Shown piece by piece: positions 1 through 64,000 of a stretch of DNA of 64,000 nucleotides. The DNA comes from Nitrososphaeraceae archaeon. Its GTDB lineage: Archaea > Thermoproteota > Nitrososphaeria > Nitrososphaerales > Nitrososphaeraceae. The stretch covers positions 1-64,000 of the forward strand of contig JALDRC010000002.1 in the NCBI GenBank assembly GCA_031316115.1, read 5' to 3'. A model generated the notes under the pieces. It was not told the DNA's origin and did not search any database. It saw only the letters and a program-made list of their open reading frames with translations. The position numbers were made by a program, and so were the translations under genes. The stretch's first letter is position 1. Each line of letters starts with the position of its first letter.

Positions 1-562
1 TTTGGACCAGATTACTAAAATTATATGATAAAAAGATAGGAATCAAATGGAACTGGCAATCCCTTGATAGTATATCGATAAAATCACCTTTAGGGGGGCG
101 ATGACTGGACATAATCCTACAGATAGGAGTAAATTAGGTAGTAAAAGACATATTTTAACAGATAAAAATGATATTCCTCTTTATACTTTTATAACATCTG
201 CAAATACTCACGATGTTACTGTTGCAACAAATACAATTGATAATATTGTTATTAAACGACCATCAACATCATCCATATACAAGCATAAACAGAATTTATG
301 TCTTGATAAATGATATCACTCCAAGGAAGTAGAACAAGAAATCATCAAAAGATGATATATTCGACATATACGTCATAGAAGAGAGGAAGAAGACCAATTA
401 TTGCACAAAAAATATCCTGCAAGAAGATGGGTTGTAGAGAGAACAAATTCATGGCATAATAGATTCAGGAATTTATTTACAAGGTATGAAAAGAAATATG
501 AGAACTACTTTGGTCTAATACGTTTTCAAACAATTTGAAGACATGTATTTGAAAATAAATAA
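1..562 (+). pseudogene. IS5-like DDE transposase, decayed C-terminal part
   Basis: The plus strand carries the back half of a DDE transposase. The stretch from 101 reads TGHNPTDRSKLGSKRHIL, then KYPARRWVVERTNSWHNRF and a GLIRFQTI end, typical of IS5/IS1182-like enzymes. It is broken: upstream codons (GIKWNWQSLDSISIKSPLGG) lie in another frame, with the shift in the G-run near 95. In-frame TGA codons at 311 and about 350 interrupt LDK-YHSKEVEQEIIKR-YIRHIRH. The segment between the 'IKRP' and 'LCLDK' blocks may also be shortened. A second, more decayed copy lies at 41150-41690. Confidence 0.8.
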
Positions 563-632
563 CCTTTGATTATACAAATAAATAGATTATACTTATACAA
601 ATATGACTTTCCAATGGTCATCAAAATATACG

Positions 633-640
633 TTTATATA
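633..640 (+). promoter_or_regulatory. TATA box for the phasin-like gene
   Basis: TTTATATA lies about 25 bases upstream of the ATG at 663, the archaeal TATA-to-start distance. This fits a leaderless transcript and argues for the 663 start over the upstream ATG at 603, which lies before the box. Confidence 0.5.
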
Positions 641-662
641 CCTTAGTAACGTATATGTAATT

Positions 663-1289
663 ATGTCAACAAAAGAAGAAATAAAAAGAAAAGAAAATAT
701 AGCTGTAAATGAACAAGAATTTAATGAAAAAAATACAACTAAATTTAACAAAGACAACAGTAATTTCAACGAAAGAACAAATAAAGACTACAATAACACC
801 TTAAATCAACAACTAGATGTAATAAACAAGATAATCGACAACACCTTACATAATATAAAAAGAAGTACAGATGACGCTATAAGAGAAATTCCACGATATG
901 CACAACGTATAGCTGAATATCAAGAACAAACTATTCAAAGTATAAAAGGAATTGCCTCTGACTTTATTGAAGCAGAAAAAGAAGTAGTAAACTCTTTTCA
1001 ATCACATCAAGTAACCCCAAATAGTAGTGGTGTAACCTCTTCATATGGATTATGGGACTTGTATAACCCACAGAAAATTGTTGAAAACCACGCAGTAATG
1101 GTAAAAAACTTTACAAGTTATCTGTTAAATACCAGCAATATCATAAACAATGCTTTAGCATCGAACATGGGAGTATACAATACAGCACTTGAACAAACAC
1201 GTGATAATCTAAAGACCTGCGTAAAAATATACACAGATTTTGTAAAAGCAAGTAATAGTCATAATAAAGAGGTAAATACTAGCAATTAA
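663..1289 (+). CDS. Phasin-like amphipathic helical protein
   Basis: This is a 208-residue hydrophilic, largely helical protein from the ATG at 663 (an upstream in-frame ATG at 603 would precede its own TATA box). The N-terminal 50 residues are Asn/Lys/Glu-rich and look disordered. The core (VINKIIDNTLHNIKRSTDDAI, then AEYQEQTIQSIKGIASDFIEAEKEVVNSFQ) resembles the long-helix phasin proteins that coat polyhydroxyalkanoate granules, which I recall as common in soil ammonia-oxidising archaea. No signal peptide or membrane segment is visible. It stands alone between transposase remnants. The family call rests on pattern similarity; a generic coiled-coil protein is the alternative. Confidence 0.6.
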   Translation: MSTKEEIKRKENIAVNEQEFNEKNTTKFNKDNSNFNERTNKDYNNTLNQQLDVINKIIDNTLHNIKRSTDDAIREIPRYAQRIAEYQEQTIQSIKGIASDFIEAEKEVVNSFQSHQVTPNSSGVTSSYGLWDLYNPQKIVENHAVMVKNFTSYLLNTSNIINNALASNMGVYNTALEQTRDNLKTCVKIYTDFVKASNSHNKEVNTSN

Positions 1290-1475
1290 TCCCTAACCCT
1301 CCTTTATTATCGGATACAATAGACGGCTGGCTGTGTATGAACTGCACATATACAGTAATAATTAGATCTCTTGCATGATTAGAACACTTACAGCTATATT
1401 GTCATTCTATTTCGCAATTCGTTGTAGGTTTGTTAAATTATGATAGATTATCTAAAAAGCCGTTATTGTTGATTC

Positions 1476-1645
1476 ACAGGATTAGAAATATCTCAAGTTG
1501 ATTTCATTTGTCAAGAATTAGAATCATACTATCCAGAACATGAGATAACAAGATTATCTAAACAAAACAGAACAAGATCAATAGTCGCAGGAAGACGTTT
1601 CAAACATTCCGTAAGAGACAAACTTCTCATGCTTCTTGTATAACC
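1476..1645 (+). pseudogene. Transposase N-terminal fragment (IS5-type helix-turn-helix region)
   Basis: An open stretch reads TGLEISQVDFICQELESYYP, then RLSKQNRTRSIVAGRRFKHS and RDKLLMLLV before a TAA. This is the N-terminal domain of IS5-type DDE transposases, where the LLMLLVYYR segment normally leads into the catalytic domain. The coding sequence stops abruptly where a palindromic repeat begins at 1646, and no catalytic part follows. Confidence 0.65.
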
Positions 1646-1690
1646 CATAACGCTTGCATTATGTATCCCACCGGATTGTGTTCTACGTAT
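1646..1690 (+). repeat. Dispersed palindromic element, copy 1
   Basis: The core CATAACGCTTGCATTATG is an imperfect palindrome followed by TATCCCACCGGA. It matches the elements at 6145, 13445 and 21412 (palindrome plus a conserved ACC-ACCGAAC-like tail). This copy begins exactly where the transposase fragment stops. Confidence 0.5.
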
Positions 1691-1870
1691 CTTCAAAACA
1701 TGTGTAGATAGTATAGCAACTATAACAAGCAATAATGATCATTCTCTACTTATTAGAAAATTAAGATTTACAAATGCTTTAGAATAATGAATAAAAGATG
1801 AAAATAATTCCTGAATAGTATGTTTGGATCACATTCCAAAAAGACATATTATTAATATCGCTCAGATATC

Positions 1871-1905
1871 GGTGAGGATACAGCCTCACCTTCATACTGA
1901 GTATG
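1871..1905. other. Two adjacent hairpins
   Basis: GGTGAGG (1871-1877) pairs with CCTCACC (1884-1890) across a 6-base loop. It is followed directly by the palindrome CATACTGAGTATG (1893-1905) and TTTAAGTTT. It could end a transcript on either strand, or be a structured relic of the insertion sequences nearby. Confidence 0.35.
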
Positions 1906-1976
1906 TTTAAGTTTGTACCTAACCAACATACAACAATAAACAAATTATAAGATTTTCATATCGTCTTCACAAATCT

Positions 1977-2686
1977 TTACATTAATATTGTATCTTTGAT
2001 TCTAACACAAAAAATACCATTTGTATCATGATAAAGTTCAGAATTAGCTTTAAATTCAGATCCTCGTTTTAAAAGACTTCTTGGACCTTCATAATCATAA
2101 TAATTCAATGTAGCATGCCATTTACCATCTACTAAAACTATTGCTTTACCCGAGATAACTTTTTCTACAAAAATATAATAACAACCAATATTCTTTTTTT
2201 TGCTTTGGAAATTAATATTGTTATTATTATTTTTAAACTTGTTATTAGAAGAAGAATTATTAATTTCTGTTATATTTTTAGAATATAAATCAATTGTGTC
2301 ATCATTATTATTGATTTTAATTAATCTTTGATTTTCTAGAAGAGTTAAGGATTTATCAATTATATAGGGATCAGTATTATTAATAGTATCATAAAAATAA
2401 GATTTATCTAATAATGATGATTTATGTTGTATTGATTGTAGAGTATATTTTCTTAATAACTGATTATAAATAAATCTACTTATTTTATCTATCGTTTTCT
2501 TTAAATCTTTAGAATCATCATCAAGGTCATAATCTGGTGTTTCTTTTTCTTTTTAATTATTATACTTTTTTTGTCTTCATATTTTTCTAAATATTTTGAT
2601 GGAAAATCCTCATATTTACTATAAAGAGTATCAGAATAACTTTTCTTCTGTTTTTCAATGAGTTTATATAAATTACTTAGCTTCAT
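1977..2686 (-). pseudogene. Conserved hypothetical protein with frameshift, downstream of Hef-like helicase
   Basis: The start (MKLSNLYKLIEKQKKSYSD) overlaps the last codons of the upstream helicase, so the two look co-transcribed. The first frame runs to about 2550 and ends in a run of lysines. The reading then continues in another frame (KEKETPDYDLDDDSKDLKKT... to YYIFVEKVISGKAIVLVDGK and FCVRIKDTILM) ending at 1977. The break lies in an A-rich tract (T5CT5 on the plus strand, near 2545-2556), so it could be a real lesion, a slip site or a sequencing error. Rejoined, it is about 235 residues: a charged helical front, an Asn-rich linker and a beta-rich end. Function not recognised. Confidence 0.6.
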
Positions 2687-4316
2687 CTTCAGTATATGGA
2701 TCAGGTTTTGGTAAATATCTATCTCTAGGTTCTAATTTAATTTTTATATTATTCAATAATCTTTTCATATTTTCAATTCTTCTTTTGTTAGCATAGATAA
2801 TTCGTTCATCTACAGTATTTTTGGCAGCTAAAATAATTACCGACCCCATAGATTTTCTTCCTGTTCTTCCTTTACGTTGAATATATCTAATTTCACTCGC
2901 AATTGGTTCATAAAATATTACTAGATCGACTTGGGGAATATCTAATCCTTCTTCAGCTATAGATGTAGCAATTAATACATTGAATTCTCCTTTCCTAAAT
3001 GAATTCAAAATGTTAGATTGTTCCTCTTGTTTCATTCCAATGTCATCTTTCCTATTAGCTTGTCCTACAAAGCGAAACGATTTAATTCCATTTTTTTCCA
3101 ATATATCTACTAGATATTTTGCAGTGTCTCTATAATGGGTAAAAATTAATACTTTTGATTTTGTACTAGAAAGTGAGTTATTATTTTTATTATTATATTT
3201 CTTTAGTAAATCTACAATATATTCAATTTTAGGATGAACAATATTATTATTCTTTGACAATCTATTTTTAATTTCTATCATTCGAAAGTCTTTTAGGAGC
3301 ATAGAATGAGTTTTACCTTCGCTATCTTCCATCCTCTTCATAAATGTGGTTAAAGAAAAAGATCCTTGACTTTCAATCAATTCTATACAATACATTAATG
3401 ACAATGCTGCAGATTGAGTCATTAATGCGTAGAATATAGATCCTTGATTTTGTGGATTTGAATACTTTAAATTTTGTTTCAATATATTTCCTAGTTCAAT
3501 TAAATCTTTTTTAAACACATAATCAATATTTTTCTTTTTTACCAAACCTCTAGAAGATAACCATCGAAGTTTTTCATTCAACATAGATTTAAGTAATGAT
3601 GCAATAGAAATATATTCATCTGGTAAATCAAGCCATTCCCATTTGGTATTTATAGGATTGATATAAGCCTTAACATCGCCATCTTCTTCATTTCTGTATT
3701 CAATGTGTTCTATGTTCAAATTATCACAAACCTGTTTTATTCTTTCACTCTCCGAACCTGGACTGGCAGTCATTGCTAAAGTAACTGGATTTTTTTCAGA
3801 TTCAAGAAAGTTTTTTGCAATAAAAGTATATGCATAGTCTTTAACAGCTCTATGAGCTTCATCGAAAATCACTAAACCAAAATCGTCCAAATTTATCCTT
3901 TTTTCTAATAAATCATTCTTTACAATTTCAGGAGTAGCGAAAATTAATTTGATATAATCATTTTTCCAAATTGAATTTCTCAACATAGGTGATGTTTTTC
4001 CAGTCATCATAACTTTTTGATCATCAGTAACTTGAAGAAAAGATAAGAACGAAACCATATGTTGTAAAACTAATGGTCTGGTTGGAGCCATTATCAATAT
4101 CTTTAATTTTTTATAATTATACATTATATCAGCACAAATTAACGCAGAAATAACGGTTTTACCTAAAGCTGTTGGAAGAATAATCATAGTATTTTTATTT
4201 CTCGCTGACTTTGCGATATTGTCTTGATATGATCTGTATTCAATTGAATTTTTTTTAATTAGAGGATGTTCTACATATTTGATATGAGAAATAGTGTAAC
4301 TGTTATTATCGTTCAA
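2673..4316 (-). CDS. Hef-like superfamily 2 DNA helicase (FANCM/Hef helicase part)
   Basis: This 547-residue ATP-dependent helicase has all expected motifs: Walker A PTALGKT (about 48-54, with Ala where TGLGKT is usual), motif Ia APTRPLV, DEAH at 152-155, AMTASPG (motif III), a lineage-type insert with YALMTQSAALSLMYC, then the second RecA domain with VLIFTHYRDTAKYL, IATSIAEEGLDIP and QRKGRTGR. These are hallmarks of archaeal Hef, which remodels stalled forks. The XPF-type nuclease and helix-hairpin-helix region of euryarchaeal Hef is absent; the protein ends soon after the helicase core. The start is a TTG; no early in-frame ATG exists. It overlaps the next gene by 14 bases. Confidence 0.85.
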   Translation of the reverse strand: MNDNNSYTISHIKYVEHPLIKKNSIEYRSYQDNIAKSARNKNTMIILPTALGKTVISALICADIMYNYKKLKILIMAPTRPLVLQHMVSFLSFLQVTDDQKVMMTGKTSPMLRNSIWKNDYIKLIFATPEIVKNDLLEKRINLDDFGLVIFDEAHRAVKDYAYTFIAKNFLESEKNPVTLAMTASPGSESERIKQVCDNLNIEHIEYRNEEDGDVKAYINPINTKWEWLDLPDEYISIASLLKSMLNEKLRWLSSRGLVKKKNIDYVFKKDLIELGNILKQNLKYSNPQNQGSIFYALMTQSAALSLMYCIELIESQGSFSLTTFMKRMEDSEGKTHSMLLKDFRMIEIKNRLSKNNNIVHPKIEYIVDLLKKYNNKNNNSLSSTKSKVLIFTHYRDTAKYLVDILEKNGIKSFRFVGQANRKDDIGMKQEEQSNILNSFRKGEFNVLIATSIAEEGLDIPQVDLVIFYEPIASEIRYIQRKGRTGRKSMGSVIILAAKNTVDERIIYANKRRIENMKRLLNNIKIKLEPRDRYLPKPDPYTEDEAK

Positions 4317-4510
4317 ATATATATAACAACAACTTTTACTTGATTATTCCTATATAAATAATTTAACGTTAGGTGATAATACCTATGTCTGCAACTTTTT
4401 TACAAATATTTTAGAGATAATCGAATCTAAAATGTTGAAGCTGTAGAGTCTGAATTCTATTTCTATCATTTCTTTTATTGAAAATAATTTGGATATGTAT
4501 TCTGAAATAC

Positions 4511-5389
4511 CTAAACAATCTTAAGGCAACATTTTTTGTATTTTTTGCCACTACCACAAGGACAAGGATCATTTCTTCCTGTTTGTTTCTTTGGTACTTT
4601 TTTTGTGGATTGATATTTACTTTTTGTAGATGTTATGTATTTTCCTTGATTGTCATTTCTGTAAAAATTATCAAGAGTATCTTTGAAAATATCAAGAGGG
4701 TCTGTTGTCAGGATATTGTCTAAACTATAAAGATCGCTACCTTTTACATAATAATATTCATACACATCCTCCATACTCATCAAACCATCATCTATCATAT
4801 CATTTTCAAAATAAAACTCGATAAAAGGTAAGGAATCATGATCTTTAAAATGAACCAGATCATACATAAAACAACTTCTTGCTATATCATTGTTTTCAGA
4901 AGATATTGTATCTCTTAATGCTTGTATAGATTTTTCTCTTGCATCTGGGTACTTTTCAGAAATCGAAAACAGTGCTCTTGCTGCACCTGATCTTACAAAT
5001 GGATCTACTTTGTTATCAAACAACATCTCTTGAATCTCATCAAATCCTTCAATACCAAAATTAGCAAGTATTGCAGGCATATCCTCTGTTATCCAATCTC
5101 CTGTATAATCATAATTTGTTTTGACAGAATTTAGAAAAGCATTGATTGCTTCTTTACCACCTATAACAGATAACAGATGTAGAGCAGATACTGGAGTCCA
5201 TGATGCATATTCGCCGTCTTCTGAATACCAATAATCATCGTCTTGGGCTATTTTAGCAATATAAGGTAATGCTTCTTTTTTTCTTGATAAAATTTGATTA
5301 ATAGTATCTATATCGGTATGTGGTCCAAACCGTGCAAATTTGTCTATTAGATCTTTAATATTATTCTGATCAGGTGTACCATCTGACAC
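4511..5389 (-). CDS. DUF1186-like protein with C-terminal SEC-C zinc motif
   Basis: The 292-residue protein has a helical, HEAT-like body (EALPYIAKIAQDDDYWYSED, WTPVSALHLLSVIGGKEAI, PFVRSGAARALFSIS) typical of DUF1186 proteins. It ends in the SEC-C metal-binding motif NDPCPCGSGKKYKKCC, which binds one zinc ion in SecA and many unrelated proteins. A long charged linker precedes the SEC-C part. Start GTG at 5389. Its role is unknown; SEC-C proteins often contact ribosomes or other partners. A decayed duplicate of the 3' end lies at 36461-36780. Confidence 0.75.
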   Translation of the reverse strand: MSDGTPDQNNIKDLIDKFARFGPHTDIDTINQILSRKKEALPYIAKIAQDDDYWYSEDGEYASWTPVSALHLLSVIGGKEAINAFLNSVKTNYDYTGDWITEDMPAILANFGIEGFDEIQEMLFDNKVDPFVRSGAARALFSISEKYPDAREKSIQALRDTISSENNDIARSCFMYDLVHFKDHDSLPFIEFYFENDMIDDGLMSMEDVYEYYYVKGSDLYSLDNILTTDPLDIFKDTLDNFYRNDNQGKYITSTKSKYQSTKKVPKKQTGRNDPCPCGSGKKYKKCCLKIV

Positions 5390-5589
5390 TGTAATATAAC
5401 ATCTATTTTCTTATTTTTAAGTAGAGTGATTTATTTTTTATTGATGGTGTATAATATAGTTTTTACAGTTGTCATATCTAAGATGCTTGAGAGTTATCTA
5501 ATTTTTAATTTTAGATATATATCTTTAATCAAAAAGCTATTTTTTCTAAACTCTCTAGTCATTTTATAATTATCCAAATTCTGTTTGAT

Positions 5590-5876
5590 TTAGGCTTTTA
5601 TCAATTCATCGTATGGATCAGGTTCATTATCTGATATTTTTGATGTCGATGTTTTGGGAGATATTGGTTTTCTTGATAATATGGAGTTTTGGGAGGTACT
5701 GATCCATAGTTATTGTAAAGTTCCTCTAATACTGCTCTGTATTTGTTTTTATAAAAACTACTTAAAACAATGCTTGTCCCTCGCCATACGTCTGTGCACC
5801 AAGCATTAACATAGTATTCAAGAAATAGACTCGTTGAATCTTTTGCATTTTCTATAGTTAGAACGGTCTGAACGAA
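5590..5876 (-). pseudogene. C-terminal remnant of an unidentified conserved gene
   Basis: Minus-strand codons read TIENAKDSTSLFLEYYVNAW, CTDVWRGTSIVLSSFYKNKY and RAVLEELYNNYGSVPPK in one frame, then continue after a shift near 5680 as SRKPISPKTSTSKISDNEPD and PYDELIKA to a stop. The open stretch has a TAA just upstream (5877-5879) and no start codon, so it lacks its N-terminus. Family not recognised. Confidence 0.45.
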
Positions 5877-6144
5877 TTATGAATAATTAGAATAGATTTG
5901 AGTATGGAATCATTATAATCATTTTATCTACTACAATATTGTAGATGTACAAGTATAAATCTGAATTATTTTTTTTCTCATGCTATATTAATAACAACCT
6001 AAATTATGCAGTTTAAAACTCCTTTTACTAAAGATGTATTGATATATTTATTTGCATTAAAAATCTATATATTTGCATAACAAATAGGTTATTAAAATTT
6101 TGAGAATTTTCTTATTATTTTAACAATATTGTAGAATCAAAAAT
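5877..6144. other. Gene-free AT-rich spacer
   Basis: No reading frame with coding character was found between the gene remnant and the palindromic repeat. Confidence 0.4.
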
Positions 6145-6230
6145 CCATAACGCTAGCATTATGGAGACCACCGAACACGATAATTTAACATCATAGATAA
6201 GTATGTATAATACTAAGTAACCATCTCTGT
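6145..6230 (+). repeat. Dispersed palindromic element, copy 2
   Basis: The perfect 20-base palindrome CCATAACGCTAGCATTATGG (6145-6164) is followed by AGACCACCGAACACGATAAT and a tail with TAGATAAGTATGTATAATACT. It is the best preserved of four related copies in the window. Confidence 0.55.
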
Positions 6231-6314
6231 CTAAATAGCAATATCTCTGAAAGTATTAATAGACAATAATTAATATTTGATATAAAAAAGGAAAAAAAGA
6301 GATATTGATAATTT

Positions 6315-7341
6315 TTACCGTTGTGTTGCTACTTGTCCATCAATTGTATCTAATACATCATCGGATTGTTTCTATAAATACAGGATCAAATGGATTACTT
6401 ATTTCAATGTTAGGGATATTATAATATCCTAGATTAGCCACCTACAGAGTTGTACTTTGAATTGCTATAACATTTGGTTCAGATAAATCTCCTGATCCAA
6501 ATTCACTTACATGTACAGGTGAACTAGGATTAGTTATATCATATATTTCTACAGTACCATCACCAACATTAGTTACATATAGAGTTGTATCTTGAGATGC
6601 TATACCAAATTGTGCATCTAAATCTATTGCACCAAATTCACTTTCACGTACAGGTGCACTCGGATCACTTATATCATATATTTCTACAGTATTATCTCCA
6701 CGATTAGTCACATACAGAGTAGTACCTTCAGCTGCTATACCAGATGGTTGATTTAAATTTCCCGCATTAAATTCATTTATATGTACAGGTGACCTGGGAT
6801 CATTTACATCATAAATTTTAAAGGTATCATCATTAACATTAGTCACATAAAGAGTTGTACCTTGAGTTGTTATACCCATTGGTCCATTTAAATTTCCTCC
6901 ATTAAATTCACCTACACGTATAGGTGTACTCGGATCACTTACATCATATATTTCTACAGTATCATAACTATTATTAGCCACATATAGAGTTGTAATTTGA
7001 GATGGTGGAAGCGGTTCTACAATTCCTGCCCCATTATTATTTTTACAAAAATTTACTATATTATCGTTAATACCGATAGATTCTTTTATATCTCCTTTAC
7101 CTAACCATTGATCTGTTCCATCATCATATCCTTCTCCCATCATTGTACCAAGCATATCTGCTCCTGTACCCTGACCAGCGCTATCTAATCCATTTATTAT
7201 GATGTTGTTACAATTTACTTTCTGAAAATTAATCTTTGAAGACTTTTGGTCTTTTCCATACGAATATTCATAAGATTGTGCAAAGGTTGCTCGTGGAATC
7301 ATCGTAGAAATTGTTCCTGCTATTAATATCGCCCTTAACAA
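6315..7341 (-). pseudogene. Secreted two-Cys domain fused to LVIVD beta-propeller, broken
   Basis: The N-terminus is a signal peptide remnant (LIAGTISTMIPRATFAQS). Next comes a two-Cys domain like the small secreted proteins at 27-29 kb (VNCNNIIINGLD... NIVNFC). Then come LVIVD-type propeller repeats of about 43 residues (TTLYVTNVGDGTVEIYDITN). Three lesions are visible. The usual ATG-Lys-rich signal start is missing, leaving a TTG. A TAG at 6442-6444 sits where the repeat expects Tyr (TTLY-VANLGYYN). A later frameshift separates FDPVFIETI from DDVLDTIDGQVATQR, which ends at 6315. An intact version would be a surface propeller of about 340 residues. Confidence 0.7.
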
Positions 7342-7660
7342 AAGTAGATTATTTTTTACCTCTCAGATATCTTATTTCATCCTGTAACAGTTAAGTGTCA
7401 AGGTAGGAGCCACATGAGTAAACAATTTTTTAGGTATATAGAAAAAATATTTTTTTGTTGCTACATTATTTTTGAAATATATTGATAGAATCATCAGATG
7501 TTAATAAATTACAGTATGAAAATAGTAAATTTACTTTTAACTTGGGGCAACCTATCTGTAACACAAATATTATAAATTTATATCAATAGTCAAGTTTTAA
7601 AATTATATAATGCTGTGAGAGTAAATAAGTTTAAACAAATAATATCACACTATTAGTTAG
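7342..7660. other. Gene-free spacer
   Basis: No coding frame or strong repeat was noticed; it holds the upstream side of the broken propeller gene and the tail region of the membrane protein gene. Confidence 0.35.
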
Positions 7661-8650
7661 TTATCTACTCATTTTAATATGAAATAGTTTTGGCTTATTT
7701 TTAGTTATATAATATGCAAATACTCCTACGTAAATACCTGAGATTATAATTAAAGGATAATAAGGAAGCAAAGAATGTGATATAAATAAAGTATATTTTA
7801 ACTCAACTATTACGCCGGTAACAGAATATAAAATAATCTTAAAAGAATATGGAACATATGCAAAAATCCACAATCCCCCAAATAATACAAATCCAACAAA
7901 TTTGTTTTTATTATATAAAAATGCAGGTAAAATAGTTCCTAATAACAGAAATGGAAACAGGAATGTGACATTCGGATTTGCAATTATTGTTGAAATTGTA
8001 AATGAGAAAGCAAATAATCCTGCAACATATATCAGATTGATATGGTTGAGACTAGCATAGTAGACAATCAATAATGAAAGTATTGGCATCATTATAAAAG
8101 AAATTATAAAAGATACAAACGGAGGAGGAATAATATAAAAAGAGATATCATCAGATTCAGTAGAGACCAAAGAGAACATCAACAGTAAAAAGGTCATAGA
8201 TAACCACAAAACTCCAAGGGCAATAGTTTCTCCAAGTTTTGAGTAAATATTAGAAGATTTTTGAAAATATCTAAAGATCATAAATGAATAGAAAATTGGT
8301 ATGAAAGAGAGCAAGATATGAGGAGGACTTAAAAAACTATCAAAACCGAAATTATTATGCCAGAGTAAATCAAAATATCCAGATAATAATTGACATGCTG
8401 GAATTAAAGCAAACAAAAATTTTTTTGGAGAAATAATAGTAATAATTAGACCTGTTAAAAAAACAAGAAATAGGCTAGAATATATCACCAGATGTGCAGG
8501 TTGAAAGAAATTATCCACTTCATTAAGAGAATGATAAGTAATATCCCAATATGCTCCAGTCATACCTGAAAACAGAAAAATCAATAGTATGAGAAAAAGA
8601 TAATTTAGTATTTTGTCCTTTGATTGAAAAAATACCAAATTATTAAACAA
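7661..8650 (-). CDS. Multi-pass membrane protein of unknown function
   Basis: The 329-residue protein has about nine hydrophobic segments filling almost its whole length. Conserved-looking polar spots sit near membrane edges: YWDITYHSLNEVDNFFQPAH, DLLWHNNFGFDSFLSPPHIL and a C-terminal ISHSLLPYYP. The repeated Asp/His pairs (D..YH, PAH, WH, PPH) suggest a metal or cofactor site inside the membrane, but this is inference. It begins with TTG at 8650. No operon partner is near; genes either side are several hundred bases away. Family name not known to me. Confidence 0.6.
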   Translation of the reverse strand: MFNNLVFFQSKDKILNYLFLILLIFLFSGMTGAYWDITYHSLNEVDNFFQPAHLVIYSSLFLVFLTGLIITIISPKKFLFALIPACQLLSGYFDLLWHNNFGFDSFLSPPHILLSFIPIFYSFMIFRYFQKSSNIYSKLGETIALGVLWLSMTFLLLMFSLVSTESDDISFYIIPPPFVSFIISFIMMPILSLLIVYYASLNHINLIYVAGLFAFSFTISTIIANPNVTFLFPFLLLGTILPAFLYNKNKFVGFVLFGGLWIFAYVPYSFKIILYSVTGVIVELKYTLFISHSLLPYYPLIIISGIYVGVFAYYITKNKPKLFHIKMSR

Positions 8651-9239
8651 TGCTTATAATATCATTTACTAGTAAATATTTAATAAAAGTACTGATATTT
8701 TTTGAAAATACAATAATTGAATTTGAATTACTATTTAGAAATTGCTTTGTTTTCTAGTCCACAATGATTGTAATTTTTGTGAATGAATGTGGCTTTTTTC
8801 AAAGGCAGATACCACACGATGAAGTGATTTTGGAGGTAGAGAAGATAATATTTTCTATTTTCTAACTGTAAATCTATAGAATAATCTTAAATTTTCTATA
8901 TAGACTAAATCATGCCTATAATGTTAAAATAACTAGAATTATCTAAAATTAAGTATCATTTCTTGTTCTTAATCTCTGTGTAATGGGTGGTAATCCATAA
9001 GTTAGTCCCAGGATTTATGATTCTCTATCATACATTAGTTGTTGATATTTTGAAATTATTTTTTCCTCTCTCTGTGTCAAAATGGTTTCATGGTATGACG
9101 GAATTAGTAACTTTTTGTTAGTCATTTAGTTGTTAATCTATTGATGTCACTATCGCTCCAATTTTCGACCGTTTGTTCTGGATTCTACTTTTGGTATGAT
9201 ATCTGATCGGTTCTTAATTTTTCTTGTTAGGAATGGCCT
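8651..9239. other. Gene-free spacer with weak coding traces
   Basis: Short broken open stretches occur around 8950-9190, but none could be joined into a recognisable protein. The plus-strand frame at 9196-9390 runs into the opposite-strand membrane gene. Confidence 0.3.
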
Positions 9240-10220
9240 TTATTTCCTAACTTCCAATTCTTTTCTTATCTCTCTAACGAGCTTGGTTACGTCTTCCTTT
9301 TTCAATTCTGGTTTAAAAGACGTGTCAATTTCAACATTAGAAGTCATTTCATCAATAACTTTTTTCATATCTTGTTCAAATCCAGGTTGAGCCCTCTGCC
9401 TAAAAAATCTATCATAATATAAATTAGCTAGAACCGCATCTTTTATTTTGTAGTGTTTGTAAAGTGAGTAAGTAATAATCAAAGGCGCAATAAACCATAG
9501 AATATTTACGAAATGGATTCTCGTGTAGAGTCCAAATATTTCTAGATAGTAGTAAATAAGATCCCCTGCTGTATTTAGGAAAATACCTAGAGCCAGAAGT
9601 GACCAGACAGCAGCAAGTACGCTTTGCCTAAAAATTTGCATACCCAGAATAGCAAAGGAAAATGCAGTCGCAGATGCCACTTCAAATGGTAATCCGAAGA
9701 AATAATCAAATAGGCTATATCCATCCTGTTGGAAAGTGAAGTACGAGTAAAACAACACTATTGCAACTGGAATTCCAACTAACCAAGTTTTTGTTACTGT
9801 ATTTATTTTTGGTCTAAAGAACTTGATATTTCGTACCAGGTGATAAATTGAAAATGGATAGTAAGCAAAATAGAAAAGATCTGCAAAAGAAGGATAAGGA
9901 TCTATTTGTAAAACTATAGTATAATAGTACCACATAATCTCACCGACACTGTAAGATGCGAATCCAATTCCCAATGCAAGGAATGCTGGGCCGAGCACCA
10001 ACCAACGGTAGTATTTTCTTGCAACAATAAATGACGCAATTGCACAAATTATGAGGGATATTGCAGTCAGAAAGTCAATTGGACTCATTTCACCTTCCTT
10101 TTCAGGGAGCATATAGTTGAAAATCTGATAGATTATAGCTAAGGCTGCAATGAGTATTAATATTTTGTAATTTAATACGATTTTTTGGTATGTAGTGGTT
10201 TTGTCTCTGCTATGGGACAA
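9240..10220 (-). CDS. Seven-TM-type sensor-like membrane protein
   Basis: The 326-residue protein begins with a short basic stretch, then about eight hydrophobic segments. It carries the signature DPYPSFADLFYFAYYPFSIY, which I associate with the membrane module at the N-terminus of some diguanylate cyclases and histidine kinases (the 'PSxADxFYLxxYP' motif). Here no kinase or GGDEF domain follows: the last 70 residues are a charged cytoplasmic tail (KKEDVTKLVREIRKELEVRK). It may act as a stand-alone receptor. Start is TTG at 10220. Base composition is a little richer in GC than the flanks. Confidence 0.6.
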   Translation of the reverse strand: MSHSRDKTTTYQKIVLNYKILILIAALAIIYQIFNYMLPEKEGEMSPIDFLTAISLIICAIASFIVARKYYRWLVLGPAFLALGIGFASYSVGEIMWYYYTIVLQIDPYPSFADLFYFAYYPFSIYHLVRNIKFFRPKINTVTKTWLVGIPVAIVLFYSYFTFQQDGYSLFDYFFGLPFEVASATAFSFAILGMQIFRQSVLAAVWSLLALGIFLNTAGDLIYYYLEIFGLYTRIHFVNILWFIAPLIITYSLYKHYKIKDAVLANLYYDRFFRQRAQPGFEQDMKKVIDEMTSNVEIDTSFKPELKKEDVTKLVREIRKELEVRK

Positions 10221-10978
10221 ACGATTTAATTTTATGATCTTTAATTAATAAAGATTTTCTACTTGTTATTGTAACATTATCAGTCCACAGCATTCTGATT
10301 CTGTTTCTATTGATGCGATTTCGAAATGTCTAGAAAATCCTATCAACTTCTAAATATAGGTATATATTTTCTGTCTTCCCGAATTCATAGAACCTGATTT
10401 ATCGTAATCTGTCATCTAAACTACTTGTAATTCATGCACTTTTAAAAGAATTAACTTTTTTTGATCAAATAAATCTACTAACATCTGAAATTGAATTTTT
10501 TGAATATAAACAACTTTTTTAGTATTTGAAGGAAAGATACTAAATCATATGTTGTGAATAGAATGCTAGTACTGCGTTAAATAATGAATATTAATTCTTA
10601 GAGATCTAGTCAACAAATAAATATATAAAAAAGCTATTACCGGTGATTGAGATAATCTATTTGATTATGGATATAGTTCAAGGGGTACATATCATGATTT
10701 CTCAGAAATAGAGATGTCAAAATAGTTGTTAAAAATCTAGAAAGCTAGCGATAGTTAAGGAACTAATTTCGAGTATAGCAACAGTATCAGAAATTCAATT
10801 TGTCGAACTCATCCAGGAAGTCTGGGGCGATCACACATCGGACACTTAGGGGCTAAAATTAGTAGGGCAGTTGAAGATGTCCAAAATGCCATATAGATAT
10901 TGGGTTAGTAGATTGTTAGGAGGAGAACAAGACCAGAAATAACTTTTTATTCACTCCACAAGAGTTGTGTTAGTAGAT
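10221..10978. other. Intergenic stretch with a decayed coding trace
   Basis: Mostly AT-rich spacer. Between about 10740 and 10920 broken frames read like protein (KELISSIATVSEIQFVELIQ, then EVWGDHTSDT; another frame gives GHLGAKISRAVEDVQNAI), suggesting the remains of a gene. No family could be assigned. Confidence 0.3.
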
Positions 10979-11479
10979 ATGGCAGATCTCTATGACGAAT
11001 GGGGATTCTTGGACCTGGAAGCAAGTACACGCTTCGAAATAACAAGAAAAAAGTACTTGGAAGAACTGGAACCAGCTGACGAAGGCAAGGGCGACCAATC
11101 AGTGCGCTGGGATTGTATTCTCATCTTACAGAGAACAGCGGAAGAGGTGCGAGACATAAACCCCAAGTTATTTGACGAGATAGGAGAACTGTTAGCCTCG
11201 ATTTTACTGACAGACCCATCTGGATTTGTACGACATGAGGCGGCGTTTATGCTAGGATATCTAGACATGTACAAACAGAAAGATGCACTCAGAAAAGCCG
11301 CACTTCACGACAAGATCGATGTTGTGAGACATGAAGCTGTAGAGGGTCTTGGTTTGCAAAGAGATGGCGACGTAGGATTCTTTGAGGGGGTGATTGAGAA
11401 TGATTCAAGTGAGGGTGTCAAAGAAACTGCAGTCATCTTTGTGAAGAGGGCGAAAAGACTTAAAAAGTTCAATCTTTGA
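10979..11479 (+). CDS. HEAT-repeat (PBS lyase-like) protein
   Basis: The 166-residue soluble protein carries alpha-helical HEAT/PBS-lyase-type repeats in its second half: SGFVRHEAAFMLGYLDM, DVVRHEAVEGLG and EGVKETAVIFVKRAK. The paired 'VRHEA' helices match the family that includes deoxyhypusine hydroxylase and phycobilin lyase-like scaffolds. The histidine-glutamate pairs (RHEA twice) are also the metal ligands of deoxyhypusine hydroxylase, but only two are present, so a scaffold role is likelier. I chose ATG 10979; a GTG at 10967 is possible. Local GC is about 50%, far above the flanks, suggesting acquisition or strong codon selection. Confidence 0.65.
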   Translation: MADLYDEWGFLDLEASTRFEITRKKYLEELEPADEGKGDQSVRWDCILILQRTAEEVRDINPKLFDEIGELLASILLTDPSGFVRHEAAFMLGYLDMYKQKDALRKAALHDKIDVVRHEAVEGLGLQRDGDVGFFEGVIENDSSEGVKETAVIFVKRAKRLKKFNL

Positions 11480-11932
11480 GATGTTGTGTACAACCCAAGC
11501 TCGTAAAATAGTAGTTTCACAAATAGTATATCTGTTTTCACTGCCAATGTGGATAGAGTAACAGGGTTAGGGCTTTGTACTATATACATTGATAGAAATC
11601 AGCTAATCTTTATCTGGCAGAAGATAGGAAAGTCCAGAACAATCCTTAATACATCAGATAGAAATTCCTGCAAGTTTAAATGTACTAATACCTTGTTCTG
11701 AAGAGACAGTCCCACCTCAAATATTAATCATTCTTGCAATCCAAACACAAAATAAGAGATTGTGTCGGCATCATAGTTATACCAGAAATAAAGGTCGGCT
11801 AGGAAGTGGTTGCGGGTTATTCACAATACATCCTAGACAACCTCATATATGATATCCCCTTGGGGCACAAATAATTGCCTGATTCTAATATTTCATACTA
11901 GAACTTGCCAAGCTAGAAAAAGATCTTGACTT
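11480..11932. other. Gene-free spacer
   Basis: Higher GC than most spacers here, but no frame reads as a protein family on either strand; minus-strand open frames at 11305-11589 are shadows of the HEAT-repeat gene and its tail. Confidence 0.3.
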
Positions 11933-12751
11933 CTAAACTCTTCTGCTCGTGCACAAGAGGTTAGTATACCAACCCCAAGTTCGCATTACTTCGTTCTGGC
12001 TACTAACATCTTCCATCCTTTCTTTTTCAATTCCCCTCATTTGTTCAACCCCAACTTTGATTAGCTTCTGTCTCACGTTATCAATGAATTGCATTTCGAA
12101 TCCAGATTCCTCAATAGTTTTCAGAAATTCATAAGGGTCTTGATTATTCCTCCGTAATCCGTTGGGCCAAAACTCTAGCATTATAGTCATTCCCTCATTA
12201 CAACCTAACAGTTTACTCATTCCCTGGAAAGCCCTATATTCTGATCCCTCTATGTCCATCTTAATGAAATCGACCTTTGTATCACTAACCTTTTTTTCAA
12301 AGTAATCATCGAGTGTAACAACATCGACTGTGATGGCGTTTTGAAAGTTTAACTCTAATAGACTGTTCTCAGAGCTTTCATCTGGAGAGAGGTACAATGA
12401 AGCTTTACCATTCTTGTCTGAAACTGCGGCTTCTACCAGTCTTACGTTATTATAATTATTTTCTCTGATGCTTGCCTTAACTAAATCAGCGTTACGTGGG
12501 TATGGCTCGAAGGCAAACACTTTGCCTTTTTCACCGATGATACTTCTTGCTAAAAATGTATAAAATCCAACGTTCGCCCCCAAGTCTAGGAAAGTCATTC
12601 TTGTCTTCAGGTGTTTTCGAAAGACCTTGATATCGAATCCCTCATCTACGTACCATCCATGTTGCTCTATCTGCCTTGAAACGTCTGGGTCGTCCTTATC
12701 CAGAACCAATCTAAAGGTGCCAAGATCATAGACGAATGTATTTTTTAACAT
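11933..12751 (-). CDS. FkbM-family SAM-dependent methyltransferase
   Basis: The protein has the FkbM layout. A SAM-binding motif I reads TFLDLGANVGFYTFLARSII. Next is FAFEPYPRNADLVKASI (motif II acidic residue), then LVEAAVSDKNGKASLYLSPD, the variable loop, and the family hallmark VDVVTLDDYF followed by VDFIKMDIEGSEYRAFQGM. These enzymes O-methylate sugars or other small hydroxylated groups, often in surface glycans. About 272 residues from the ATG at 12751; a TTG at 12769 adds six. A TATA-like CTTAAATAAT lies about 45 bases upstream. It stands alone, with no sugar-transferase neighbours. Confidence 0.85.
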   Translation of the reverse strand: MLKNTFVYDLGTFRLVLDKDDPDVSRQIEQHGWYVDEGFDIKVFRKHLKTRMTFLDLGANVGFYTFLARSIIGEKGKVFAFEPYPRNADLVKASIRENNYNNVRLVEAAVSDKNGKASLYLSPDESSENSLLELNFQNAITVDVVTLDDYFEKKVSDTKVDFIKMDIEGSEYRAFQGMSKLLGCNEGMTIMLEFWPNGLRRNNQDPYEFLKTIEESGFEMQFIDNVRQKLIKVGVEQMRGIEKERMEDVSSQNEVMRTWGWYTNLLCTSRRV

Positions 12752-13004
12752 TTTTTGTGCACATCTCAAAAACCCAGTTAATTTTTTTGGCAGTATTATT
12801 TAAGATATTTGTTAATTAACAATCTTATACAAGGTCGACCCCGAGTAATTAACTGCAAACTAATGTCAAAGGGCAGATTCTTAGGGTACAAGTATTATTA
12901 GTCACATATAACCTAAAAAAATTGATCCTAAAAATTGCATCAATTTTAGTTTGCAGACAGACTGGCATAAAGACAGAGCATTCCTAAATCAATACACTAT
13001 CTGT
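12752..13004. other. Intergenic spacer
   Basis: Holds the upstream region of the methyltransferase gene; nothing else recognised. Confidence 0.3.
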
Positions 13005-13251
13005 ATGAGTTCAACCAGCAATGGATTCAATAAGGCTACTGCATTTAAGGATAAAAGCTTCAATGTAGATAGTCTCAATCATAATCGTTGTGATACAGTA
13101 AACTACCCTATCGCTAATCTTATTTCATATGCTTATTCAATTCAGATGACTATACTTAAAATACAATCTCGAAAAAATAGACCCAGACAAAAATGATCTC
13201 AGTCTAGTAGATTTTCAACCAGCAGTAACTGATTCTTATTTGTTAAATTGA
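13005..13251 (+). pseudogene. Possible frameshifted small gene, unidentified
   Basis: From the ATG at 13005 one frame reads MSSTSNGFNKATAFKDKSFN and onward to about 13170. A second frame then reads IDPDKNDLSLVDFQPAVTDS to a stop at 13251. The two halves look like one protein split by a single-base shift. No family recognised, and chance open frames cannot be excluded. Confidence 0.25.
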
Positions 13252-13444
13252 CAAGTCATATATGCAAAGATCTTGGTTCTATAGTACTATATTAGATTGT
13301 AGAAAAAAATCTCAATATATTTGGAACAAAAGCTTCGATCTGAATATAAGAAACTATCTACTAGCTAAAGTTGACAATTAGAAAAGATAAACTAATAAGT
13401 ATAAATTTATTACTATTTGAAATATTGCAGATATTTGGATGAAT

Positions 13445-13530
13445 CCATGATGATAGTATCATAGAAACAACCGAACCCGTTAGTTTAAAGCATGAATATA
13501 GTATTCTACCCAATGTTGAACGTTTTGTTC
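13445..13530 (+). repeat. Dispersed palindromic element, copy 4
   Basis: CCATGATGATAGTATCATAG is followed by AAACAACCGAACCCGTTAG and TTTAAAGCATGAATATAG. The tail ACCGAACCCGTTAGTTTAA links this copy to those at 6145 and 21412, although its palindrome has diverged. Confidence 0.45.
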
Positions 13531-13551
13531 TTAAAGAGAATAACCTATTCA

Positions 13552-14298
13552 ATATCTTGATAAAAATTTTTTAACAGTTATTGTTATGTACTATTAACAT
13601 CATCAAGAATTTCTTAACACATTAAATTTTTGAAAAGTTTAAAACTAACTAATTAAATTTAAATTCAGTAGGCCCGCCATTTTATCATAAATTCTATAAC
13701 AATAATTAACAACTAAAATAAAAGAGTAAAATAATTTGTTTATTTACTTATTTTTTTATCAAATAATTTATAATAAATATCAAATTATAATTAATTCTTA
13801 AAACTTTAGAAATATGGAAAGAAGTTATCTTGTCGTTTCTAATTTATTAAACTATTGATTGTCTGTATATTGATAGTTTTACCAATATAATTTAATTACT
13901 TGACAAGGAGTTTATATATCTATTAAAAACGGTAGGTTCAATAAAAAGTAAAAATTTTCGACGTCGAAAAAATTCACATTAGAAAATTTAAGATTGAACA
14001 AAGAGAAGTAACGCTTAGAGTTAATTCTTTATTAAGTACATGATAATATCATAATAAGATAATTAATATAGTACAAAATATTTTGAATACTATGATTAGC
14101 CGAAAATCGGTTTTATTAATTCAATTTGTATTTGTCTTTTGCAATTAACATGTGATATTAAAATCCAATGTTCTAACATTATTTTAGTATATTTTGGATC
14201 TTAAATGTTCACAACGATTTTTCAAGATATTTGTACTTAAATAAAACCAGAGAATGAGATTACCCATCTCATTTATTAATAGTTTCACTTTTGATAAT
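13552..14298. other. AT-rich intergenic region upstream of the BNR-repeat gene
   Basis: Very AT-rich; no coding frame seen. TTAAATA at about 14238-14244 is a likely TATA box for the following gene, which favours the ATG at 14299. Confidence 0.35.
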
Positions 14299-16095
14299 AT
14301 GCATTCTAAGATTGGAATATTTTTAGTCTTCTTATTTGCAACTGTATTATTAGTTCCAGTATCAACCTCTCCATTAGTAAATGCTCAAGGATATAATGAT
14401 AATCAATATTATCATCAAGATTTTTATAAAAAGGATAATTATCTTTTTGAAGATAATAATCAACCAGATTACAATGATAAAAACGGTAGAGATTATTATT
14501 ATCACTATCCATCAAAAGACAAACAATTCAATCAACTAGTACAAGAGTGTGAAGATTGCTTTTTACAAGAATTATATTACCAATTATCCGATAAACAAAG
14601 ATATTTCTTTTTTGATGCTATTGAATATGAGTTTGGTTCTTTAGAAAAATTATGTAAATTAATTGTTAATTACCAGATATCAGAACAAGAACTAAAAGAT
14701 ATTCTAAGACATATTCTAGTACAACTATTTGACAAAGTAGGATATGATAATGATATTGATAAAATCAATTCTTACTATTCTTATGATAAATACGATAATG
14801 ATTATTACAAGTCAATTCCTTCTCAAAAAATAGACGAAATAATTAATAATATTATTGAGTGTTTATTTCCAAATCCAATAATATATGTGGTATGGCAAGA
14901 TGATGCTACTGGTAGCAACGATATCTTTTTTGCAGCAAGTACTGACAACGGTCATACATTTAGCACACCAGAAAACCTAAGTAATAATTTAGGCAATTCT
15001 ATTACCCCACAAATAGCAGCAGAAGGAGATAATGTTTATGTGGTGTGGCGAGATAACACCCCGGGTAACTTTGATACCTTCATTTCAGTAAGCAATGACA
15101 ACGGTCATACATTTAGCACACCAAAAAACCTAAGTTATAATTTAGGTGACTCTAATGATCAACAAATAGCATCAGAAGGAGATAATGTGTATGTCGTGTG
15201 GCGAGATAACACCCCTGGTAACTTTGATATCTTCTTTTCAGTAAGCAATGACAACGGTCATACATTTAGCACACCAAAAAACCTAAGTTATAATTTAGGT
15301 GACTCTTCTTTCCCACAAATAGCATCAGAAGGAGATAATGTGTATGTTGTATGGGTAGATGGAATTTCAGTCAACTTTGATATCTTGTTTTCATCTAGTA
15401 CCAATAATGGCAAGTCTTTCAGTCCCCCAGATGTCATCAGTGATAACACAGGTCAATCAAGTCCGCAGATAGCAGCCAAAGGAGATAACGTCTTCGTGGT
15501 ATGGTCGGGTAGTACTCCAGTAGGTACTGATATCTTGTTTTCATTTAGTACCAATAATGGCAAGTCATTCAGTCCACCAGATAACATCAGTAATACCCCA
15601 ACTCTATCCATTTTTCCACAAATAGCCATAAAGGGATACAATGTCTACTTGGTGTGGGAAGATAGAGTTGGTGGTGACAATAATATCTTCATTTCATTTA
15701 GTACCAATAACGGCAAGTCATTCAGTCCACCAGATAACATCAGTGATAACATAGGGATCTCCGGTCGTCCACAGATAGTCGCTAAAGGAGATAACGTCTA
15801 CTCGGTATGGGAAGATAATACTCCTAGCCCCCCTGGTATATTATTTTCATTTAGTACCAATAACGGCAAGTCATTTAGCCAACCAAATGATATTAGTGGC
15901 AATATAGGACCTTCTCTTAATCCACATATAGCCGCCAAAGGAAATAATGTATATGTAGTGTGGGAGGATATTGTTCAAGGTAGTAAAGATATATTATTTT
16001 CATTTAGTACCAATAACGGCAGGTCATTTAGCCAACCAGATGACATCAGTAATAGTCCAGGTAATTCTAATAGTCCAGAGATATCAGTATGGTAG
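14299..16095 (+). CDS. Secreted protein with eight BNR/sialidase-like repeats
   Basis: From ATG 14299 the protein has a clear signal peptide (MHSKIGIFLVFLFATVLL... VNAQ). An Asn/Tyr/Asp-rich spacer follows, then a helical block (YQLSDKQRYFFFDAIEYEFG). Eight tandem repeats of about 51 residues fill the C-terminal two thirds. Each repeat reads VYVVWxD...DIxFSxSxNNGxxFSxPxxIS..G.S..PQIAAKGDN. The S-x-D/N-x-G-x-x-F core is the Asp-box (BNR) turn of sialidase-type propellers, and eight blades would close a propeller. No sialidase catalytic residues were recognised, so binding is likelier than hydrolysis. Repeats 2 and 3 are nearly identical at DNA level, showing recent duplication. An in-frame ATG at 14254 is the alternative start. 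Confidence 0.8.
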   Translation: MHSKIGIFLVFLFATVLLVPVSTSPLVNAQGYNDNQYYHQDFYKKDNYLFEDNNQPDYNDKNGRDYYYHYPSKDKQFNQLVQECEDCFLQELYYQLSDKQRYFFFDAIEYEFGSLEKLCKLIVNYQISEQELKDILRHILVQLFDKVGYDNDIDKINSYYSYDKYDNDYYKSIPSQKIDEIINNIIECLFPNPIIYVVWQDDATGSNDIFFAASTDNGHTFSTPENLSNNLGNSITPQIAAEGDNVYVVWRDNTPGNFDTFISVSNDNGHTFSTPKNLSYNLGDSNDQQIASEGDNVYVVWRDNTPGNFDIFFSVSNDNGHTFSTPKNLSYNLGDSSFPQIASEGDNVYVVWVDGISVNFDILFSSSTNNGKSFSPPDVISDNTGQSSPQIAAKGDNVFVVWSGSTPVGTDILFSFSTNNGKSFSPPDNISNTPTLSIFPQIAIKGYNVYLVWEDRVGGDNNIFISFSTNNGKSFSPPDNISDNIGISGRPQIVAKGDNVYSVWEDNTPSPPGILFSFSTNNGKSFSQPNDISGNIGPSLNPHIAAKGNNVYVVWEDIVQGSKDILFSFSTNNGRSFSQPDDISNSPGNSNSPEISVW

Positions 16096-17145
16096 TTTGT
16101 AATATTTCTCAACATAAAATAAAATGATGACACTCTAGTTATTTTTCCTCCTTTTCTTATCTGTTTTGTTGGATTTATTTAAGTGAGAAATATTATTAAT
16201 TTTGATTTAAAATGTAGATTGAACTTAATAAATGAAATGAATATTTATATTTCATTAAATCAAATATTAGCTATGTCTAACACAAATACTTCATCAACAA
16301 CACTACATAAACATGAATATATTATAACATAAACTAAAGATTAGGAGTGATATAATAGTAGATCTATTAAATTATCTGTCGTAATAAGTCAAGGCAAAAT
16401 AATAGAAGAATTAAAAAAATATGATAAAGGCAATTGAGCTATTAATTGAAGCTACAAAAGAAGAGACAGAAAGACAAAAAATAATAACAAAATGACAATT
16501 GAAACATCAGTTTAATATTTGTCTCTGACAAATCATAGTTTTAAAGAAATTGTAAAAATTGTTGGTAATTATGATTTTTATCTTAAAAGACAAAAAATAA
16601 ATCATCTTTCTTTTACAAATCACAAGCCAGATGGTGGAACTATTGTCATTTCGATATAATATCAATGAGATAAGAAAATTAAAATCAATACTGAATCAAA
16701 CACAACTAGATGAAAATGAATTTATTAAATCTTGTAGTTAACAATCAGTATGCATGAAATTTAAAAAATTTTAAATAACAAAAATGGATTTTTTATGTTA
16801 TCAAAATTATATATTCAATTGAAATTTTTCACAACTCTCACCGAACCAGCATGTTAATGTTATATTTGCTATAAAAATTGATTCTCAGAAATAATAAAAT
16901 AATTCAACGAAAAATTTTTAAATATACCTTTTGATTTCAAATGCCACTTATATATTATGTAACTCTATAAAGACAATATAAATACCTCTTGACTAAATTG
17001 ATATTGTTTTCTTTTACAAATTATTTTTTTGAACATTTCTTTTTCAGAAAAAACCAGTTATCATAAATTAATTTTTGGTGCAATATTTGCAAAATTATAA
17101 AAGGTTTTAATAGATAATTATCAGTCTACAAATTCAAAAGTCTCT
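16096..17145. other. Intergenic region with decayed coding traces
   Basis: Broken plus-strand frames between 16270 and 16660 read like protein (VISQGKIIEELKKYDKGN; LLIEATKEETERQKIITK; FKEIVKIVGNYDFYLKRQK; LSFTNHKPDGGTIVIS) but are cut by many stops. A gene has probably eroded here; no family assigned. At 16838-16862 CTCACCGAACCAGCATGTTAA weakly resembles the tail of the dispersed palindromic element. Confidence 0.3.
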
Positions 17146-17700
17146 TTAAGATTCATTTTCATGCTGATATTCTTTGTATTTTTTAAGGCTAATCAGGTAA
17201 GCTATTTCGATTTTAAAACTACTATTGGGATATCCAGTTTTGACTGTATAAAGGGAAGATCCAAAAACCCGATCCGCGTTTTTTGGAAAGTCTACTGGTC
17301 TGAGGTAATGTTCTAATTCATTGTTTATTTTATCTGATTCTGGTATTTTCAAAGTTTCGTTGAAAATGAACTTACTAGAATAATTTCCCATTTGAAGAGC
17401 GTAACCAAAATCATTTGCAAACTTTCGTAGAACATGTATAGGGGTTTTGATAGTTATATCTTGAAGTGTATGTGGAAAAATTCGAAAAACTGTCTGGATT
17501 GAATGATTTCTATCTTTTAAATTAGCATCTATTAACAAATAGTACTCTTTAGATATTTGTTTTATAAAAATACCCTTCACTATATTATTTGCCTTCAATT
17601 TGTGTATATGGTCTGGAGACTTTAATGCCTCTTGTACATCATCTTTGGTAATACCGTATGGTTTCATTAAGTATTCATAGACAGGATCTGAGTCATGCAT
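17146..17700 (-). CDS. Conserved hypothetical protein
   Basis: A 184-residue soluble protein from an ATG at 17700. It begins MHDSDPVYEYLMKPYGITKD and alternates helical and strand-like parts (IFIKQISKEYYLLIDANLKD, then IQTVFRIFPHTLQDI). No signal peptide, cysteine cluster or nucleotide-binding motif is visible. The IS3-family element inserted only about 60 bases upstream of its start, so the promoter may be altered. I do not recognise the family; base composition and codon use look native. Confidence 0.6.
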   Translation of the reverse strand: MHDSDPVYEYLMKPYGITKDDVQEALKSPDHIHKLKANNIVKGIFIKQISKEYYLLIDANLKDRNHSIQTVFRIFPHTLQDITIKTPIHVLRKFANDFGYALQMGNYSSKFIFNETLKIPESDKINNELEHYLRPVDFPKNADRVFGSSLYTVKTGYPNSSFKIEIAYLISLKKYKEYQHENES

Positions 17701-17754
17701 ATCTTATGTTGTATTATGAGATCCGAAAGCTAAATAATTGTTTTGGGAATATTT

Positions 17755-17759
17755 TATAG
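17755..17759 (+). repeat. Left target-site duplication TATAG
   Basis: TATAG here and at 19235-19239 bracket the IS3-family element, the 5-bp duplication expected for some IS3 subgroups. Confidence 0.55.
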
Positions 17760-17794
17760 TGGTCTGGACCCATTAAAAATGAGAACACCTTGTA

Positions 17795-18175
17795 ATGGAG
17801 ACTTTTTTACTCCTAGCCACGTTATTAGAGGAGGTCAGACAGATGCAAGGTGTTAGTAAAAACAATAACCACAACAGCAATACTAAGAGTAGAAGATGGA
17901 CACCAGAAGACAAGACAAGGATTGTAATGGAATCACTGACTACAAATATCATAGTAGCAGAACTATGTAGAAAGTACAATCTAAATCCAAATGTGTTCTA
18001 TAACTGGAAACAGAAATTTATTGAAGGAGGTAAGAGAGCATTGTCAGGTTCCAGTAAAGATAACATCAACAAGGATCTGGAAACAGAAAATGAACGTCTA
18101 AAGAGAATAATTGGTGAACAGACAATAGCAATAGATGCTTTTAAAAAAACGTTAGAAACAGGGAGGAAAGGTTAG
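17795..18175 (+). CDS. IS3-family transposase OrfA (DNA-binding)
   Basis: The 126-residue protein has a helix-turn-helix of the IS3 OrfA type (SRRWTPEDKTRIVMESLTTN, then VAELCRKYNLNPNVFYNWKQKF). A leucine-zipper-like coiled coil follows (DLETENERLKRIIGEQTIAI). It recognises the inverted repeats. Near its end an A7 run at 18143-18149 lies where the -1 frame is open into orfB (from 18145), the usual IS3 set-up for a frameshifted OrfAB transposase. The stop at 18173-18175 nearly touches the orfB start. Confidence 0.85.
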   Translation: METFLLLATLLEEVRQMQGVSKNNNHNSNTKSRRWTPEDKTRIVMESLTTNIIVAELCRKYNLNPNVFYNWKQKFIEGGKRALSGSSKDNINKDLETENERLKRIIGEQTIAIDAFKKTLETGRKG

Positions 18176-18177
18176 CG

Positions 18178-19185
18178 GTGGTAGAGACAATAGTAGATAA
18201 CAAAAACAACACCACACCAAGAAGGATTAGCATTAGAAAGGCACTGAGATATTCTGGATGTAGTAAAAATATGTACTACGGAAATAAAGGTAACAGATAT
18301 GCTATTGCTACTGCTGCAGCAACTGCAGCAACTGCAGCAACTGCAGCAACTGCAGCAACTGCAGCAACTGCAGCAACTGCAGCAACTGCAGCAACTGCAG
18401 CAACTGCAGCAACAACAATGATAGAACAAGAGATACAAAGAATCTCCCTACAAAGACCAACCTATGGTACCAGAAGAATGGCTGCAATGCTGACAAGAGC
18501 ATTAGGAATATCCATCAACAGAAAGAGGGTACAAAGAATATTTAGAAAAATGGGTTACATTACGCCCTCTAAAAGTAAGAAGGAAATTCTTCGTAATAAA
18601 ATACCAAATGTAAAAGCAAATAGACCAAACCAAGTATGGGAAGCAGATCTTACCTACGTACACTGTGGTATTGATGGATGGGGTTACCTGTTCAATGTGT
18701 TTGATGTATATACAAGGGAATGGGTTGACTACTGTTTTGATCTGTCTGCAGTAAAGGAAAATGCAATAATAGCGATAGAAACTGCTCTTGTAACACATAA
18801 ATGTATAGTACCTGAAAACCTGGTTATCAGAACAGACAACGGTTCACAGTATACCAGCAAAGCATTTAGAAAATCTATCTCTGTACTGGGATTAAAACTG
18901 GAACATATCTACTACAACACACCAGAACAGAATGAACACATTGAATCATTCCACAAGACACTAAAGAAGGAGTATATTTGGACAAATGATTTCCAAAACT
19001 ATCAGGAAGCAGAATCAGTACTCATAGATGCATTCACTGATTACAACCAGAACAGAATACACTCTGCACTACGGTATCTTACACCCGTTGAGTTTATTTC
19101 AAAATGGAAACTGCAACAACAAATTATTGACAGGGAGAATGAAAAGGAGAAGGTGATAAATATTGGGAATGAGAGAAAATATTAG
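18178..19185 (+). CDS. IS3-family transposase OrfB (integrase core) with in-frame Ala-Thr-Ala repeat
   Basis: The 335-residue OrfB carries the HTH_21 region (RPTYGTRRMAAMLTRALGI) and an rve integrase core with the DDE triad: D in WEADLTYVH, D in VIRTDNGSQYTSK, E in HIESFHKTLKKEY. It cuts and joins the element's ends. A strong Shine-Dalgarno (GGAGG) at 18162-18166 precedes the GTG start, so OrfB may be made by coupled initiation as well as frameshifting. Residues about 41-80 are a pure Ala/Thr tract encoded by roughly eleven copies of a 9-base unit, not part of the normal fold and likely a recent expansion between the N-terminal linker and the HTH_21 domain. Confidence 0.85.
   Translation: MVETIVDNKNNTTPRRISIRKALRYSGCSKNMYYGNKGNRYAIATAAATAATAATAATAATAATAATAATAATAATAATTMIEQEIQRISLQRPTYGTRRMAAMLTRALGISINRKRVQRIFRKMGYITPSKSKKEILRNKIPNVKANRPNQVWEADLTYVHCGIDGWGYLFNVFDVYTREWVDYCFDLSAVKENAIIAIETALVTHKCIVPENLVIRTDNGSQYTSKAFRKSISVLGLKLEHIYYNTPEQNEHIESFHKTLKKEYIWTNDFQNYQEAESVLIDAFTDYNQNRIHSALRYLTPVEFISKWKLQQQIIDRENEKEKVINIGNERKY
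18311..18417 (+). repeat. 9-bp tandem repeat (GCAACTGCA)n inside transposase
   Basis: The unit GCAACTGCA repeats about eleven times without interruption, in frame, encoding Ala-Thr-Ala. Because the unit is a multiple of three, copy-number changes keep orfB open. GC here is well above the local average. Confidence 0.9.
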
Positions 19186-19234
19186 TATCTATATGAAAAT
19201 GGGAAAAGTGTTCCCAAAAACATGGGTCCAGTCC

Positions 19235-19239
19235 TATAG
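19235..19239 (+). repeat. Right target-site duplication TATAG
   Basis: Matches TATAG at 17755-17759 on the other side of the IS3-family element. Confidence 0.55.
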
Positions 19240-19504
19240 ACATATGGTATACTTGACATCGTTGGTAGACCATTTCTAATAATATCCCAAAATTTTTTCT
19301 CTATATATTGCTAAAATAAATATTAAACTAGAATTAGGATAACGCAAAAACAATAAAACACAGTAAATAATGCTCGCAGTACATTAATGTAATCCTGTAT
19401 AGTTTATAACTTATTTATTTATTTAATTATTTATTTATTAAACCTATATCATTATAAAAAAAGTAATTTTTATAACATAACACAGAATAAGTTATAATAT
19501 AATA

Positions 19505-20932
19505 TTGACAAATAGCAAAAAACAACAGCTCCCTCCAGGACCACAACTTTCTATATCTGACTTTAAGGAAAAAGTTAATGAAAATCCTTTCAATTTTTTA
19601 ATGGATCTGATAGAAAAATATGGTGATGTTATCTACATGAAATTGCAACAAGATGATGTTTATATTTTAAGTAATCCTGATCATATAGAACAAATTCTTA
19701 CAAGAGATTACAAATTATTTTCCAAAACAAGAACAACAGAATTAAGACCTTTTTTAGGTAATGGTCTACTGTTGAATGAAGGAGATTCACATAGACATCA
19801 TAGAAAAATTATCCAACCGTTATTCTTACCTAAATCAATCAAATCCTATGGCAATATCATGGTTGATAATATAACACACATATCTGAGAATTGGCAGGAA
19901 AATGCTACAATAGATGTACTACAAGAAATGACTATGTTGACAATGGGTGTAATGGCTGAATCTTTGTTCGGAATTAATTTTAGAGATAGAGATACATTTT
20001 CAAAAATAAGTGATGCATTTGCAAATATCCTAGAAACATTAAATCGCCTAATACACGAGCCTGTCGAGAATGTTCTTGTAGATCTGGAATCAGGATCAAC
20101 AACAACACTAACAAATCAGGTTTTATATGACAATAAAAAACCAAATACGTTTCAAGATTCTATTGATTATTTAAATCAAAAAATTTATGCTCTGATGGAT
20201 CATATAAAAAAAACAAATCCAGATAAACCGAATCTGATCTCGCACCTAATGCAGGCAAAAGATCCTGAAACCGGTGGAGTTGGGTTACCTGAAAAACAGA
20301 TCAGAGATGAAACAATGATATTTCTATTTGCTGCACATGACACAACATCAACTGCTCTAACATGGTCATTAGCTTATCTTGCAACAAATCAAAATATTCA
20401 AGACAAATTACGCAAAGAATTGGACGCAGTACTTGGTGAAACAAGAGTACCCACTAGTGATGATTTACCAAAGCTAGAATATACTGAAAAAATTTTCAAG
20501 GAGACACTTAGAATAAGACCATCAGTATGGGCTTTATCAAGATTGACAAATGAAGAATACATGGTTGGAGAGTATGTAATTCCTAGCAATTCTGTTATTT
20601 TCATGAGTCAATATGCATTGCATAACAGTTCAAAATACTATTCAGATGCAGATAAATTCAATCCAGATAGATGGACAAAGGAATTCATATCTAAGTTACC
20701 TCGTTTTGCATATTTCCCATTTGGTGGAGGAATTAGATCTTGTATTGGAGAAACATTCGCAGTCCAGGAAGGAATTCTCGCATTAGCAACCATTTTTCAA
20801 AGATGGTATGTAATGCCTGCAAATAAGGAGGAAAATATAAGTTTTGAACCAAAAAATTTGGCTGGATTCACTAAACCAAAATTTCCTATAAGGGTAGTTG
20901 TAAAGAGAAGAAAGTATAAAAGTATAAGTTAA
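19505..20932 (+). CDS. Cytochrome P450
   Basis: The 475-residue heme-thiolate monooxygenase has the proline-rich start LPPGPQ and the I-helix oxygen-binding motif FLFAAHDTTSTALTW. The ExxR pair of the K-helix is in KETLRIRPS, and the heme-ligand loop FPFGGGIRSCIGETFA has its Cys at about residue 413. It resembles the soluble bacterial CYP102/CYP4-like group rather than membrane-anchored forms; no N-terminal helix is present. Start is TTG at 19505, chosen because the PPGP motif must be near the N-terminus and the first ATG is inside the fold. No ferredoxin or reductase gene is nearby, so the redox partner is elsewhere. Substrate unknown. Confidence 0.9.
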   Translation: MTNSKKQQLPPGPQLSISDFKEKVNENPFNFLMDLIEKYGDVIYMKLQQDDVYILSNPDHIEQILTRDYKLFSKTRTTELRPFLGNGLLLNEGDSHRHHRKIIQPLFLPKSIKSYGNIMVDNITHISENWQENATIDVLQEMTMLTMGVMAESLFGINFRDRDTFSKISDAFANILETLNRLIHEPVENVLVDLESGSTTTLTNQVLYDNKKPNTFQDSIDYLNQKIYALMDHIKKTNPDKPNLISHLMQAKDPETGGVGLPEKQIRDETMIFLFAAHDTTSTALTWSLAYLATNQNIQDKLRKELDAVLGETRVPTSDDLPKLEYTEKIFKETLRIRPSVWALSRLTNEEYMVGEYVIPSNSVIFMSQYALHNSSKYYSDADKFNPDRWTKEFISKLPRFAYFPFGGGIRSCIGETFAVQEGILALATIFQRWYVMPANKEENISFEPKNLAGFTKPKFPIRVVVKRRKYKSIS

Positions 20933-20965
20933 TGAAAGTGGTTTTATGATACCAAGATAAGACAG

Positions 20966-21181
20966 TACTTGTTCCATTAATGATGGTAGAGAACTTTTAC
21001 CTGAGAATGTTATTACACGTTATTCTTTTGGATCTACAATAGTTACCAAAGATAATATAACCCAACATTTAGATGCATCATTATTCGATACAAACAAAAT
21101 AGGAAATTTAGAAGATCTTAAGATTATTGTTGGAATTTCTAAGGAATTAATATGCGATGAAAGAGGATCTCGTAATAAATA
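20966..21181 (+). pseudogene. Fragment of an unidentified gene
   Basis: An open frame without a start codon reads INDGRELLPENVITRYSFGS, then NITQHLDASLFDTNKIGNLE and DLKIIVGISKELICDERGS before TAG. It opens just after an in-frame TAA. The composition looks like real protein. It may be the eroded tail of a gene once downstream of the P450; family not recognised. Confidence 0.35.
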
Positions 21182-21411
21182 GCGGTTAAAATAAATATTT
21201 TTTCCCAACAACAAAGGCTAAAAAAAGAATTTTTTTTTGTGGAAAATATTATTGATTAATAACTTCGGTTTCAAAAAACAAAGGTTATTTTATAGTCTTA
21301 TGTCATAATTTACAGATGAATTTTATAAAATAGAGGGTTTGCATCGCACTTTCTAATCTCTTCTCCTAACTTGAAGGGAAAGTATTTTGTCATTCGAAAA
21401 CGCATAATGCT

Positions 21412-21500
21412 AGAATTATGCATACCAGCTAACCAGTTAGTTTAGTCTTATGAGTTTAGGATAGATTTCTAGAACTTAAAATACGTATTAAGAGTATCAT
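21412..21500 (+). repeat. Dispersed palindromic element, copy 3
   Basis: GCATAATGCTAGAATTATGC is a near-perfect palindrome, followed by ATACCAGCTAACCAGTTAG and TTTAGTCTTATGAGTTTAGG. It shares the palindrome and the GTTAGTTTA tail with copies at 6145 and 13445. Confidence 0.5.
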
Positions 21501-21719
21501 TTCTTAAAAGTGTTCTTGGAACTTCTTTAAAAGCTATTTAACACAAATTTAAGACACAAAGAAATCTGGGCTTGTAAATCCGGTTAATTCTTTGCTAATC
21601 AATTATTTGTCTTTTCTTGATAATCTATGAACAATTTTTTAGTAAAATCCAAAATCTATTGACTACCGTTTTATTTCCAGATAACAGAATTAATGACTTT
21701 TTGATATGATACCTTCTTT

Positions 21720-22712
21720 TTATTTAGTACCAAATGGCGATGGTCCAGTTGATTGTTCGGGTGTTAATATGGGATTTCTATCAGGAGCTGGCGCGGATTT
21801 ACCAGGTACATCAGAACAATAAGGATCTTCATCTACCCGTCCATCACCATCATCGTCTATTCCATTTCTACAAATTTCATCGTCATAAAGAGGGAGATCA
21901 CAGTGGGCTGTTAAACATTCCTCCAGTTCAGGATTTTCTTCTAAAGATGTAGGTCCTGGTACAAGCACAGGGTTACGATTAGAAAGAGGGTGAGATGCTT
22001 GAGGGAGATCTTTTGTTATTAAATCATCCAAATTAAACGCATCCGACAGTGCACCTTGTTTTAAACCTTCTATATCTGAATTAAATGGTTCAGCTGCTGG
22101 AGGTTGTATCTGATCACCACGATGTTCTTCCGATATTAGATCTTTTAAACTTAAATTAGGATTTGATTTTATTGCTTTTTCCTGTGATGTTGTTGCTAAT
22201 GACGATTGAGGAGTTTTTGTAAATGTTTCTACTTCAAATGGGTCAACAAGTGTAGGAATATTGGAATTGTCCTCTTCTTCTTTTATTTTATCCTCATTAG
22301 AAAAATCTGTTCCTTCAACACTATTATTATCATTAATTCCTTCTACATCGTTCCCACCATCCTCTTCTACATCGTTCCCACCATCCTCTTCTACATCGTT
22401 CCCACCATCCTCTTCTACATCGTTCCCACCATCCTCTTCTACATCGTTCCCACCATCCTCTTCTACATCGTTCCACCTCCTTCTACATCGCCCACCATCC
22501 TCTTCTACATCGTTCCCACCATCCTCTATGTTCCCACCATCCTCTTCTACATCGTTCCCACCATCCTCTTCTACATCGTTCCCACCATCCTCATCTGATG
22601 TTGCATAAATTTTGTTGAACATATTGGCTGTTTGAAAAGAAGGACTCGTAGTTAAAATAAAACTGATAAGAGCTACAAGAATTGCGCCTATTAGAAAATT
22701 TTGTATTTTCAA
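21720..22712 (-). CDS. Secreted acidic repeat protein with EF-hand-like motif
   Basis: The 330-residue protein has a signal peptide (MKIQNFLIGAILVALISFIL...). About eleven copies of an 8-residue acidic repeat GGNDVEED follow (about residues 42-128), then an acidic linker, and near the C-terminus NGIDDDGDGRVDEDPYC. That is a DxDxDG calcium-binding-type loop of the kind found in secreted 'putative metal-binding' proteins. The protein is very acidic and probably binds cations at the cell surface. Start is TTG at 22712. One repeat region reads GGRCRRRWNDV: small compensating indels shift the frame for six codons and restore it. Confidence 0.65.
   Translation of the reverse strand: MKIQNFLIGAILVALISFILTTSPSFQTANMFNKIYATSDEDGGNDVEEDGGNDVEEDGGNIEDGGNDVEEDGGRCRRRWNDVEEDGGNDVEEDGGNDVEEDGGNDVEEDGGNDVEEDGGNDVEGINDNNSVEGTDFSNEDKIKEEEDNSNIPTLVDPFEVETFTKTPQSSLATTSQEKAIKSNPNLSLKDLISEEHRGDQIQPPAAEPFNSDIEGLKQGALSDAFNLDDLITKDLPQASHPLSNRNPVLVPGPTSLEENPELEECLTAHCDLPLYDDEICRNGIDDDGDGRVDEDPYCSDVPGKSAPAPDRNPILTPEQSTGPSPFGTK
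22345..22602. repeat. 24-bp tandem repeats encoding GGNDVEED
   Basis: The plus-strand unit is CCATCCTCTTCTACATCGTT plus CCCA. About eleven copies occur; one is six bases short (giving GGNIED) and one zone near 22470-22495 has paired indels that leave the overall frame intact. Confidence 0.9.
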
Positions 22713-23219
22713 TTCAAATATATATTATATTCTTTTATAAAAATATGAGCATATCAGATAATATATCTAATTTTATTTAAAAATCATGCAAATTTTCCGT
22801 TTCTTGGCAATTTTGTGTGATAAAAAGCTTATCCTCAAATCCAGAATTTTCTTCCTACTCTATTAAAATCAACTTTTACAAGAATTTAATATATTAAATT
22901 TTAAAATCATAAGAGGTAAAAATACCATAAATATTACAAAAGATTTCTGAACTTGTAGTAATTGCCATGATTCGATTCAGATCAATAAATGAGATGATTT
23001 TTTCAGTTACACTTTAACATGATAATATATATCATTATAGATTGCCAAACATATGTTTCCTTTCTAACAATCTTAAGTTTATCTAACGAATCAACACAAT
23101 ATTTTCAAAATATTAAAAATATAAAAAAAATTGCAATACTGATGATAAAAATCTCTCAACTTACTGGGCATTATAATACAACTTTTGAATAAATCTTTAA
23201 AAGTTCAAAGGCAGTATCC
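22713..23219. other. Gene-free AT-rich spacer
   Basis: No coding frame or clear repeat seen on either strand. Confidence 0.35.
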
Positions 23220-23602
23220 AAAGATTCTAAACAAAGTGTTTGATGGATTGAGTCTAGATAACCTTAAAAAAGTGGATATATTCAGCATATTGACTGTCTG
23301 ACATCAGTTGATTTTAGGGGATAGGTTGATGCACCGACTAGCCATACTATGGAATACTTAAATGAAAGTGAAAGTCTAATTTCTGAAACAACTTTGATAA
23401 CAGAGAAATTAGTTCTAATGGAAATGTATATGAAAACAAAGATGAATTTAATACAGATCTTACAAACTTACGAGTTTATGCTGTGTTACTACATGAAATA
23501 GGACATTGACCATCGCCACATACATATGAAAAGATATTTAATTGAAATGTAACATCCTGCTCTGTAGATCACAGGCCTAGTTACTACGGTCAGCATTATT
23601 AA
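23220..23602 (+). pseudogene. Decayed HD-domain phosphohydrolase-like gene
   Basis: One frame reads NTDLTNLRVYAVLLHEIGH, then a TGA, then PSPHTYEKIFN. With the TGA read as Gly (one base from GGA) this is the HD-superfamily signature LLHDIGHGPxSHxxE of SAMHD1/dGTPase-like enzymes. Flanking frames (SHTMEYLNESESLISETTLI) and several stops show it is dead. Only a fragment is left, so the substrate class cannot be told. Confidence 0.4.
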
Positions 23603-23644
23603 TATTTCAAAAACTTTTTAAAAAAAGAATAAAAATGCTACTCA

Positions 23645-25084
23645 ATGAGCTTCATCAAAGTATGTTTCTGGAATTTACAAAATCTATTTGATACGACATT
23701 AAGTGATATTGCATTGCACTTTGATTACACTCCTGCTAATGGATGGGATGAAACAGTAAGAGATATAAAAATTGATAATATAGTCAAGGGAATTTCATCT
23801 ACCTTTCCATCCGGCCCTGATTTAATTGGAATGTGTGAAATTGAAAATGAATATCTTGCCCAGGAAATAGCAACAAAGTTGAATAGAAATCTAGATAGAA
23901 ATGATTATTCTGTTGCAAAATATAAAGATAGTCCAGATATACGGGGAATAGATACAGGTCTTATTTATTCAAATTCAATTTTTGAATATATAGACTCTAA
24001 ATCATACAATATGAATTTACGTTACCCTACCAGAGATATTTTTTATATAAAACTTAAAGTCTTATCTAATAATTCCAATCTTCATGTCTTTGTAAATCAT
24101 TGGCCATCTAGGCGAGGAAAAGATGATTTTACAGAATCTGATGAAACAGAATTTGCAAGATCTTTTGTAGCAGAAAATTGCGGCAAGTTGATAGATGATA
24201 TTCTTAAAATCCCAAAAGAAAAATCTTTTAGACTTCCTAAATGTTTAATCGACTGTCCAGAATATGAAAAAGATTTCAAACCTTATGATCAAGATGCTAT
24301 TACTGATAAATTAGACAAAGATGAAATAAGAAGAAGAAATGATAATTTGTTAAAAATATTAGATGATGTATGGAATGAAAATATTATATTAATGGGTGAT
24401 TTTAATGACGAACCTTACAATAAGAGTTTAGTCAAATTTCTTAATGCTATTCCCAATCCAGATCAGTTAAGGGATTGGAGAACTATTTTTCGATTAAAAA
24501 GAAAAGATTGGTATAATACAAAATCGGATAGAGAAATATATTTGGAAGAAAAGCCATATTTATATAATTGCATGTGGAAACTTATTCCAGATGGAACTCA
24601 TTATTTTTACAAGACGAATTCCCTCTTTTTATTTGATCAATTTATTGTATCTCGAGGATTATTAAATAATTTAAAAAACCTCCAAATAGATTTGGATTCA
24701 GTCAAAATACATAAAAACGGTCTTTCTTTAGGCAGCAATTTATTAGATGAGAAATTTGACGATAGTGTCAATAGAGATAATAAGAAAAAGTTACATACAT
24801 ATCAGAAATATAGTCCCATGGCATTTAAATTTTCTAAAACTAAAATATTTGATTTATATAAAAATGTAAAGGAAAAAAAAGAATTAGAAATAATATTAGA
24901 AGAAGCATTAAAATTAAATCTAAATGAAAATATTACAAAAATAATAAAAGATAAACTTAAAGGCTTGACAGATAGGTTATATAAAATACAAAAAGATAAA
25001 GGATACCATGCTAACTTTGCCCAAGATCCTAATACAGGCTTTAGTGACCATTTCCCAATTAAATGTATAATTAAAATAAATTGA
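23645..25084 (+). CDS. Endonuclease/exonuclease/phosphatase (EEP) family protein
   Basis: The 479-residue enzyme has the DNase I-like fold motifs in order: FWNLQNLFD (Asn ligand), PDLIGMCEIENE (metal-binding Glu, about residue 65), HVFVNHWPSRRG (catalytic His), NIILMGDFNDEP (Asp/Asn pair) and SDHFPIKC at the C-terminus (final Asp-His). EEP enzymes cut phosphodiester bonds in nucleic acids or phosphoester bonds in lipids. The N/HWPSRRGG-type motif is shared with large bacterial secreted nucleases, but no signal peptide is seen, so this form should be cytoplasmic. A Lys-rich helical insert of about 120 residues sits just before the last motif. Start ATG at 23645; a TTTTTAAAAAAAGAATAAAA stretch precedes it. 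Confidence 0.85.
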   Translation: MSFIKVCFWNLQNLFDTTLSDIALHFDYTPANGWDETVRDIKIDNIVKGISSTFPSGPDLIGMCEIENEYLAQEIATKLNRNLDRNDYSVAKYKDSPDIRGIDTGLIYSNSIFEYIDSKSYNMNLRYPTRDIFYIKLKVLSNNSNLHVFVNHWPSRRGKDDFTESDETEFARSFVAENCGKLIDDILKIPKEKSFRLPKCLIDCPEYEKDFKPYDQDAITDKLDKDEIRRRNDNLLKILDDVWNENIILMGDFNDEPYNKSLVKFLNAIPNPDQLRDWRTIFRLKRKDWYNTKSDREIYLEEKPYLYNCMWKLIPDGTHYFYKTNSLFLFDQFIVSRGLLNNLKNLQIDLDSVKIHKNGLSLGSNLLDEKFDDSVNRDNKKKLHTYQKYSPMAFKFSKTKIFDLYKNVKEKKELEIILEEALKLNLNENITKIIKDKLKGLTDRLYKIQKDKGYHANFAQDPNTGFSDHFPIKCIIKIN

Positions 25085-26369
25085 TAGTAACGAAATTGAA
25101 TGATAGAATAACTAATTTTTTGTATTTTACTTCAAATTTTTAAATAATATTTAAATGTTATAAGCTTGATAATAATTCGTAGAACGGTATGGCTTTAACT
25201 AATAAATCGCATATATTTAAGTTATCTAATATATAAGTAGTATCAGATCACAGATGAGTACTAAAATATTGTTTCCAATAAAAATAAAATATAAATATTT
25301 TATATAAATACATTATTACTTATCAATGAATTCGTTTATGACATCACTTCCTTTCAGAAAATTGGCACTTTAGTGCATGGACTCCTTCAATAAAAGAAAA
25401 TACAAGAATATGGTTATTAAGATAAAACCAATATTAATACCGCCATTAAACGTCCATATATATTTCTCGTTTTCAATCTTAATTTGTTCTTATTGGGATG
25501 TTTTTAAAATGCAGTTTTCTATCCAATAAGAAATTAAACTAATGCTAATACTACAGTTCTGAGTTGTTTAATCAATAACAGTAATTGAACACATAATACG
25601 TGACTATCCAACTCCTTCCAGGACAGTAGTTTTTACTGACCTATCTAGTTCAGTAAACTGTTATATGATATTGTTGGAAGAAACAACGATTTGCCTAAAA
25701 CTAATGTATTTTGATTCTAGATAGTTATTGTAACTGACACAGCTATTTCTACCCAGATTAAAAACGTTTAATCTTAATAATCATGATAAAGGTAATTTTT
25801 AAAGGATATTTTAATGTAGAAATTGGACATAATATCGATCCTATAAAGTAGATAATTTCTTTAAATGAAATTCAGAATATACCATCGGGAAATTCATGAT
25901 CTGTCAGGCTAAAATAATTTTCACGCAATCTATTGTTAGCCATAATTGAACAATAATTATTTAAGATGATTTTTATTATTTAATTTTCTTTTTTTTTATG
26001 TTTGTTAAAGGAGTGATATGTTCTCTATGATTTTGAACCTTCTGTTATCAAACATCATTCTTGAAAATATGTATAGTTATATTATCATTCAATTCATTAC
26101 GCAATTGTGAGGCTAATTGTAGAAAAGTTAGTTTGGCGTAAGAACAAGAGTTTGAGATTTTATCTGTCTAATTGAAAAATAATATTACAAAAAAATAATT
26201 AGTTTATAATTTTATAATTTTATAAAATAATACTACTTATTTACACACTAATTAACAAAACTAACATTTGATAATAATTTATTCAAATTAAATTGTACAA
26301 GAGGTTTATGATAGTATATAGTGTCTCAATTCATGTTAGAATATATTTGATTTGATATTTTTATCAAAA
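25085..26369. other. Long AT-rich intergenic region
   Basis: No convincing gene. TTTACTGA and TCAGTAAA at about 25635-25660 form a hairpin. GCACTTTAGTGC near 25366 is a short palindrome. A minus-strand open frame around 25380-25500 could encode a 37-residue single-span peptide (YIWTFNGGINIGFILITIFL) but has no start codon. A TATA-like AATATATT about 25 bases before 26370 likely drives the next gene. Confidence 0.35.
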
Positions 26370-26804
26370 ATGAAGTCTGTTATAACATTAGGTATTGTTT
26401 TGACTTTTAGTATACTATTTACTTCATCCTCAGGACTATTGAAAGGTCAGGTCTTTGCAAGCATAGAAGAAGAAGGAGAGAATAGTTATTATCCAGATAA
26501 ATATCACCAATATGATAGAGAATCATCATTTTCTGCTGGGTCTCCAGGAGTACTTAGTGGCAACATTTTGAAGGGAATAGATAAAGAACAACTTAAAGAG
26601 ATTGAAGATAAATTATTTCAAGGAATAGATAAAGAAAGATTATTAAATAATGCTATAAACTTGTTGCATGAATACGATTTTGATATCGGAGCTTTAAATG
26701 AATATTTGCTAGAAGATTCTTGGGGTTATGGAGGTGCTTTTGTATTAATTTTAGTACTTTTCATACTATTGGTCATCATAGGTGCAGGAGTTGGATGGGG
26801 TTAA
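26370..26804 (+). CDS. Secreted/membrane protein with glycine-rich C-terminal TM tail (YjcZ-like)
   Basis: A 144-residue protein from ATG 26370. It has a signal peptide (MKSVITLGIVLTFSILFTSS... VFA), then an acidic segment and a repeat-like helical part (GIDKEQLKEIEDKLFQGIDK). The C-terminal end is WGYGGAFVLILVLFILLVII then GAGVGWG. That tail strongly recalls the short YjcZ-type sporulation proteins of Bacillus (GYGxGFALIVVLFILLIIVG). The likely topology is an extracellular domain anchored by the C-terminal helix. Function unknown. A TTG at 26352 also opens the frame, but the TATA-like box fits 26370. Confidence 0.6.
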   Translation: MKSVITLGIVLTFSILFTSSSGLLKGQVFASIEEEGENSYYPDKYHQYDRESSFSAGSPGVLSGNILKGIDKEQLKEIEDKLFQGIDKERLLNNAINLLHEYDFDIGALNEYLLEDSWGYGGAFVLILVLFILLVIIGAGVGWG

Positions 26805-26952
26805 TAGTAACTAGAAATAAATTCCATACGATTTAATACTAAAACTATTTTATTTTTATTAAAATAACACGAAGAATTAGTTATATCAATTAGTATACTT
26901 TACTATTTTTATAAAACAATCAATAATAACTATCTAATATTTAGCAAACCAT

Positions 26953-27022
26953 AACAACATTATACTACTACTTTATAGTCAAACAATCTCTAAGGTTTGT
27001 TCGTACGTCAGATATACTATAT
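26953..27022 (+). promoter_or_regulatory. Shared promoter block A (53 bp identical) of the two-Cys secreted family
   Basis: Bases 26953-27005 are identical to 27817-27869. Both end in GTTTGTTCGTA, followed by a TATA-like GATATACTATATTTG about 25 bases before the ATG. A shorter version precedes the third paralogue. This is a duplicated promoter, probably with an operator at GGTTTGTTCGTA. Confidence 0.65.
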
Positions 27023-27038
27023 TTGAATGTAAAAACCA

Positions 27039-27656
27039 ATGAATAGTAAAACCAAAATAGGTTCTATGTTTCTGTTAGCAGCTGTACTTGTGGCAGGAAC
27101 AATATCAATGACTATTCCATCATCATTTGCTTCCTCTGATTCCAGAGACCATAATGACTACTATGGAAAAGACAGAAATTATGACTATAAGGATGACTAT
27201 AAAAAGAAAGATCCATACTACATGAAAGATGACTATAAAAAGAAAGATCCATACTACATGAAAGATGACTATAAAAAGAAAGATCCATACTACATGAAAG
27301 ATGACTATAAAAAGAAATACCCACATGAAAAGAATTACTATTCTGAAGACAAGAAATATCCATTTGGAAAAGACCATGACAAAGAGTATAAAGGTGTAAG
27401 CGCTCAGAAGATAAAATGTATCAATAGTAACATCAACATAAATGATGTAGATGTTAGCAAATATGCTAACGGATTTGGCGCAGATGCAACCACAGCAGAA
27501 GCATTACAAGGAGATGAAAATGGTTTCGCAGATGGAAATAGTAATGGAATATCTGGCAATGGCGGAATTGACATAGAAAGAAATCTAGTAAACGTCTGTT
27601 TAGATATTAATCTTAACGCACAAAACGACGAATTATTCGATTTTCTCTTTCAATGA
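27039..27656 (+). CDS. Two-Cys small secreted protein with DYKKKDPYYMKD repeats (paralogue A)
   Basis: The 205-residue protein has a signal peptide (MNSKTKIGSMFLLAAVLVAG... SFA). A Lys/Asp/Tyr-rich region follows with three exact 12-residue repeats (DDYKKKDPYYMK) and a fourth partial one. The C-terminal domain runs from QKIKCINSNININDVDV to IERNLVNVCLDINLN. The two cysteines (about residues 127 and 188) bracket a variable Gly/Asn-rich loop and could form a disulfide. The same domain occurs in the next two genes and, fused to a propeller, at 6315-7341. The repeat region is unique to this copy. Probably cell-surface; function unknown. Confidence 0.7.
   Translation: MNSKTKIGSMFLLAAVLVAGTISMTIPSSFASSDSRDHNDYYGKDRNYDYKDDYKKKDPYYMKDDYKKKDPYYMKDDYKKKDPYYMKDDYKKKYPHEKNYYSEDKKYPFGKDHDKEYKGVSAQKIKCINSNININDVDVSKYANGFGADATTAEALQGDENGFADGNSNGISGNGGIDIERNLVNVCLDINLNAQNDELFDFLFQ
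27192..27310 (+). repeat. 36-bp tandem repeats, three copies
   Basis: The unit encoding DDYKKKDPYYMK is repeated three times with no base differences, showing very recent expansion or homogenisation. Confidence 0.9.
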
Positions 27657-27668
27657 GGATAATTCTCC

Positions 27669-27686
27669 TTTTTTTTATTCTTTAGA
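27669..27686 (+). terminator. T-tract terminator
   Basis: T8 followed by ATTCTTT lies 12 bases after the stop of paralogue A, the usual archaeal oligo-T terminator. Confidence 0.5.
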
Positions 27687-27816
27687 TTTTTATAAATTTA
27701 TCAAACTATTACTCTATTAATATTTTAACTGTGTAGTTATAATAGAGTGTACACATATATCCTATACTTATTTTATACAACATTCAATTATAACTATCTA
27801 ATATTCTAACATCTCT

Positions 27817-27885
27817 AACAACATTATACTACTACTTTATAGTCAAACAATCTCTAAGGTTTGTTCGTATCCTAGATATACCATA
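27817..27885 (+). promoter_or_regulatory. Shared promoter block B of the two-Cys secreted family
   Basis: Identical over 53 bp to 26953-27005, with similarity continuing upstream (TAACTATCTAATATT). A TATA-like AGATATACCATATTTG lies about 25 bases before the ATG at 27904. Confidence 0.65.
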
Positions 27886-27903
27886 TTTGAAGTTAGTAGA
27901 CCA

Positions 27904-28284
27904 ATGAATAGTACAACAAAGATTGGTTCTATGTTCTTGTTGGCAGCAATAATGGTAGCAGGAACAGTATCAATGACTATCCCCAAGTCATTTGCTCTAG
28001 ATTTCCAAGAACCATTTGCAAATGACCACAAAAAAGATTCTAAAAGTGCAAATGTTCAAGAGATAAAATGTATCAATAGCAACATCAATATCAATGGAGT
28101 AGACATTCATAAACGTCAAGCAGCAGGAGCAGCTGAGGAAGATGCAGCAGCAAATGCAGTACGAGAAAATGGTCAAAATGGTCAAAGAAACGGCTTATTT
28201 GATGGTTTAAACATCGACAGAAATCTAGTAAACATCTGTGTAGATGTAAATCTTAATCATCAATTCGATGAACCACAAGAATAA
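27904..28284 (+). CDS. Two-Cys small secreted protein (paralogue B)
   Basis: A 126-residue protein with signal peptide MNSTTKIGSMFLLAAIMVAG and then the family domain: QEIKCINSNININGVDIHK, an Ala/Glu/Asn-rich loop, and LNIDRNLVNICVDVNLN. It lacks the Lys/Tyr repeats of paralogue A, so it shows the minimal form of the family. It has its own copy of the promoter block and a T-rich tail (about 28301-28316), so it is a separate unit from its neighbours. Function unknown; probably secreted or surface-bound. Confidence 0.7.
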   Translation: MNSTTKIGSMFLLAAIMVAGTVSMTIPKSFALDFQEPFANDHKKDSKSANVQEIKCINSNININGVDIHKRQAAGAAEEDAAANAVRENGQNGQRNGLFDGLNIDRNLVNICVDVNLNHQFDEPQE

Positions 28285-28720
28285 TGAAGTAAACATTAAC
28301 TTCTTTTTTATTTTTATATCATATTTATCTGGTAAAAAATCGCAACACAACTTCTACTAGTTTTTTCTTTGTTATCCAATTAACACCTAAGACATTGTAT
28401 TCAGAATAACGAAAAATATATTATTACTTTGTTACTAGACTGTTTTCTGAATTAATTATAAAATTACTTAAATCATTCTTATAATATATAATATGTAAGA
28501 AGGTTTTTGTCTGTGGGTATCTATATGATGGGTAACTTGTAGATGAAAACCTTCGATCAAATAAAATTCTATTCTTATTTAGAGACAAAGAATCGGAACT
28601 TTCAAATGTCATCTCTGTAGATACTTATCTTCCTTGTTATTCTATTTTATTATAAAACAATATTTTCTAACTATAATAGGAATAGTTCATTCCTAATGAA
28701 ATTATATTAGTAGATTATAT
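28285..28720. other. Intergenic spacer with a long-loop hairpin
   Basis: GAAGGTTTT (28499-28507) pairs with AAAACCTTC (28546-28554) across 38 bases. No coding frame is persuasive; the minus-strand frame at 28424-28612 has no family features. Confidence 0.35.
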
Positions 28721-28727
28721 TTGAACA

Positions 28728-28765
28728 CTATCTAATGTTTGTTCGTACCATACATATACTATATT
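28728..28765 (+). promoter_or_regulatory. Diverged promoter block of the two-Cys secreted family
   Basis: TATCTAATGTTTGTTCGTAC and CATATACTATATTCGG match the GTTTGTTCGTA box and TATA region of blocks A and B, with the upstream part lost. Confidence 0.55.
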
Positions 28766-28781
28766 CGGATCTAATAGAACA

Positions 28782-29168
28782 ATGAACACTAAAACCAAAA
28801 TGGGTTTTATGTTGTTGTTAACGACAGTAATACTTGTGACAGGAATAATATCAACGACTATTCCAAAGTCACTAGCAGAACCAGGTGCGAATATCCAAGA
28901 AATCAAATGTGTCAATTTCAACCTTAATATAAATGGAATAGACGTAAAGAAAATCCCAAGAGGAGTGACAGAAGATTCAGCAGCACAACAACTTAATGGA
29001 AATAATGTTCCAAATGGTGGAAGAAATGGATTATTTGATGAAATTAACGTTGATAAGAATCTAGTCAATATATGTCTAAATTTTGATTTTAATCATCAAA
29101 AAAAATTTGATCCCGTGAATTCAGATTTTACTACACCAACACCTAATCCGATGTCTGATAATACATAA
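28782..29168 (+). CDS. Two-Cys small secreted protein (paralogue C)
   Basis: A 128-residue protein: signal peptide MNTKTKMGFMLLLTTVILVT... SLA, then QEIKCVNFNLNINGIDVKK, a shorter variable loop (EDSAAQQLNGNNVPNGGRNG), and INVDKNLVNICLNFDFN. It ends with a Pro/Thr/Asn-rich tail (FTTPTPNPMSDNT), perhaps cell-wall associated. It is the most diverged of the three tandem copies, matching its more diverged promoter. Function unknown. Confidence 0.7.
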   Translation: MNTKTKMGFMLLLTTVILVTGIISTTIPKSLAEPGANIQEIKCVNFNLNINGIDVKKIPRGVTEDSAAQQLNGNNVPNGGRNGLFDEINVDKNLVNICLNFDFNHQKKFDPVNSDFTTPTPNPMSDNT

Positions 29169-29496
29169 ATTTCAAGTATGACAAAGAATGTAAAATCCAA
29201 AAATACATGATAGACTAAATTTACAATAAGATTCATTTTTTTTCTTTTAATTTTTTGTTCTCTTAAATAATAAAATGATCTAATCATGATATCTAACTAT
29301 TATTATTTACTAAAAAATATACAAATCCTTTAACTTCAAAAACTTTCGAGGAGTTATTTGTATATGAGATATATTTTACACAGCATGTTCTACCATTGAC
29401 TAATAATTTATCAAAAAATAGTATTTTTATTTTTGACAAAATGGTTAGGTTGAGGACAAATTTCGATAATAATTCCAACTAAATTATTTGCACAAT

Positions 29497-29790
29497 ATGA
29501 CTACTAAGACCAAAAACAACAATACAAAGAATATGAATACTAGTGATATAGAAAAGTACATAAAAACAAAAAACCTAGGTCTAACATTTCAAATATAAAA
29601 TCTAATATTATTAAAATAAATTGAGTTGATAACACTGGTCAAGAGCCAACAGGAGAAATGCATGCAGGAATGACTGACAAAAGTGATGGAACAGGTCAAA
29701 AAGACGATAAATGGCTAGGAAACGGTGAAAAGAAATGCAATAAGATTAACAAGAATATCGTAAATTACTCAGTACATTCATCTCAATTCA
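29497..29790 (+). pseudogene. Decayed two-Cys secreted family member
   Basis: The start MTTKTKNNNTKNMNTSDIEK has lost its hydrophobic signal core. After stops and a frame change the reading resumes as NIKSNIIKIN, TGA, VDNTGQEPTGEMHAGMTDKS, DGTGQKDDKWLGNGEKK and INKNIVNYSV. The GTGQxDDKWLG-NIVN part matches the propeller-fused copy at 7.1 kb (DGTDQWLGKGD... NIVNFC). One of the cysteines is gone. Confidence 0.55.
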
Positions 29791-29837
29791 TCATTTCCAT
29801 CCTTTCAGATAAGGGCCAAAGTTCTAAGTGTTATGAC

Positions 29838-31529
29838 TTAATTAGCTACCCTTTCCTTCATATTTTTAGAGAAAAGATCTCCAACTTTAGACACGGTCAT
29901 ATTTTGTCCTTCCACAATGTAACTTGTTGGTTTTATCTGCAATGCCATGATGTGACCATTACTAAGGAGATCATACATGATTCCGCCATAGCTCGGCGCA
30001 ACTGCTACACCCTGTGTCATTGGTGAGAAGTAGTCGGATAGGGCCAGTATCTTACCTGTGTCGGCATCCCTCCACACGATTTGTTCGGTATAGTTATTCT
30101 TTTGAATATCTTCCGGAGTATCTCTTGGGTTAATATTCGACCCGACGATTACCCGTTTGTCAGTCGGACCAATTAATGTCATGAAGCCTGTGGTTCTCTG
30201 GTCGGTAGTCCATGCAAGCGACATTTTGCCGTCCTGAGTAAAGTCGATCGCAGCCAGCTTGCCTGGAGGGAAATCCCACACATAGATCCGATTGTTAGGT
30301 AGATCCACTGACAGCATCGCAGGGATGAAGCTGGGTTCACCAGGTTCGAGAGGAATAGGATTAATACGAACAATCTTACTGGAATTACTTTGCGAAACTG
30401 CCACAACACTTAACGACACATTGGAAGCTGCTGCTCCATTTGTCATCATTACGACCCAATCACCCATGGGTGCTGCAACGTTTGCAGGAGTTTGACCTTT
30501 TGTTAAATAATGTACAGGACCCCATTCTCTATCAGGGGTCAAATTCTTGCCATTCCATTCATAGCGGAACAAACTTGACCAGCCAACAAGATAGATATAC
30601 TCCTTTCCCTCGTGTTCAACAACTGTATTGCGAGCCGGAACTAATTCTGGTAGTTGTACAGCATCAAGGACTTTCAGTGTTTTTGGGTCCACAGCAACCA
30701 GAAACGAAGGTGCTTTGGTTGGACACTTTAGCTGCGCTTCAAAACCCTGTAATTGGCATCCTACCGCACGGTTAGCAGTCACCAAGACAAGCGTGCCATC
30801 CTTAAAGGCCTCCATAGCATCATAGTTGCTATCTGTCGGAGGATGTGTACCAGTTGGCAGGGATACCGTTCCTTCGATCGCTCCATTGTCAGCGTTCACT
30901 TTATACAGATATCGACCATTTGTCACAGCTATGCTGCCATCTGCCAGAACGTTTATTGCAGCAGGCATAAGCCAATTACCTGATACCTTATTGTTCTCTA
31001 GAGTGGTATGCCAGGTCTCCTTAAGCGAGCCAACCTCGACACGTGATATAAATGCTCCAGGCAAAGTACCTGGACCGCCATAAACGTACATCTCGTTAGG
31101 CCCACGCGTTTCTAGTACGTAAGAACGTCCATATTCACCAGGAGATTGATACGCATAAACCTGATTTGGAACACTAAACGAACCTTCGAAATGGATACAT
31201 GGGTACAGATGGGCACGTCCAGAGCCACCTGCCTCTGTGCTACCAACCGAAGGAAACCAGGGAGCGTTTTGTGGTTGTAAATGTTCTGTATCCACACACT
31301 TTATCTCGTCTAATATCTTTGAAATATTACCTGGTAAAGGCCCACCAGCTGCAATTTGGTTGGGGGTAAGTATCATACCAGTATTGTTTGTAGAGTTAGG
31401 ACTGCTGGCATAAACATGGTCCGATAGGATGACCGTCAAAATCGTTATGAAGACAAGCGATCCAATCAAAGGTAAAAATATTGTATTATCTTTTTCCCAA
31501 TGACCAATTATAGGTATTAACAACATGGA
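29838..31529 (-). CDS. Secreted beta-propeller (quinoprotein-like) protein, GC-rich
   Basis: About 563 residues: an N-terminal hydrophobic segment (IFLPLIGSLVFITILTVILS) with a signal-peptidase-like VYASS site. A conserved head follows (PNQIAAGGPLPGNISKILDE), then a series of beta-strand repeats (YVLETRGPNEMYVYGGPGTL; VLADGSIAVTNGRYLYKVNA; LVAVDPKTLKVLDAVQLPE) like a seven- or eight-bladed propeller. No PQQ or heme ligand is visible. GC is about 50% across the gene against about 30% around it, a sign of recent transfer. ATG 31529 is preceded by AGGTGA at a good ribosome-binding distance; a GTG at 31538 is possible. Confidence 0.7.
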   Translation of the reverse strand, partial: SMLLIPIIGHWEKDNTIFLPLIGSLVFITILTVILSDHVYASSPNSTNNTGMILTPNQIAAGGPLPGNISKILDEIKCVDTEHLQPQNAPWFPSVGSTEAGGSGRAHLYPCIHFEGSFSVPNQVYAYQSPGEYGRSYVLETRGPNEMYVYGGPGTLPGAFISRVEVGSLKETWHTTLENNKVSGNWLMPAAINVLADGSIAVTNGRYLYKVNADNGAIEGTVSLPTGTHPPTDSNYDAMEAFKDGTLVLVTANRAVGCQLQGFEAQLKCPTKAPSFLVAVDPKTLKVLDAVQLPELVPARNTVVEHEGKEYIYLVGWSSLFRYEWNGKNLTPDREWGPVHYLTKGQTPANVAAPMGDWVVMMTNGAAASNVSLSVVAVSQSNSSKIVRINPIPLEPGEPSFIPAMLSVDLPNNRIYVWDFPPGKLAAIDFTQDGKMSLAWTTDQRTTGFMTLIGPTDKRVIVGSNINPRDTPEDIQKNNYTEQIVWRDADTGKILALSDYFSPMTQGVAVAPSYGGIMYDLLSNGHIMALQIKPTSYIVEGQNMTVSKVGDLFSKNMKERVAN

Positions 31530-31661
31530 GAGATTCACCTACATATTTTAAAAGATTTCGGCTAAGTCATTATTTGATACTATGATCTCATAAATATATT
31601 TTGAATAAAAGTAACATTTGCACTTTTTCAATAGTCTATTATAATTGTTTTAGTTTTGGAT

Positions 31662-32060
31662 TTACATAATTTTTTTCCTAACAATTTCAATTCGTTCCGG
31701 CAGACTTTTTGTATCTAAATCTGAATTTCTTAACTTTTTATTACAAATTAGTTCTATTATCTATCTCCATTTTCTAGGAAATCCTTTCACATCGCATCTC
31801 TATCTCTTGATTTTTCAGCAGACAAAATGATGAACCATCACATTCCATTGCTAGTATATATTTGTTAGAATAATCATGATAAATAATAGATAGACCAATC
31901 TTATATCCCGTATAGCCAACATTAGGCCTAATCTGGCATTAATAAGATTAGATCTTCATAAACCATATTGTAGAATACTTTCCGATCTGATATTATGGAA
32001 TTCTCTGAATTTGTATCTTTTTTTAATTTTCCATCAAATCATATTCATAATATAGATAAG
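31662..32060 (-). pseudogene. Decayed restriction-endonuclease-fold domain (helicase-associated type)
   Basis: Minus-strand codons read NVGYTGYKIGLSIIYHDYSN, KYILAMECDGSSF, then EIEMRCERIS, TAG, KMEIDN. This matches, in order, the core of the Vsr/MTES_1575-like nuclease at the C-terminus of some superfamily 1 helicases: QVGVSGYRIDLAI, YILGIECDGATYHSS, RDRLRQEVLEGLGW. The catalytic Asp (here Gly in KIGL) and the E-x-K-like pair are altered. In-frame stops and frame changes (RNSDLDTKSLPERIEIVRKK ends at 31662) show decay. Upstream helicase parts are not present. Confidence 0.5.
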
Positions 32061-32192
32061 TATGGAAGAAATATGATATTCTTAATATAATTATAATTTC
32101 TTAATTTATTCTAGCGCAGGTGGATATTTTTCTATGGAGAAAGAAAATAATCTATAAATTCTACTACAGTAGATGTACCATTAACAATCTCT

Positions 32193-32510
32193 CTACCAAT
32201 CTATCAGAGACATCGATATCTCTAATGGTTTATCCACCTCCAAGACAATACATAATAACAGTTGATCTTTTTTGTCTGTACTATTGTTAATCCCATAAAT
32301 ATGGATTGAAATCTAACCTTCATCACTATAGCTTTCGTCTGGGACAAGGTACCTTTCAATTTTAGCATAAAGTTTTGTTTTCTTATTATGAAGACTATTT
32401 TGAAAACTTGAAAATAAGTTGCATAATTGTTTTGGTGATAAATGATGGTATAGTGGAATTAGATTCTTTTGAATGTCCAAAGAATATGAATATCAAATTC
32501 TAACTTGCTA
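32193..32510 (-). pseudogene. Decayed conserved gene, unidentified
   Basis: A minus-strand frame reads SLDIQKNLIPLYHHLSPKQL, CNLFSSFQNSLHNKKTKLYA and KIERYLVPDESYSDEG, hits one TAG, and continues ISIHIYGINNSTDKKDQLLL, CIVLEVDKPLEISMSLID to a stop at 32193. It has no start codon. One nonsense codon in an otherwise good frame indicates recent loss. Family not recognised. Confidence 0.45.
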
Positions 32511-32680
32511 AATTTTTATATATTCCTTTACATATTATTCTAATATAATTATTAGATATAACGAGTTCTTAGAATAATCGATTCGATCTCAATAGGCAAT
32601 ACCTATGAAAGAGTACTACGTCAACTATATGCCTTACGATTTACATAGGTATGAGAATCAAAATTCGAAAATAAATATAA

Positions 32681-32773
32681 TTAAGTTTTTTCTTCTATCT
32701 TTTTATCTTCTATTTCATTATCTATTTTCTTTTCCTTTTTACCAAATAACTTGCCGAATATGTTACAAAACAT
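32681..32773 (-). CDS. Possible 30-residue basic/acidic peptide
   Basis: ATG at 32773 opens a short frame, MFCNIFGKLFGKKEKKIDNE, ending in a charged tail. A TATATATA run lies about 15-20 bases upstream. An amphipathic start and Lys/Glu tail are typical of small archaeal proteins, but length alone allows chance. Confidence 0.3.
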   Translation of the reverse strand: MFCNIFGKLFGKKEKKIDNEIEDKKIEEKT

Positions 32774-33224
32774 GTTGTTGATATATATACACAGAACGAA
32801 TATTTAAGTTTGATTACGTTATTGTAATTTGTAAGAATAATTTTTGCTAATCTTCAATGTCCATGAATATATATAAAATGATTACAAATTAGCATTTTTA
32901 CCAGTTTTCTCTATTTTGGTTACGATAGTACTAATTCTAACTATGATCTCTGTGGGAATGACAATACTACCATTCTATTTTGATTGGTTGCTTTAAGGAC
33001 AATTTACCTACTCCCAGAAGATTCTATATTATTGGTAGAATCATCATTGTAGGGCAGTGAGTAGTCTATAGTTTGGGCATAGTAGTAAGGATATCATGAT
33101 CTATCGATAAAAATTTTTCCCTACATGTGTAGAATATTTCCAAGTATTTAGTTTTTACTTCTTATCTTAAGCCAGAAGCTTAGTAGTACTGAAATAACGG
33201 GTTTAATAATAAATCCTAAAAATA
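32774..33224. other. Intergenic region with inverted repeats
   Basis: AGATTCTA (about 33018) and TAGAATCAT (about 33037), nested inside CTACTC and GAGTAG (about 33008 and 33059), could fold as one hairpin. No gene seen. Confidence 0.3.
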
Positions 33225-34145
33225 ATGACATTAAAAAAACTTTTTCAAAAAAGTAGAAAAAATAGAGAAATTTTAGTTTCTGTTTTTACTGCTATATCTG
33301 TTGGAACCATTATCTATCTCCTTGTTTATAATCCTCCCAAATCAATAGAAATAGCCATTTATTTATTTGATCTAGTTGTGACTTCTATCCTGATTATAGA
33401 TTTTTACCTACGAATGAAAGAATCACAAGACCGTAAACGTATCTTCATTCTCAAACATTTGTACGAGATCCCTGCATTAATTCCTTTACTACTATTTGGA
33501 ATATTGGAAAGTTATTCCTTTCTCAATGTAGTTTTCAGAATGTTAAGACTTGTCCGCTTATTTAGAATCATACATCTTTACTCAAGAATTTTAACCCTTT
33601 CTTCCCACACAACTAATCGTTTTCTCTATATTATAGCGGTGTCAGGCATGGCTGTAAGTGGAGGTGCTATTGGGCTATTTCTCGTGGAAAGTAACGTCCC
33701 AGGTAGCAAGGTAACAAATTTAGGAGATGCTTTTTGGTGGGCAATAGTGACAGTTACTACAGTAGGATATGGAGATATTTACCCTGTCACTGACGAAGGA
33801 AAAATCATAGCTAGTATCTTGATGATTGTTGGAATAGCTATCCTAGGGGTATTAATTTCTACAATTGGTACAAGTTTTATAGAATCCAGACTCAAACCTC
33901 AATCTAACATAGAAGCAGAAACTAAAAAAGCAATTAATGAGAAAATTTGCAAACTAGAATCATTAAATAAAGAAGAATATTCCACCTTGATTTCATCCAT
34001 TAACAAACTTTATAATGAATTAATCTCAAGACCTAAACGCGATGGTAATAATAAGAATAATTCTACTTGTCTACAATGCAACAATACTTTTCCTGAAAAT
34101 TCTAGATTCTGTAATAAATGTGGATGCTCGATACAAGATAATTAA
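33225..34145 (+). CDS. Six-TM potassium channel with C-terminal zinc ribbon
   Basis: The 306-residue protein has a voltage-sensor-like S1-S4 unit; S4 carries spaced arginines in FRMLRLVRLFRIIHLYSR (about residues 105-122). A pore follows with the selectivity filter TVTTVGYGD at about 176-184, then the inner helix (IIASILMIVGIAILGVLIST). It should conduct K+ across the cytoplasmic membrane. The cytoplasmic tail is a short helical linker ending in a zinc ribbon, CLQCNNTFPENSRFCNKCG, an uncommon module for channels that may sense metal or redox state or hold a partner. Start ATG at 33225. No operon partners. Confidence 0.9.
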   Translation: MTLKKLFQKSRKNREILVSVFTAISVGTIIYLLVYNPPKSIEIAIYLFDLVVTSILIIDFYLRMKESQDRKRIFILKHLYEIPALIPLLLFGILESYSFLNVVFRMLRLVRLFRIIHLYSRILTLSSHTTNRFLYIIAVSGMAVSGGAIGLFLVESNVPGSKVTNLGDAFWWAIVTVTTVGYGDIYPVTDEGKIIASILMIVGIAILGVLISTIGTSFIESRLKPQSNIEAETKKAINEKICKLESLNKEEYSTLISSINKLYNELISRPKRDGNNKNNSTCLQCNNTFPENSRFCNKCGCSIQDN

Positions 34146-35218
34146 ACCTTTATAGTAGAATCAAACTAAACTTTCAACATACTGTTATAATATTAATTTG
34201 AAAATTTAACTATCTTGAATCATTGTAGTTATGGAAAGTCAACGGTTAAAAATAGACAAAATTTTACTTTTCTAATTAAATTTACTATATCATTAATTTA
34301 CCAGACTATTACCACGATCGTAAACAATCGCAACGAACAAGAATGAAATTTCTTCGTTTTTTTATAATATTTTCAAAACTTAAAATCTCTCATAAGAAAT
34401 CAAGAGTGCAGCAATAATATTAGCTCTCCTGGTTTCATTAACTTTTTTCTTAAAGCGATAAATATTATGATTCACATAATTTTCTACCATAAAGTGATTA
34501 TAGCACGGAGATCACTAAGGGAGAAGAAACAGGAATCTATCTTCTTCAGCAAGTGAAATTCTGCTATATCCGAATTATTACACTCGCAGATATTCTTCCA
34601 CCAACAACAGGACGAATTGGAATGGATTGTTCCAGGAGAGAGTAGGAGAAAATAACTGTCGATCTGACTCATTCCCTACTCTCTCTGTTTTATTATCAAT
34701 CTTTTATCTTTTTTTATAAAACAGCTAAATATCATAGTTCTCATATTATACCGCAAAGATAGAAAATACCTGTTCAAGAGTATAGCTAGGGGTAGAATAG
34801 AAATTTACAAATCTTCTACTACCTCTCCATTTTTACTTTTATTTTGAATCAAAGAAGAAATAAACAAAATAAATAATATGACAATTTCAAAAATGCAATA
34901 AGAAATCAATTAGATGATTCTCAAAACTGGATATTTATAATTGGATTCTTGATCACGCACTTACACTAACCCAAATTAAAGCCCTAAAGCATTCGTATAG
35001 GAGGAGATTAAATTTGGCAAGTCTGCCTACGATTAATCTCCTATTATATGTTAGTACATGTCTTTTATCTTATAATCTAGGTAGGCATCCAAACAGATAA
35101 TTCTTGAGAAAGATTATTAGATCAATATAGACATCAATAATTTCTATTATCAATCATAATAAATCACTGTTACATAATACCAATTACTTGATTTTTCAAG
35201 TACAAATCCATAGACAGC
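34146..35218. other. Intergenic region with two long-stem hairpins
   Basis: GAGAGAGTAGG (34636-34646) pairs with CCTACTCTCTC (34675-34685), loop 28 bases. AGGAGATTAA (35002-35011) pairs with TTAATCTCCT (35033-35042) and contains a smaller GGCA/TGCC hairpin in its loop. Both are followed by T-rich DNA on the plus strand. No gene found. Confidence 0.4.
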
Positions 35219-35283
35219 AAGTCAAACCGGATGGTAGAAATGTTTTGCACTCCTGCATTGTCCTATCATTTCCGGTTTTGACT
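35219..35283. ncRNA. Imperfect long hairpin, possible structured RNA (copy 1)
   Basis: AGTCAAACCGGA (35220-35231) pairs with TCCGGTTTTGACT (35271-35283) with one bulge, and pairing continues inward (ATGGTAGAAATG with CATTGTCCTATCAT). A related arrangement (GGAT..TAGAAA, CTATCATTT, TCGGTTTT) occurs at 49135-49190. It may be a small RNA, a terminator of the flanking gene on the minus strand, or a mobile-element relic. Confidence 0.35.
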
Positions 35284-35383
35284 ATTTTGTTCTATTTTGT
35301 TTTATCGTGTTCATGTTACCTTCTCCTTAAAACTACTTAATTCTGATTATCTCAATCGACATATAACTTAGATGAATATAGTT

Positions 35384-35860
35384 CTAACTAAATGTGCTAT
35401 AATCCCATGTTGAATAGTACTTAGGACTAATTTCTATGATTATACTATCGCCATTTTTAACAAATGACATCAACTTTTGTGCCATGGGATGCTGTATACT
35501 TCCTAAATATCTAGTCATAATCTTTTCGGCTATTGGAATATTGTGATTAATGTTATCATGAATTTTACAGATACCTCTTCCCTTGACTCCTTTGTATGGA
35601 GGATTGGGGTCATCTAAACAAAAATAAATATTGTTATTCCTTCTTAAATTATTTGCTTTTTTTGAAAGTTTGGATGTTTCAATATATATTTTCTTATCTG
35701 CTGAATCAAAATAATACCATGTAGGATGAACATTTGGAGTGTCATTATCATCTATTGTTCCCAGATGAATGTTTAGTTTGCTTGAATTCAAAAACTCATT
35801 TATTTCCCTCTCTGTTAAAGCTCTTCCAAAATCAGGACTTGCATTGATGATTTTTATCAT
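35384..35860 (-). CDS. Pyridoxamine 5'-phosphate oxidase-like (PPOX) flavin/F420-binding protein
   Basis: The 158-residue protein has the split-barrel fold features: LNIHLGTIDDNDTPNVHPTW, YYFDSADKKIYIETSKLSKK, NLRRNNNIYFCLDDPNPPYK and GVKGRGICKIHD. The 'V-H-P-x-W', 'K-x-x-N-L-R' and 'DDPNPPYKGV' parts are typical of the archaeal/actinobacterial PPOX-class F420-dependent group. These enzymes reduce small molecules with FMNH2 or F420H2, or bind the cofactor. Ammonia-oxidising archaea make F420, so that cofactor is likely. Start ATG at 35860. It lies alone. Confidence 0.8.
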   Translation of the reverse strand: MIKIINASPDFGRALTEREINEFLNSSKLNIHLGTIDDNDTPNVHPTWYYFDSADKKIYIETSKLSKKANNLRRNNNIYFCLDDPNPPYKGVKGRGICKIHDNINHNIPIAEKIMTRYLGSIQHPMAQKLMSFVKNGDSIIIEISPKYYSTWDYSTFS

Positions 35861-36460
35861 TATTATTTGGTCTTGCTTATGATCTAATATTACTCTTTCA
35901 TAATGTATTCAACAGTATTAGAAGATAAAGATCTTATTGTTCGTTTGATTATTTTCTTACGGACAAGTCAATCAAATGTGTTGATCTATAAAATTCATGT
36001 ATTATACAATCCAAGCTGTATCTGAATTTTCTTATGGGAATATATAGAAATATTGAAATTATTATAGAATGATGTTGGTTAATAAATATGAAAATATTGA
36101 AAATTATTTTTGAACATTCTATAAACATATTCAGTATACAAATACAATTAAAATTCGTAAATAGTAAATAACCTGACTTTGATTTTTCTAATCATAAATT
36201 GTTTATTAATAGCTATATAAAAAGATAAAATAAAATTATTTAGGAATTTTAAACTAACGAGAAAAAATAAATGAGTTTGAGATATTATTTTTATACACAG
36301 TATTCAATCTCAAATAGAATCTCAAATACTTATTTCAAATACTAATAATCAACAATTTGATTTAATCAAAATTATCCTCCAAGAAAAACATAGACTCTGA
36401 CAATTTTATTGTGACGATTTCATTTATTTTTTTTTTTTTGAAATAGTTAATAACTTGCAT
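35861..36460. other. Gene-free AT-rich spacer
   Basis: No coding frame recognised; a T13 run at about 36427-36439 ends it. Confidence 0.35.
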
Positions 36461-36780
36461 ATAGATTCTGAAATACCTAGATAATCTTGATACAACTTTT
36501 TTTTATCTTTACAACCAAACGGACAATGACCTTTTTGTCCTACTTCTTTTTCTATTGTTTTTTTGTTGATGGTTTATTTTTGTACTTGAATCTTTTTGAT
36601 TGATTGTCCTTTCTAAAAAAAATTGTATGTTGTACATTTGAAATTATCAAATGAGTATTTAGTCAAACTATCATCTAAACTGTTTCTCAATGTTGCTTCA
36701 ATAATAATACTAAATAAGATTTCAATGATCATCATAATATGATATATCATGTACTTTCAAAATAAAAACTTATAAAAAGT
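36461..36780 (-). pseudogene. Decayed duplicate of the DUF1186/SEC-C gene 3' end
   Basis: Minus-strand codons give KGHCPFGCKDKKKLYQDY, a ruined SEC-C motif. DNA matches 4495-4730, including bases past the stop codon (TTCTGAAATACCTA.A.AATCTT at 4500 and 36467). Further upstream the linker region also aligns (TGTCATTTCTGTAAAAATT versus TGTCCTTTCTAAAAAAAATT; CATCTAAACTGTTTC versus TGTCTAAACTATAAA). It is the worn tail of a second copy, not a functional gene. Confidence 0.55.
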
Positions 36781-37029
36781 AACGAATTAGTATACTTAAT
36801 ATGAACTAATTCTTGTATATAACAATCTTTTTACTGTTCTCTCATTTTCTAAAGTTATCATACATCATTCATTTTTTTGACTTTTCTAATGATTATTAAT
36901 ACTTGAAATAGGTCTGTTAATTTACGATAATATTCTCCAACTTTAATTTAAAATAATAATTATTATTTACACTTGTATTATTATATATATACAAACAAGG
37001 AATTGAATCAGTTATGTAGATGAGATATC

Positions 37030-37560
37030 CTTCAACCCTCTCTGATAAATGAATAATAATTCAAAATTTTCTATTCTATATTAATATATTCATTGACTAT
37101 TTCCAGCAAATTTTTCTGAATTGGAGATGGTAGATGTTGTTTCGATATCATTATATTATAAGCATCATGCTGTCAGGCAAGACTATCAGTATAAACAGTA
37201 TATTTTCAGTATTTAAATACAAGAGATCATAAATTTTTAAGTAAATATTCTTTTTCCTTCTTGGATATAGATTCCAATCAAATCTGATATTGATTCCATA
37301 TATAACTACAACCAAAAACACTGCTTACCTATCTGAAAGTTTCATTTCTTACAAATACAGATACTTCTTTTTGTAAATTTTACTGGATCAAATCTCAGAC
37401 TTGGTACAAACAGACACATATATTCTATTTTTATATCGAAATACACATTAAGCTTTTGGAGTAATGCTAATACTTAAACCCAGAAAGCATAGATAAAGAC
37501 AAAATATCATAATATCAAGATGTTTTATTCGTTTCAAATTTGATTTTCTTTATATGTTAA
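37030..37560 (-). pseudogene. IS6-like transposase remnant (copy 2)
   Basis: Minus-strand frames include FKSNLKRIKHLDIMIFCLYL, CFLGLSISITPKA, YVSVCTKSEI, LYPRRKK and farther on KQHLPSPIQKNLLEIVNEYI. These align in order with the transposases at 43.5-45.3 kb and 52 kb (FERNRTSTCIVMYSLYLYFL, GLSLRNTSKA, HRLHSPLEKSLIERV). Many stops; inverted repeats not found. Confidence 0.6.
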
Positions 37561-37695
37561 AAATAATGTTCGTAGATGTGATTTTTTTTACCAAAATTAA
37601 CGTAGCCAAAAAGAAAAAATAAATTATGCTATTTACATGAATTTTTTATTGTATTATATTACAATATATAAATTATGCCGAGGTATTAAATTTAG

Positions 37696-40600
37696 ATGAA
37701 TTTGTTCTGGATATTATTATTTTTTATAGTGACTCCGACCTTTGTTTCTATATATAATTTTTCATTAATCAATGTATCTGGAGAAGTTATCAATGGTACT
37801 GACCAAGATGATTTTCTTCATGGTACCAATGAACAAGATACTATCTTTGGACTATTAGGCAATGATGCGCTTTATGGTAATGAAGGCGATGATACTATTT
37901 ATGGTAATGAAGGCAACGATAGGCTTTATGGTAATGAAGACGATGATACGCTTTATGGAAATGAAGGCAATGATACGCTTTATGGTAATGAAGGTAATGA
38001 TCGGCTTGAGGGATTCACAGGTATTGACTGGCTTGATGGAGGTATAGGTGATGATACGCTTTATGGTAATGAAGGTAATGATCGGTTGTATGGTAATGAA
38101 GGGGATGATAGAATCGATGGAACAGAAGGTAATGATCGGCTTTATGGCAACGAAGGCAACGACTGGCTTGTTGGAGGTATAGGTGCTGATACGATTTATG
38201 GTAATGAAGGGGATGATCGGCTTGATGGATACGAAGGTAATGACTGGCTTGTTGGAGGTATCGGAAATGATATGCTTGATGGAGGTATAGGTAATGATAC
38301 GCTTGATGGTAATGAAGGCAATGATAGGCTTGATGGTAATGAAGGCAATGATAGGCTTGTTGGATCTATTGGTAATGATACGCTTGTTGGAGGTTTAGGC
38401 AATGATACCCTTTATGGAAATGAAGGTAATGATCGACTTTATGGTAATGAAGGTAATGACTGGCTTGATGGAGGTATAGGAAATGATCGAATTGATGGAG
38501 GTATAGGTAATGATACCCTTTATGGAAACGAAGGTAATGACGAACTTTATGGATCTAATGGTAATGATACCCTCGATGGCGGTATAGGTAACGATACACT
38601 AGATGGAGGAATAGGAAACGATACGCTTTATGGACATGAGGATGATGATATGCTTTATGGCGGTATAGCAAATGATACTATTTATGGTAACGAAGGTAAC
38701 GATTGGATTGATGGAAATGAAGGTATCGATTCACTCTATGGCGGTTTAGGAAACGATACCATTTATGGTAGTGAAGGTAATGACAAACTTGGAGGAGGTA
38801 TGGGTATCGATTCACTCTATGGCGGTTTAGGAAATGATACCATTTATGGAAATGAAGGTAATGACTGGCTTGATGGAGGTATAGGTAATGATACGGTTTA
38901 TGGGAATGAGGGTAATGATAGAATTCATGGGAGTCAAGGTAATGACTGGCTTGATGGCAACGAAGGTAATGATAGGCTTGATGGAGGTATAGGTGATGAT
39001 ACGCTTTATGGAAACGAAGGTAATGACTGGCTTGATGGGAATAAAGGTAATGATAGGCTTGATGGGGGTATAGGTAATGATACGCTTTATGGAAACGAAG
39101 GTAATGACTGGCTTGATGGCAACGAAGGTAATGATACGCTTTATGGAGGTATAGGTAATGACACGCTTTATGGCAACGCAGGTGATGACTGGCTTGGCGG
39201 AGGTATAGGTAACGATACCATTTACGGGAGCGAAGGTAATGATTTTCTAGAGGGTAGCGCAGGGAATGATACCCTTTCAGGAGGCATAGGCGATGATAGA
39301 CTTGAAGGTGGTCTAGGTAATGATATGCTTTCAGGAGGTATAGGCGATGATAGCATTGATGGTGGTCTAGCTAATGATAGGATAAGTGGCAATCTAGGCA
39401 ATGATACGCTCTCAGGAGGTATCGGTAATGACACGCTATATGGCAATGAAGGCAATGACACGCTATATGGTAACGAAGGCAATGACTGGCTTTATGGCAA
39501 CGAAGGCAATGACTGGGTCGTTGGAGGTATAGGTGATGATACGATTTATGGACACGAAGGTAATGATACGCTTTATGGGAGCGCAGGTGATGATAGAATC
39601 GATGGAACAGAAGGTAATGATCGGCTTTATGGCAACGAAGGCAACGACTGGCTTGTTGGAGGTTCAGGTAATGACATTCTTAATGGACACGAAGGGAATG
39701 ATATGCTTGAGGGATACGAAGGCAACGACTGGCTTGGAGGAGGTACACATAATGATAATCTTGTTGGAGGCGTAGGTAACGATACACTATATGGCAATGA
39801 AGGTAACGACACGCTTTATGGCAACGAAGGTAACGACTTTCTTGATGGAGGAACAAATAATGATACGCTTTATGGCAACGAAGGCAACGACTGGCTTGAT
39901 GGAGGCATAGACAATGATATCCTACTTGGTGGTATAGGTAATGATACGCTTTATGGCAACCAGGGTAACGATACACTTTATGGTGGCGAAGGTAATGACG
40001 GGCTCGGAGGAGGTACAGGTAACGATACACTTTATGGTGGCGAAGGTAATGACGGGCTCGGAGGAGGTACAGGCAATGACAGGCTTGTTGGTGGCATAGG
40101 TAATGATACACTTGATGGAGGAGAGGGTAATGATGCAATTGTTGGTGGGATAGGTAAAGACACGCTTTATGGCAACAAAGGTAATGACTGGCTTTATGGC
40201 AACGAAGGTAATGACTGGCTTTATGGCAACGAAGGTAATGACGAACTTGATGGGGGTTTAGGTAATGATACGCTTTATGGCAATCAAGGCAATGATCTGC
40301 TTTATGGCAATCAAGGTAATGATAGGCTTGATGGATACGAAGGTAATGACGAACTTGTTGGAGGTATAGGTAATGACTGGATCGACGGAGGTACAGGTAA
40401 TGATAGGCTTTATGGCAACGAAGGTAATGATGAGCTTGCAGGAGGTTTAGGAAATGACACCCTTGATGGAGGAATAGGGAATGATACACTTGATGGGGGT
40501 TCAGGTAATGACCTGCTTAGTGGACACGAGGGCAATGATGTTCTTGATGGAAACGAAGGTAAAGACACGATTTATGGGAATCAAGGAAATGATACGCTTT

Positions 40601-40842
40601 ATGGTAATGAAGGTAATGATGCCCTTGATGGAGGAATAGGTAATGATACGCTTGCTGGAGGAACAGGTAATGACTGGCTTTATGGCAATGAAGGTAATGA
40701 CTGGCTTTATGGTAACGACGGTGACGACACATTAACAGGCGGACCAGGGTATGATCACTTTGTATGCGGGAATGGGAATGATAAAATAATAGATTTTACA
40801 TATGATTATGACGTAAAAGAACCAGATTGCGAAGAATTCTAG
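37696..40842 (+). CDS. Giant RTX-type calcium-binding nonapeptide repeat protein
   Basis: The 1048-residue protein has a short hydrophobic N-terminus ([20 protein letters not shown]) acting as signal peptide or anchor. About 105 tandem nonapeptides of the hemolysin type follow ([18 protein letters not shown]), from residue 35 to about 1015. The tail is short ([20 protein letters not shown]...). Each GGxGxDxLx turn binds calcium, and the whole should fold as a long parallel beta-roll outside the cell when calcium is present. No enzymatic domain is present and no type I secretion genes are near, so Sec export and a surface or adhesive role are likely. Repeats are highly similar at DNA level, a sign of constant homogenisation. 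Confidence 0.85.
37855..40740 (+). repeat. 27-bp tandem repeat array encoding RTX nonapeptides
   Basis: Roughly 105 units built from a few variants (TATGGCAACGAAGGTAATGA, GATGGAGGTATAGGTAATGA). Longer blocks also recur, e.g. the 54-bp pair at 39960-40075, showing segmental duplication inside the array. Confidence 0.9.
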
Positions 40843-41149
40843 AATTTATTTGAAAGATATCCCATAAATAAACAGAAACTATAACCTTTTTTTTAACACA
40901 TTATTTGTTAGATATTTGAAAGTAAAAAGTATGTCATAACAATTACACACTCTATTAATAATCTATCTATTAAAATAAAAATATTTTTCCATATAAGTGG
41001 ATAGATAACACAATAAAAAGACGAATTATTCCCTAAAGACAAATTTGTTACGGTATATTGTTTGTTCTGATAACTAGATATCAATTGAAAATGTTACCAA
41101 AAATATAATTTTTCATCGATCATTTCATTTAATTTATCTGGAATGGAGA
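40843..41149. other. Gene-free spacer after the RTX gene
   Basis: T9 at about 40887-40895 may end the RTX transcript. Nothing else seen. Confidence 0.35.
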
Positions 41150-41690
41150 CAATTAGATGTATTTGATAAATTATGACCCAGATTACCAACAATTGTATGA
41201 TTTAAAGAAAGAAAAAAACAGAATTAGCCAATATTTGAGATTATGGTAGTTAAAGTATCTCGGAGAGGATAATGACTGGTCATAATCCCTGGATATGACT
41301 AGATTAGGTAGCAACTTAAATATTGTAACAGATAAGAATATAATTCCTCTTGTTATTTTTATAATATCTTTAAATTCTCATGTTGTCACCGTTAATACAA
41401 ATAAAATCGACATCATGGTTGTCAAAAACCATCGGCCAAATAAACTCACGAACAAAATAAGAAGCAGATTCTATGGCTTTATAACACATATCATTTAAAA
41501 GGAGGAGAACAAGAAAACTAAAAAGAATACAAACTATACATTAGATATAAAAAAAAAGAAAAATTATTTGATAGAAAATATCTTACAAGAAGATCTGTAT
41601 AATAAAAAAATTCTTGGCATAATCCATTGAGAAATATAAAAATTACATTGGTCTTTTAGAATTGAGTAATACCTAGTCATTTTACTGGAG
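41150..41690 (+). pseudogene. IS5-like transposase remnant (second copy)
   Basis: The frame LGSNLNIVTDKNIIPLVIFI, SLNSHVVTVNTNKIDIMVVK parallels LGSKRHILTDKNDIPLYTFI, SANTHDVTVATNTIDNIVIK at 130-260. Downstream KKKNYLIENILQEDL and LHWSF correspond to the KKYPARRW and YFGL parts. It is far more worn than the copy at the window's start. Confidence 0.65.
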
Positions 41691-42426
41691 GATATTTCGG
41701 AATATCGCCTTGATATCTATTGAATATAGATAATGGAATAAATAATTCTTTAAACACCTAATTTTAAGAATAAACTTAAAAAGAGAAATTGATCCTTTTA
41801 GGGCCTTGATCACTCTGTTCATTAAGTAATGAATAAATAATTTATCAGATTAATAAAATAATGGTTAGAGAATAAGAAATATCTGTTGTAAATTTTCAGA
41901 GCCGATATCTTCTCGGAAAGGTGAAAAATAAATCTTAACAATTAAAAAAATGACAATTCGATGATAAAATAATAAGGCTGAAAAGATTAGTAATATAAAA
42001 TATATTAAATCTTTATTTAACTAATCTAATAGGAGAATAACTTTTAATTATCTATATAAAATAATTAAAAGTTCATTTCTGTCAATTGTTATTATTTTTT
42101 ATTGAAATTAATACATCTTTTTACTGCTCTTAAAATATTTAACAAATAGTGACATGTCTAATAATCATTGAAATAATTTCCCAAGAAATAGCAATCTTTT
42201 TTTAACTACATTGATGATCCATCGAACTTAATTTCAAATATATACTGCAGGGGCATTACTGAGCTATATTTCAAATGCTTGCAAGTGTGTTCAAATTGAA
42301 CGAACATCCACGATGTTATAGAGATATAATACCATATGTCTTATGTACCATGATTTATTCATGAATATAAAAAATAATACAATAGAAAAGAAAAAAATAA
42401 AAAATTAATGCTTATTAGAGATTATA
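41691..42426. other. Gene-free AT-rich region
   Basis: GATATTTCGGAATATC (about 41691-41706) forms a 6-bp stem with a TCGG tetraloop. No gene seen. Confidence 0.35.
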
Positions 42427-42765
42427 TTATCTGTTTGGTGTTACTGTTATTTTTGAATCTGGCATTTCTAATGATAGTGTTGTATCCGCGTCTATAGGAA
42501 TGGTAATATCACCTAGGATAAGTTTTTGATCTGATGTTTCCTGACTGCTTACTTCTGCTGTTTCTGTTGGTGTTATTGTTGATGATGATGTTGCGTTGCT
42601 AGCTGAAGATGCTTGACTATCAGAAACGTCTGATTCTGCCTGCTGTTGGTCAAAGAAACCTTGTGCAAATGCTTGTTGTGTTTGTGGCAATGCGTATGCT
42701 ACCATCGCAAAAAGAAATGTCGTCGAAACCAAGGTCAATAAGACCGCATTTTTTTTTGAAATCAT
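42427..42765 (-). CDS. Small secreted Ser/Thr-rich protein
   Basis: 112 residues from ATG 42765. A long signal peptide (MISKKNAVLLTLVSTTFLFA... AFAQ) is followed by a Gln/Ser/Thr-rich low-complexity stretch (SDSQASSASNATSSSTITPT). The C-terminal 35-residue segment (LILGDITIPIDADTTLSLEM) looks beta-stranded. No cysteine. It is probably exported and perhaps glycosylated. A TATA-like TTTAAATAG about 30 bases upstream supports this start over the TTG at 42789. Function unknown. Confidence 0.6.
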   Translation of the reverse strand: MISKKNAVLLTLVSTTFLFAMVAYALPQTQQAFAQGFFDQQQAESDVSDSQASSASNATSSSTITPTETAEVSSQETSDQKLILGDITIPIDADTTLSLEMPDSKITVTPNR

Positions 42766-43113
42766 GTTATAAATCTCTCGAAATGACAACTATTTAAATT
42801 CTTTTCTTTTTCTATATAAAGAATAGAAAATTTAAGATTAGCAGACAATTCATAAATCATACAAACAAGTTGATATGATCTTGTCATGTAATGATTCACA
42901 TAATTTAACTTACCATAATATAATGGAATAGTATTTGCTAAAATACTAGTATAGACAATGACAAATGTTACTAGTCAGCAAAGTCTAATGATTTATTAAC
43001 AGTCCTTAAATTCAATTTTTAATCTTTTTCTTAGCATAAATATTCTCTCTTGTATTTTCTCAGACAGGTTAGAATTTCATTTACTTAAATGGGTTAGAGT
43101 TTCTAGTAATCTG
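42766..43113. other. Gene-free spacer
   Basis: Upstream region of the small secreted gene; no other frame recognised. Confidence 0.35.
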
Positions 43114-43508
43114 CTAGGAAGTGTATACAAAATAGAATTTCAAACAGAATATAATTATTACATAAGAAGAGAAAAGAGATGTTATTGCTGATATCTGTTC
43201 TAGATACCATATCTCTAAAGACTTACTATAAATAGGAGAAAAACATGTTTGACAAAATATCGAGTCAATAGTTAAGGAAGTTGAAGTATAAAACAACCAA
43301 TATCCAACTTATAAAAAAATGAAATAGAAAAGAAAAATTTTGAGTGACGTACAATGAATGGATTGGTATCTAACCATATGAAATTCTTCAGGTTACAGTG
43401 ATTAAAGAGGGTATCATTCTTTGCCAGAACCATGTTCTTATGCCAAATGGCAAAAGTTAGTTTACTATGATCGTCAATGTATGTGTTTACTTGAAATTCT
43501 ACTGACAA
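43114..43508 (-). pseudogene. Probable integrase-core transposase remnant
   Basis: The frame VEFQVNTYIDDHSKLTFAIW, HKNMVLAKNDTLFNHCNLKN, FIWL matches the first catalytic block of rve-type transposases (DxYxDDHSRxxxAxW), then decays into frames without meaning. No ends found. Weak but specific resemblance. Confidence 0.4.
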
Positions 43509-43584
43509 TTGATAAAAGCATAAATAATTATTTATAAAATGAATTCAACCGGTTCTGTTAAGATAAGATAATATTCATCTCCTT

Positions 43585-43865
43585 TTACCAAAAATTATTG
43601 TTATTATTTGCTATTACATCATTATACATTGAAGTAAAGAATTGTATCCAGTTATATACATGAAATAGATTGCATTCATCTTTGGACCTACATGGAGAGT
43701 TATCATCAAATGATTCAATTCTATCATTCAAATACTGATTTACTCTTTCCATCAAACTTTTATGAAATGATGAATGCAAATAGTGTTTTAATCCAATTAT
43801 GTTGCATGCTTTATAATAACATGTAACACCATCTGTATATCCAGTATGTTTTCCATATTTAGAGA
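43585..43865 (-). pseudogene. IS6-like transposase, C-terminal part (split by insertion)
   Basis: Reads QLVSKYGKHTGYTDGVT, then LKHYLHSSFHKSLMERVNQY and IQFFTSMYNDVIANNN. It holds the second catalytic Asp (YTDG) and the Glu (LMERV). It was one gene with 44926-45276 before insertion of the IS481-like element. Confidence 0.7.
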
Positions 43866-43869
43866 CTAA
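43866..43869 (+). repeat. Target-site duplication CTAA (left)
   Basis: CTAA here and at 44922-44925 flank the IS481-like element. Confidence 0.5.
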
Positions 43870-44921
43870 CTGTTGTACTTGTATACATAGGTAACAGATT
43901 CACTTACCAACATGGGTAACACTTTTTATCTGCTTGATTTTCTTGTTACCATTATAACTATTTAATCTTCCTTTTATAAGAAACATTTCAGATGGTGTAT
44001 GACCACCTATACCACCATGTTCTCTTTCTTCATTGTATGCTTTGACAAACATGGAATACATTATTTTTCCATCTTCTACATTAGGAATATTTTCTACTGC
44101 TAGAAACTCATTCTTTACAATCTTGTTATATGCTTCAATTTTTCCCTGTAATTGTGGATATCTAGCAGGTATGGATTTATCTTTTATATTGTTACGTCGT
44201 AGAAAACGTCTGAATATCTTGGATGTAAACTGTTTACCATTATCATGCATTACCTTTTCTGGTTTACCATTATCTACTATGTAGTCTTCCAGTACATCTA
44301 TTACATCTACACTCCTTTTTCTCTCAGTCCATTCACTTGCTATCTTTCTTGAACAATCATCTTCACAACTGATAACATAGTTCTTTTGAGCACAATTCTC
44401 TATGTAAAATGGTCCTAAAATGTCCATCTGTACCATTTGATTAGGTTTTTTCATTGCAAATCTTTTGTATTTTCTGTGTCTGATTTTACATGAAAAGATA
44501 TTCAAACCATGTCTTTTCAGTATATTGTATATGGTTCTGGTACTTAGTGATACCTCCTTTAGTCTTTTTAATCTGAATTTTATACGATTGCATCCAAATC
44601 TTTTTGTTGTACGTAAATTTAGTATTTCCTGTTCTATCTCTTTTGTTACTTTTCCAGGTTGGATATTATGAGGTTTTGTACTTTTATCATGTAAACCTTC
44701 TATTCCATACTTTAGGTACCTGTTTTTCCACTTGTAGTATATCTTTCTAGATATCTGATATCTAATACAGATATCAATTACAGTATCTCCAGGCCATTCT
44801 TTTTCATGAAGTAAATTATATTTTGTTTGTAAATCTATTTCCTATAAACTTCCTAGCAGAGCTAGAGAGTGTTACCCATGTCAGTAAATGAAATTGTAAC
44901 CTATGTGTGTAAGTACATCAG
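43870..44921 (-). mobile_element. IS481-like element inserted into the IS6-like transposase
   Basis: The element is 1052 bp with long inverted repeats of about 55 bases: CTGTTGTACTTG...ACATAGGTAACA...CATGGGTAACACT at the left, and CTGATGTACTTA...ACATAGGTTACA...CATGGGTAACACT read inward from the right. CTAA is duplicated on both sides. The insertion splits an IS6-like gene between RSL and VSKYG. Confidence 0.75.
43900..44845 (-). pseudogene. IS481-like transposase with destroyed start codon
   Basis: A single 313-codon frame runs from GAA at 44841 to the stop at 43900. It has helix-turn-helix parts (WPGDTVIDICIRYQISRKIY, YYKWKNRYLKYGIEGL) and an rve core. The catalytic residues are D in VQMDILGPF, D in VMHDNGKQF and E in GKIEAYNKIVKNE. 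The normal ATG directly before EIDLQTKYN is broken: the sequence is ATAGGAA, as if one A was inserted in ATGGAA, and a TAG now precedes. The first possible start is a TTG at 44505, which would drop the DNA-binding part. So the gene is probably silent, though nearly intact. Confidence 0.75.
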
Positions 44922-44925
44922 CTAA

Positions 44926-45276
44926 TGATCTAATGAATTTTTCTGCAGTAAGCATATTTCTTTCTTCAGAGAGATAGATACCAAGCACAGAACTGTGAAC
45001 TGGTTCAATACATAAACATAACCAATAATACTGCTTTCCTATCTGAACAATTGTTTCAGCTATAATAAAGGCTGTCACTCTTTTTCTTTTGTAGATCTGA
45101 CAAGAACCAAATCTTTGTATCCAATTCCAAACAGAAACATAACTTTACTTTTCCTCTCTAAATATTACTACTGCTTTAGATGCATTACGTAAACTTAAAC
45201 CAAGAAAGTACATATAAAGCGAATACATTCCAATATAATTAGGTGTCCTATTTCTTTCAAATTTGATTTGATTCAT
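44926..45276 (-). pseudogene. IS6-like transposase, N-terminal part (split by insertion)
   Basis: Reads from MNQIKFERNRTPNYIGMYSL through FIIAETIVQIGKQYYWLCLC to EKFIRSL, where the IS481-like element intrudes. Small frame breaks occur near 45140. The first catalytic Asp, present in the copy at 52 kb (FIIDETIIQIG), is Ala here, so the enzyme was dead or dying before the insertion. Confidence 0.65.
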
Positions 45277-45330
45277 AGCATATTTAGAATATTCTCAGCT
45301 ATAGATCTTTCTGCTTAAGTTAACAGAACC

Positions 45331-45680
45331 TTTTATTTATAAAATAATTTTAATATTTCGATGTGACCTTCAATAAATTTTTAAAATAGAACAATTTTTG
45401 CTAATTATCTAACAGTAGTTAGTTCCTATGTCTACTAGATTAATAAATTATATTCAAACAATCTCCCATCTTAGTTGGAAGGTTAAGTATATTATATTTT
45501 ATCTAATATATCAATTAGTACACAAGCTTCACCAGATTAATTGTTTCTAATGATAGAAAAACATATCCTTGGAACAATTTTACTGATCATTTCTTCTTTC
45601 ATGGACCAGAATATAATTGTTATGATGATCGATACACAAATTAATCATTTGACAAAGAACTATATGTAAAAGATAACAAC
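45331..45680. other. Gene-free spacer
   Basis: No recognised frame apart from the start of the decayed secreted gene that follows. Confidence 0.3.
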
Positions 45681-45965
45681 GGTTATGACGTTTCATGCAA
45701 AGGACAGAGAGTATCAAAAAAGCTGAGGGTAAAAACAAAAACAATGTATTACCAGCAACGTCAAGATTAACGATGTAGATTTTAACCCAGTACTAATACT
45801 ATCAGACCAATTAGTAACAGTACAATCTACAAAAGATAATGATCTACCAAATGATAATTGTAAGTGATTGTTTGTTTATGCTTTCAATATAATCAAAAAT
45901 ATATTTAAAATCTATTTAGACATTAACAATAACGACCCATATAAAAGAGATATAGTTACATAAAT
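45681..45965 (+). pseudogene. Decayed two-Cys secreted family member
   Basis: Broken frames read CITSNVKINDVDFNP (compare KCINSNININDVDVSK at 27.4 kb), LVTVQSTKDNDLPNDN, and FKIYLDINNNDP (compare NVCLDINLNAQND). The order and spacing match the family domain; the signal peptide region upstream is not readable. Confidence 0.45.
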
Positions 45966-46144
45966 CTGTATTATTTGAGGACTAAAAATCAAATTCAATG
46001 CGAATTATAAATAATCAATAATTTTCTATTTTCTTTTTTTTAATTTATTTAATCTCAACCTGAAATATCAAAAATGATCAATCCATAAGTTTTATTTTCG
46101 AATTCTACATTATTTATTTAAAGTCTAAATATTAGCCCAATCTT

Positions 46145-46516
46145 TTATAACAAAATAGAATCTACTTTATCTTTTAATTCACCTAATGTAATAGGTTCAT
46201 AGACAATGTTATTTCGGGTCTCTGGATAAATATCTTGTATTAATTCTGCAGAGCCAACATTCGCAGTTACTATGAGTATGTTAACGTTATCATCCATCTC
46301 TCTTAACCTTTTGTAAACTCCTAAACCATCCATCTCTGAAAATACCAATCCTATCATAACCAGATCTTGCCTTTTTTCATCAAATGACAATAATCCATCT
46401 GTTGGTGTTGTAAATCCATAAACTTGGTAACCAGAATATTCCAAGAAAGTCTTGAACAGATTATTAATATCTTGATCAGAATGAATTAGACAGATGGTTT
46501 TTTTATTATTATTCAT
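46145..46516 (-). CDS. CheY-like receiver domain lacking the phospho-acceptor Asp
   Basis: A 123-residue stand-alone receiver. The acidic pair is present (CLIHSDQDINNLFKTFLEYS), as is the Thr (NILIVTANVGSAE). But the phospho-acceptor position in DLVMIGLVFSEMDGLGVY is Gly where Asp is required (DLVxxDxxMPxMDG), and the conserved Lys near the end is Glu (IVYEPITLGEL for YKPI). It should therefore be a pseudo-receiver that binds partners without phosphorylation. Start ATG at 46516. No kinase is adjacent. A decayed paralogue with the same Gly lies at 50190-50625. Confidence 0.8.
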   Translation of the reverse strand: MNNNKKTICLIHSDQDINNLFKTFLEYSGYQVYGFTTPTDGLLSFDEKRQDLVMIGLVFSEMDGLGVYKRLREMDDNVNILIVTANVGSAELIQDIYPETRNNIVYEPITLGELKDKVDSILL

Positions 46517-46787
46517 GATATTCTTATCAACTATCAGATGACTCTTACTAGGATTACATTATTAATATTAGTTATATTCAAAGACGATAATATTTATAAT
46601 ATTAGATAATATCTATACAATAATACAATTAATTTTTTAACAAAAACTGATTCTAAAATATTCAATGCATCTAATCATACCTATGACCATTTTAATTCAG
46701 TCAAACCAAGAGATTTTCCAGAATCTTGTCTCAATATTCTATTAAACTTTATCTATTTTTATCAATAGTATTTTTTGATTAAAACCT
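46517..46787. other. Spacer upstream of the receiver gene
   Basis: AT-rich; nothing recognised. Confidence 0.3.
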
Positions 46788-47047
46788 TTAAAATAATGTA
46801 CTTTTTTTATTATTATCATAGATAGCAATTTTAGGAAATCCAAAAAATCTATAATACACATACCATACTTTCTGTAACATGTTATAACCAGAATAAATAT
46901 TGCAATCTGTCTGTAGATATTCTAGTGGATGATATGAATATTCCAAAGATTTTGTTTTAAAACCATTCGAGGACAGAAATTCTGATTGTAGATAAAGATC
47001 TTTGTCATCCTCAACTTTAGTTATTTTTCTTTTCCAGAACTTGATAT
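46788..47047 (-). pseudogene. C-terminal fragment of an unidentified protein
   Basis: A continuous minus-strand frame without a start codon reads VNIKFWKRKITKVEDDKDLY, LQSEFLSSNGFKTKSLEYSY, HPLEYLQTDCNIYSGYNMLQ and KVWYVYYRFFGFPKIAIYDN to a stop at 46788. An in-frame TAG lies directly upstream. It clearly looks like protein but has lost its front. Family not recognised. Confidence 0.4.
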
Positions 47048-47612
47048 TAACCTATTTGGGATTAGGATGTATTACGATTTAATTTATCATTATGCTGAGA
47101 TATTCTTCCAAAGTGCTTTGTCTAAGTTTATTAAAGTATTCAAATCTTATCCACAATTTTAAGTATTGAAAGTTTTCTCAATAAAAACTTAATTGTACCA
47201 ACAAAATACTCAAAAAATAACTGTTGAACAAATAGAAATACAACTCTAATCATCCATGGTTTACAGTTTTATGTAATTTAACTACATAAATATATGTAGA
47301 ATATCTGGTCTCTAAGTAACTTAAAATTGGTTAATAGCAAACTAACAAATAAAAAAATATTTGCTGTAATTAAGTATTTCTAAATTTATTTTCTATTAGT
47401 TAAACTACATTATATAGTAACTTAGAGGTAAAGGATAAATTTTTTACAATATGATAAAACTCTCGAATCTCCTGTTGATATCTTAAACGGTTGAAAAATA
47501 TAGAATAGATTGGTAAAAATGTTATGAAAGAAAAGACTATAAGACGATTTGATATCCTCCTACTAAATCTTCAAAAAGTGTTATTTCTGTTTATAATCTA
47601 AGAAGATAAACT
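47048..47612. other. Gene-free AT-rich spacer
   Basis: No coding frame seen; promoter region of the following phosphatase. Confidence 0.3.
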
Positions 47613-48719
47613 ATGTATCAATTAATGTATCTACTTCTTTTAGTTTTTCTTATGATATTTTCTATTCAATTTTTCGTGCATTACGCCTTATCTGCAAATG
47701 ATAAAGGATTTTTTCAGGTCCCAGAAGAACAGTTTTTCAATCCTAGCGATTATGATGGAGAATACTCTTTATCTTCAGGAGACGGAAACTATTCTCAACT
47801 TCAAAGTAAAGATGAATCGTATAATGATGATTCAGGACAAGTTACAGATTCAATAAATTTCCATTCATTTAAATTTGCACTTGTGGGGGACTGGGGTTGT
47901 ACTAAAAATACTTTAAAAACTGTAAATTTAATTCAAAAGCACAACCCTGATATAGTTTTCGATCTTGGAGATACTTCCTATAAAAAGGACATAAAATGTT
48001 GGACAGATATAGTAAAACCAATATCTAATAGAATGAAAGCAGTACTAGGCAATCATGATGTAATGTCGCCTAGTTTATCAATACAACATATGAAAAATTT
48101 TGGATTAGATAAACCATATTATTCATTTGATTATGACAACATTCATTATCTGATGATAGATTCTGAAGCATCTTATTTTCCTGGTTCTGATCCTGATTTT
48201 TCGGATTTAAAAGATACAGCCCAGTATCGTTTTGTTGAAAATGATTTATCAAAAGCACATAATAATTCTAATATAAAGTGGATTTTTGTTATGAGTCATA
48301 GACAATTTTATTCTTCATTGTGTGGAGAGCATGACTCTTGTGAACCAATAAAAAAATTTAGAGATACTTATCATCCTCTTTTTGAAAAATATGGTGTAGA
48401 TTTAATATTCAGTGGTCATGCTCATAATTATCAAAGAACATATCCATTACTATATAATGAAGTGAATTCATCAGAACCCATCATAGAGGATAAAAGCAAT
48501 ACAGAATATACTTCAAAAAAAGGAATGTTTCAGGTAATAGTAGGTACCGGGGGGATAGATTTGGATGGTTTTTCTAACCAAGAGCCTTTTGTAGCTTATC
48601 AGCAAGATACTAATTATGGATTTCTAAATATAGATGTAGTCGACCAAGGAAATACACTTTTAGGACAATATTATTCAAACACTGGGAAAATAGTAGATGC
48701 TTTTAAAATCACAAAATAG
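47613..48719 (+). CDS. Secreted calcineurin-like metallophosphoesterase (paralogue 1)
   Basis: The 368-residue protein has a signal peptide (MYQLMYLLLLVFLMIFSIQF... ALSA), an acidic Ser/Tyr-rich spacer, and a purple-acid-phosphatase-like core. Motifs in order: FALVGDWGC, VFDLGDTSYKKD, VLGNHDV, MSHRQFY and FSGHAHNYQRTYP. These supply the Asp, Asn and His ligands of a two-metal centre that hydrolyses phosphate esters outside the membrane. The Pro of the usual H-x-P motif is missing (SHRQFY). It is about 40% alike by eye to the gene at 57 kb. Start ATG at 47613. It may scavenge phosphate. Confidence 0.85.
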   Translation: MYQLMYLLLLVFLMIFSIQFFVHYALSANDKGFFQVPEEQFFNPSDYDGEYSLSSGDGNYSQLQSKDESYNDDSGQVTDSINFHSFKFALVGDWGCTKNTLKTVNLIQKHNPDIVFDLGDTSYKKDIKCWTDIVKPISNRMKAVLGNHDVMSPSLSIQHMKNFGLDKPYYSFDYDNIHYLMIDSEASYFPGSDPDFSDLKDTAQYRFVENDLSKAHNNSNIKWIFVMSHRQFYSSLCGEHDSCEPIKKFRDTYHPLFEKYGVDLIFSGHAHNYQRTYPLLYNEVNSSEPIIEDKSNTEYTSKKGMFQVIVGTGGIDLDGFSNQEPFVAYQQDTNYGFLNIDVVDQGNTLLGQYYSNTGKIVDAFKITK

Positions 48720-49134
48720 AAATAAAATTAGCTATTATTTACTATTTAAGATATAAATGAGATTAGCAAACACCGATAATATTAAATAAATTTTCCTAAA
48801 TATGATTTTGATTTGCTATATTGCAAGTATATTTAAATTAATTATTTTTATATATTTACTAGAGAATATCTTTTAGTATCACAAGTGAATAAATAAAGGC
48901 AATTGGATCCTTTTCTCAGGATTCTAGAGTAATAATCGAACGATCTCACGTTTATCTTTATTGATGATAAAAAATTTTATAACTAATTAGAAAAATTATC
49001 TATATATAAATAGAAAAAGCAAAAATAATAGAACCATATAGATAATAACAAATTCAATTATCAATACAAAGAAACAGATAGTAAGAAATAAGAACTATTT
49101 GACTATTGAATTCCGTAACAGCGATAACATGGAA
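48720..49134. other. Gene-free spacer
   Basis: AT-rich, no frame recognised. Confidence 0.3.
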
Positions 49135-49285
49135 ATTCGGATCATAGAAAGGCTGTGACCTCTATCATTTCTCTACCAATTTCGGTTTTTATTATTTTCC
49201 TTTGTTTAAATGGAGACTTTATTAACTAGTAAACCTATATGCTTTAAAATCTTAGGTAAATAGAATTATTAGATGAATATAGTCA
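49135..49285. ncRNA. Possible structured RNA, relative of 35219-35382
   Basis: GGATCATAGAAAGG, CTATCATTTCTCTACC and TTTCGGTTTT recur here in the same order as in the hairpin at 35219. About 95 bases downstream both regions contain TTAGATGAATATAGT (49268 and 35368). ATCATAGAAAGG can pair with CCTCTATCAT. Confidence 0.3.
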
Positions 49286-49389
49286 TACTTATTTTCTATT
49301 ATAAATGATAATAAACCAGCATTATGTAGTAAAACTTATCAACAGAAAAATATAGCACTAAGCAATTTAGCCGAATACCATAGACTCCA

Positions 49390-49434
49390 AGGAAGGTAGG
49401 AATATTTAACCATGCCTCTCAAATCTACCTTCCT
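49390..49434. other. Long-stem hairpin
   Basis: AGGAAGGTAG (49390-49399) pairs with CTACCTTCCT (49425-49434), extended by CC/GG past a bulge; loop 25 bases. Followed by GGATAATTATTC. Could be a terminator-like or small-RNA structure. Confidence 0.4.
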
Positions 49435-49739
49435 GGATAATTATTCTTAACTGGAACGATCGATGTATAATGGTTTTACTGTTATATTGTTGCTATATCT
49501 ATTGCAATATATATTCTCGACAGTTCATTTGAATTAAGTCATGGGTTTGGAACGTCTAGTTCTGAGTGGAATTAAAACAAGTGTTGAGTCTTGAGCTACG
49601 TATTGATATTTAAGGTTCTTTTGTGTTAATCTCTTTCATTGGGTAGTTAAGAGGTTAATGAATAAAGCCAAAAAAGTATCAATCGTTTTCTAATTACTTG
49701 TTCATACTGCTAGAACAATTTCAATGGTCATACTGTCTT

Positions 49740-50030
49740 CGCTGCACTCGTATACAAGGACTATGAAGATCATTTTGCCAAAGAATCATACAACAAATGT
49801 CCATACTTAAATTGCAATGGTTTGGTGATTTATATGCAAAGGAAACAAAGAATCAAATAATCTTAAGTGTCCACTTTAAAAAATGCATTGACAGTAACAA
49901 CAATATAGACAGTGTAGCTATCAACTTAGTACCACCACTATCAAATGAACCAGCAGCAGCACACGCAACAAAAGAAAAATGGTACAACAATTGGTACTGA
50001 TAATAAATTATTTGGTAGCGTCATGAAAAT
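49740..50030 (+). pseudogene. Decayed two-Cys secreted family member
   Basis: The frame from 49797 contains FKKCIDSNNNIDSVAINLVP, then PPLSNEPAAAHATKEKW and a stop. KCIDSNNNID-V parallels KCINSNININGVD, and the Ala-rich loop parallels paralogue B (AAGAAEEDAAANAV). The second cysteine part is missing. Confidence 0.4.
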
Positions 50031-50189
50031 ATAAAAATAATATAGCTATCAATTCAGTATACAATAATAATAATCGACAAGAAAACGACTTTAATGTAAC
50101 AACAGTACAATTATGATGATATATAATCTATATTGGATATAGTTAATAATATTAATTAAAAAATTTACAAAGTTGTTAAGCTGATGATA

Positions 50190-50625
50190 AATACTTCTAG
50201 GAGTTTAAACTTTTTCTCAAGAAAATAATCCCTACTTTATTTTGTGATTTCCATAATGGAATAATTTCATAGATAATGTTATTTCTTGTATCTAGATATT
50301 CCCCTTCGTATGGATTTGCAGAACATATATGAGTTAGAAAAGTATCAACTTTATGATCTATTTCTTTCATTCTCTTATATACGGTCAAGCCCTGTCTATT
50401 TAGGAGACATTTAGTCCTAACAAGACTAGATCCTGTCTTTTCTGATAAAATGATAATAAAGCTAGAGAAGTTTTGTAAAGCCATCCGCCAGATAATTATA
50501 ACTCTCAAAAAAAGTCTTGAAAAACTCATTTACATCCTAGTCTGATCTAGCTAGACAAATAATTTCATTATTCGGATTAAATTCATTACCATCTTCTCCT
50601 CGTTCTTCCAAATTTTATTGTCATG
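50190..50625 (-). pseudogene. Decayed pseudo-receiver domain (paralogue of 46145-46516)
   Basis: From about 50610 downward, frames read NEFNPNNEIICLARSD, a stop, DVNEFFKTFFES, later DLVLLGLNVS, then GLTVYKRMKEIDHKVDTFLT and YLDTRNNIIYE. This matches the receiver at 46 kb throughout. The phospho-acceptor position is again Gly (DLVLLG). Several stops and shifts show it is dead. Confidence 0.6.
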
Positions 50626-51116
50626 ATATTTTTAATATTGGTTATATTTCAAAATAATATAAAATATAAAAATCACATTTTCCTTTCATATTAAATATCA
50701 TTATTAAAAAACCATAATAACATAAAAAAATGGTTCATCTATTTGATACTCTTATAACGACATATTTAACTTCTTATCGAGTATTTGAAAAATCTCAAAT
50801 ATACTAAAGATATTATTTTTTAAAATCTCAGACTCGAAAAACTAATAATTCTACTAAAATCAGACATATCGTTTAATAATCTGTGTTCCATTTTAAAAAA
50901 AAAATCCTGCTACTAACTATATCATCAAATCTAAACTTTGAATATCAAATCCTAACAATACTATATCTTGAAATACTTGCTATTATGCATATCTCACAAT
51001 CTCTATTGCAGATTTTATTAAAATTAACACATTAAAATAAGATTATTTCAAAGTTAAGAATATAACTATAACCATAATCCATAGGATAAAATAACTTAAT
51101 CTATTTAAAGTTATTT
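50626..51116. other. Gene-free AT-rich spacer
   Basis: No frame recognised. CTATTTAAAG about 20-25 bases before 51117 is a TATA-like box for the next gene. Confidence 0.3.
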
Positions 51117-51428
51117 GTGCAAATTTCTGAACTTTGTAAAATGATTGAAGATTCAATCCATTCTGAAAAATATCCTCTAGATCAAAAGCTTGAAAAACAA
51201 ATGGCTAGTTTAGTCCAGATCATAAACAGATCTGCATCAGACGATCTGAAAGAGAAAGAGATCATAATCGAAATAAGATTACACGATCTTTATGTTATGA
51301 ATAACTATACTCAAAATATCCAGCACTTACCAGGAGTAATAGAAATAGATGCATTAGATTCCTTCAAAATGTTGACTAGACGAATAGGAAGAAAAGACAG
51401 ATCCAACATTTCTTTTCATACTCACTAA
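51117..51428 (+). CDS. Small hypothetical protein
   Basis: A 103-residue soluble protein, MQISELCKMIEDSIHSEKYP, helical, with charged segments (DDLKEKEIIIEIRLHDLYVM) and a basic end (FKMLTRRIGRKDRSN). Start is GTG at 51117, placed a leaderless distance after TATTTAAAG; an ATG at 51141 is the alternative. No motif recognised, no operon partner. Its codon pattern and clean frame in a decayed neighbourhood argue for a live gene. Confidence 0.5.
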   Translation: MQISELCKMIEDSIHSEKYPLDQKLEKQMASLVQIINRSASDDLKEKEIIIEIRLHDLYVMNNYTQNIQHLPGVIEIDALDSFKMLTRRIGRKDRSNISFHTH

Positions 51429-52015
51429 CAAATGAATATCGTTTAACTATATTGTTTAACTTTTAAAAAAGATAAAATTTTTATCAATTTGGTTCATGTT
51501 AATGATTTTAGGACGATACTCTTAGAAAGTGTGGCAATATTCAAAACATTGAGATTTGAAAAAGCCATCAGAAAATATGACAAAAATAAATTGCTTGTCA
51601 GAGTCTTAACTTTGAAAAAAGTCTAGCAAATATCTTAATTTAATGGTGGATACATAGCAAGAGAATCAAATTCAGAATACTGTGACAGGATAAAGTCCCA
51701 TAACATTTATAGAAATAAAATTAAATTCAGAATAAAAAATCATAATAAAAATTACTTTTTTTTATATGTTACTATATTATATTTTTACATTCTAATAGTT
51801 ATACAACATAATCTTTATATTATTAAGATCTGTTACAATTACTCATATACATAATATATTATACTATTATTAATTATTAATAATATAATATTCTATGTTT
51901 TCTCCCTGAAAAATACTTAATACTAGATTAGAATTCTATTTTATAGTCCTTAATATTAATTACATTCTCCCTTCTATTTCTATAAAAGATTTCATATCAA
52001 AAAGTAAATACAAGG
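51429..52015. other. Gene-free AT-rich region
   Basis: No coding frame recognised; a very AT-rich patch at 51770-51900 precedes the IS6-like element. Confidence 0.3.
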
Positions 52016-52023
52016 GGATTTGC
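52016..52023 (+). repeat. Target-site duplication GGATTTGC (left)
   Basis: Exact 8-bp match with 52744-52751 on the other side of the element; 8 bp is the IS6-family norm. Confidence 0.8.
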
Positions 52024-52743
52024 GGTGCTGTTAAGTTAAGGGTATTTCACCTCCAATTTTGGAAAAAATAATATTTCTAACTTTTGAATTATATAGATAA
52101 ACAAACAATTTCATCCAATTGTATACATGGTGAAGATCACATTTTATACCATTATTCTTGAGTACTGGATAGTAATCATCAAAACCTTCTGTTCTGTCCT
52201 TAAAATACTGCATCACTCTTTCAATCAGACTTTTCTCAAAGGTGAATGTAATCTATGTTTTAGGTGTAAAGTTACATGCTTGGATACTATAGCACCTCCA
52301 TCAGTGTAAATTGTATGTCTACCATATTTGGATACAAGAGAACTGATAAAATTCTGCTACAGAAACATGTTTCTCTCTTTGGATATATGGATTCCAAGCA
52401 CAGATCTCTGAACTGGTTCAATACAAATCCATAACCAAAAATGCTGATCACCAATCTGAATAATTGTTTCATCTATAATAAAAGCAGTTACTCTTTTTCT
52501 CTTAAAAATCTGCAATGAACCAAAACGTTGAATCCACTCCCAAATTGCAACATAACTTCTTTTTTGATCCTTGAACAGTTCCAATGCTTTAGACGTATTT
52601 CGTAGACTGAGACCAAGAAAGTACAAATACAAAGAATACATTACTATACATGTGGATGTTCTGTTTCTTTCAAATAATCTAATGACCATCGATTAGAAAT
52701 AGAACATTCACAGCTAAAGCTCTTTCGTTAACTTAACAGCACC
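52024..52743 (-). mobile_element. IS6-like insertion sequence (copy 3) with intact ends
   Basis: A 720-bp element bounded by GGTGCTGTTAAGTTAA and its inverted copy TTAACTTAACAGCACC, flanked by perfect 8-bp duplications. Size, single transposase and duplication length all fit the IS6 family. The transposase inside is broken. Confidence 0.85.
52031..52689 (-). pseudogene. IS6-like transposase (copy 3), broken by a nonsense codon and a frameshift
   Basis: Begins MVIRLFERNRTSTCIVMYSL, includes the first catalytic Asp (FIIDETIIQIGDQHFW), then SKERNMFL followed by TAG. Reading continues FISSLVSKYGRHTIYTDGGA (second Asp), HRLHSPL, shifts frame near GAGAAAAGTCTG, then gives the ERV glutamate block and MMQYFKDRTEGFDDYYPVLK. 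Two lesions in an element with perfect ends and duplication imply fairly recent loss. Confidence 0.8.
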
Positions 52744-52751
52744 GGATTTGC
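52744..52751 (+). repeat. Target-site duplication GGATTTGC (right)
   Basis: Matches 52016-52023. Confidence 0.8.
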
Positions 52752-53124
52752 TATACTGTTTCTGTAGAGAAAGCCTGACAATATCCCATGATATCAAGAA
52801 TGCTCTTCAAACAGGAAAAGTAGAGTGTGTTTAAGATATCTAACCGCAGAGAAAAAAGTGGATAACATTATTGTCTCTAATTATCGCAAGTAACATGAAA
52901 GAACGTATAAATAAACTAATAATTTGACAATAATTTAACAAATTAAAAGATCTTTTATTTTGTTGTCGTAATACTGACTACAAATTATAATAAATTATCT
53001 AAATATATATATAAATTCATTTATTTTTTATTTTTGCTATAAAGTGTTTTTTTGGACAATCAACTCAGTTAAAATTATTATATGTTATTTATATGAACAA
53101 GCCAAAAAAATTAATATAGATGAA
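52752..53124. other. Gene-free spacer
   Basis: No frame recognised between the IS6-like element and the end of the conserved beta-barrel gene. Confidence 0.3.
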
Positions 53125-53541
53125 CTATTTCCATTCCCAAACTTTTAATTCTGTATTTCCAGATTCATCGACTTCAAATTCAAATACTCCTATCATGTTA
53201 TTTATAAATGAGAGTTCTGTACTTGATGTTTTATAGAAATTTGTACCTCTGAAACTTGTTTTTCCTCCCTCATTAGCTGTTCCTATACCATATCCTTTGA
53301 AAGTCACAATCCCTCCAATTTTGGGATATAAAATTCCTTGCCCTTCGCCATAGACTACGTTTTTCCCTACTGGAATAGCCCAAAAAGTATCTATCTCAGC
53401 GGTATCGGTGTCTTTAAGCCTTCCATTTCCTGCTGCCGAATGTTCTACCTTGTTTTCTTCCACATCCACAACTCTAGTAACTGTGATTTTACCTCTTCCT
53501 TCGTAAATTAAATTTCCTAGCATTTCTGATAATGAAGTCAT
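53125..53541 (-). CDS. Conserved beta-barrel hypothetical protein
   Basis: A 138-residue protein with regular strand pattern. I recall this as a widespread archaeal/bacterial family with the order GKITVTRVVDVEENKVEHSA, DTFWAIPVGKNVVYGEGQGI, ATWKGxGxG (here TFKGYGIGTANEGGKTSFRG) and a VFEFEVDESGNTELKVWEWK end. No signal peptide, metal cluster or catalytic residues stand out; a lipocalin/DUF3224-like barrel is plausible. Start ATG at 53541 with an A/T-rich box (TTTATAAG) just upstream. Function unknown. Confidence 0.65.
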   Translation of the reverse strand: MTSLSEMLGNLIYEGRGKITVTRVVDVEENKVEHSAAGNGRLKDTDTAEIDTFWAIPVGKNVVYGEGQGILYPKIGGIVTFKGYGIGTANEGGKTSFRGTNFYKTSSTELSFINNMIGVFEFEVDESGNTELKVWEWK

Positions 53542-54138
53542 ACTTATAAATAAATAATATGGCTTGGAAAAACTTGAAAAATATTTTATTTCAATATTTA
53601 TGTATTATAAATAGTAAATAATCGATAATAAATAAACAAAAATAGACATAGGGGGAGGCATAGATTATATTTTAAAGTCTATATCTCTCATGTCAGGTTA
53701 TTCTTTATGGTTGATTCTATTTCTATAAAATATTTTTCTGAACTTTAGGAGGTATAATTGAATACTATGATAGATTTAAAATGATAGGAATTCTTTTTTT
53801 AAGATTGTCTATTTGATAGACAATCTTTTCGAGCGTTACTTATTTTTCCTCTAAAATAATATTGAAATTGGATAAAGTTAAATGTTATATTTATTTCAAA
53901 TTTGATTGTTCAATAAAAATAGCAGGTTTATAGATATAGCTATTGTGGGCTAAATTAATAAAGGCATATTAATAACCATAAAGAATAGTTCTTCTATCTT
54001 GATTCTTTTGTATATATATGTTGAATAAAATCGTGGAAGAACTTAAACTATATAAAATATTGTGTTGATGATAGAAGATACAGGAATAAATTAGAAAATA
54101 TAGGTAATAATTATAATCATAAATTTTGATAATTGGAT
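53542..54138. other. Divergent intergenic region
   Basis: TTTTTTTAAGATTGTCTATTTGATAGACAATCTT at about 53793-53828 holds an inverted repeat (AAGATTGTCTAT / ATAGACAATCTT, 12 bp, 4-base loop), the tightest hairpin in the window. No gene seen. Confidence 0.4.
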
Positions 54139-54555
54139 ATGATTGAGAACATCGGAGGAGTAGTAATATTTGTTAAGAATCAAGAGAAGGCTATTGATTT
54201 TTATAGTAACAAATTAGGATTTGAAATAAAAGGAAAATATCCTTATAAAAATTCAAACTGGGTTGAACTAGCTCCTAAAAATTCTAGTACCACAATTAGC
54301 TTGATGGAACCAAATCATGATATGATAATAAATGGAGATATAGATTATCCAAGACAAGAAATAGGCATTATGACAAATCTTTGGTTTTATACGAATGATA
54401 TCTCTTACACATATAAACTATTAAAAGAAAAAGGAGTAAATATCACTGAACCTAAAAAGCAGGAATGGGGGGGAATATTGGCTCGAATTAAAGACATAGA
54501 CAATAACACTTTGACATTGATCTCTTCAGAAGAAGAATATACCCGATCTAATTGA
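54139..54555 (+). CDS. VOC/glyoxalase-family protein
   Basis: A 138-residue single vicinal-oxygen-chelate domain pair: MIENIGGVVIFVKNQEKAID, FYSNKLGFEIKGKYPYKNSN, WVELAPKNSSTTISLMEP, then LWFYTNDISYTYKLLKEKGV and WGGILARIKDIDNNTLTLIS. The usual metal His at the start of the first strand (xxHxxLxV) is Gly-Val here (GGVVIF), and only some ligand positions are acidic, so metal catalysis is doubtful; binding or resistance roles are known in the family. ATG 54139 is preferred over TTG 54133. Confidence 0.8.
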   Translation: MIENIGGVVIFVKNQEKAIDFYSNKLGFEIKGKYPYKNSNWVELAPKNSSTTISLMEPNHDMIINGDIDYPRQEIGIMTNLWFYTNDISYTYKLLKEKGVNITEPKKQEWGGILARIKDIDNNTLTLISSEEEYTRSN

Positions 54556-55064
54556 TTCCAATCGTCGGTGAATTTTATAATTTCAGAGTTCTTTAATCTT
54601 ATTTATTACTTTAGAATTTAGATTATGAAATAATGATTGTATAACTTAGTTTTAATCTAAAATCTGATTATTAAGACATTGACAATCTCTTTTACTAAAG
54701 CCCAAAGGTTTAATAGAAAATATCCATAAACTGAATAAAAATTTTATAAAATTTAATATAACATTATTGTTGTTTAATGAGAAAAATAAGAAGATAATGT
54801 TTATAAAAAAACTAAAATAAATTAATTGTATTTTACATAACCTATTTGATGTTCTATTGTCTCTCGAGATTTGGATACTCATCCATAAATTTACCTAATT
54901 AATAGTGTCCAGGATCTATAGGAAACGAGAGACTTGTTCTTCTAATATGTAATAAAAAAATTCGAGTTAATTTAAAATAATAGATTTTTGTCAAGCTTGG
55001 TAAAATCGTAAAGGATCTAAACCTACAAAGATTAATTATTGCCTTTGTTATATCTAGGGTAGAT
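54556..55064. other. Gene-free AT-rich region
   Basis: A minus-strand frame at 54652-54882 (hydrophobic, Asn-rich) has no family features and is probably chance. Confidence 0.3.
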
Positions 55065-55290
55065 ATGAATCAAAATAGTCATACTGATAATTATCTAGAT
55101 ATTAAAAGATCATCACTATTGTGCTATTACTGTGAAAAGGAATTTAATAATGAATGAGAGTAGTGGATTCATAATTCAGGAAAACATACTGAAGAAATCA
55201 AACAATTCAATTTAGGGATGATAGAAATAATGAGTAGCGAATGAGGTTATAATTTAGAATCTAAAAGAAATCTCTGATAATACTAATTTC
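55065..55290 (+). pseudogene. Decayed C2H2 zinc-finger protein
   Basis: From ATG 55065: MNQNSHTDNYLDIKRSSLLC, YYCEKEFNNE, TGA, E, TAG, WIHNSGKHTEEIKQFNLGMI. The C-x2-C ... H-x5-H spacing with aromatic residues is a C2H2 finger as found in small thaumarchaeal proteins. Stops fall inside the finger, so it is not functional. Confidence 0.5.
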
Positions 55291-55479
55291 TTATTATTTC
55301 TTTTCAACTACTGAAAACAGCCAAATAATACTGGATAAACCAACCATAACATGAATGTTCAAATAATAAAAACAGCTCTGTTTAGTTTATGAAAGACGTC
55401 AAGCTATGGATGTTCTATTTCTAATCTATTGTGATTAGATTATTTAAAAAAAACAAAAGGTCAACATATGAGGTGATGT

Positions 55480-56010
55480 ATTCCTTGTATTGTAATTTCT
55501 TAACCTTCGTTTATGGAATATCTCCAAAGTATTGGGTTCGTTTAAGGAACTTTTACAAGTAATGTTGTAGTTTGGAACTAGATACAAGGATTCAGATCAT
55601 TTAGGGTTTTCCAGATAATAATAGTAACAGCATTCTCAATAGATTTAACTACCCTTCATATAGGTAATGATCCTTTTTGATTATGGATCTGTATTGAACC
55701 AGTAAGTAGATCCGTACCAGAAATCCAGATTTCGCAGATACATGTTTAGATAAGAGAATTTTATGAGATGTATAAGTATTTGTTCATACTCTTTATATTT
55801 TTGTATCTATGAACTATTTAGACGTGTGTAAGGTAATTGATTTAAAACATATTTTACTCCATATTCCAAAAAGTATAATAAAACCGGTTAACCAGTTTTT
55901 GAAAAACTGGAAAGTTTTGATACGATTATTCCTGTTTAAAAAGGAAGATAATCCATTTTATGATTAAAACTGGATACAATTCTTTATTTCTATGTACATC
56001 GATACAATAG
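55480..56010 (+). pseudogene. IS6-like transposase remnant (copy 4)
   Basis: On the plus strand: VMYSLYCNFLTF, ISPKYW, LDTRIQII, DPFWL-like LIMDLY, KEDNPFYD and NWIQFFISMYIDTIV. These align in order with copy 1 (MYSLYMYFL, NWIQFFTSMYNDVIAN). Dense stops; ends not found. Confidence 0.55.
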
Positions 56011-56146
56011 TAAATAACAATTATAATTTATAATTAAGTGGGACAAATATCCTTTTCAATTAAGATTAGAATTAAGGAAATGAAATAAATTTGACGGGGA
56101 TAGAATTCCGTAATAACTAATACATTTAATAATAAACACACAATAA

Positions 56147-56192
56147 TCGGAGACGTAGAAAAGAGATGCCGCAGTATTTCTACATTCTCCGA
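56147..56192. other. Long interrupted hairpin
   Basis: TCGGAGA (56147-56153) and GTAGAAA (56155-56161) pair with TTTCTAC (56177-56183) and TCTCCGA (56186-56192): 14 pairs with one small internal loop and a 15-base apical loop. Confidence 0.45.
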
Positions 56193-57005
56193 GTCTAAGG
56201 TTTTGGAAGCTTATACGTCCTTATGTAATACTAAACCTCGGTTGTTTATTATGATTGACATTAGAAAACATCTATAACTATTTTGATCTATATTCCTCCC
56301 TTACTCTGTCACCTATTATTAGAGATATTTTATTTAACTATTAATTTAACATATACAAATTTGAATGTATATTGTATGAATAACACACTAATCTAAGACT
56401 AGTATAATATGAAACAATACATATTTTTACCATTCTTTGGAAAATATTAAAGTTTAAGTGTTTATATAATGTATTCTATTTAGATCTATCGTGATTTAAT
56501 CTGTTCAATATTGCCAGTTCATGTAGCTAATTATATCCTAATGAAATTCTTTATCTGGATTTCAATTTGGATTATCGTTCTATTTTATATTTTATCTCTT
56601 ATCTCAACAATAATCTAAGAAATAATTGAAAAAAACTTTTTCTGAAAAACCAGCAAATAAACAGAAAAAATATAAAAGTTTAAAATATTCTGAGCGATCT
56701 TTATTTTATAAGACACGCGTTGAAATCATATCATAATTGAAGACTAAATAATAGTTCTCTAAATTTCATTCAATCTCCAAATTTACAAATAATAAATATA
56801 TCTTATATCTCATCCTTCTTATAGGTAGAATAAAATTACTTTTAAAACACATACAAAAGAATTTTTTTTAATAGGATAGATAAAATATTATAAAGTGGTG
56901 TCGATCACGTAGAAAAACTAATATTTGAAAGTTTTTTTCACTCAATAGAGAAAAATCGCTTAAATATCTAGAATAATTATTTGTAAATTTTAAACATTAT
57001 CCAAA
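56193..57005. other. Gene-free AT-rich region
   Basis: No coding frame recognised. Confidence 0.3.
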
Positions 57006-58058
57006 TCAGTTTGAGGGTAAGGAAGCATTCTTAACAAGTTTGTTCTTCTCTATTATAAATTCGTCTTTTATACTATTATCAATATTAGAATGAAATTTTC
57101 CTACTAGGCTGTTTCCATTGTTGGTTATTTTTACCTCTAAAAATCCATGTTCTTTAAATTGTTTTGCATTAAAATATTCTTGATCACCCAACTGATGAAA
57201 TTCCTTTCCACCTGTTCCTACTATAGCAAATATTGTTCCGTGTGGATTAACATATAGATTTCGATTATTTTCCCTTTTTCCTTCATCTAGTATAGCAGAT
57301 TGTATTATCGCAGGATTTGAGGGATTTTCTTCGTTATAGATCAACGGATGAGTTCTTTGATAATTATGTACATGACCTTGTAATACTAGATCAACATTAT
57401 ATTTTTCAAAAGTAGCATGATAAACATCCCTAAAACTTTCTAATCCTTCATGCTTTGTTTCTGCAGTATACATCGGCTGATGATAGTATACAACAATCCA
57501 ATTGATGGATGGGTCCTGGTTTACCATCTGTAAATCTTGATTGATAAATTCATATTGTTCTGATCCTTCCTCATAGGCAGTTTCAGTAGACATTGATATA
57601 AAATGGACATTATTATAGTTAAATGAATAGAATTGTTTTTCGAGATCAGTATAATCCATATATTGTTTCAATAATGCTCTGCTCTCAAATTCGTGATTGC
57701 CAAATGCTACTTGTAGTTTTTGAGGATCAATTCCTTCAGTTACTGTCTGCCAACATTTCATGTTTTTTTCATAAGAATAATCTCCTAAACCTACCACTAA
57801 TTCAGGATCTGTTTCTATCATATTGACCGCAGTATCTCTTGCATCTTGATTACATCCCCAATCACCAGCAGCTGCAAAATTAAAATCATCTATGTATTGT
57901 CCATCGTTTGTGTAAAATTTAGTTTCTTTTTGTATGGTATTTAATAAGTCATTTTTATCTTGACCATAAGAAAAATATATTTCTGGAGATAAAAAAGTGA
58001 CACTCAAAATAATTATAAATATCATGGACACAATATTTTTTTTGTTTAATAACTCCAT
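57006..58058 (-). CDS. Secreted calcineurin-like metallophosphoesterase (paralogue 2)
   Basis: A 350-residue protein: signal peptide (MELLNKKNIVSMIFIIILSV... YG), then the purple-acid-phosphatase-like core: FNFAAAGDWGC, VVGLGDYSYEKN, QVAFGNHEFES, VVYYHQPMY and LQGHVHNYQRTHP. All metal ligands are present and the H-x-P motif is intact (HQP), unlike the paralogue at 47.6 kb. The GDWGCN-D and KCW segments are shared by both, marking a lineage-specific subfamily. Start ATG at 58058, about 25 bases after a TATA-like TATAATATAATAAG, so leaderless. Likely extracellular phosphatase. Confidence 0.87.
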   Translation of the reverse strand: MELLNKKNIVSMIFIIILSVTFLSPEIYFSYGQDKNDLLNTIQKETKFYTNDGQYIDDFNFAAAGDWGCNQDARDTAVNMIETDPELVVGLGDYSYEKNMKCWQTVTEGIDPQKLQVAFGNHEFESRALLKQYMDYTDLEKQFYSFNYNNVHFISMSTETAYEEGSEQYEFINQDLQMVNQDPSINWIVVYYHQPMYTAETKHEGLESFRDVYHATFEKYNVDLVLQGHVHNYQRTHPLIYNEENPSNPAIIQSAILDEGKRENNRNLYVNPHGTIFAIVGTGGKEFHQLGDQEYFNAKQFKEHGFLEVKITNNGNSLVGKFHSNIDNSIKDEFIIEKNKLVKNASLPSN

Positions 58059-58379
58059 TTAAATCACTTATTATATTATAATACTATCCACTATCATAAA
58101 AAATCCTGGATCATAGATTATCTGGACCTCTTAATAATTATGATATCCTATTATTGAATAAATAGTCTACATAGTCACTAAATAAGTATAAAAAAAATGA
58201 TAGAACTGTAAGATACTAATGATAATTATTTCAGTAAAATTGCTATATAACATTGTTTATTAATGTTTTATAACTCGAAATATCATATAATATTATAGAT
58301 AGTACGATCTTTGTTACATAAATTTCATCAAAGATACAACTTTAGTGATTGTTATTTTAATCTAATAATTAGATACAAT
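58059..58379. other. Intergenic spacer
   Basis: Promoter region of the phosphatase; nothing else seen. Confidence 0.3.
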
Positions 58380-58616
58380 TTATTCAAATAATTGACCACT
58401 GTCAAACCAATGTTTAAATTCATCTAATGTTGGCATGCTAAAATTATTAATATAGTTATTTGTACAGTTTATATTCGAAGTAAGTTCGATAAGAATATAG
58501 TTAATCTTTTTAATAGATTTATTGTGTTTATCTATTTCCATATTTTCTATGATTTGAGATTTTTCTTTCAAAGATTCTGGAAGATTATTCCACCATTCTT
58601 TGAATGTTCTTTTCAT
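58380..58616 (-). CDS. Small hypothetical protein
   Basis: 78 residues from ATG 58616: MKRTFKEWWNNLPESLKEKS, a Lys/Ile/Asn helical middle and TLDEFKHWFDSGQLFE at the end. The Trp-rich start and acidic amphipathic end look like real protein. Short length and no recognised family keep this tentative. Confidence 0.45.
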   Translation of the reverse strand: MKRTFKEWWNNLPESLKEKSQIIENMEIDKHNKSIKKINYILIELTSNINCTNNYINNFSMPTLDEFKHWFDSGQLFE

Positions 58617-59121
58617 TACCATAATAAATACACATTAATCGATATCATTTTAAAACCTGTTTCCTGTAAAATCCATATTACTATAAGAATTTGCTTTAAG
58701 TATTTAGTCTCTACAGATGTTAAATTTTGTTAACATTAGTTGGAAAAAAATTTAACAATAATAAAAATTAAACATTGTCAGAATTGTTCTTAATTTTGGG
58801 TATTGTACCTTGTCCACTTTAAATTTTTTGTCGTATATATTTTTTAGCTTTTCTTTATTTCAAATTAATGCACGAATAACTGTATTTAGAGTATATCCTG
58901 TAGAACTTCTAAAAAAATAGACATGTATATTTATCAACTAACTAAATATTACGCTATTTCTATTAATAATATATCTATATACGTTTTCTTAGATTATGAT
59001 ATTTTACTATTTTTTTATAGTCATTAAATGATTTAGTTTACTATTTATAGAATAATCTACTAACTACATACCTCTATATAGTCATATAAAGAATATATAC
59101 TAGATTTCTTTAATTTATTTA
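58617..59121. other. Intergenic spacer
   Basis: AT-rich; no frame recognised. Upstream of the four-gene phosphatase/CHAD group. Confidence 0.3.
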
Positions 59122-59682
59122 ATGTCAGAGGTAAAAAATTCGAGTCAGGTGATTCAAGACGTCAAAAAACCATACACATACGAAGGGAACGATACAGATT
59201 TAAAAAATGTCATAAGTCATTTAACAAATAATACAAATACACAGAGACAAATTTTGAAAATATTAGAGGAAGGTACATCTAATTATTCAAAGATAGAAAA
59301 AACATTATCAGGGGTAAGAAATGATCTTCGAGATATTTTGAAATCCACTCAAAATAATAATACAAATGGTAGAGATTCTGATTTGATAAAACATGTTAAA
59401 TCCAGGTTATCCGATATGCAATCTCAGCTAAAAGCGGTTAATAGTGTGATAACTACAATGAATCAACCTAAACAAAAAAACAAGGTCAAAGAGGAGAAGA
59501 GAAAGAACAAAGAACTAAAGAAAGAGGAGAAGAGAAAGAACAAAGAACTAAAGAAAGAGGAGAAGAGAAAGAACAAAGAACTAAAGAAAGAGGAGAAGAG
59601 AAAGAACAAAGAACTAAAGAGAGGAGAACAACAAAAAAATTCGAAGAAAACAGACAACAAAGTTAAAAAGCGTATCAAGTAA
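59122..59682 (+). CDS. Coiled-coil protein with Lys/Glu tandem repeats
   Basis: The 186-residue protein starts MSEVKNSSQVIQDVKKPYTY. A coiled coil of about 100 residues follows (LTNNTNTQRQILKILEEGTS; VKSRLSDMQSQLKAVNSVIT). It ends in four near-identical 11-residue repeats (KEEKRKNKELK) and a basic tail. The strongly basic tail could bind polyphosphate or nucleic acid. Its stop is two bases before the next ATG, so it is translated with the histidine phosphatase gene. The first seen member of the 59-62 kb group. Confidence 0.6.
   Translation: MSEVKNSSQVIQDVKKPYTYEGNDTDLKNVISHLTNNTNTQRQILKILEEGTSNYSKIEKTLSGVRNDLRDILKSTQNNNTNGRDSDLIKHVKSRLSDMQSQLKAVNSVITTMNQPKQKNKVKEEKRKNKELKKEEKRKNKELKKEEKRKNKELKKEEKRKNKELKRGEQQKNSKKTDNKVKKRIK
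59490..59625 (+). repeat. 33-bp tandem repeats, four copies
   Basis: The unit encoding KEEKRKNKELK is repeated almost without change. Confidence 0.85.
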
Positions 59683-59684
59683 CA

Positions 59685-60221
59685 ATGGTTAGGATGGATT
59701 TATATTTAGCTAGGCATGGGGACCATAGAATACCTGATCCAAATTCTAAATATAAAACTTCCTTAACTCAACAAAGTATAGCCGAGATCGAGATAGTAGC
59801 TAAGACAATATTGAAATCAAAATTAGATAATCCCGTTGTATTTACTAGTCCATTGCCTTATTGCTATGAAAGTGCAAAAATAATACACAACCAAGTAAGA
59901 AAAAAAAATAACAGAAATACAACAAAGAAAAATATTTTACTAACCTCCGATCATCTACTTCCTGAAAGAAACAGGATTGAATTTTACAAAATATTATCGA
60001 ACTATACCTTTAAATCTTCTGTAATAGTTGTAGGCCATGAACCATATCTTACTAGAATGATAACTGATATCATATATTTAAATTCAGGAAATAGTGACCT
60101 TAATCATAATCTATTAAGAAAATCAGGACTAGCCAAGCTCGTTGTTCACTCATTTACCCCTTCAATTATAGGAGAGTTAAGATGGTTATTGACTCCGAGA
60201 ATTCTAAAAATGATCAATTAA
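59685..60221 (+). CDS. Histidine phosphatase superfamily protein (SixA-like, diverged)
   Basis: A 178-residue phosphoglycerate-mutase-fold protein: catalytic RHG in MDLYLARHGDHRIP, the second block VFTSPLPYCYESAKII, LLPERNR, and the second catalytic His in VVGHEPYLTRMI. The usual Arg of the second block (SPxxRAxxTA) is replaced (PYCYESA), so substrate preference has probably changed. Relatives remove phosphate from phosphohistidine or small phosphates. It begins two bases after the coiled-coil gene. Confidence 0.75.
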   Translation: MVRMDLYLARHGDHRIPDPNSKYKTSLTQQSIAEIEIVAKTILKSKLDNPVVFTSPLPYCYESAKIIHNQVRKKNNRNTTKKNILLTSDHLLPERNRIEFYKILSNYTFKSSVIVVGHEPYLTRMITDIIYLNSGNSDLNHNLLRKSGLAKLVVHSFTPSIIGELRWLLTPRILKMIN

Positions 60222-60842
60222 AGACCTGTTCCTTCAACCAAATATCTTGACTAGAAATTCAATTATTATATTAGTTTATGTCCTCATTTATAAAGAGCAA
60301 AATAGTTTCCCCGATCTACTTTTCCTATCTACTACTTTTCAATATCAATATGGCTTCTAGTGATAATTAAAGATCTACATTATCTTGAACTAACACAAAC
60401 ATTGAGATACTCTTTCAATCCTTTTTTCAGTCACTCTTAATGTAATTGTTAACCTTCTGAGCTAGTAAATATACAATATCTCGATAATTTATTATTATTA
60501 TTTATAACATAATTTCTTTACATGTCTTGTCAATTCTCAAGTTTAAACGATACATTCTTATATATTCAAACAAACCATAATAATTCCCTATGTCCTCCAT
60601 TTGAAACATTAAACCTAATTTCAAGATGTCATAATTCTAAACACGTATGAGGATAGGACAATGGAATATCCATTTTTTTATATTTAATTATTTGATTAAA
60701 TGATATTTTAATAATGTTTAATCTTCTCTAAAACTTAATTATATCAAAAAATTAATACATATTCTTTAATTTTTAAGAACAGATAAAAATGACCTCATGT
60801 AAAAGTTTATGAGACTAAAGCAATAATACACAATACATCATA
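60222..60842. other. Intergenic spacer between two phosphatase genes
   Basis: AT-rich; no coding frame recognised. The second phosphatase therefore probably has its own promoter. Confidence 0.3.
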
Positions 60843-61355
60843 ATGACTAAAGAATTAATGCTTTTACGTCATGCAAAATCTAGTTGGGATGATCCTGAAG
60901 TTCAGGATCATGAAAGACCACTTAATAAACGAGGTAAACAGAATGCCATTACAATGGGAAAGTATCTAAAAAGAGAAAGATTGGTTCCTGATCTTATTAT
61001 TAGTTCTACAGCTAAACGAGCTAATAAAACTGCAAATATAATCGCTAAGACCTCTGGATATGAAAAAAAGATGTTGGAATCCGAAATGCTATATAGTGCT
61101 ATTCCAGAAAATTATAAAAAAGTGATTAATGAGATTCCTGACAAGAACAACAAAGTGTTACTTGTAGGTCATAATCCTATCTTGGAAGAGGTGATAGCAA
61201 GAATCCTAGGTGAGAGTCGTATCATGAAAACCTGTTCGTTAGCACATATTGAATTATCTCTAGATTCTTGGAAACAATTTTCTTTTAACACCAAATCTAA
61301 ACTAATTGATCTCGTTGTTGCTAGAGAATTAGAAGAGGGAATAATTGATAACTAA
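60843..61355 (+). CDS. sixA: SixA-like phosphohistidine phosphatase
   Basis: A 170-residue enzyme with the full SixA pattern: MLLRHAKSSWDDPEVQDHER (RHA catalytic His with K-S-x-W), PLNKRGKQNA, LIISSTAKRANKTA (second Arg present), ESEMLYSA and LLVGHNPILEEV (second catalytic His). SixA removes phosphate from phosphohistidine in signalling or PTS-like proteins. Its place between another RHG phosphatase and a CHAD gene is a combination I recall from other archaea and bacteria. ATG at 60843. Confidence 0.85.
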   Translation: MTKELMLLRHAKSSWDDPEVQDHERPLNKRGKQNAITMGKYLKRERLVPDLIISSTAKRANKTANIIAKTSGYEKKMLESEMLYSAIPENYKKVINEIPDKNNKVLLVGHNPILEEVIARILGESRIMKTCSLAHIELSLDSWKQFSFNTKSKLIDLVVARELEEGIIDN

Positions 61356-61490
61356 AAAGTACGTTGTGGGATTACATCCGACCAGAGTTCTTAACTAGTT
61401 TTATATGATATAATAAAAAAAATTTTATTTACCACGAATTATAAAAATAGATATTGATCTTTTTAGACTCTAGGATTAAGGAGGAAAAAT
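61356..61490 (+). promoter_or_regulatory. Spacer with strong ribosome-binding site for the CHAD gene
   Basis: TAAGGAGGAAAAAT directly before ATG 61491 is the clearest Shine-Dalgarno in the window, unlike the leaderless style of most genes here, consistent with translation from a longer transcript. Confidence 0.6.
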
Positions 61491-62414
61491 ATGGGTAAAA
61501 ATTTTTCTGATCAAATGATTGATAGAATAAACAAAAATTTTTTCAAAGTAAATAATATTTTAAATCTTTATATAAAAAATCCAGACGAAAAAAATATTCA
61601 TGACATCAGAAAGTCAATAAGGAGAGCAGAATCTGCTTATGTGACTTTACCAGAAGAGTATAGAAGCAAGAAAAATTTTAAAGAATTTATACATCAGAGT
61701 AAAGCTTTCTTTAAAATCAATAGTCAAATACGGGATTATGATATATATTTACAAAAAATCGAATCTTTTAAAAAAACAGATAATGGAAATAAAAAGTCTA
61801 AAAATACTCCGAACTCACATATTTCTAACAGTGAATACAAAAGTAAAAATAATGATATTGTCTCAGAAATTCAAAATCTTAGGAAATCCAAACTACTATA
61901 CGCCACTATGGTTGCAGAACAATTAAAAAATCTAGAATATCCACAAATCAAGGATAATAACAAAAAAAATTCCACAAAAATAAACAGTAGATTCAAAAAA
62001 GTTACAAAAAAATTTACAAGAAAAATTCAAAAAAATTTACCAATAGTGATCAATGACAACAGTAAAGTAGAAGAACTACACACATTAAGAAAAGACTGCA
62101 AGAAATTAAGATATCTCTTGGAATTGAAATTGGAACTTCCTGATAAGAATGAAGATAATCCCAATAATAATGATAATGACTACAAGGATCTCGATAAAAT
62201 AATTATAAAATTAGAAGATATTCAAGACTTGTTAGGTCAAATACATGATTGTGATGCATTATTATCTTTCTTCGAAAAATTAGAAAAATTCCCCGAAACT
62301 AAATCCATTATAAAGACAGAAAGTGAAAATAGGAAAGATCTGTATCAAAAATTTGTTAATAAATTTCATCAAAATACTAATCTAGATATACTTTTTAGTA
62401 ATATCATAAAATAA
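61491..62414 (+). CDS. CHAD-domain protein
   Basis: The 307-residue helical protein carries the two CHAD halves with conserved histidines and basic residues: KNIHDIRKSIRRAESAYVTL near the N-terminus, and VEELHTLRKDCKKLRYLLEL, DLLGQIHDCDALLSFFEKLE near the C-terminus. CHAD domains bind polyphosphate and locate to polyphosphate granules. An Asn/Lys-rich insert of about 60 residues separates the first helical pairs. It closes the coiled-coil/SixA/SixA/CHAD group; no polyphosphate kinase is in the window. Confidence 0.85.
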   Translation: MGKNFSDQMIDRINKNFFKVNNILNLYIKNPDEKNIHDIRKSIRRAESAYVTLPEEYRSKKNFKEFIHQSKAFFKINSQIRDYDIYLQKIESFKKTDNGNKKSKNTPNSHISNSEYKSKNNDIVSEIQNLRKSKLLYATMVAEQLKNLEYPQIKDNNKKNSTKINSRFKKVTKKFTRKIQKNLPIVINDNSKVEELHTLRKDCKKLRYLLELKLELPDKNEDNPNNNDNDYKDLDKIIIKLEDIQDLLGQIHDCDALLSFFEKLEKFPETKSIIKTESENRKDLYQKFVNKFHQNTNLDILFSNIIK

Positions 62415-62634
62415 CATATATACCATTCCTTACTACTCAACTTGATTCTTGAGAAGTTATTAATATGAACATAAAAAATAATCATTACAAACAGGAGCTC
62501 TAAAATCAAATTAGTCCAACAATAAAGCCATCAATATTGTCTTATTTAATAAGCGATATTATAAAAAATTAAGTTAAATATACAATATTTTTAATTTTTA
62601 TATTTATTTTTGTAATATTTTTATCCATATTTAC
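62415..62634. other. Intergenic spacer
   Basis: Nothing recognised. Confidence 0.3.
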
Positions 62635-63055
62635 TTATCAAAAACATCTATTAATTTATACAACTTTGCACAAGTTTGATTAAGAAATTACCCTGTTTAT
62701 AATATTCCCATAAAATGTAAGCAGAGTTATGAAGTGTTACATTATCAATATACCGATAGAAACAAGGATTGTATCCCTCATTTTCAATAGAATATATTCC
62801 ATTTATCTTTTTTATCGATATGACAAAATCATAAAACCTTAATGTTTTTGAAATATTGATTAACTTTTGTCAGTATTCCTTTTTTGTATATGTGCTCTAG
62901 CTAATTCTTTAAGGCAATCATGTTATACATTTCCTTATTATACCATGTACAATCATCTGTTTACATGACAGGTATTCAATACCTTTGAGCCAGTTACTTA
63001 AATTTTCCCAAAAATAAAATTTTCCTCTTCTAAAATCTAAATTCCCAGGAAAGAA
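62635..63055 (-). pseudogene. Decayed unidentified gene
   Basis: Minus-strand pieces read FWENLSNWLKGIEYLSCKQM, IVHGIIRKCIT, then (other frames) LKELARAHIQKRNTDK, ISKTLRFYDFVISIKKINGI, YSIENEGYNPCFYRYIDNVT and LHNSAYILWEYYKQGNFLIK, ending IN-stop. The pieces follow each other like one eroded protein of about 130 residues. Family not recognised; it may belong to a transposon. Confidence 0.4.
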
Positions 63056-63099
63056 CTACAATGGTATAATACAGACCTATAAAAAAGGAGCATTCTTAT

Positions 63100-63329
63100 T
63101 TAAATAGCGATTTCATCTTTAATGATGCTGTCTATAATTTTCTTTTGTATATCTGACCAGATAGAAACCTGTGAATCCTTTCCAAGAAAAAAAACAGACC
63201 TTCTATTCTCATCTAAGATAATCAATGATTAGATGGATTAATTAAAGTTAAACCAATAAATGATAGATAAAGAGAATCCATCATAATATAGGTTGATGTT
63301 CTATTTAGTTCAAATTTAATTTTATTCAT
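63100..63329 (-). pseudogene. IS6-like transposase N-terminal remnant (copy 5)
   Basis: From an ATG at 63329: MNKIKFELNRTSTYIMMDSL, YLSFIGLTLINPSN, a stop, then ERIHRFLSGQIYKRK. It aligns with the N-terminal 75 residues of copies 1 and 3 (WIQRFGSCQIYKRKR). The catalytic part is absent. Confidence 0.6.
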
Positions 63330-63933
63330 CGCATAAAGAAAAAATTCAGCTGGGTTTTTAGCTACTTATATGAATATCCCAAGAGTTTTATAGATATCAA
63401 AAAAAGATAAGGGGCTTTTGTCCTTATAACATTGACTTACTTTTCTGAGATAAAATTATTACAATGGAGATAAATAGTGATTTTAGCTAAATATTTATTT
63501 AAACTGATTTTGTTTGTATCTACTCATATTGTATAACATTTGGCTTCTTTGTATCAATCAGATTGTATAACAATTAGTTTGTTTGTATCATTTTTCTGTT
63601 ATATTTATAAAGAACCTGCGATTCTTTTGTTTGTTGTTTGCTATCAGTTTAAAAAATTTTGTTAATTAAATAAAAAAAATCATTATTTTAAAGGTCATCC
63701 AAGTCAACAACGTAGCAATCTGGTTTTTTTTATATTTTTTTAACATGCGAATAAATTTATGGTTGTAGAATACTCTGCATTTTTTTTTGATTAAAACAAA
63801 TTATCTATTTATTATAAATTAAATTCTTAATGGTAAAAATGAAAATGAAAATATTTCTTATTAGACGTTGAATTTTAAAATTTGAATAAATATCAAAAAT
63901 GATTAATATAACTTATTTCCAACAATACAAAAA
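63330..63933. other. Gene-free AT-rich region
   Basis: Three loose repeats of ACTCATATTGTATAACATTTGG / ATCAGATTGTATAACAATTAG occur at about 63522-63580, each followed by TTTGTATC. TTAATATAAC about 25 bases before 63934 is a TATA-like box. Confidence 0.3.
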
Positions 63934-64000
63934 ATGGCAAAAAACAGACAAGCATCCAATTCAAACGAGGAATTTTCAAATCCATTACAGTACATGCCAA
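63934..64000 (+). CDS. Start of a protein gene cut by the window edge
   Basis: ATG 63934 opens MAKNRQASNSNEEFSNPLQY and runs off the end. It lies a leaderless distance after a TATA-like box. Too short to assign; the hydrophilic Asn/Gln-rich start is like that of the phasin-like gene at 663. Confidence 0.4.
   Translation, partial: MAKNRQASNSNEEFSNPLQYMP

Follow-up and report, generated by a model that had tools for sequence, protein, structure and literature searches.

A candidate co-regulated family of modular secreted two-cysteine proteins in a soil ammonia-oxidising archaeon

Three small genes lying side by side on the forward strand of a Nitrososphaeraceae genome (GTDB genus TH1177) resemble one another in their products as well as in the DNA in front of them, which raises the question of what kind of proteins they encode, whether these are expressed together, and what they might do for the cell. 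The genes are located in the window, by which we mean positions 1-64000 of contig 12, the entire 64,000-nucleotide stretch analysed here; the genome is 3.16 Mb in size and 98.8% complete.

The gene array and the two-cysteine module

Each of the three open reading frames was confirmed to encode a signal peptide followed by a mature chain with exactly two cysteines, as the initial annotation had described. Member 1 (27039-27656, + strand, 205 aa) consists of a signal peptide, a Y/D/K-rich spacer, a two-cysteine module of subfamily I and a short tail, and its spacer carries a perfect 36-bp tandem repeat in 3.5 copies (DDYKKKDPYYMK; 27192-27317, + strand). Member 2 (27904-28284, + strand, 126 aa) and member 3 (28782-29168, + strand, 128 aa) also belong to subfamily I, with a short tail and a 22-residue tail, respectively. 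The modules, all on the + strand, were matched by the family profile at 27396-27623 (7.9e-26), 28048-28263 (1.5e-23) and 28887-29099 (5.0e-23), each of these copies being itself part of that profile. Although the three genes are intact as claimed, the array does not end with them but continues into a decayed fourth copy (29586-29768, + strand; profile E 9.6e-8) that has an in-frame stop and lacks a promoter block.

A search of the same genome with a single protein retrieved 45 matching pieces, and the two-cysteine profile of 27 modules gave 36 matches at E<=0.001, or 37 when the cut-off was relaxed to E<=0.01. Distributed over 11 contigs, these comprise about 26 genes that appear intact (signal peptide plus both cysteines), along with relics and a few truncated copies. 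The common plan is a signal peptide, a Y/D/K-rich low-complexity spacer, a module of about 72 residues and then either a short tail or a domain. The module is formed by two short arms of alternating Asn and hydrophobic residues, with one invariant cysteine per arm, 54-64 residues apart. In subfamily I the arms read KC[IV]NxN[IV]NINGVD and NLVNICVNxNxNxQ and the tails are mostly 6-22 residues long; in subfamily II they read KCNNIIINGVD and NIVNFCKNKN and domains of 100-270 residues follow the module. Nearly half of the members are almost without a tail.

Export through the Sec pathway is well supported by these sequences. In the window trio the mean Kyte-Doolittle value of the h-region is 1.85-2.19 and no later hydrophobic segment is present, as in a Sec-type signal peptide, and throughout the module-bearing proteins a signal peptide is followed by no later transmembrane segment, as judged by hydropathy rather than a dedicated predictor. 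The signal peptide is incomplete in two 5’-truncated copies, the one at 6442-7302 of the window and L039. Short members contain neither an anchoring motif nor a membrane segment and could be freely soluble.

Both cysteines are invariant in all 27 aligned modules, each of which contains exactly these two, and 26 of the 27 mature chains have an even number of cysteines, a parity that does not amount to 27 independent tests as the chains are related. Even counts imply disulfides, as expected of disulfide-bonded exported proteins. An AlphaFold2 model from a five-sequence alignment (pLDDT 40.5, pTM 0.14) placed low-confidence strands at both cysteine motifs. Together with the alternating Asn-hydrophobic pattern, the paired cysteines, the low-complexity loop and the many short members almost without a tail, these strands are what would be expected of fibre-forming, amyloid-like subunits, in which strands with alternating Asn would stack from one molecule to the next in the manner of chaplins or curli, with short subfamily I proteins making up the polymer and tailed members decorating it. 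The Streptomyces chaplins (PF03777) are likewise small secreted paralogs with a conserved cysteine pair, Asn/Gly-rich strands and long and short forms. The present family differs from them in being archaeal, in its cysteine spacing of 54-64 residues, in its long variable loop and in its swapped C-terminal domains, and membership in PF03777 was rejected because none of the 27 modules matched that profile at E<=1. As this result also speaks against the comparison on which the fibre reading draws, we regard fibre formation as unlikely, although it is a close variant of the role in a cell coat or matrix that we favour below.

Upstream of the array lies a gene for a small membrane protein with a C-terminal YjcZ_2 (PF09680) segment (26364-26804, + strand), whose best score against the chaplin profile was E 0.07, under the cut-off. 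Genes of the same type adjoin two other family clusters (C1:64911-65348 and C1:5589-6023), and the product of 26364-26804 is 81% identical to the copy beside another family cluster; it is a possible partner of the two-cysteine proteins. The window encodes further proteins that attracted our attention. A 1048-aa exported protein (37696-40842, + strand; local GC 0.43, GC skew +0.44) consists nearly entirely of RTX-like repeats and is likely a calcium-binding surface protein. Another exported protein (21720-22712, - strand) contains a repeat of 11 x 24 bp (22340-22596) coding for VEEDGGND. Near the array, 23645-25084 (+ strand) encodes an endonuclease/exonuclease/phosphatase protein (PF19580) with no obvious signal peptide; congeners fuse the two-cysteine module to another domain of its superfamily.

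The upstream block

The box GTTTGTTCGTA occurs exactly at 26995-27005, 27859-27869 and 28737-28747, that is, at -44 or -45 from each ATG. The identical stretch upstream of genes 1 and 2 is real (26952-27005 and 27816-27869), though at 54 bp it is one base pair longer than had been claimed. Allowing up to one mismatch, the box occurs five times in the window where 0.89 matches would be expected; in 100 shuffles this count of five was never attained. An alignment of 16 genes revealed that the box belongs to a larger unit of about 110 bp that is conserved up to the ATG and has an indel-poor core, CATTATACTACTACATTATATTCAAACAATATCTAATGTTTGTTCGTACnCCAGATATACTATATTTGAA; the box at -44 is followed by a TATA-like element, AGATATACTATATTT, from about -30. 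A TATA-like element some 30 bp before the ATG fits a nearly leaderless start, which we take from general knowledge of archaeal promoters. We refer to this unit as the class A promoter block. On the + strand of the array it spans 26930-27041 through the ATG of member 1 (E 2.7e-24; this copy was among those aligned to build the model, and its TATA-like element starts at about 27009), 27794-27906 for member 2 (E 2.8e-26) and 28677-28784 for member 3 (E 1.3e-22). Since every gene has its own block and its own T-rich 3’ end, the proposal that one promoter serves all three genes was rejected.

A genome-wide scan with the block model yielded 18 strong sites (E<1e-17), every one directly in front of a family gene; 16 of the 18 had built the model, so the informative part of this result is that no unrelated gene scored comparably. 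Weaker sites stand before relics or diverged members of the family, before another exported protein (C12:384892) and before a glycosyltransferase-like gene (C18:1482); the latter two may be due to chance. The exported protein at C12:384892 (L134 of G000) is unrelated to the family (WWQW...LYLVG type) and has a partial class A block and the same style of spacer. The pattern of box plus ATATA had eight matches genome-wide and none in a reversed control; seven of them precede family genes, and the eighth, at C3:92, has its closest family member about 1.4 kb away. The common regulation that had been proposed from the window is thus supported as a prediction from sequence, the box being the core of a block that marks the family throughout the genome.

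Among paralogs, identity is 77% from -60 to -1 (52% when shuffled) and 74% from -150 to -61 (59% when shuffled), compared to 55% in the 150 bp past the stop codon, exactly the shuffled level. Fourfold degenerate sites are 56-59% identical, those of the signal peptide 59%, where about 46% is expected from codon composition. With 74-77% identity retained in the block, against shuffled-level similarity downstream and nearly saturated synonymous sites, we conclude that the block is under selection. Gene conversion acting alone is disfavoured as the reason why the upstream DNA is conserved, as it would have homogenised the adjacent signal-peptide codons, whose synonymous sites are 59% identical against 77% in the block; we therefore prefer selection. 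An RNA element in the upstream block was rejected, with neither a consensus fold nor an Rfam match above the gathering score. Two further promoter classes exist: class B accompanies a second type of signal peptide and tailed subfamily II proteins in six of six cases, and class C precedes two genes, one from each subfamily. In a TH1177 congener the block was weakly alignable (13 bits), and in genome-wide scans for the block none of the congeners had a site that reached E 0.01.

Variation, tails and module exchange

The loop between the cysteines had been proposed to diversify as in surface antigens. Its amino-acid identity of 39%, against 58-60% in the arms, is what diversifying selection by viruses or predators might produce; yet loop dN/dS was 0.2-1.0 and never exceeded 1 in any pair close enough to measure. 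The loop is rich in G, A, N, Q and D and prone to indels, and this low complexity and the indels suggest a relaxed linker instead. Antigen-like diversification was accordingly not borne out, and we consider antigenic variation most improbable. The arms have a dN/dS of 0.07-0.3 in most measurable pairs, indicating purifying selection. The parts that do vary are the spacer and the C-terminal domain, and this is barely seen in the three short copies of the window.

Tails in this genome include TSP_3 (thrombospondin-3), FG-GAP_3, an LVIVD beta-propeller, a CBM_14-type Cys-rich stretch and a four-cysteine domain, and most tails had no match. The four-cysteine domain (CEDCF ... LC ... CL; in L026, L029, L032, L037, L028 and L002) is helical-looking and without a Pfam match; of the 70 Nitrososphaeraceae genomes, 10 carry it, belonging to 5 of the 12 genera, and there it stands behind several other exported N-termini. 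Several tails (LTVKKEIFGCE ... LEPGTYTVNEI) resemble Cna-B repeats by eye, a lead only since Pfam gives no match. Congeners G002 and G005 have an endonuclease/exonuclease/phosphatase domain as tail (Exo_endo_phos; Pfam E 3.9e-14 for G005), a domain found in none of the family proteins of the window's own genome.

A constant N-terminal module, swapped C-terminal domains and tandem arrays are also characteristic of polymorphic toxin systems, and the Exo_endo_phos nuclease/phosphatase domain of the congeners would suit secreted effectors that are delivered by a common trafficking module and used on neighbours. The tails of the window's own genome, however, resemble adhesive or structural domains (TSP_3, FG-GAP, LVIVD), and nearly half of the members are all but tailless. 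Moreover, the neighbours of family genes are further family members with promoter blocks between them and no immunity-like genes. The toxin role that had been raised received no direct support, neither a toxin domain nor an immunity gene having been found in this genome, and we consider it quite improbable.

The arrangement of these parts indicates exchange. A 294-bp stretch spanning the module is 98.6% identical between L029_4665 and L029_6739, which differ in promoter and tail, while L029_4665 shares its tail with L026_3632; the classes of promoter, signal peptide and module are combined in a partly independent way. Duplication has also affected the segment in which the first family gene follows the YjcZ_2-type membrane gene (84% over 1015 bp), and the same gene order occurs a third time at C1:4-6 kb. 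Losses were also apparent. In addition to the decayed fourth array member, a relic on the + strand (45405-45935) retains a degraded class A block (45405-45515, E 8.2e-10) followed by a degraded module (approximately 45743-45935), and further relics are located at C14:370-371 kb and C20:23 kb. A subfamily II copy with an LVIVD-type beta-propeller tail (6442-7302, - strand) has a signal peptide without a start codon as well as a premature TAG and is probably decaying. Its propeller matched phrog_22523 at 4.9e-65 and had no tblastn match in phage records; a viral origin of the family was rejected, no relatives having been found among viral contigs. From these patterns the family is seen to evolve by birth-and-death with module exchange.

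Relics, block duplication and transposase-like ORFs near several clusters (read by eye) are also what a selfish or neutral expansion, driven by segmental duplication in a transposase-rich genome with no selected role, would leave behind. Such an expansion would not account for the purifying selection on intact copies or for a promoter block that has outlived synonymous sites, and we judge it very unlikely.

Distribution and proposed role

Comparison of the module with Pfam, NCBIfam and PDB gave nothing above cut-off, and a literature search of open-licence papers returned no account of the family. To judge from sequence comparison, the family is previously unclassified and its module is a new domain family. 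Homologues with both cysteines exist beyond this strain, in G004, in G005 and, more distantly, in G002:C397 (L076/L101), an exported protein in which a collagen-like GPPGPPGPQGPQGPAG stretch precedes a distant form of the module and the four-cysteine domain described above. With the first profile, the congeners G002, G004 and G005 (genus TH1177) gave a single module match each; a broader profile found one to three. Their genomes are fragmented MAGs, 69-92% complete, so these copy numbers are lower bounds, and the low counts may in part be an assembly effect. No module was found in 64 genomes of other Nitrososphaeraceae genera, complete ones included (70 genomes of the family Nitrososphaeraceae were scanned), where one sub-threshold match (E 0.03) was an unrelated enzyme-like protein, or in 397 further genomes sampled over the phylum. 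A contig scan that left out the window's own genome returned a TH1177 congener as its sole match.

We propose that these are probably co-regulated, modular extracellular or cell-surface proteins of a lineage-specific family in a soil ammonia-oxidising archaeon. With a common promoter block, a common two-cysteine module and differing tails, they resemble a kit of interchangeable parts, expressed together, for the cell surface or the matrix around it. After export, the Asn-alternating strands (KC[IV]NxN[IV]NIN and NLVNICVNxNxN) would be clasped by a disulfide into the common module, which would bring all family proteins together in one extracellular place, a cell coat or matrix. The spacer would keep the variable tail pointing outward for adhesion or display, and the common promoter class would allow the whole set to be expressed together. 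Copies would arise by segmental duplication, swap modules by recombination and end as relics. A more specific version, in which a dedicated regulon of some 18-26 interchangeable coat or matrix proteins has its export/clasp module and tails reshuffled by recombination and promoter classes A, B and C turn on different sets of tails together, is advanced only tentatively and may well prove too specific.

Known surface proteins of this group offer partial parallels. Adhesion proteins that ammonia-oxidising archaea induce in biofilms are single proteins of about 1000-3000 aa (PMC12448741); they are likewise exported, and in soil ammonia oxidisers their proposed place is the S-layer or the matrix, whereas the present family consists of modular paralogs of 120-400 aa with a common promoter block. 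Archaeal S-layer subunits are also far larger than the two-cysteine proteins, and some relatives are wholly without an S-layer (PMC11559005). Sheridan et al. 2020 (PMC7603488), who deposited a TH1177 genome, described genome expansion by gene duplication in the Nitrososphaerales; a text search of that main article on secreted and surface proteins revealed no such family.

The proposed role would matter beyond this locus. Ammonia oxidisers in soil have a major part in nitrification; the surface that they present to soil, minerals and neighbours is, to our knowledge, poorly characterised. The genus-restricted family described here, with its roughly 26 intact secreted members and a single promoter signature, is a testable candidate for this interface, and the promoter block is a ready-made regulon handle for finding the regulator. 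If the more specific version of the proposal, the dedicated regulon, is true, an ammonia-oxidising archaeon would have a modular, recombining cell coat.
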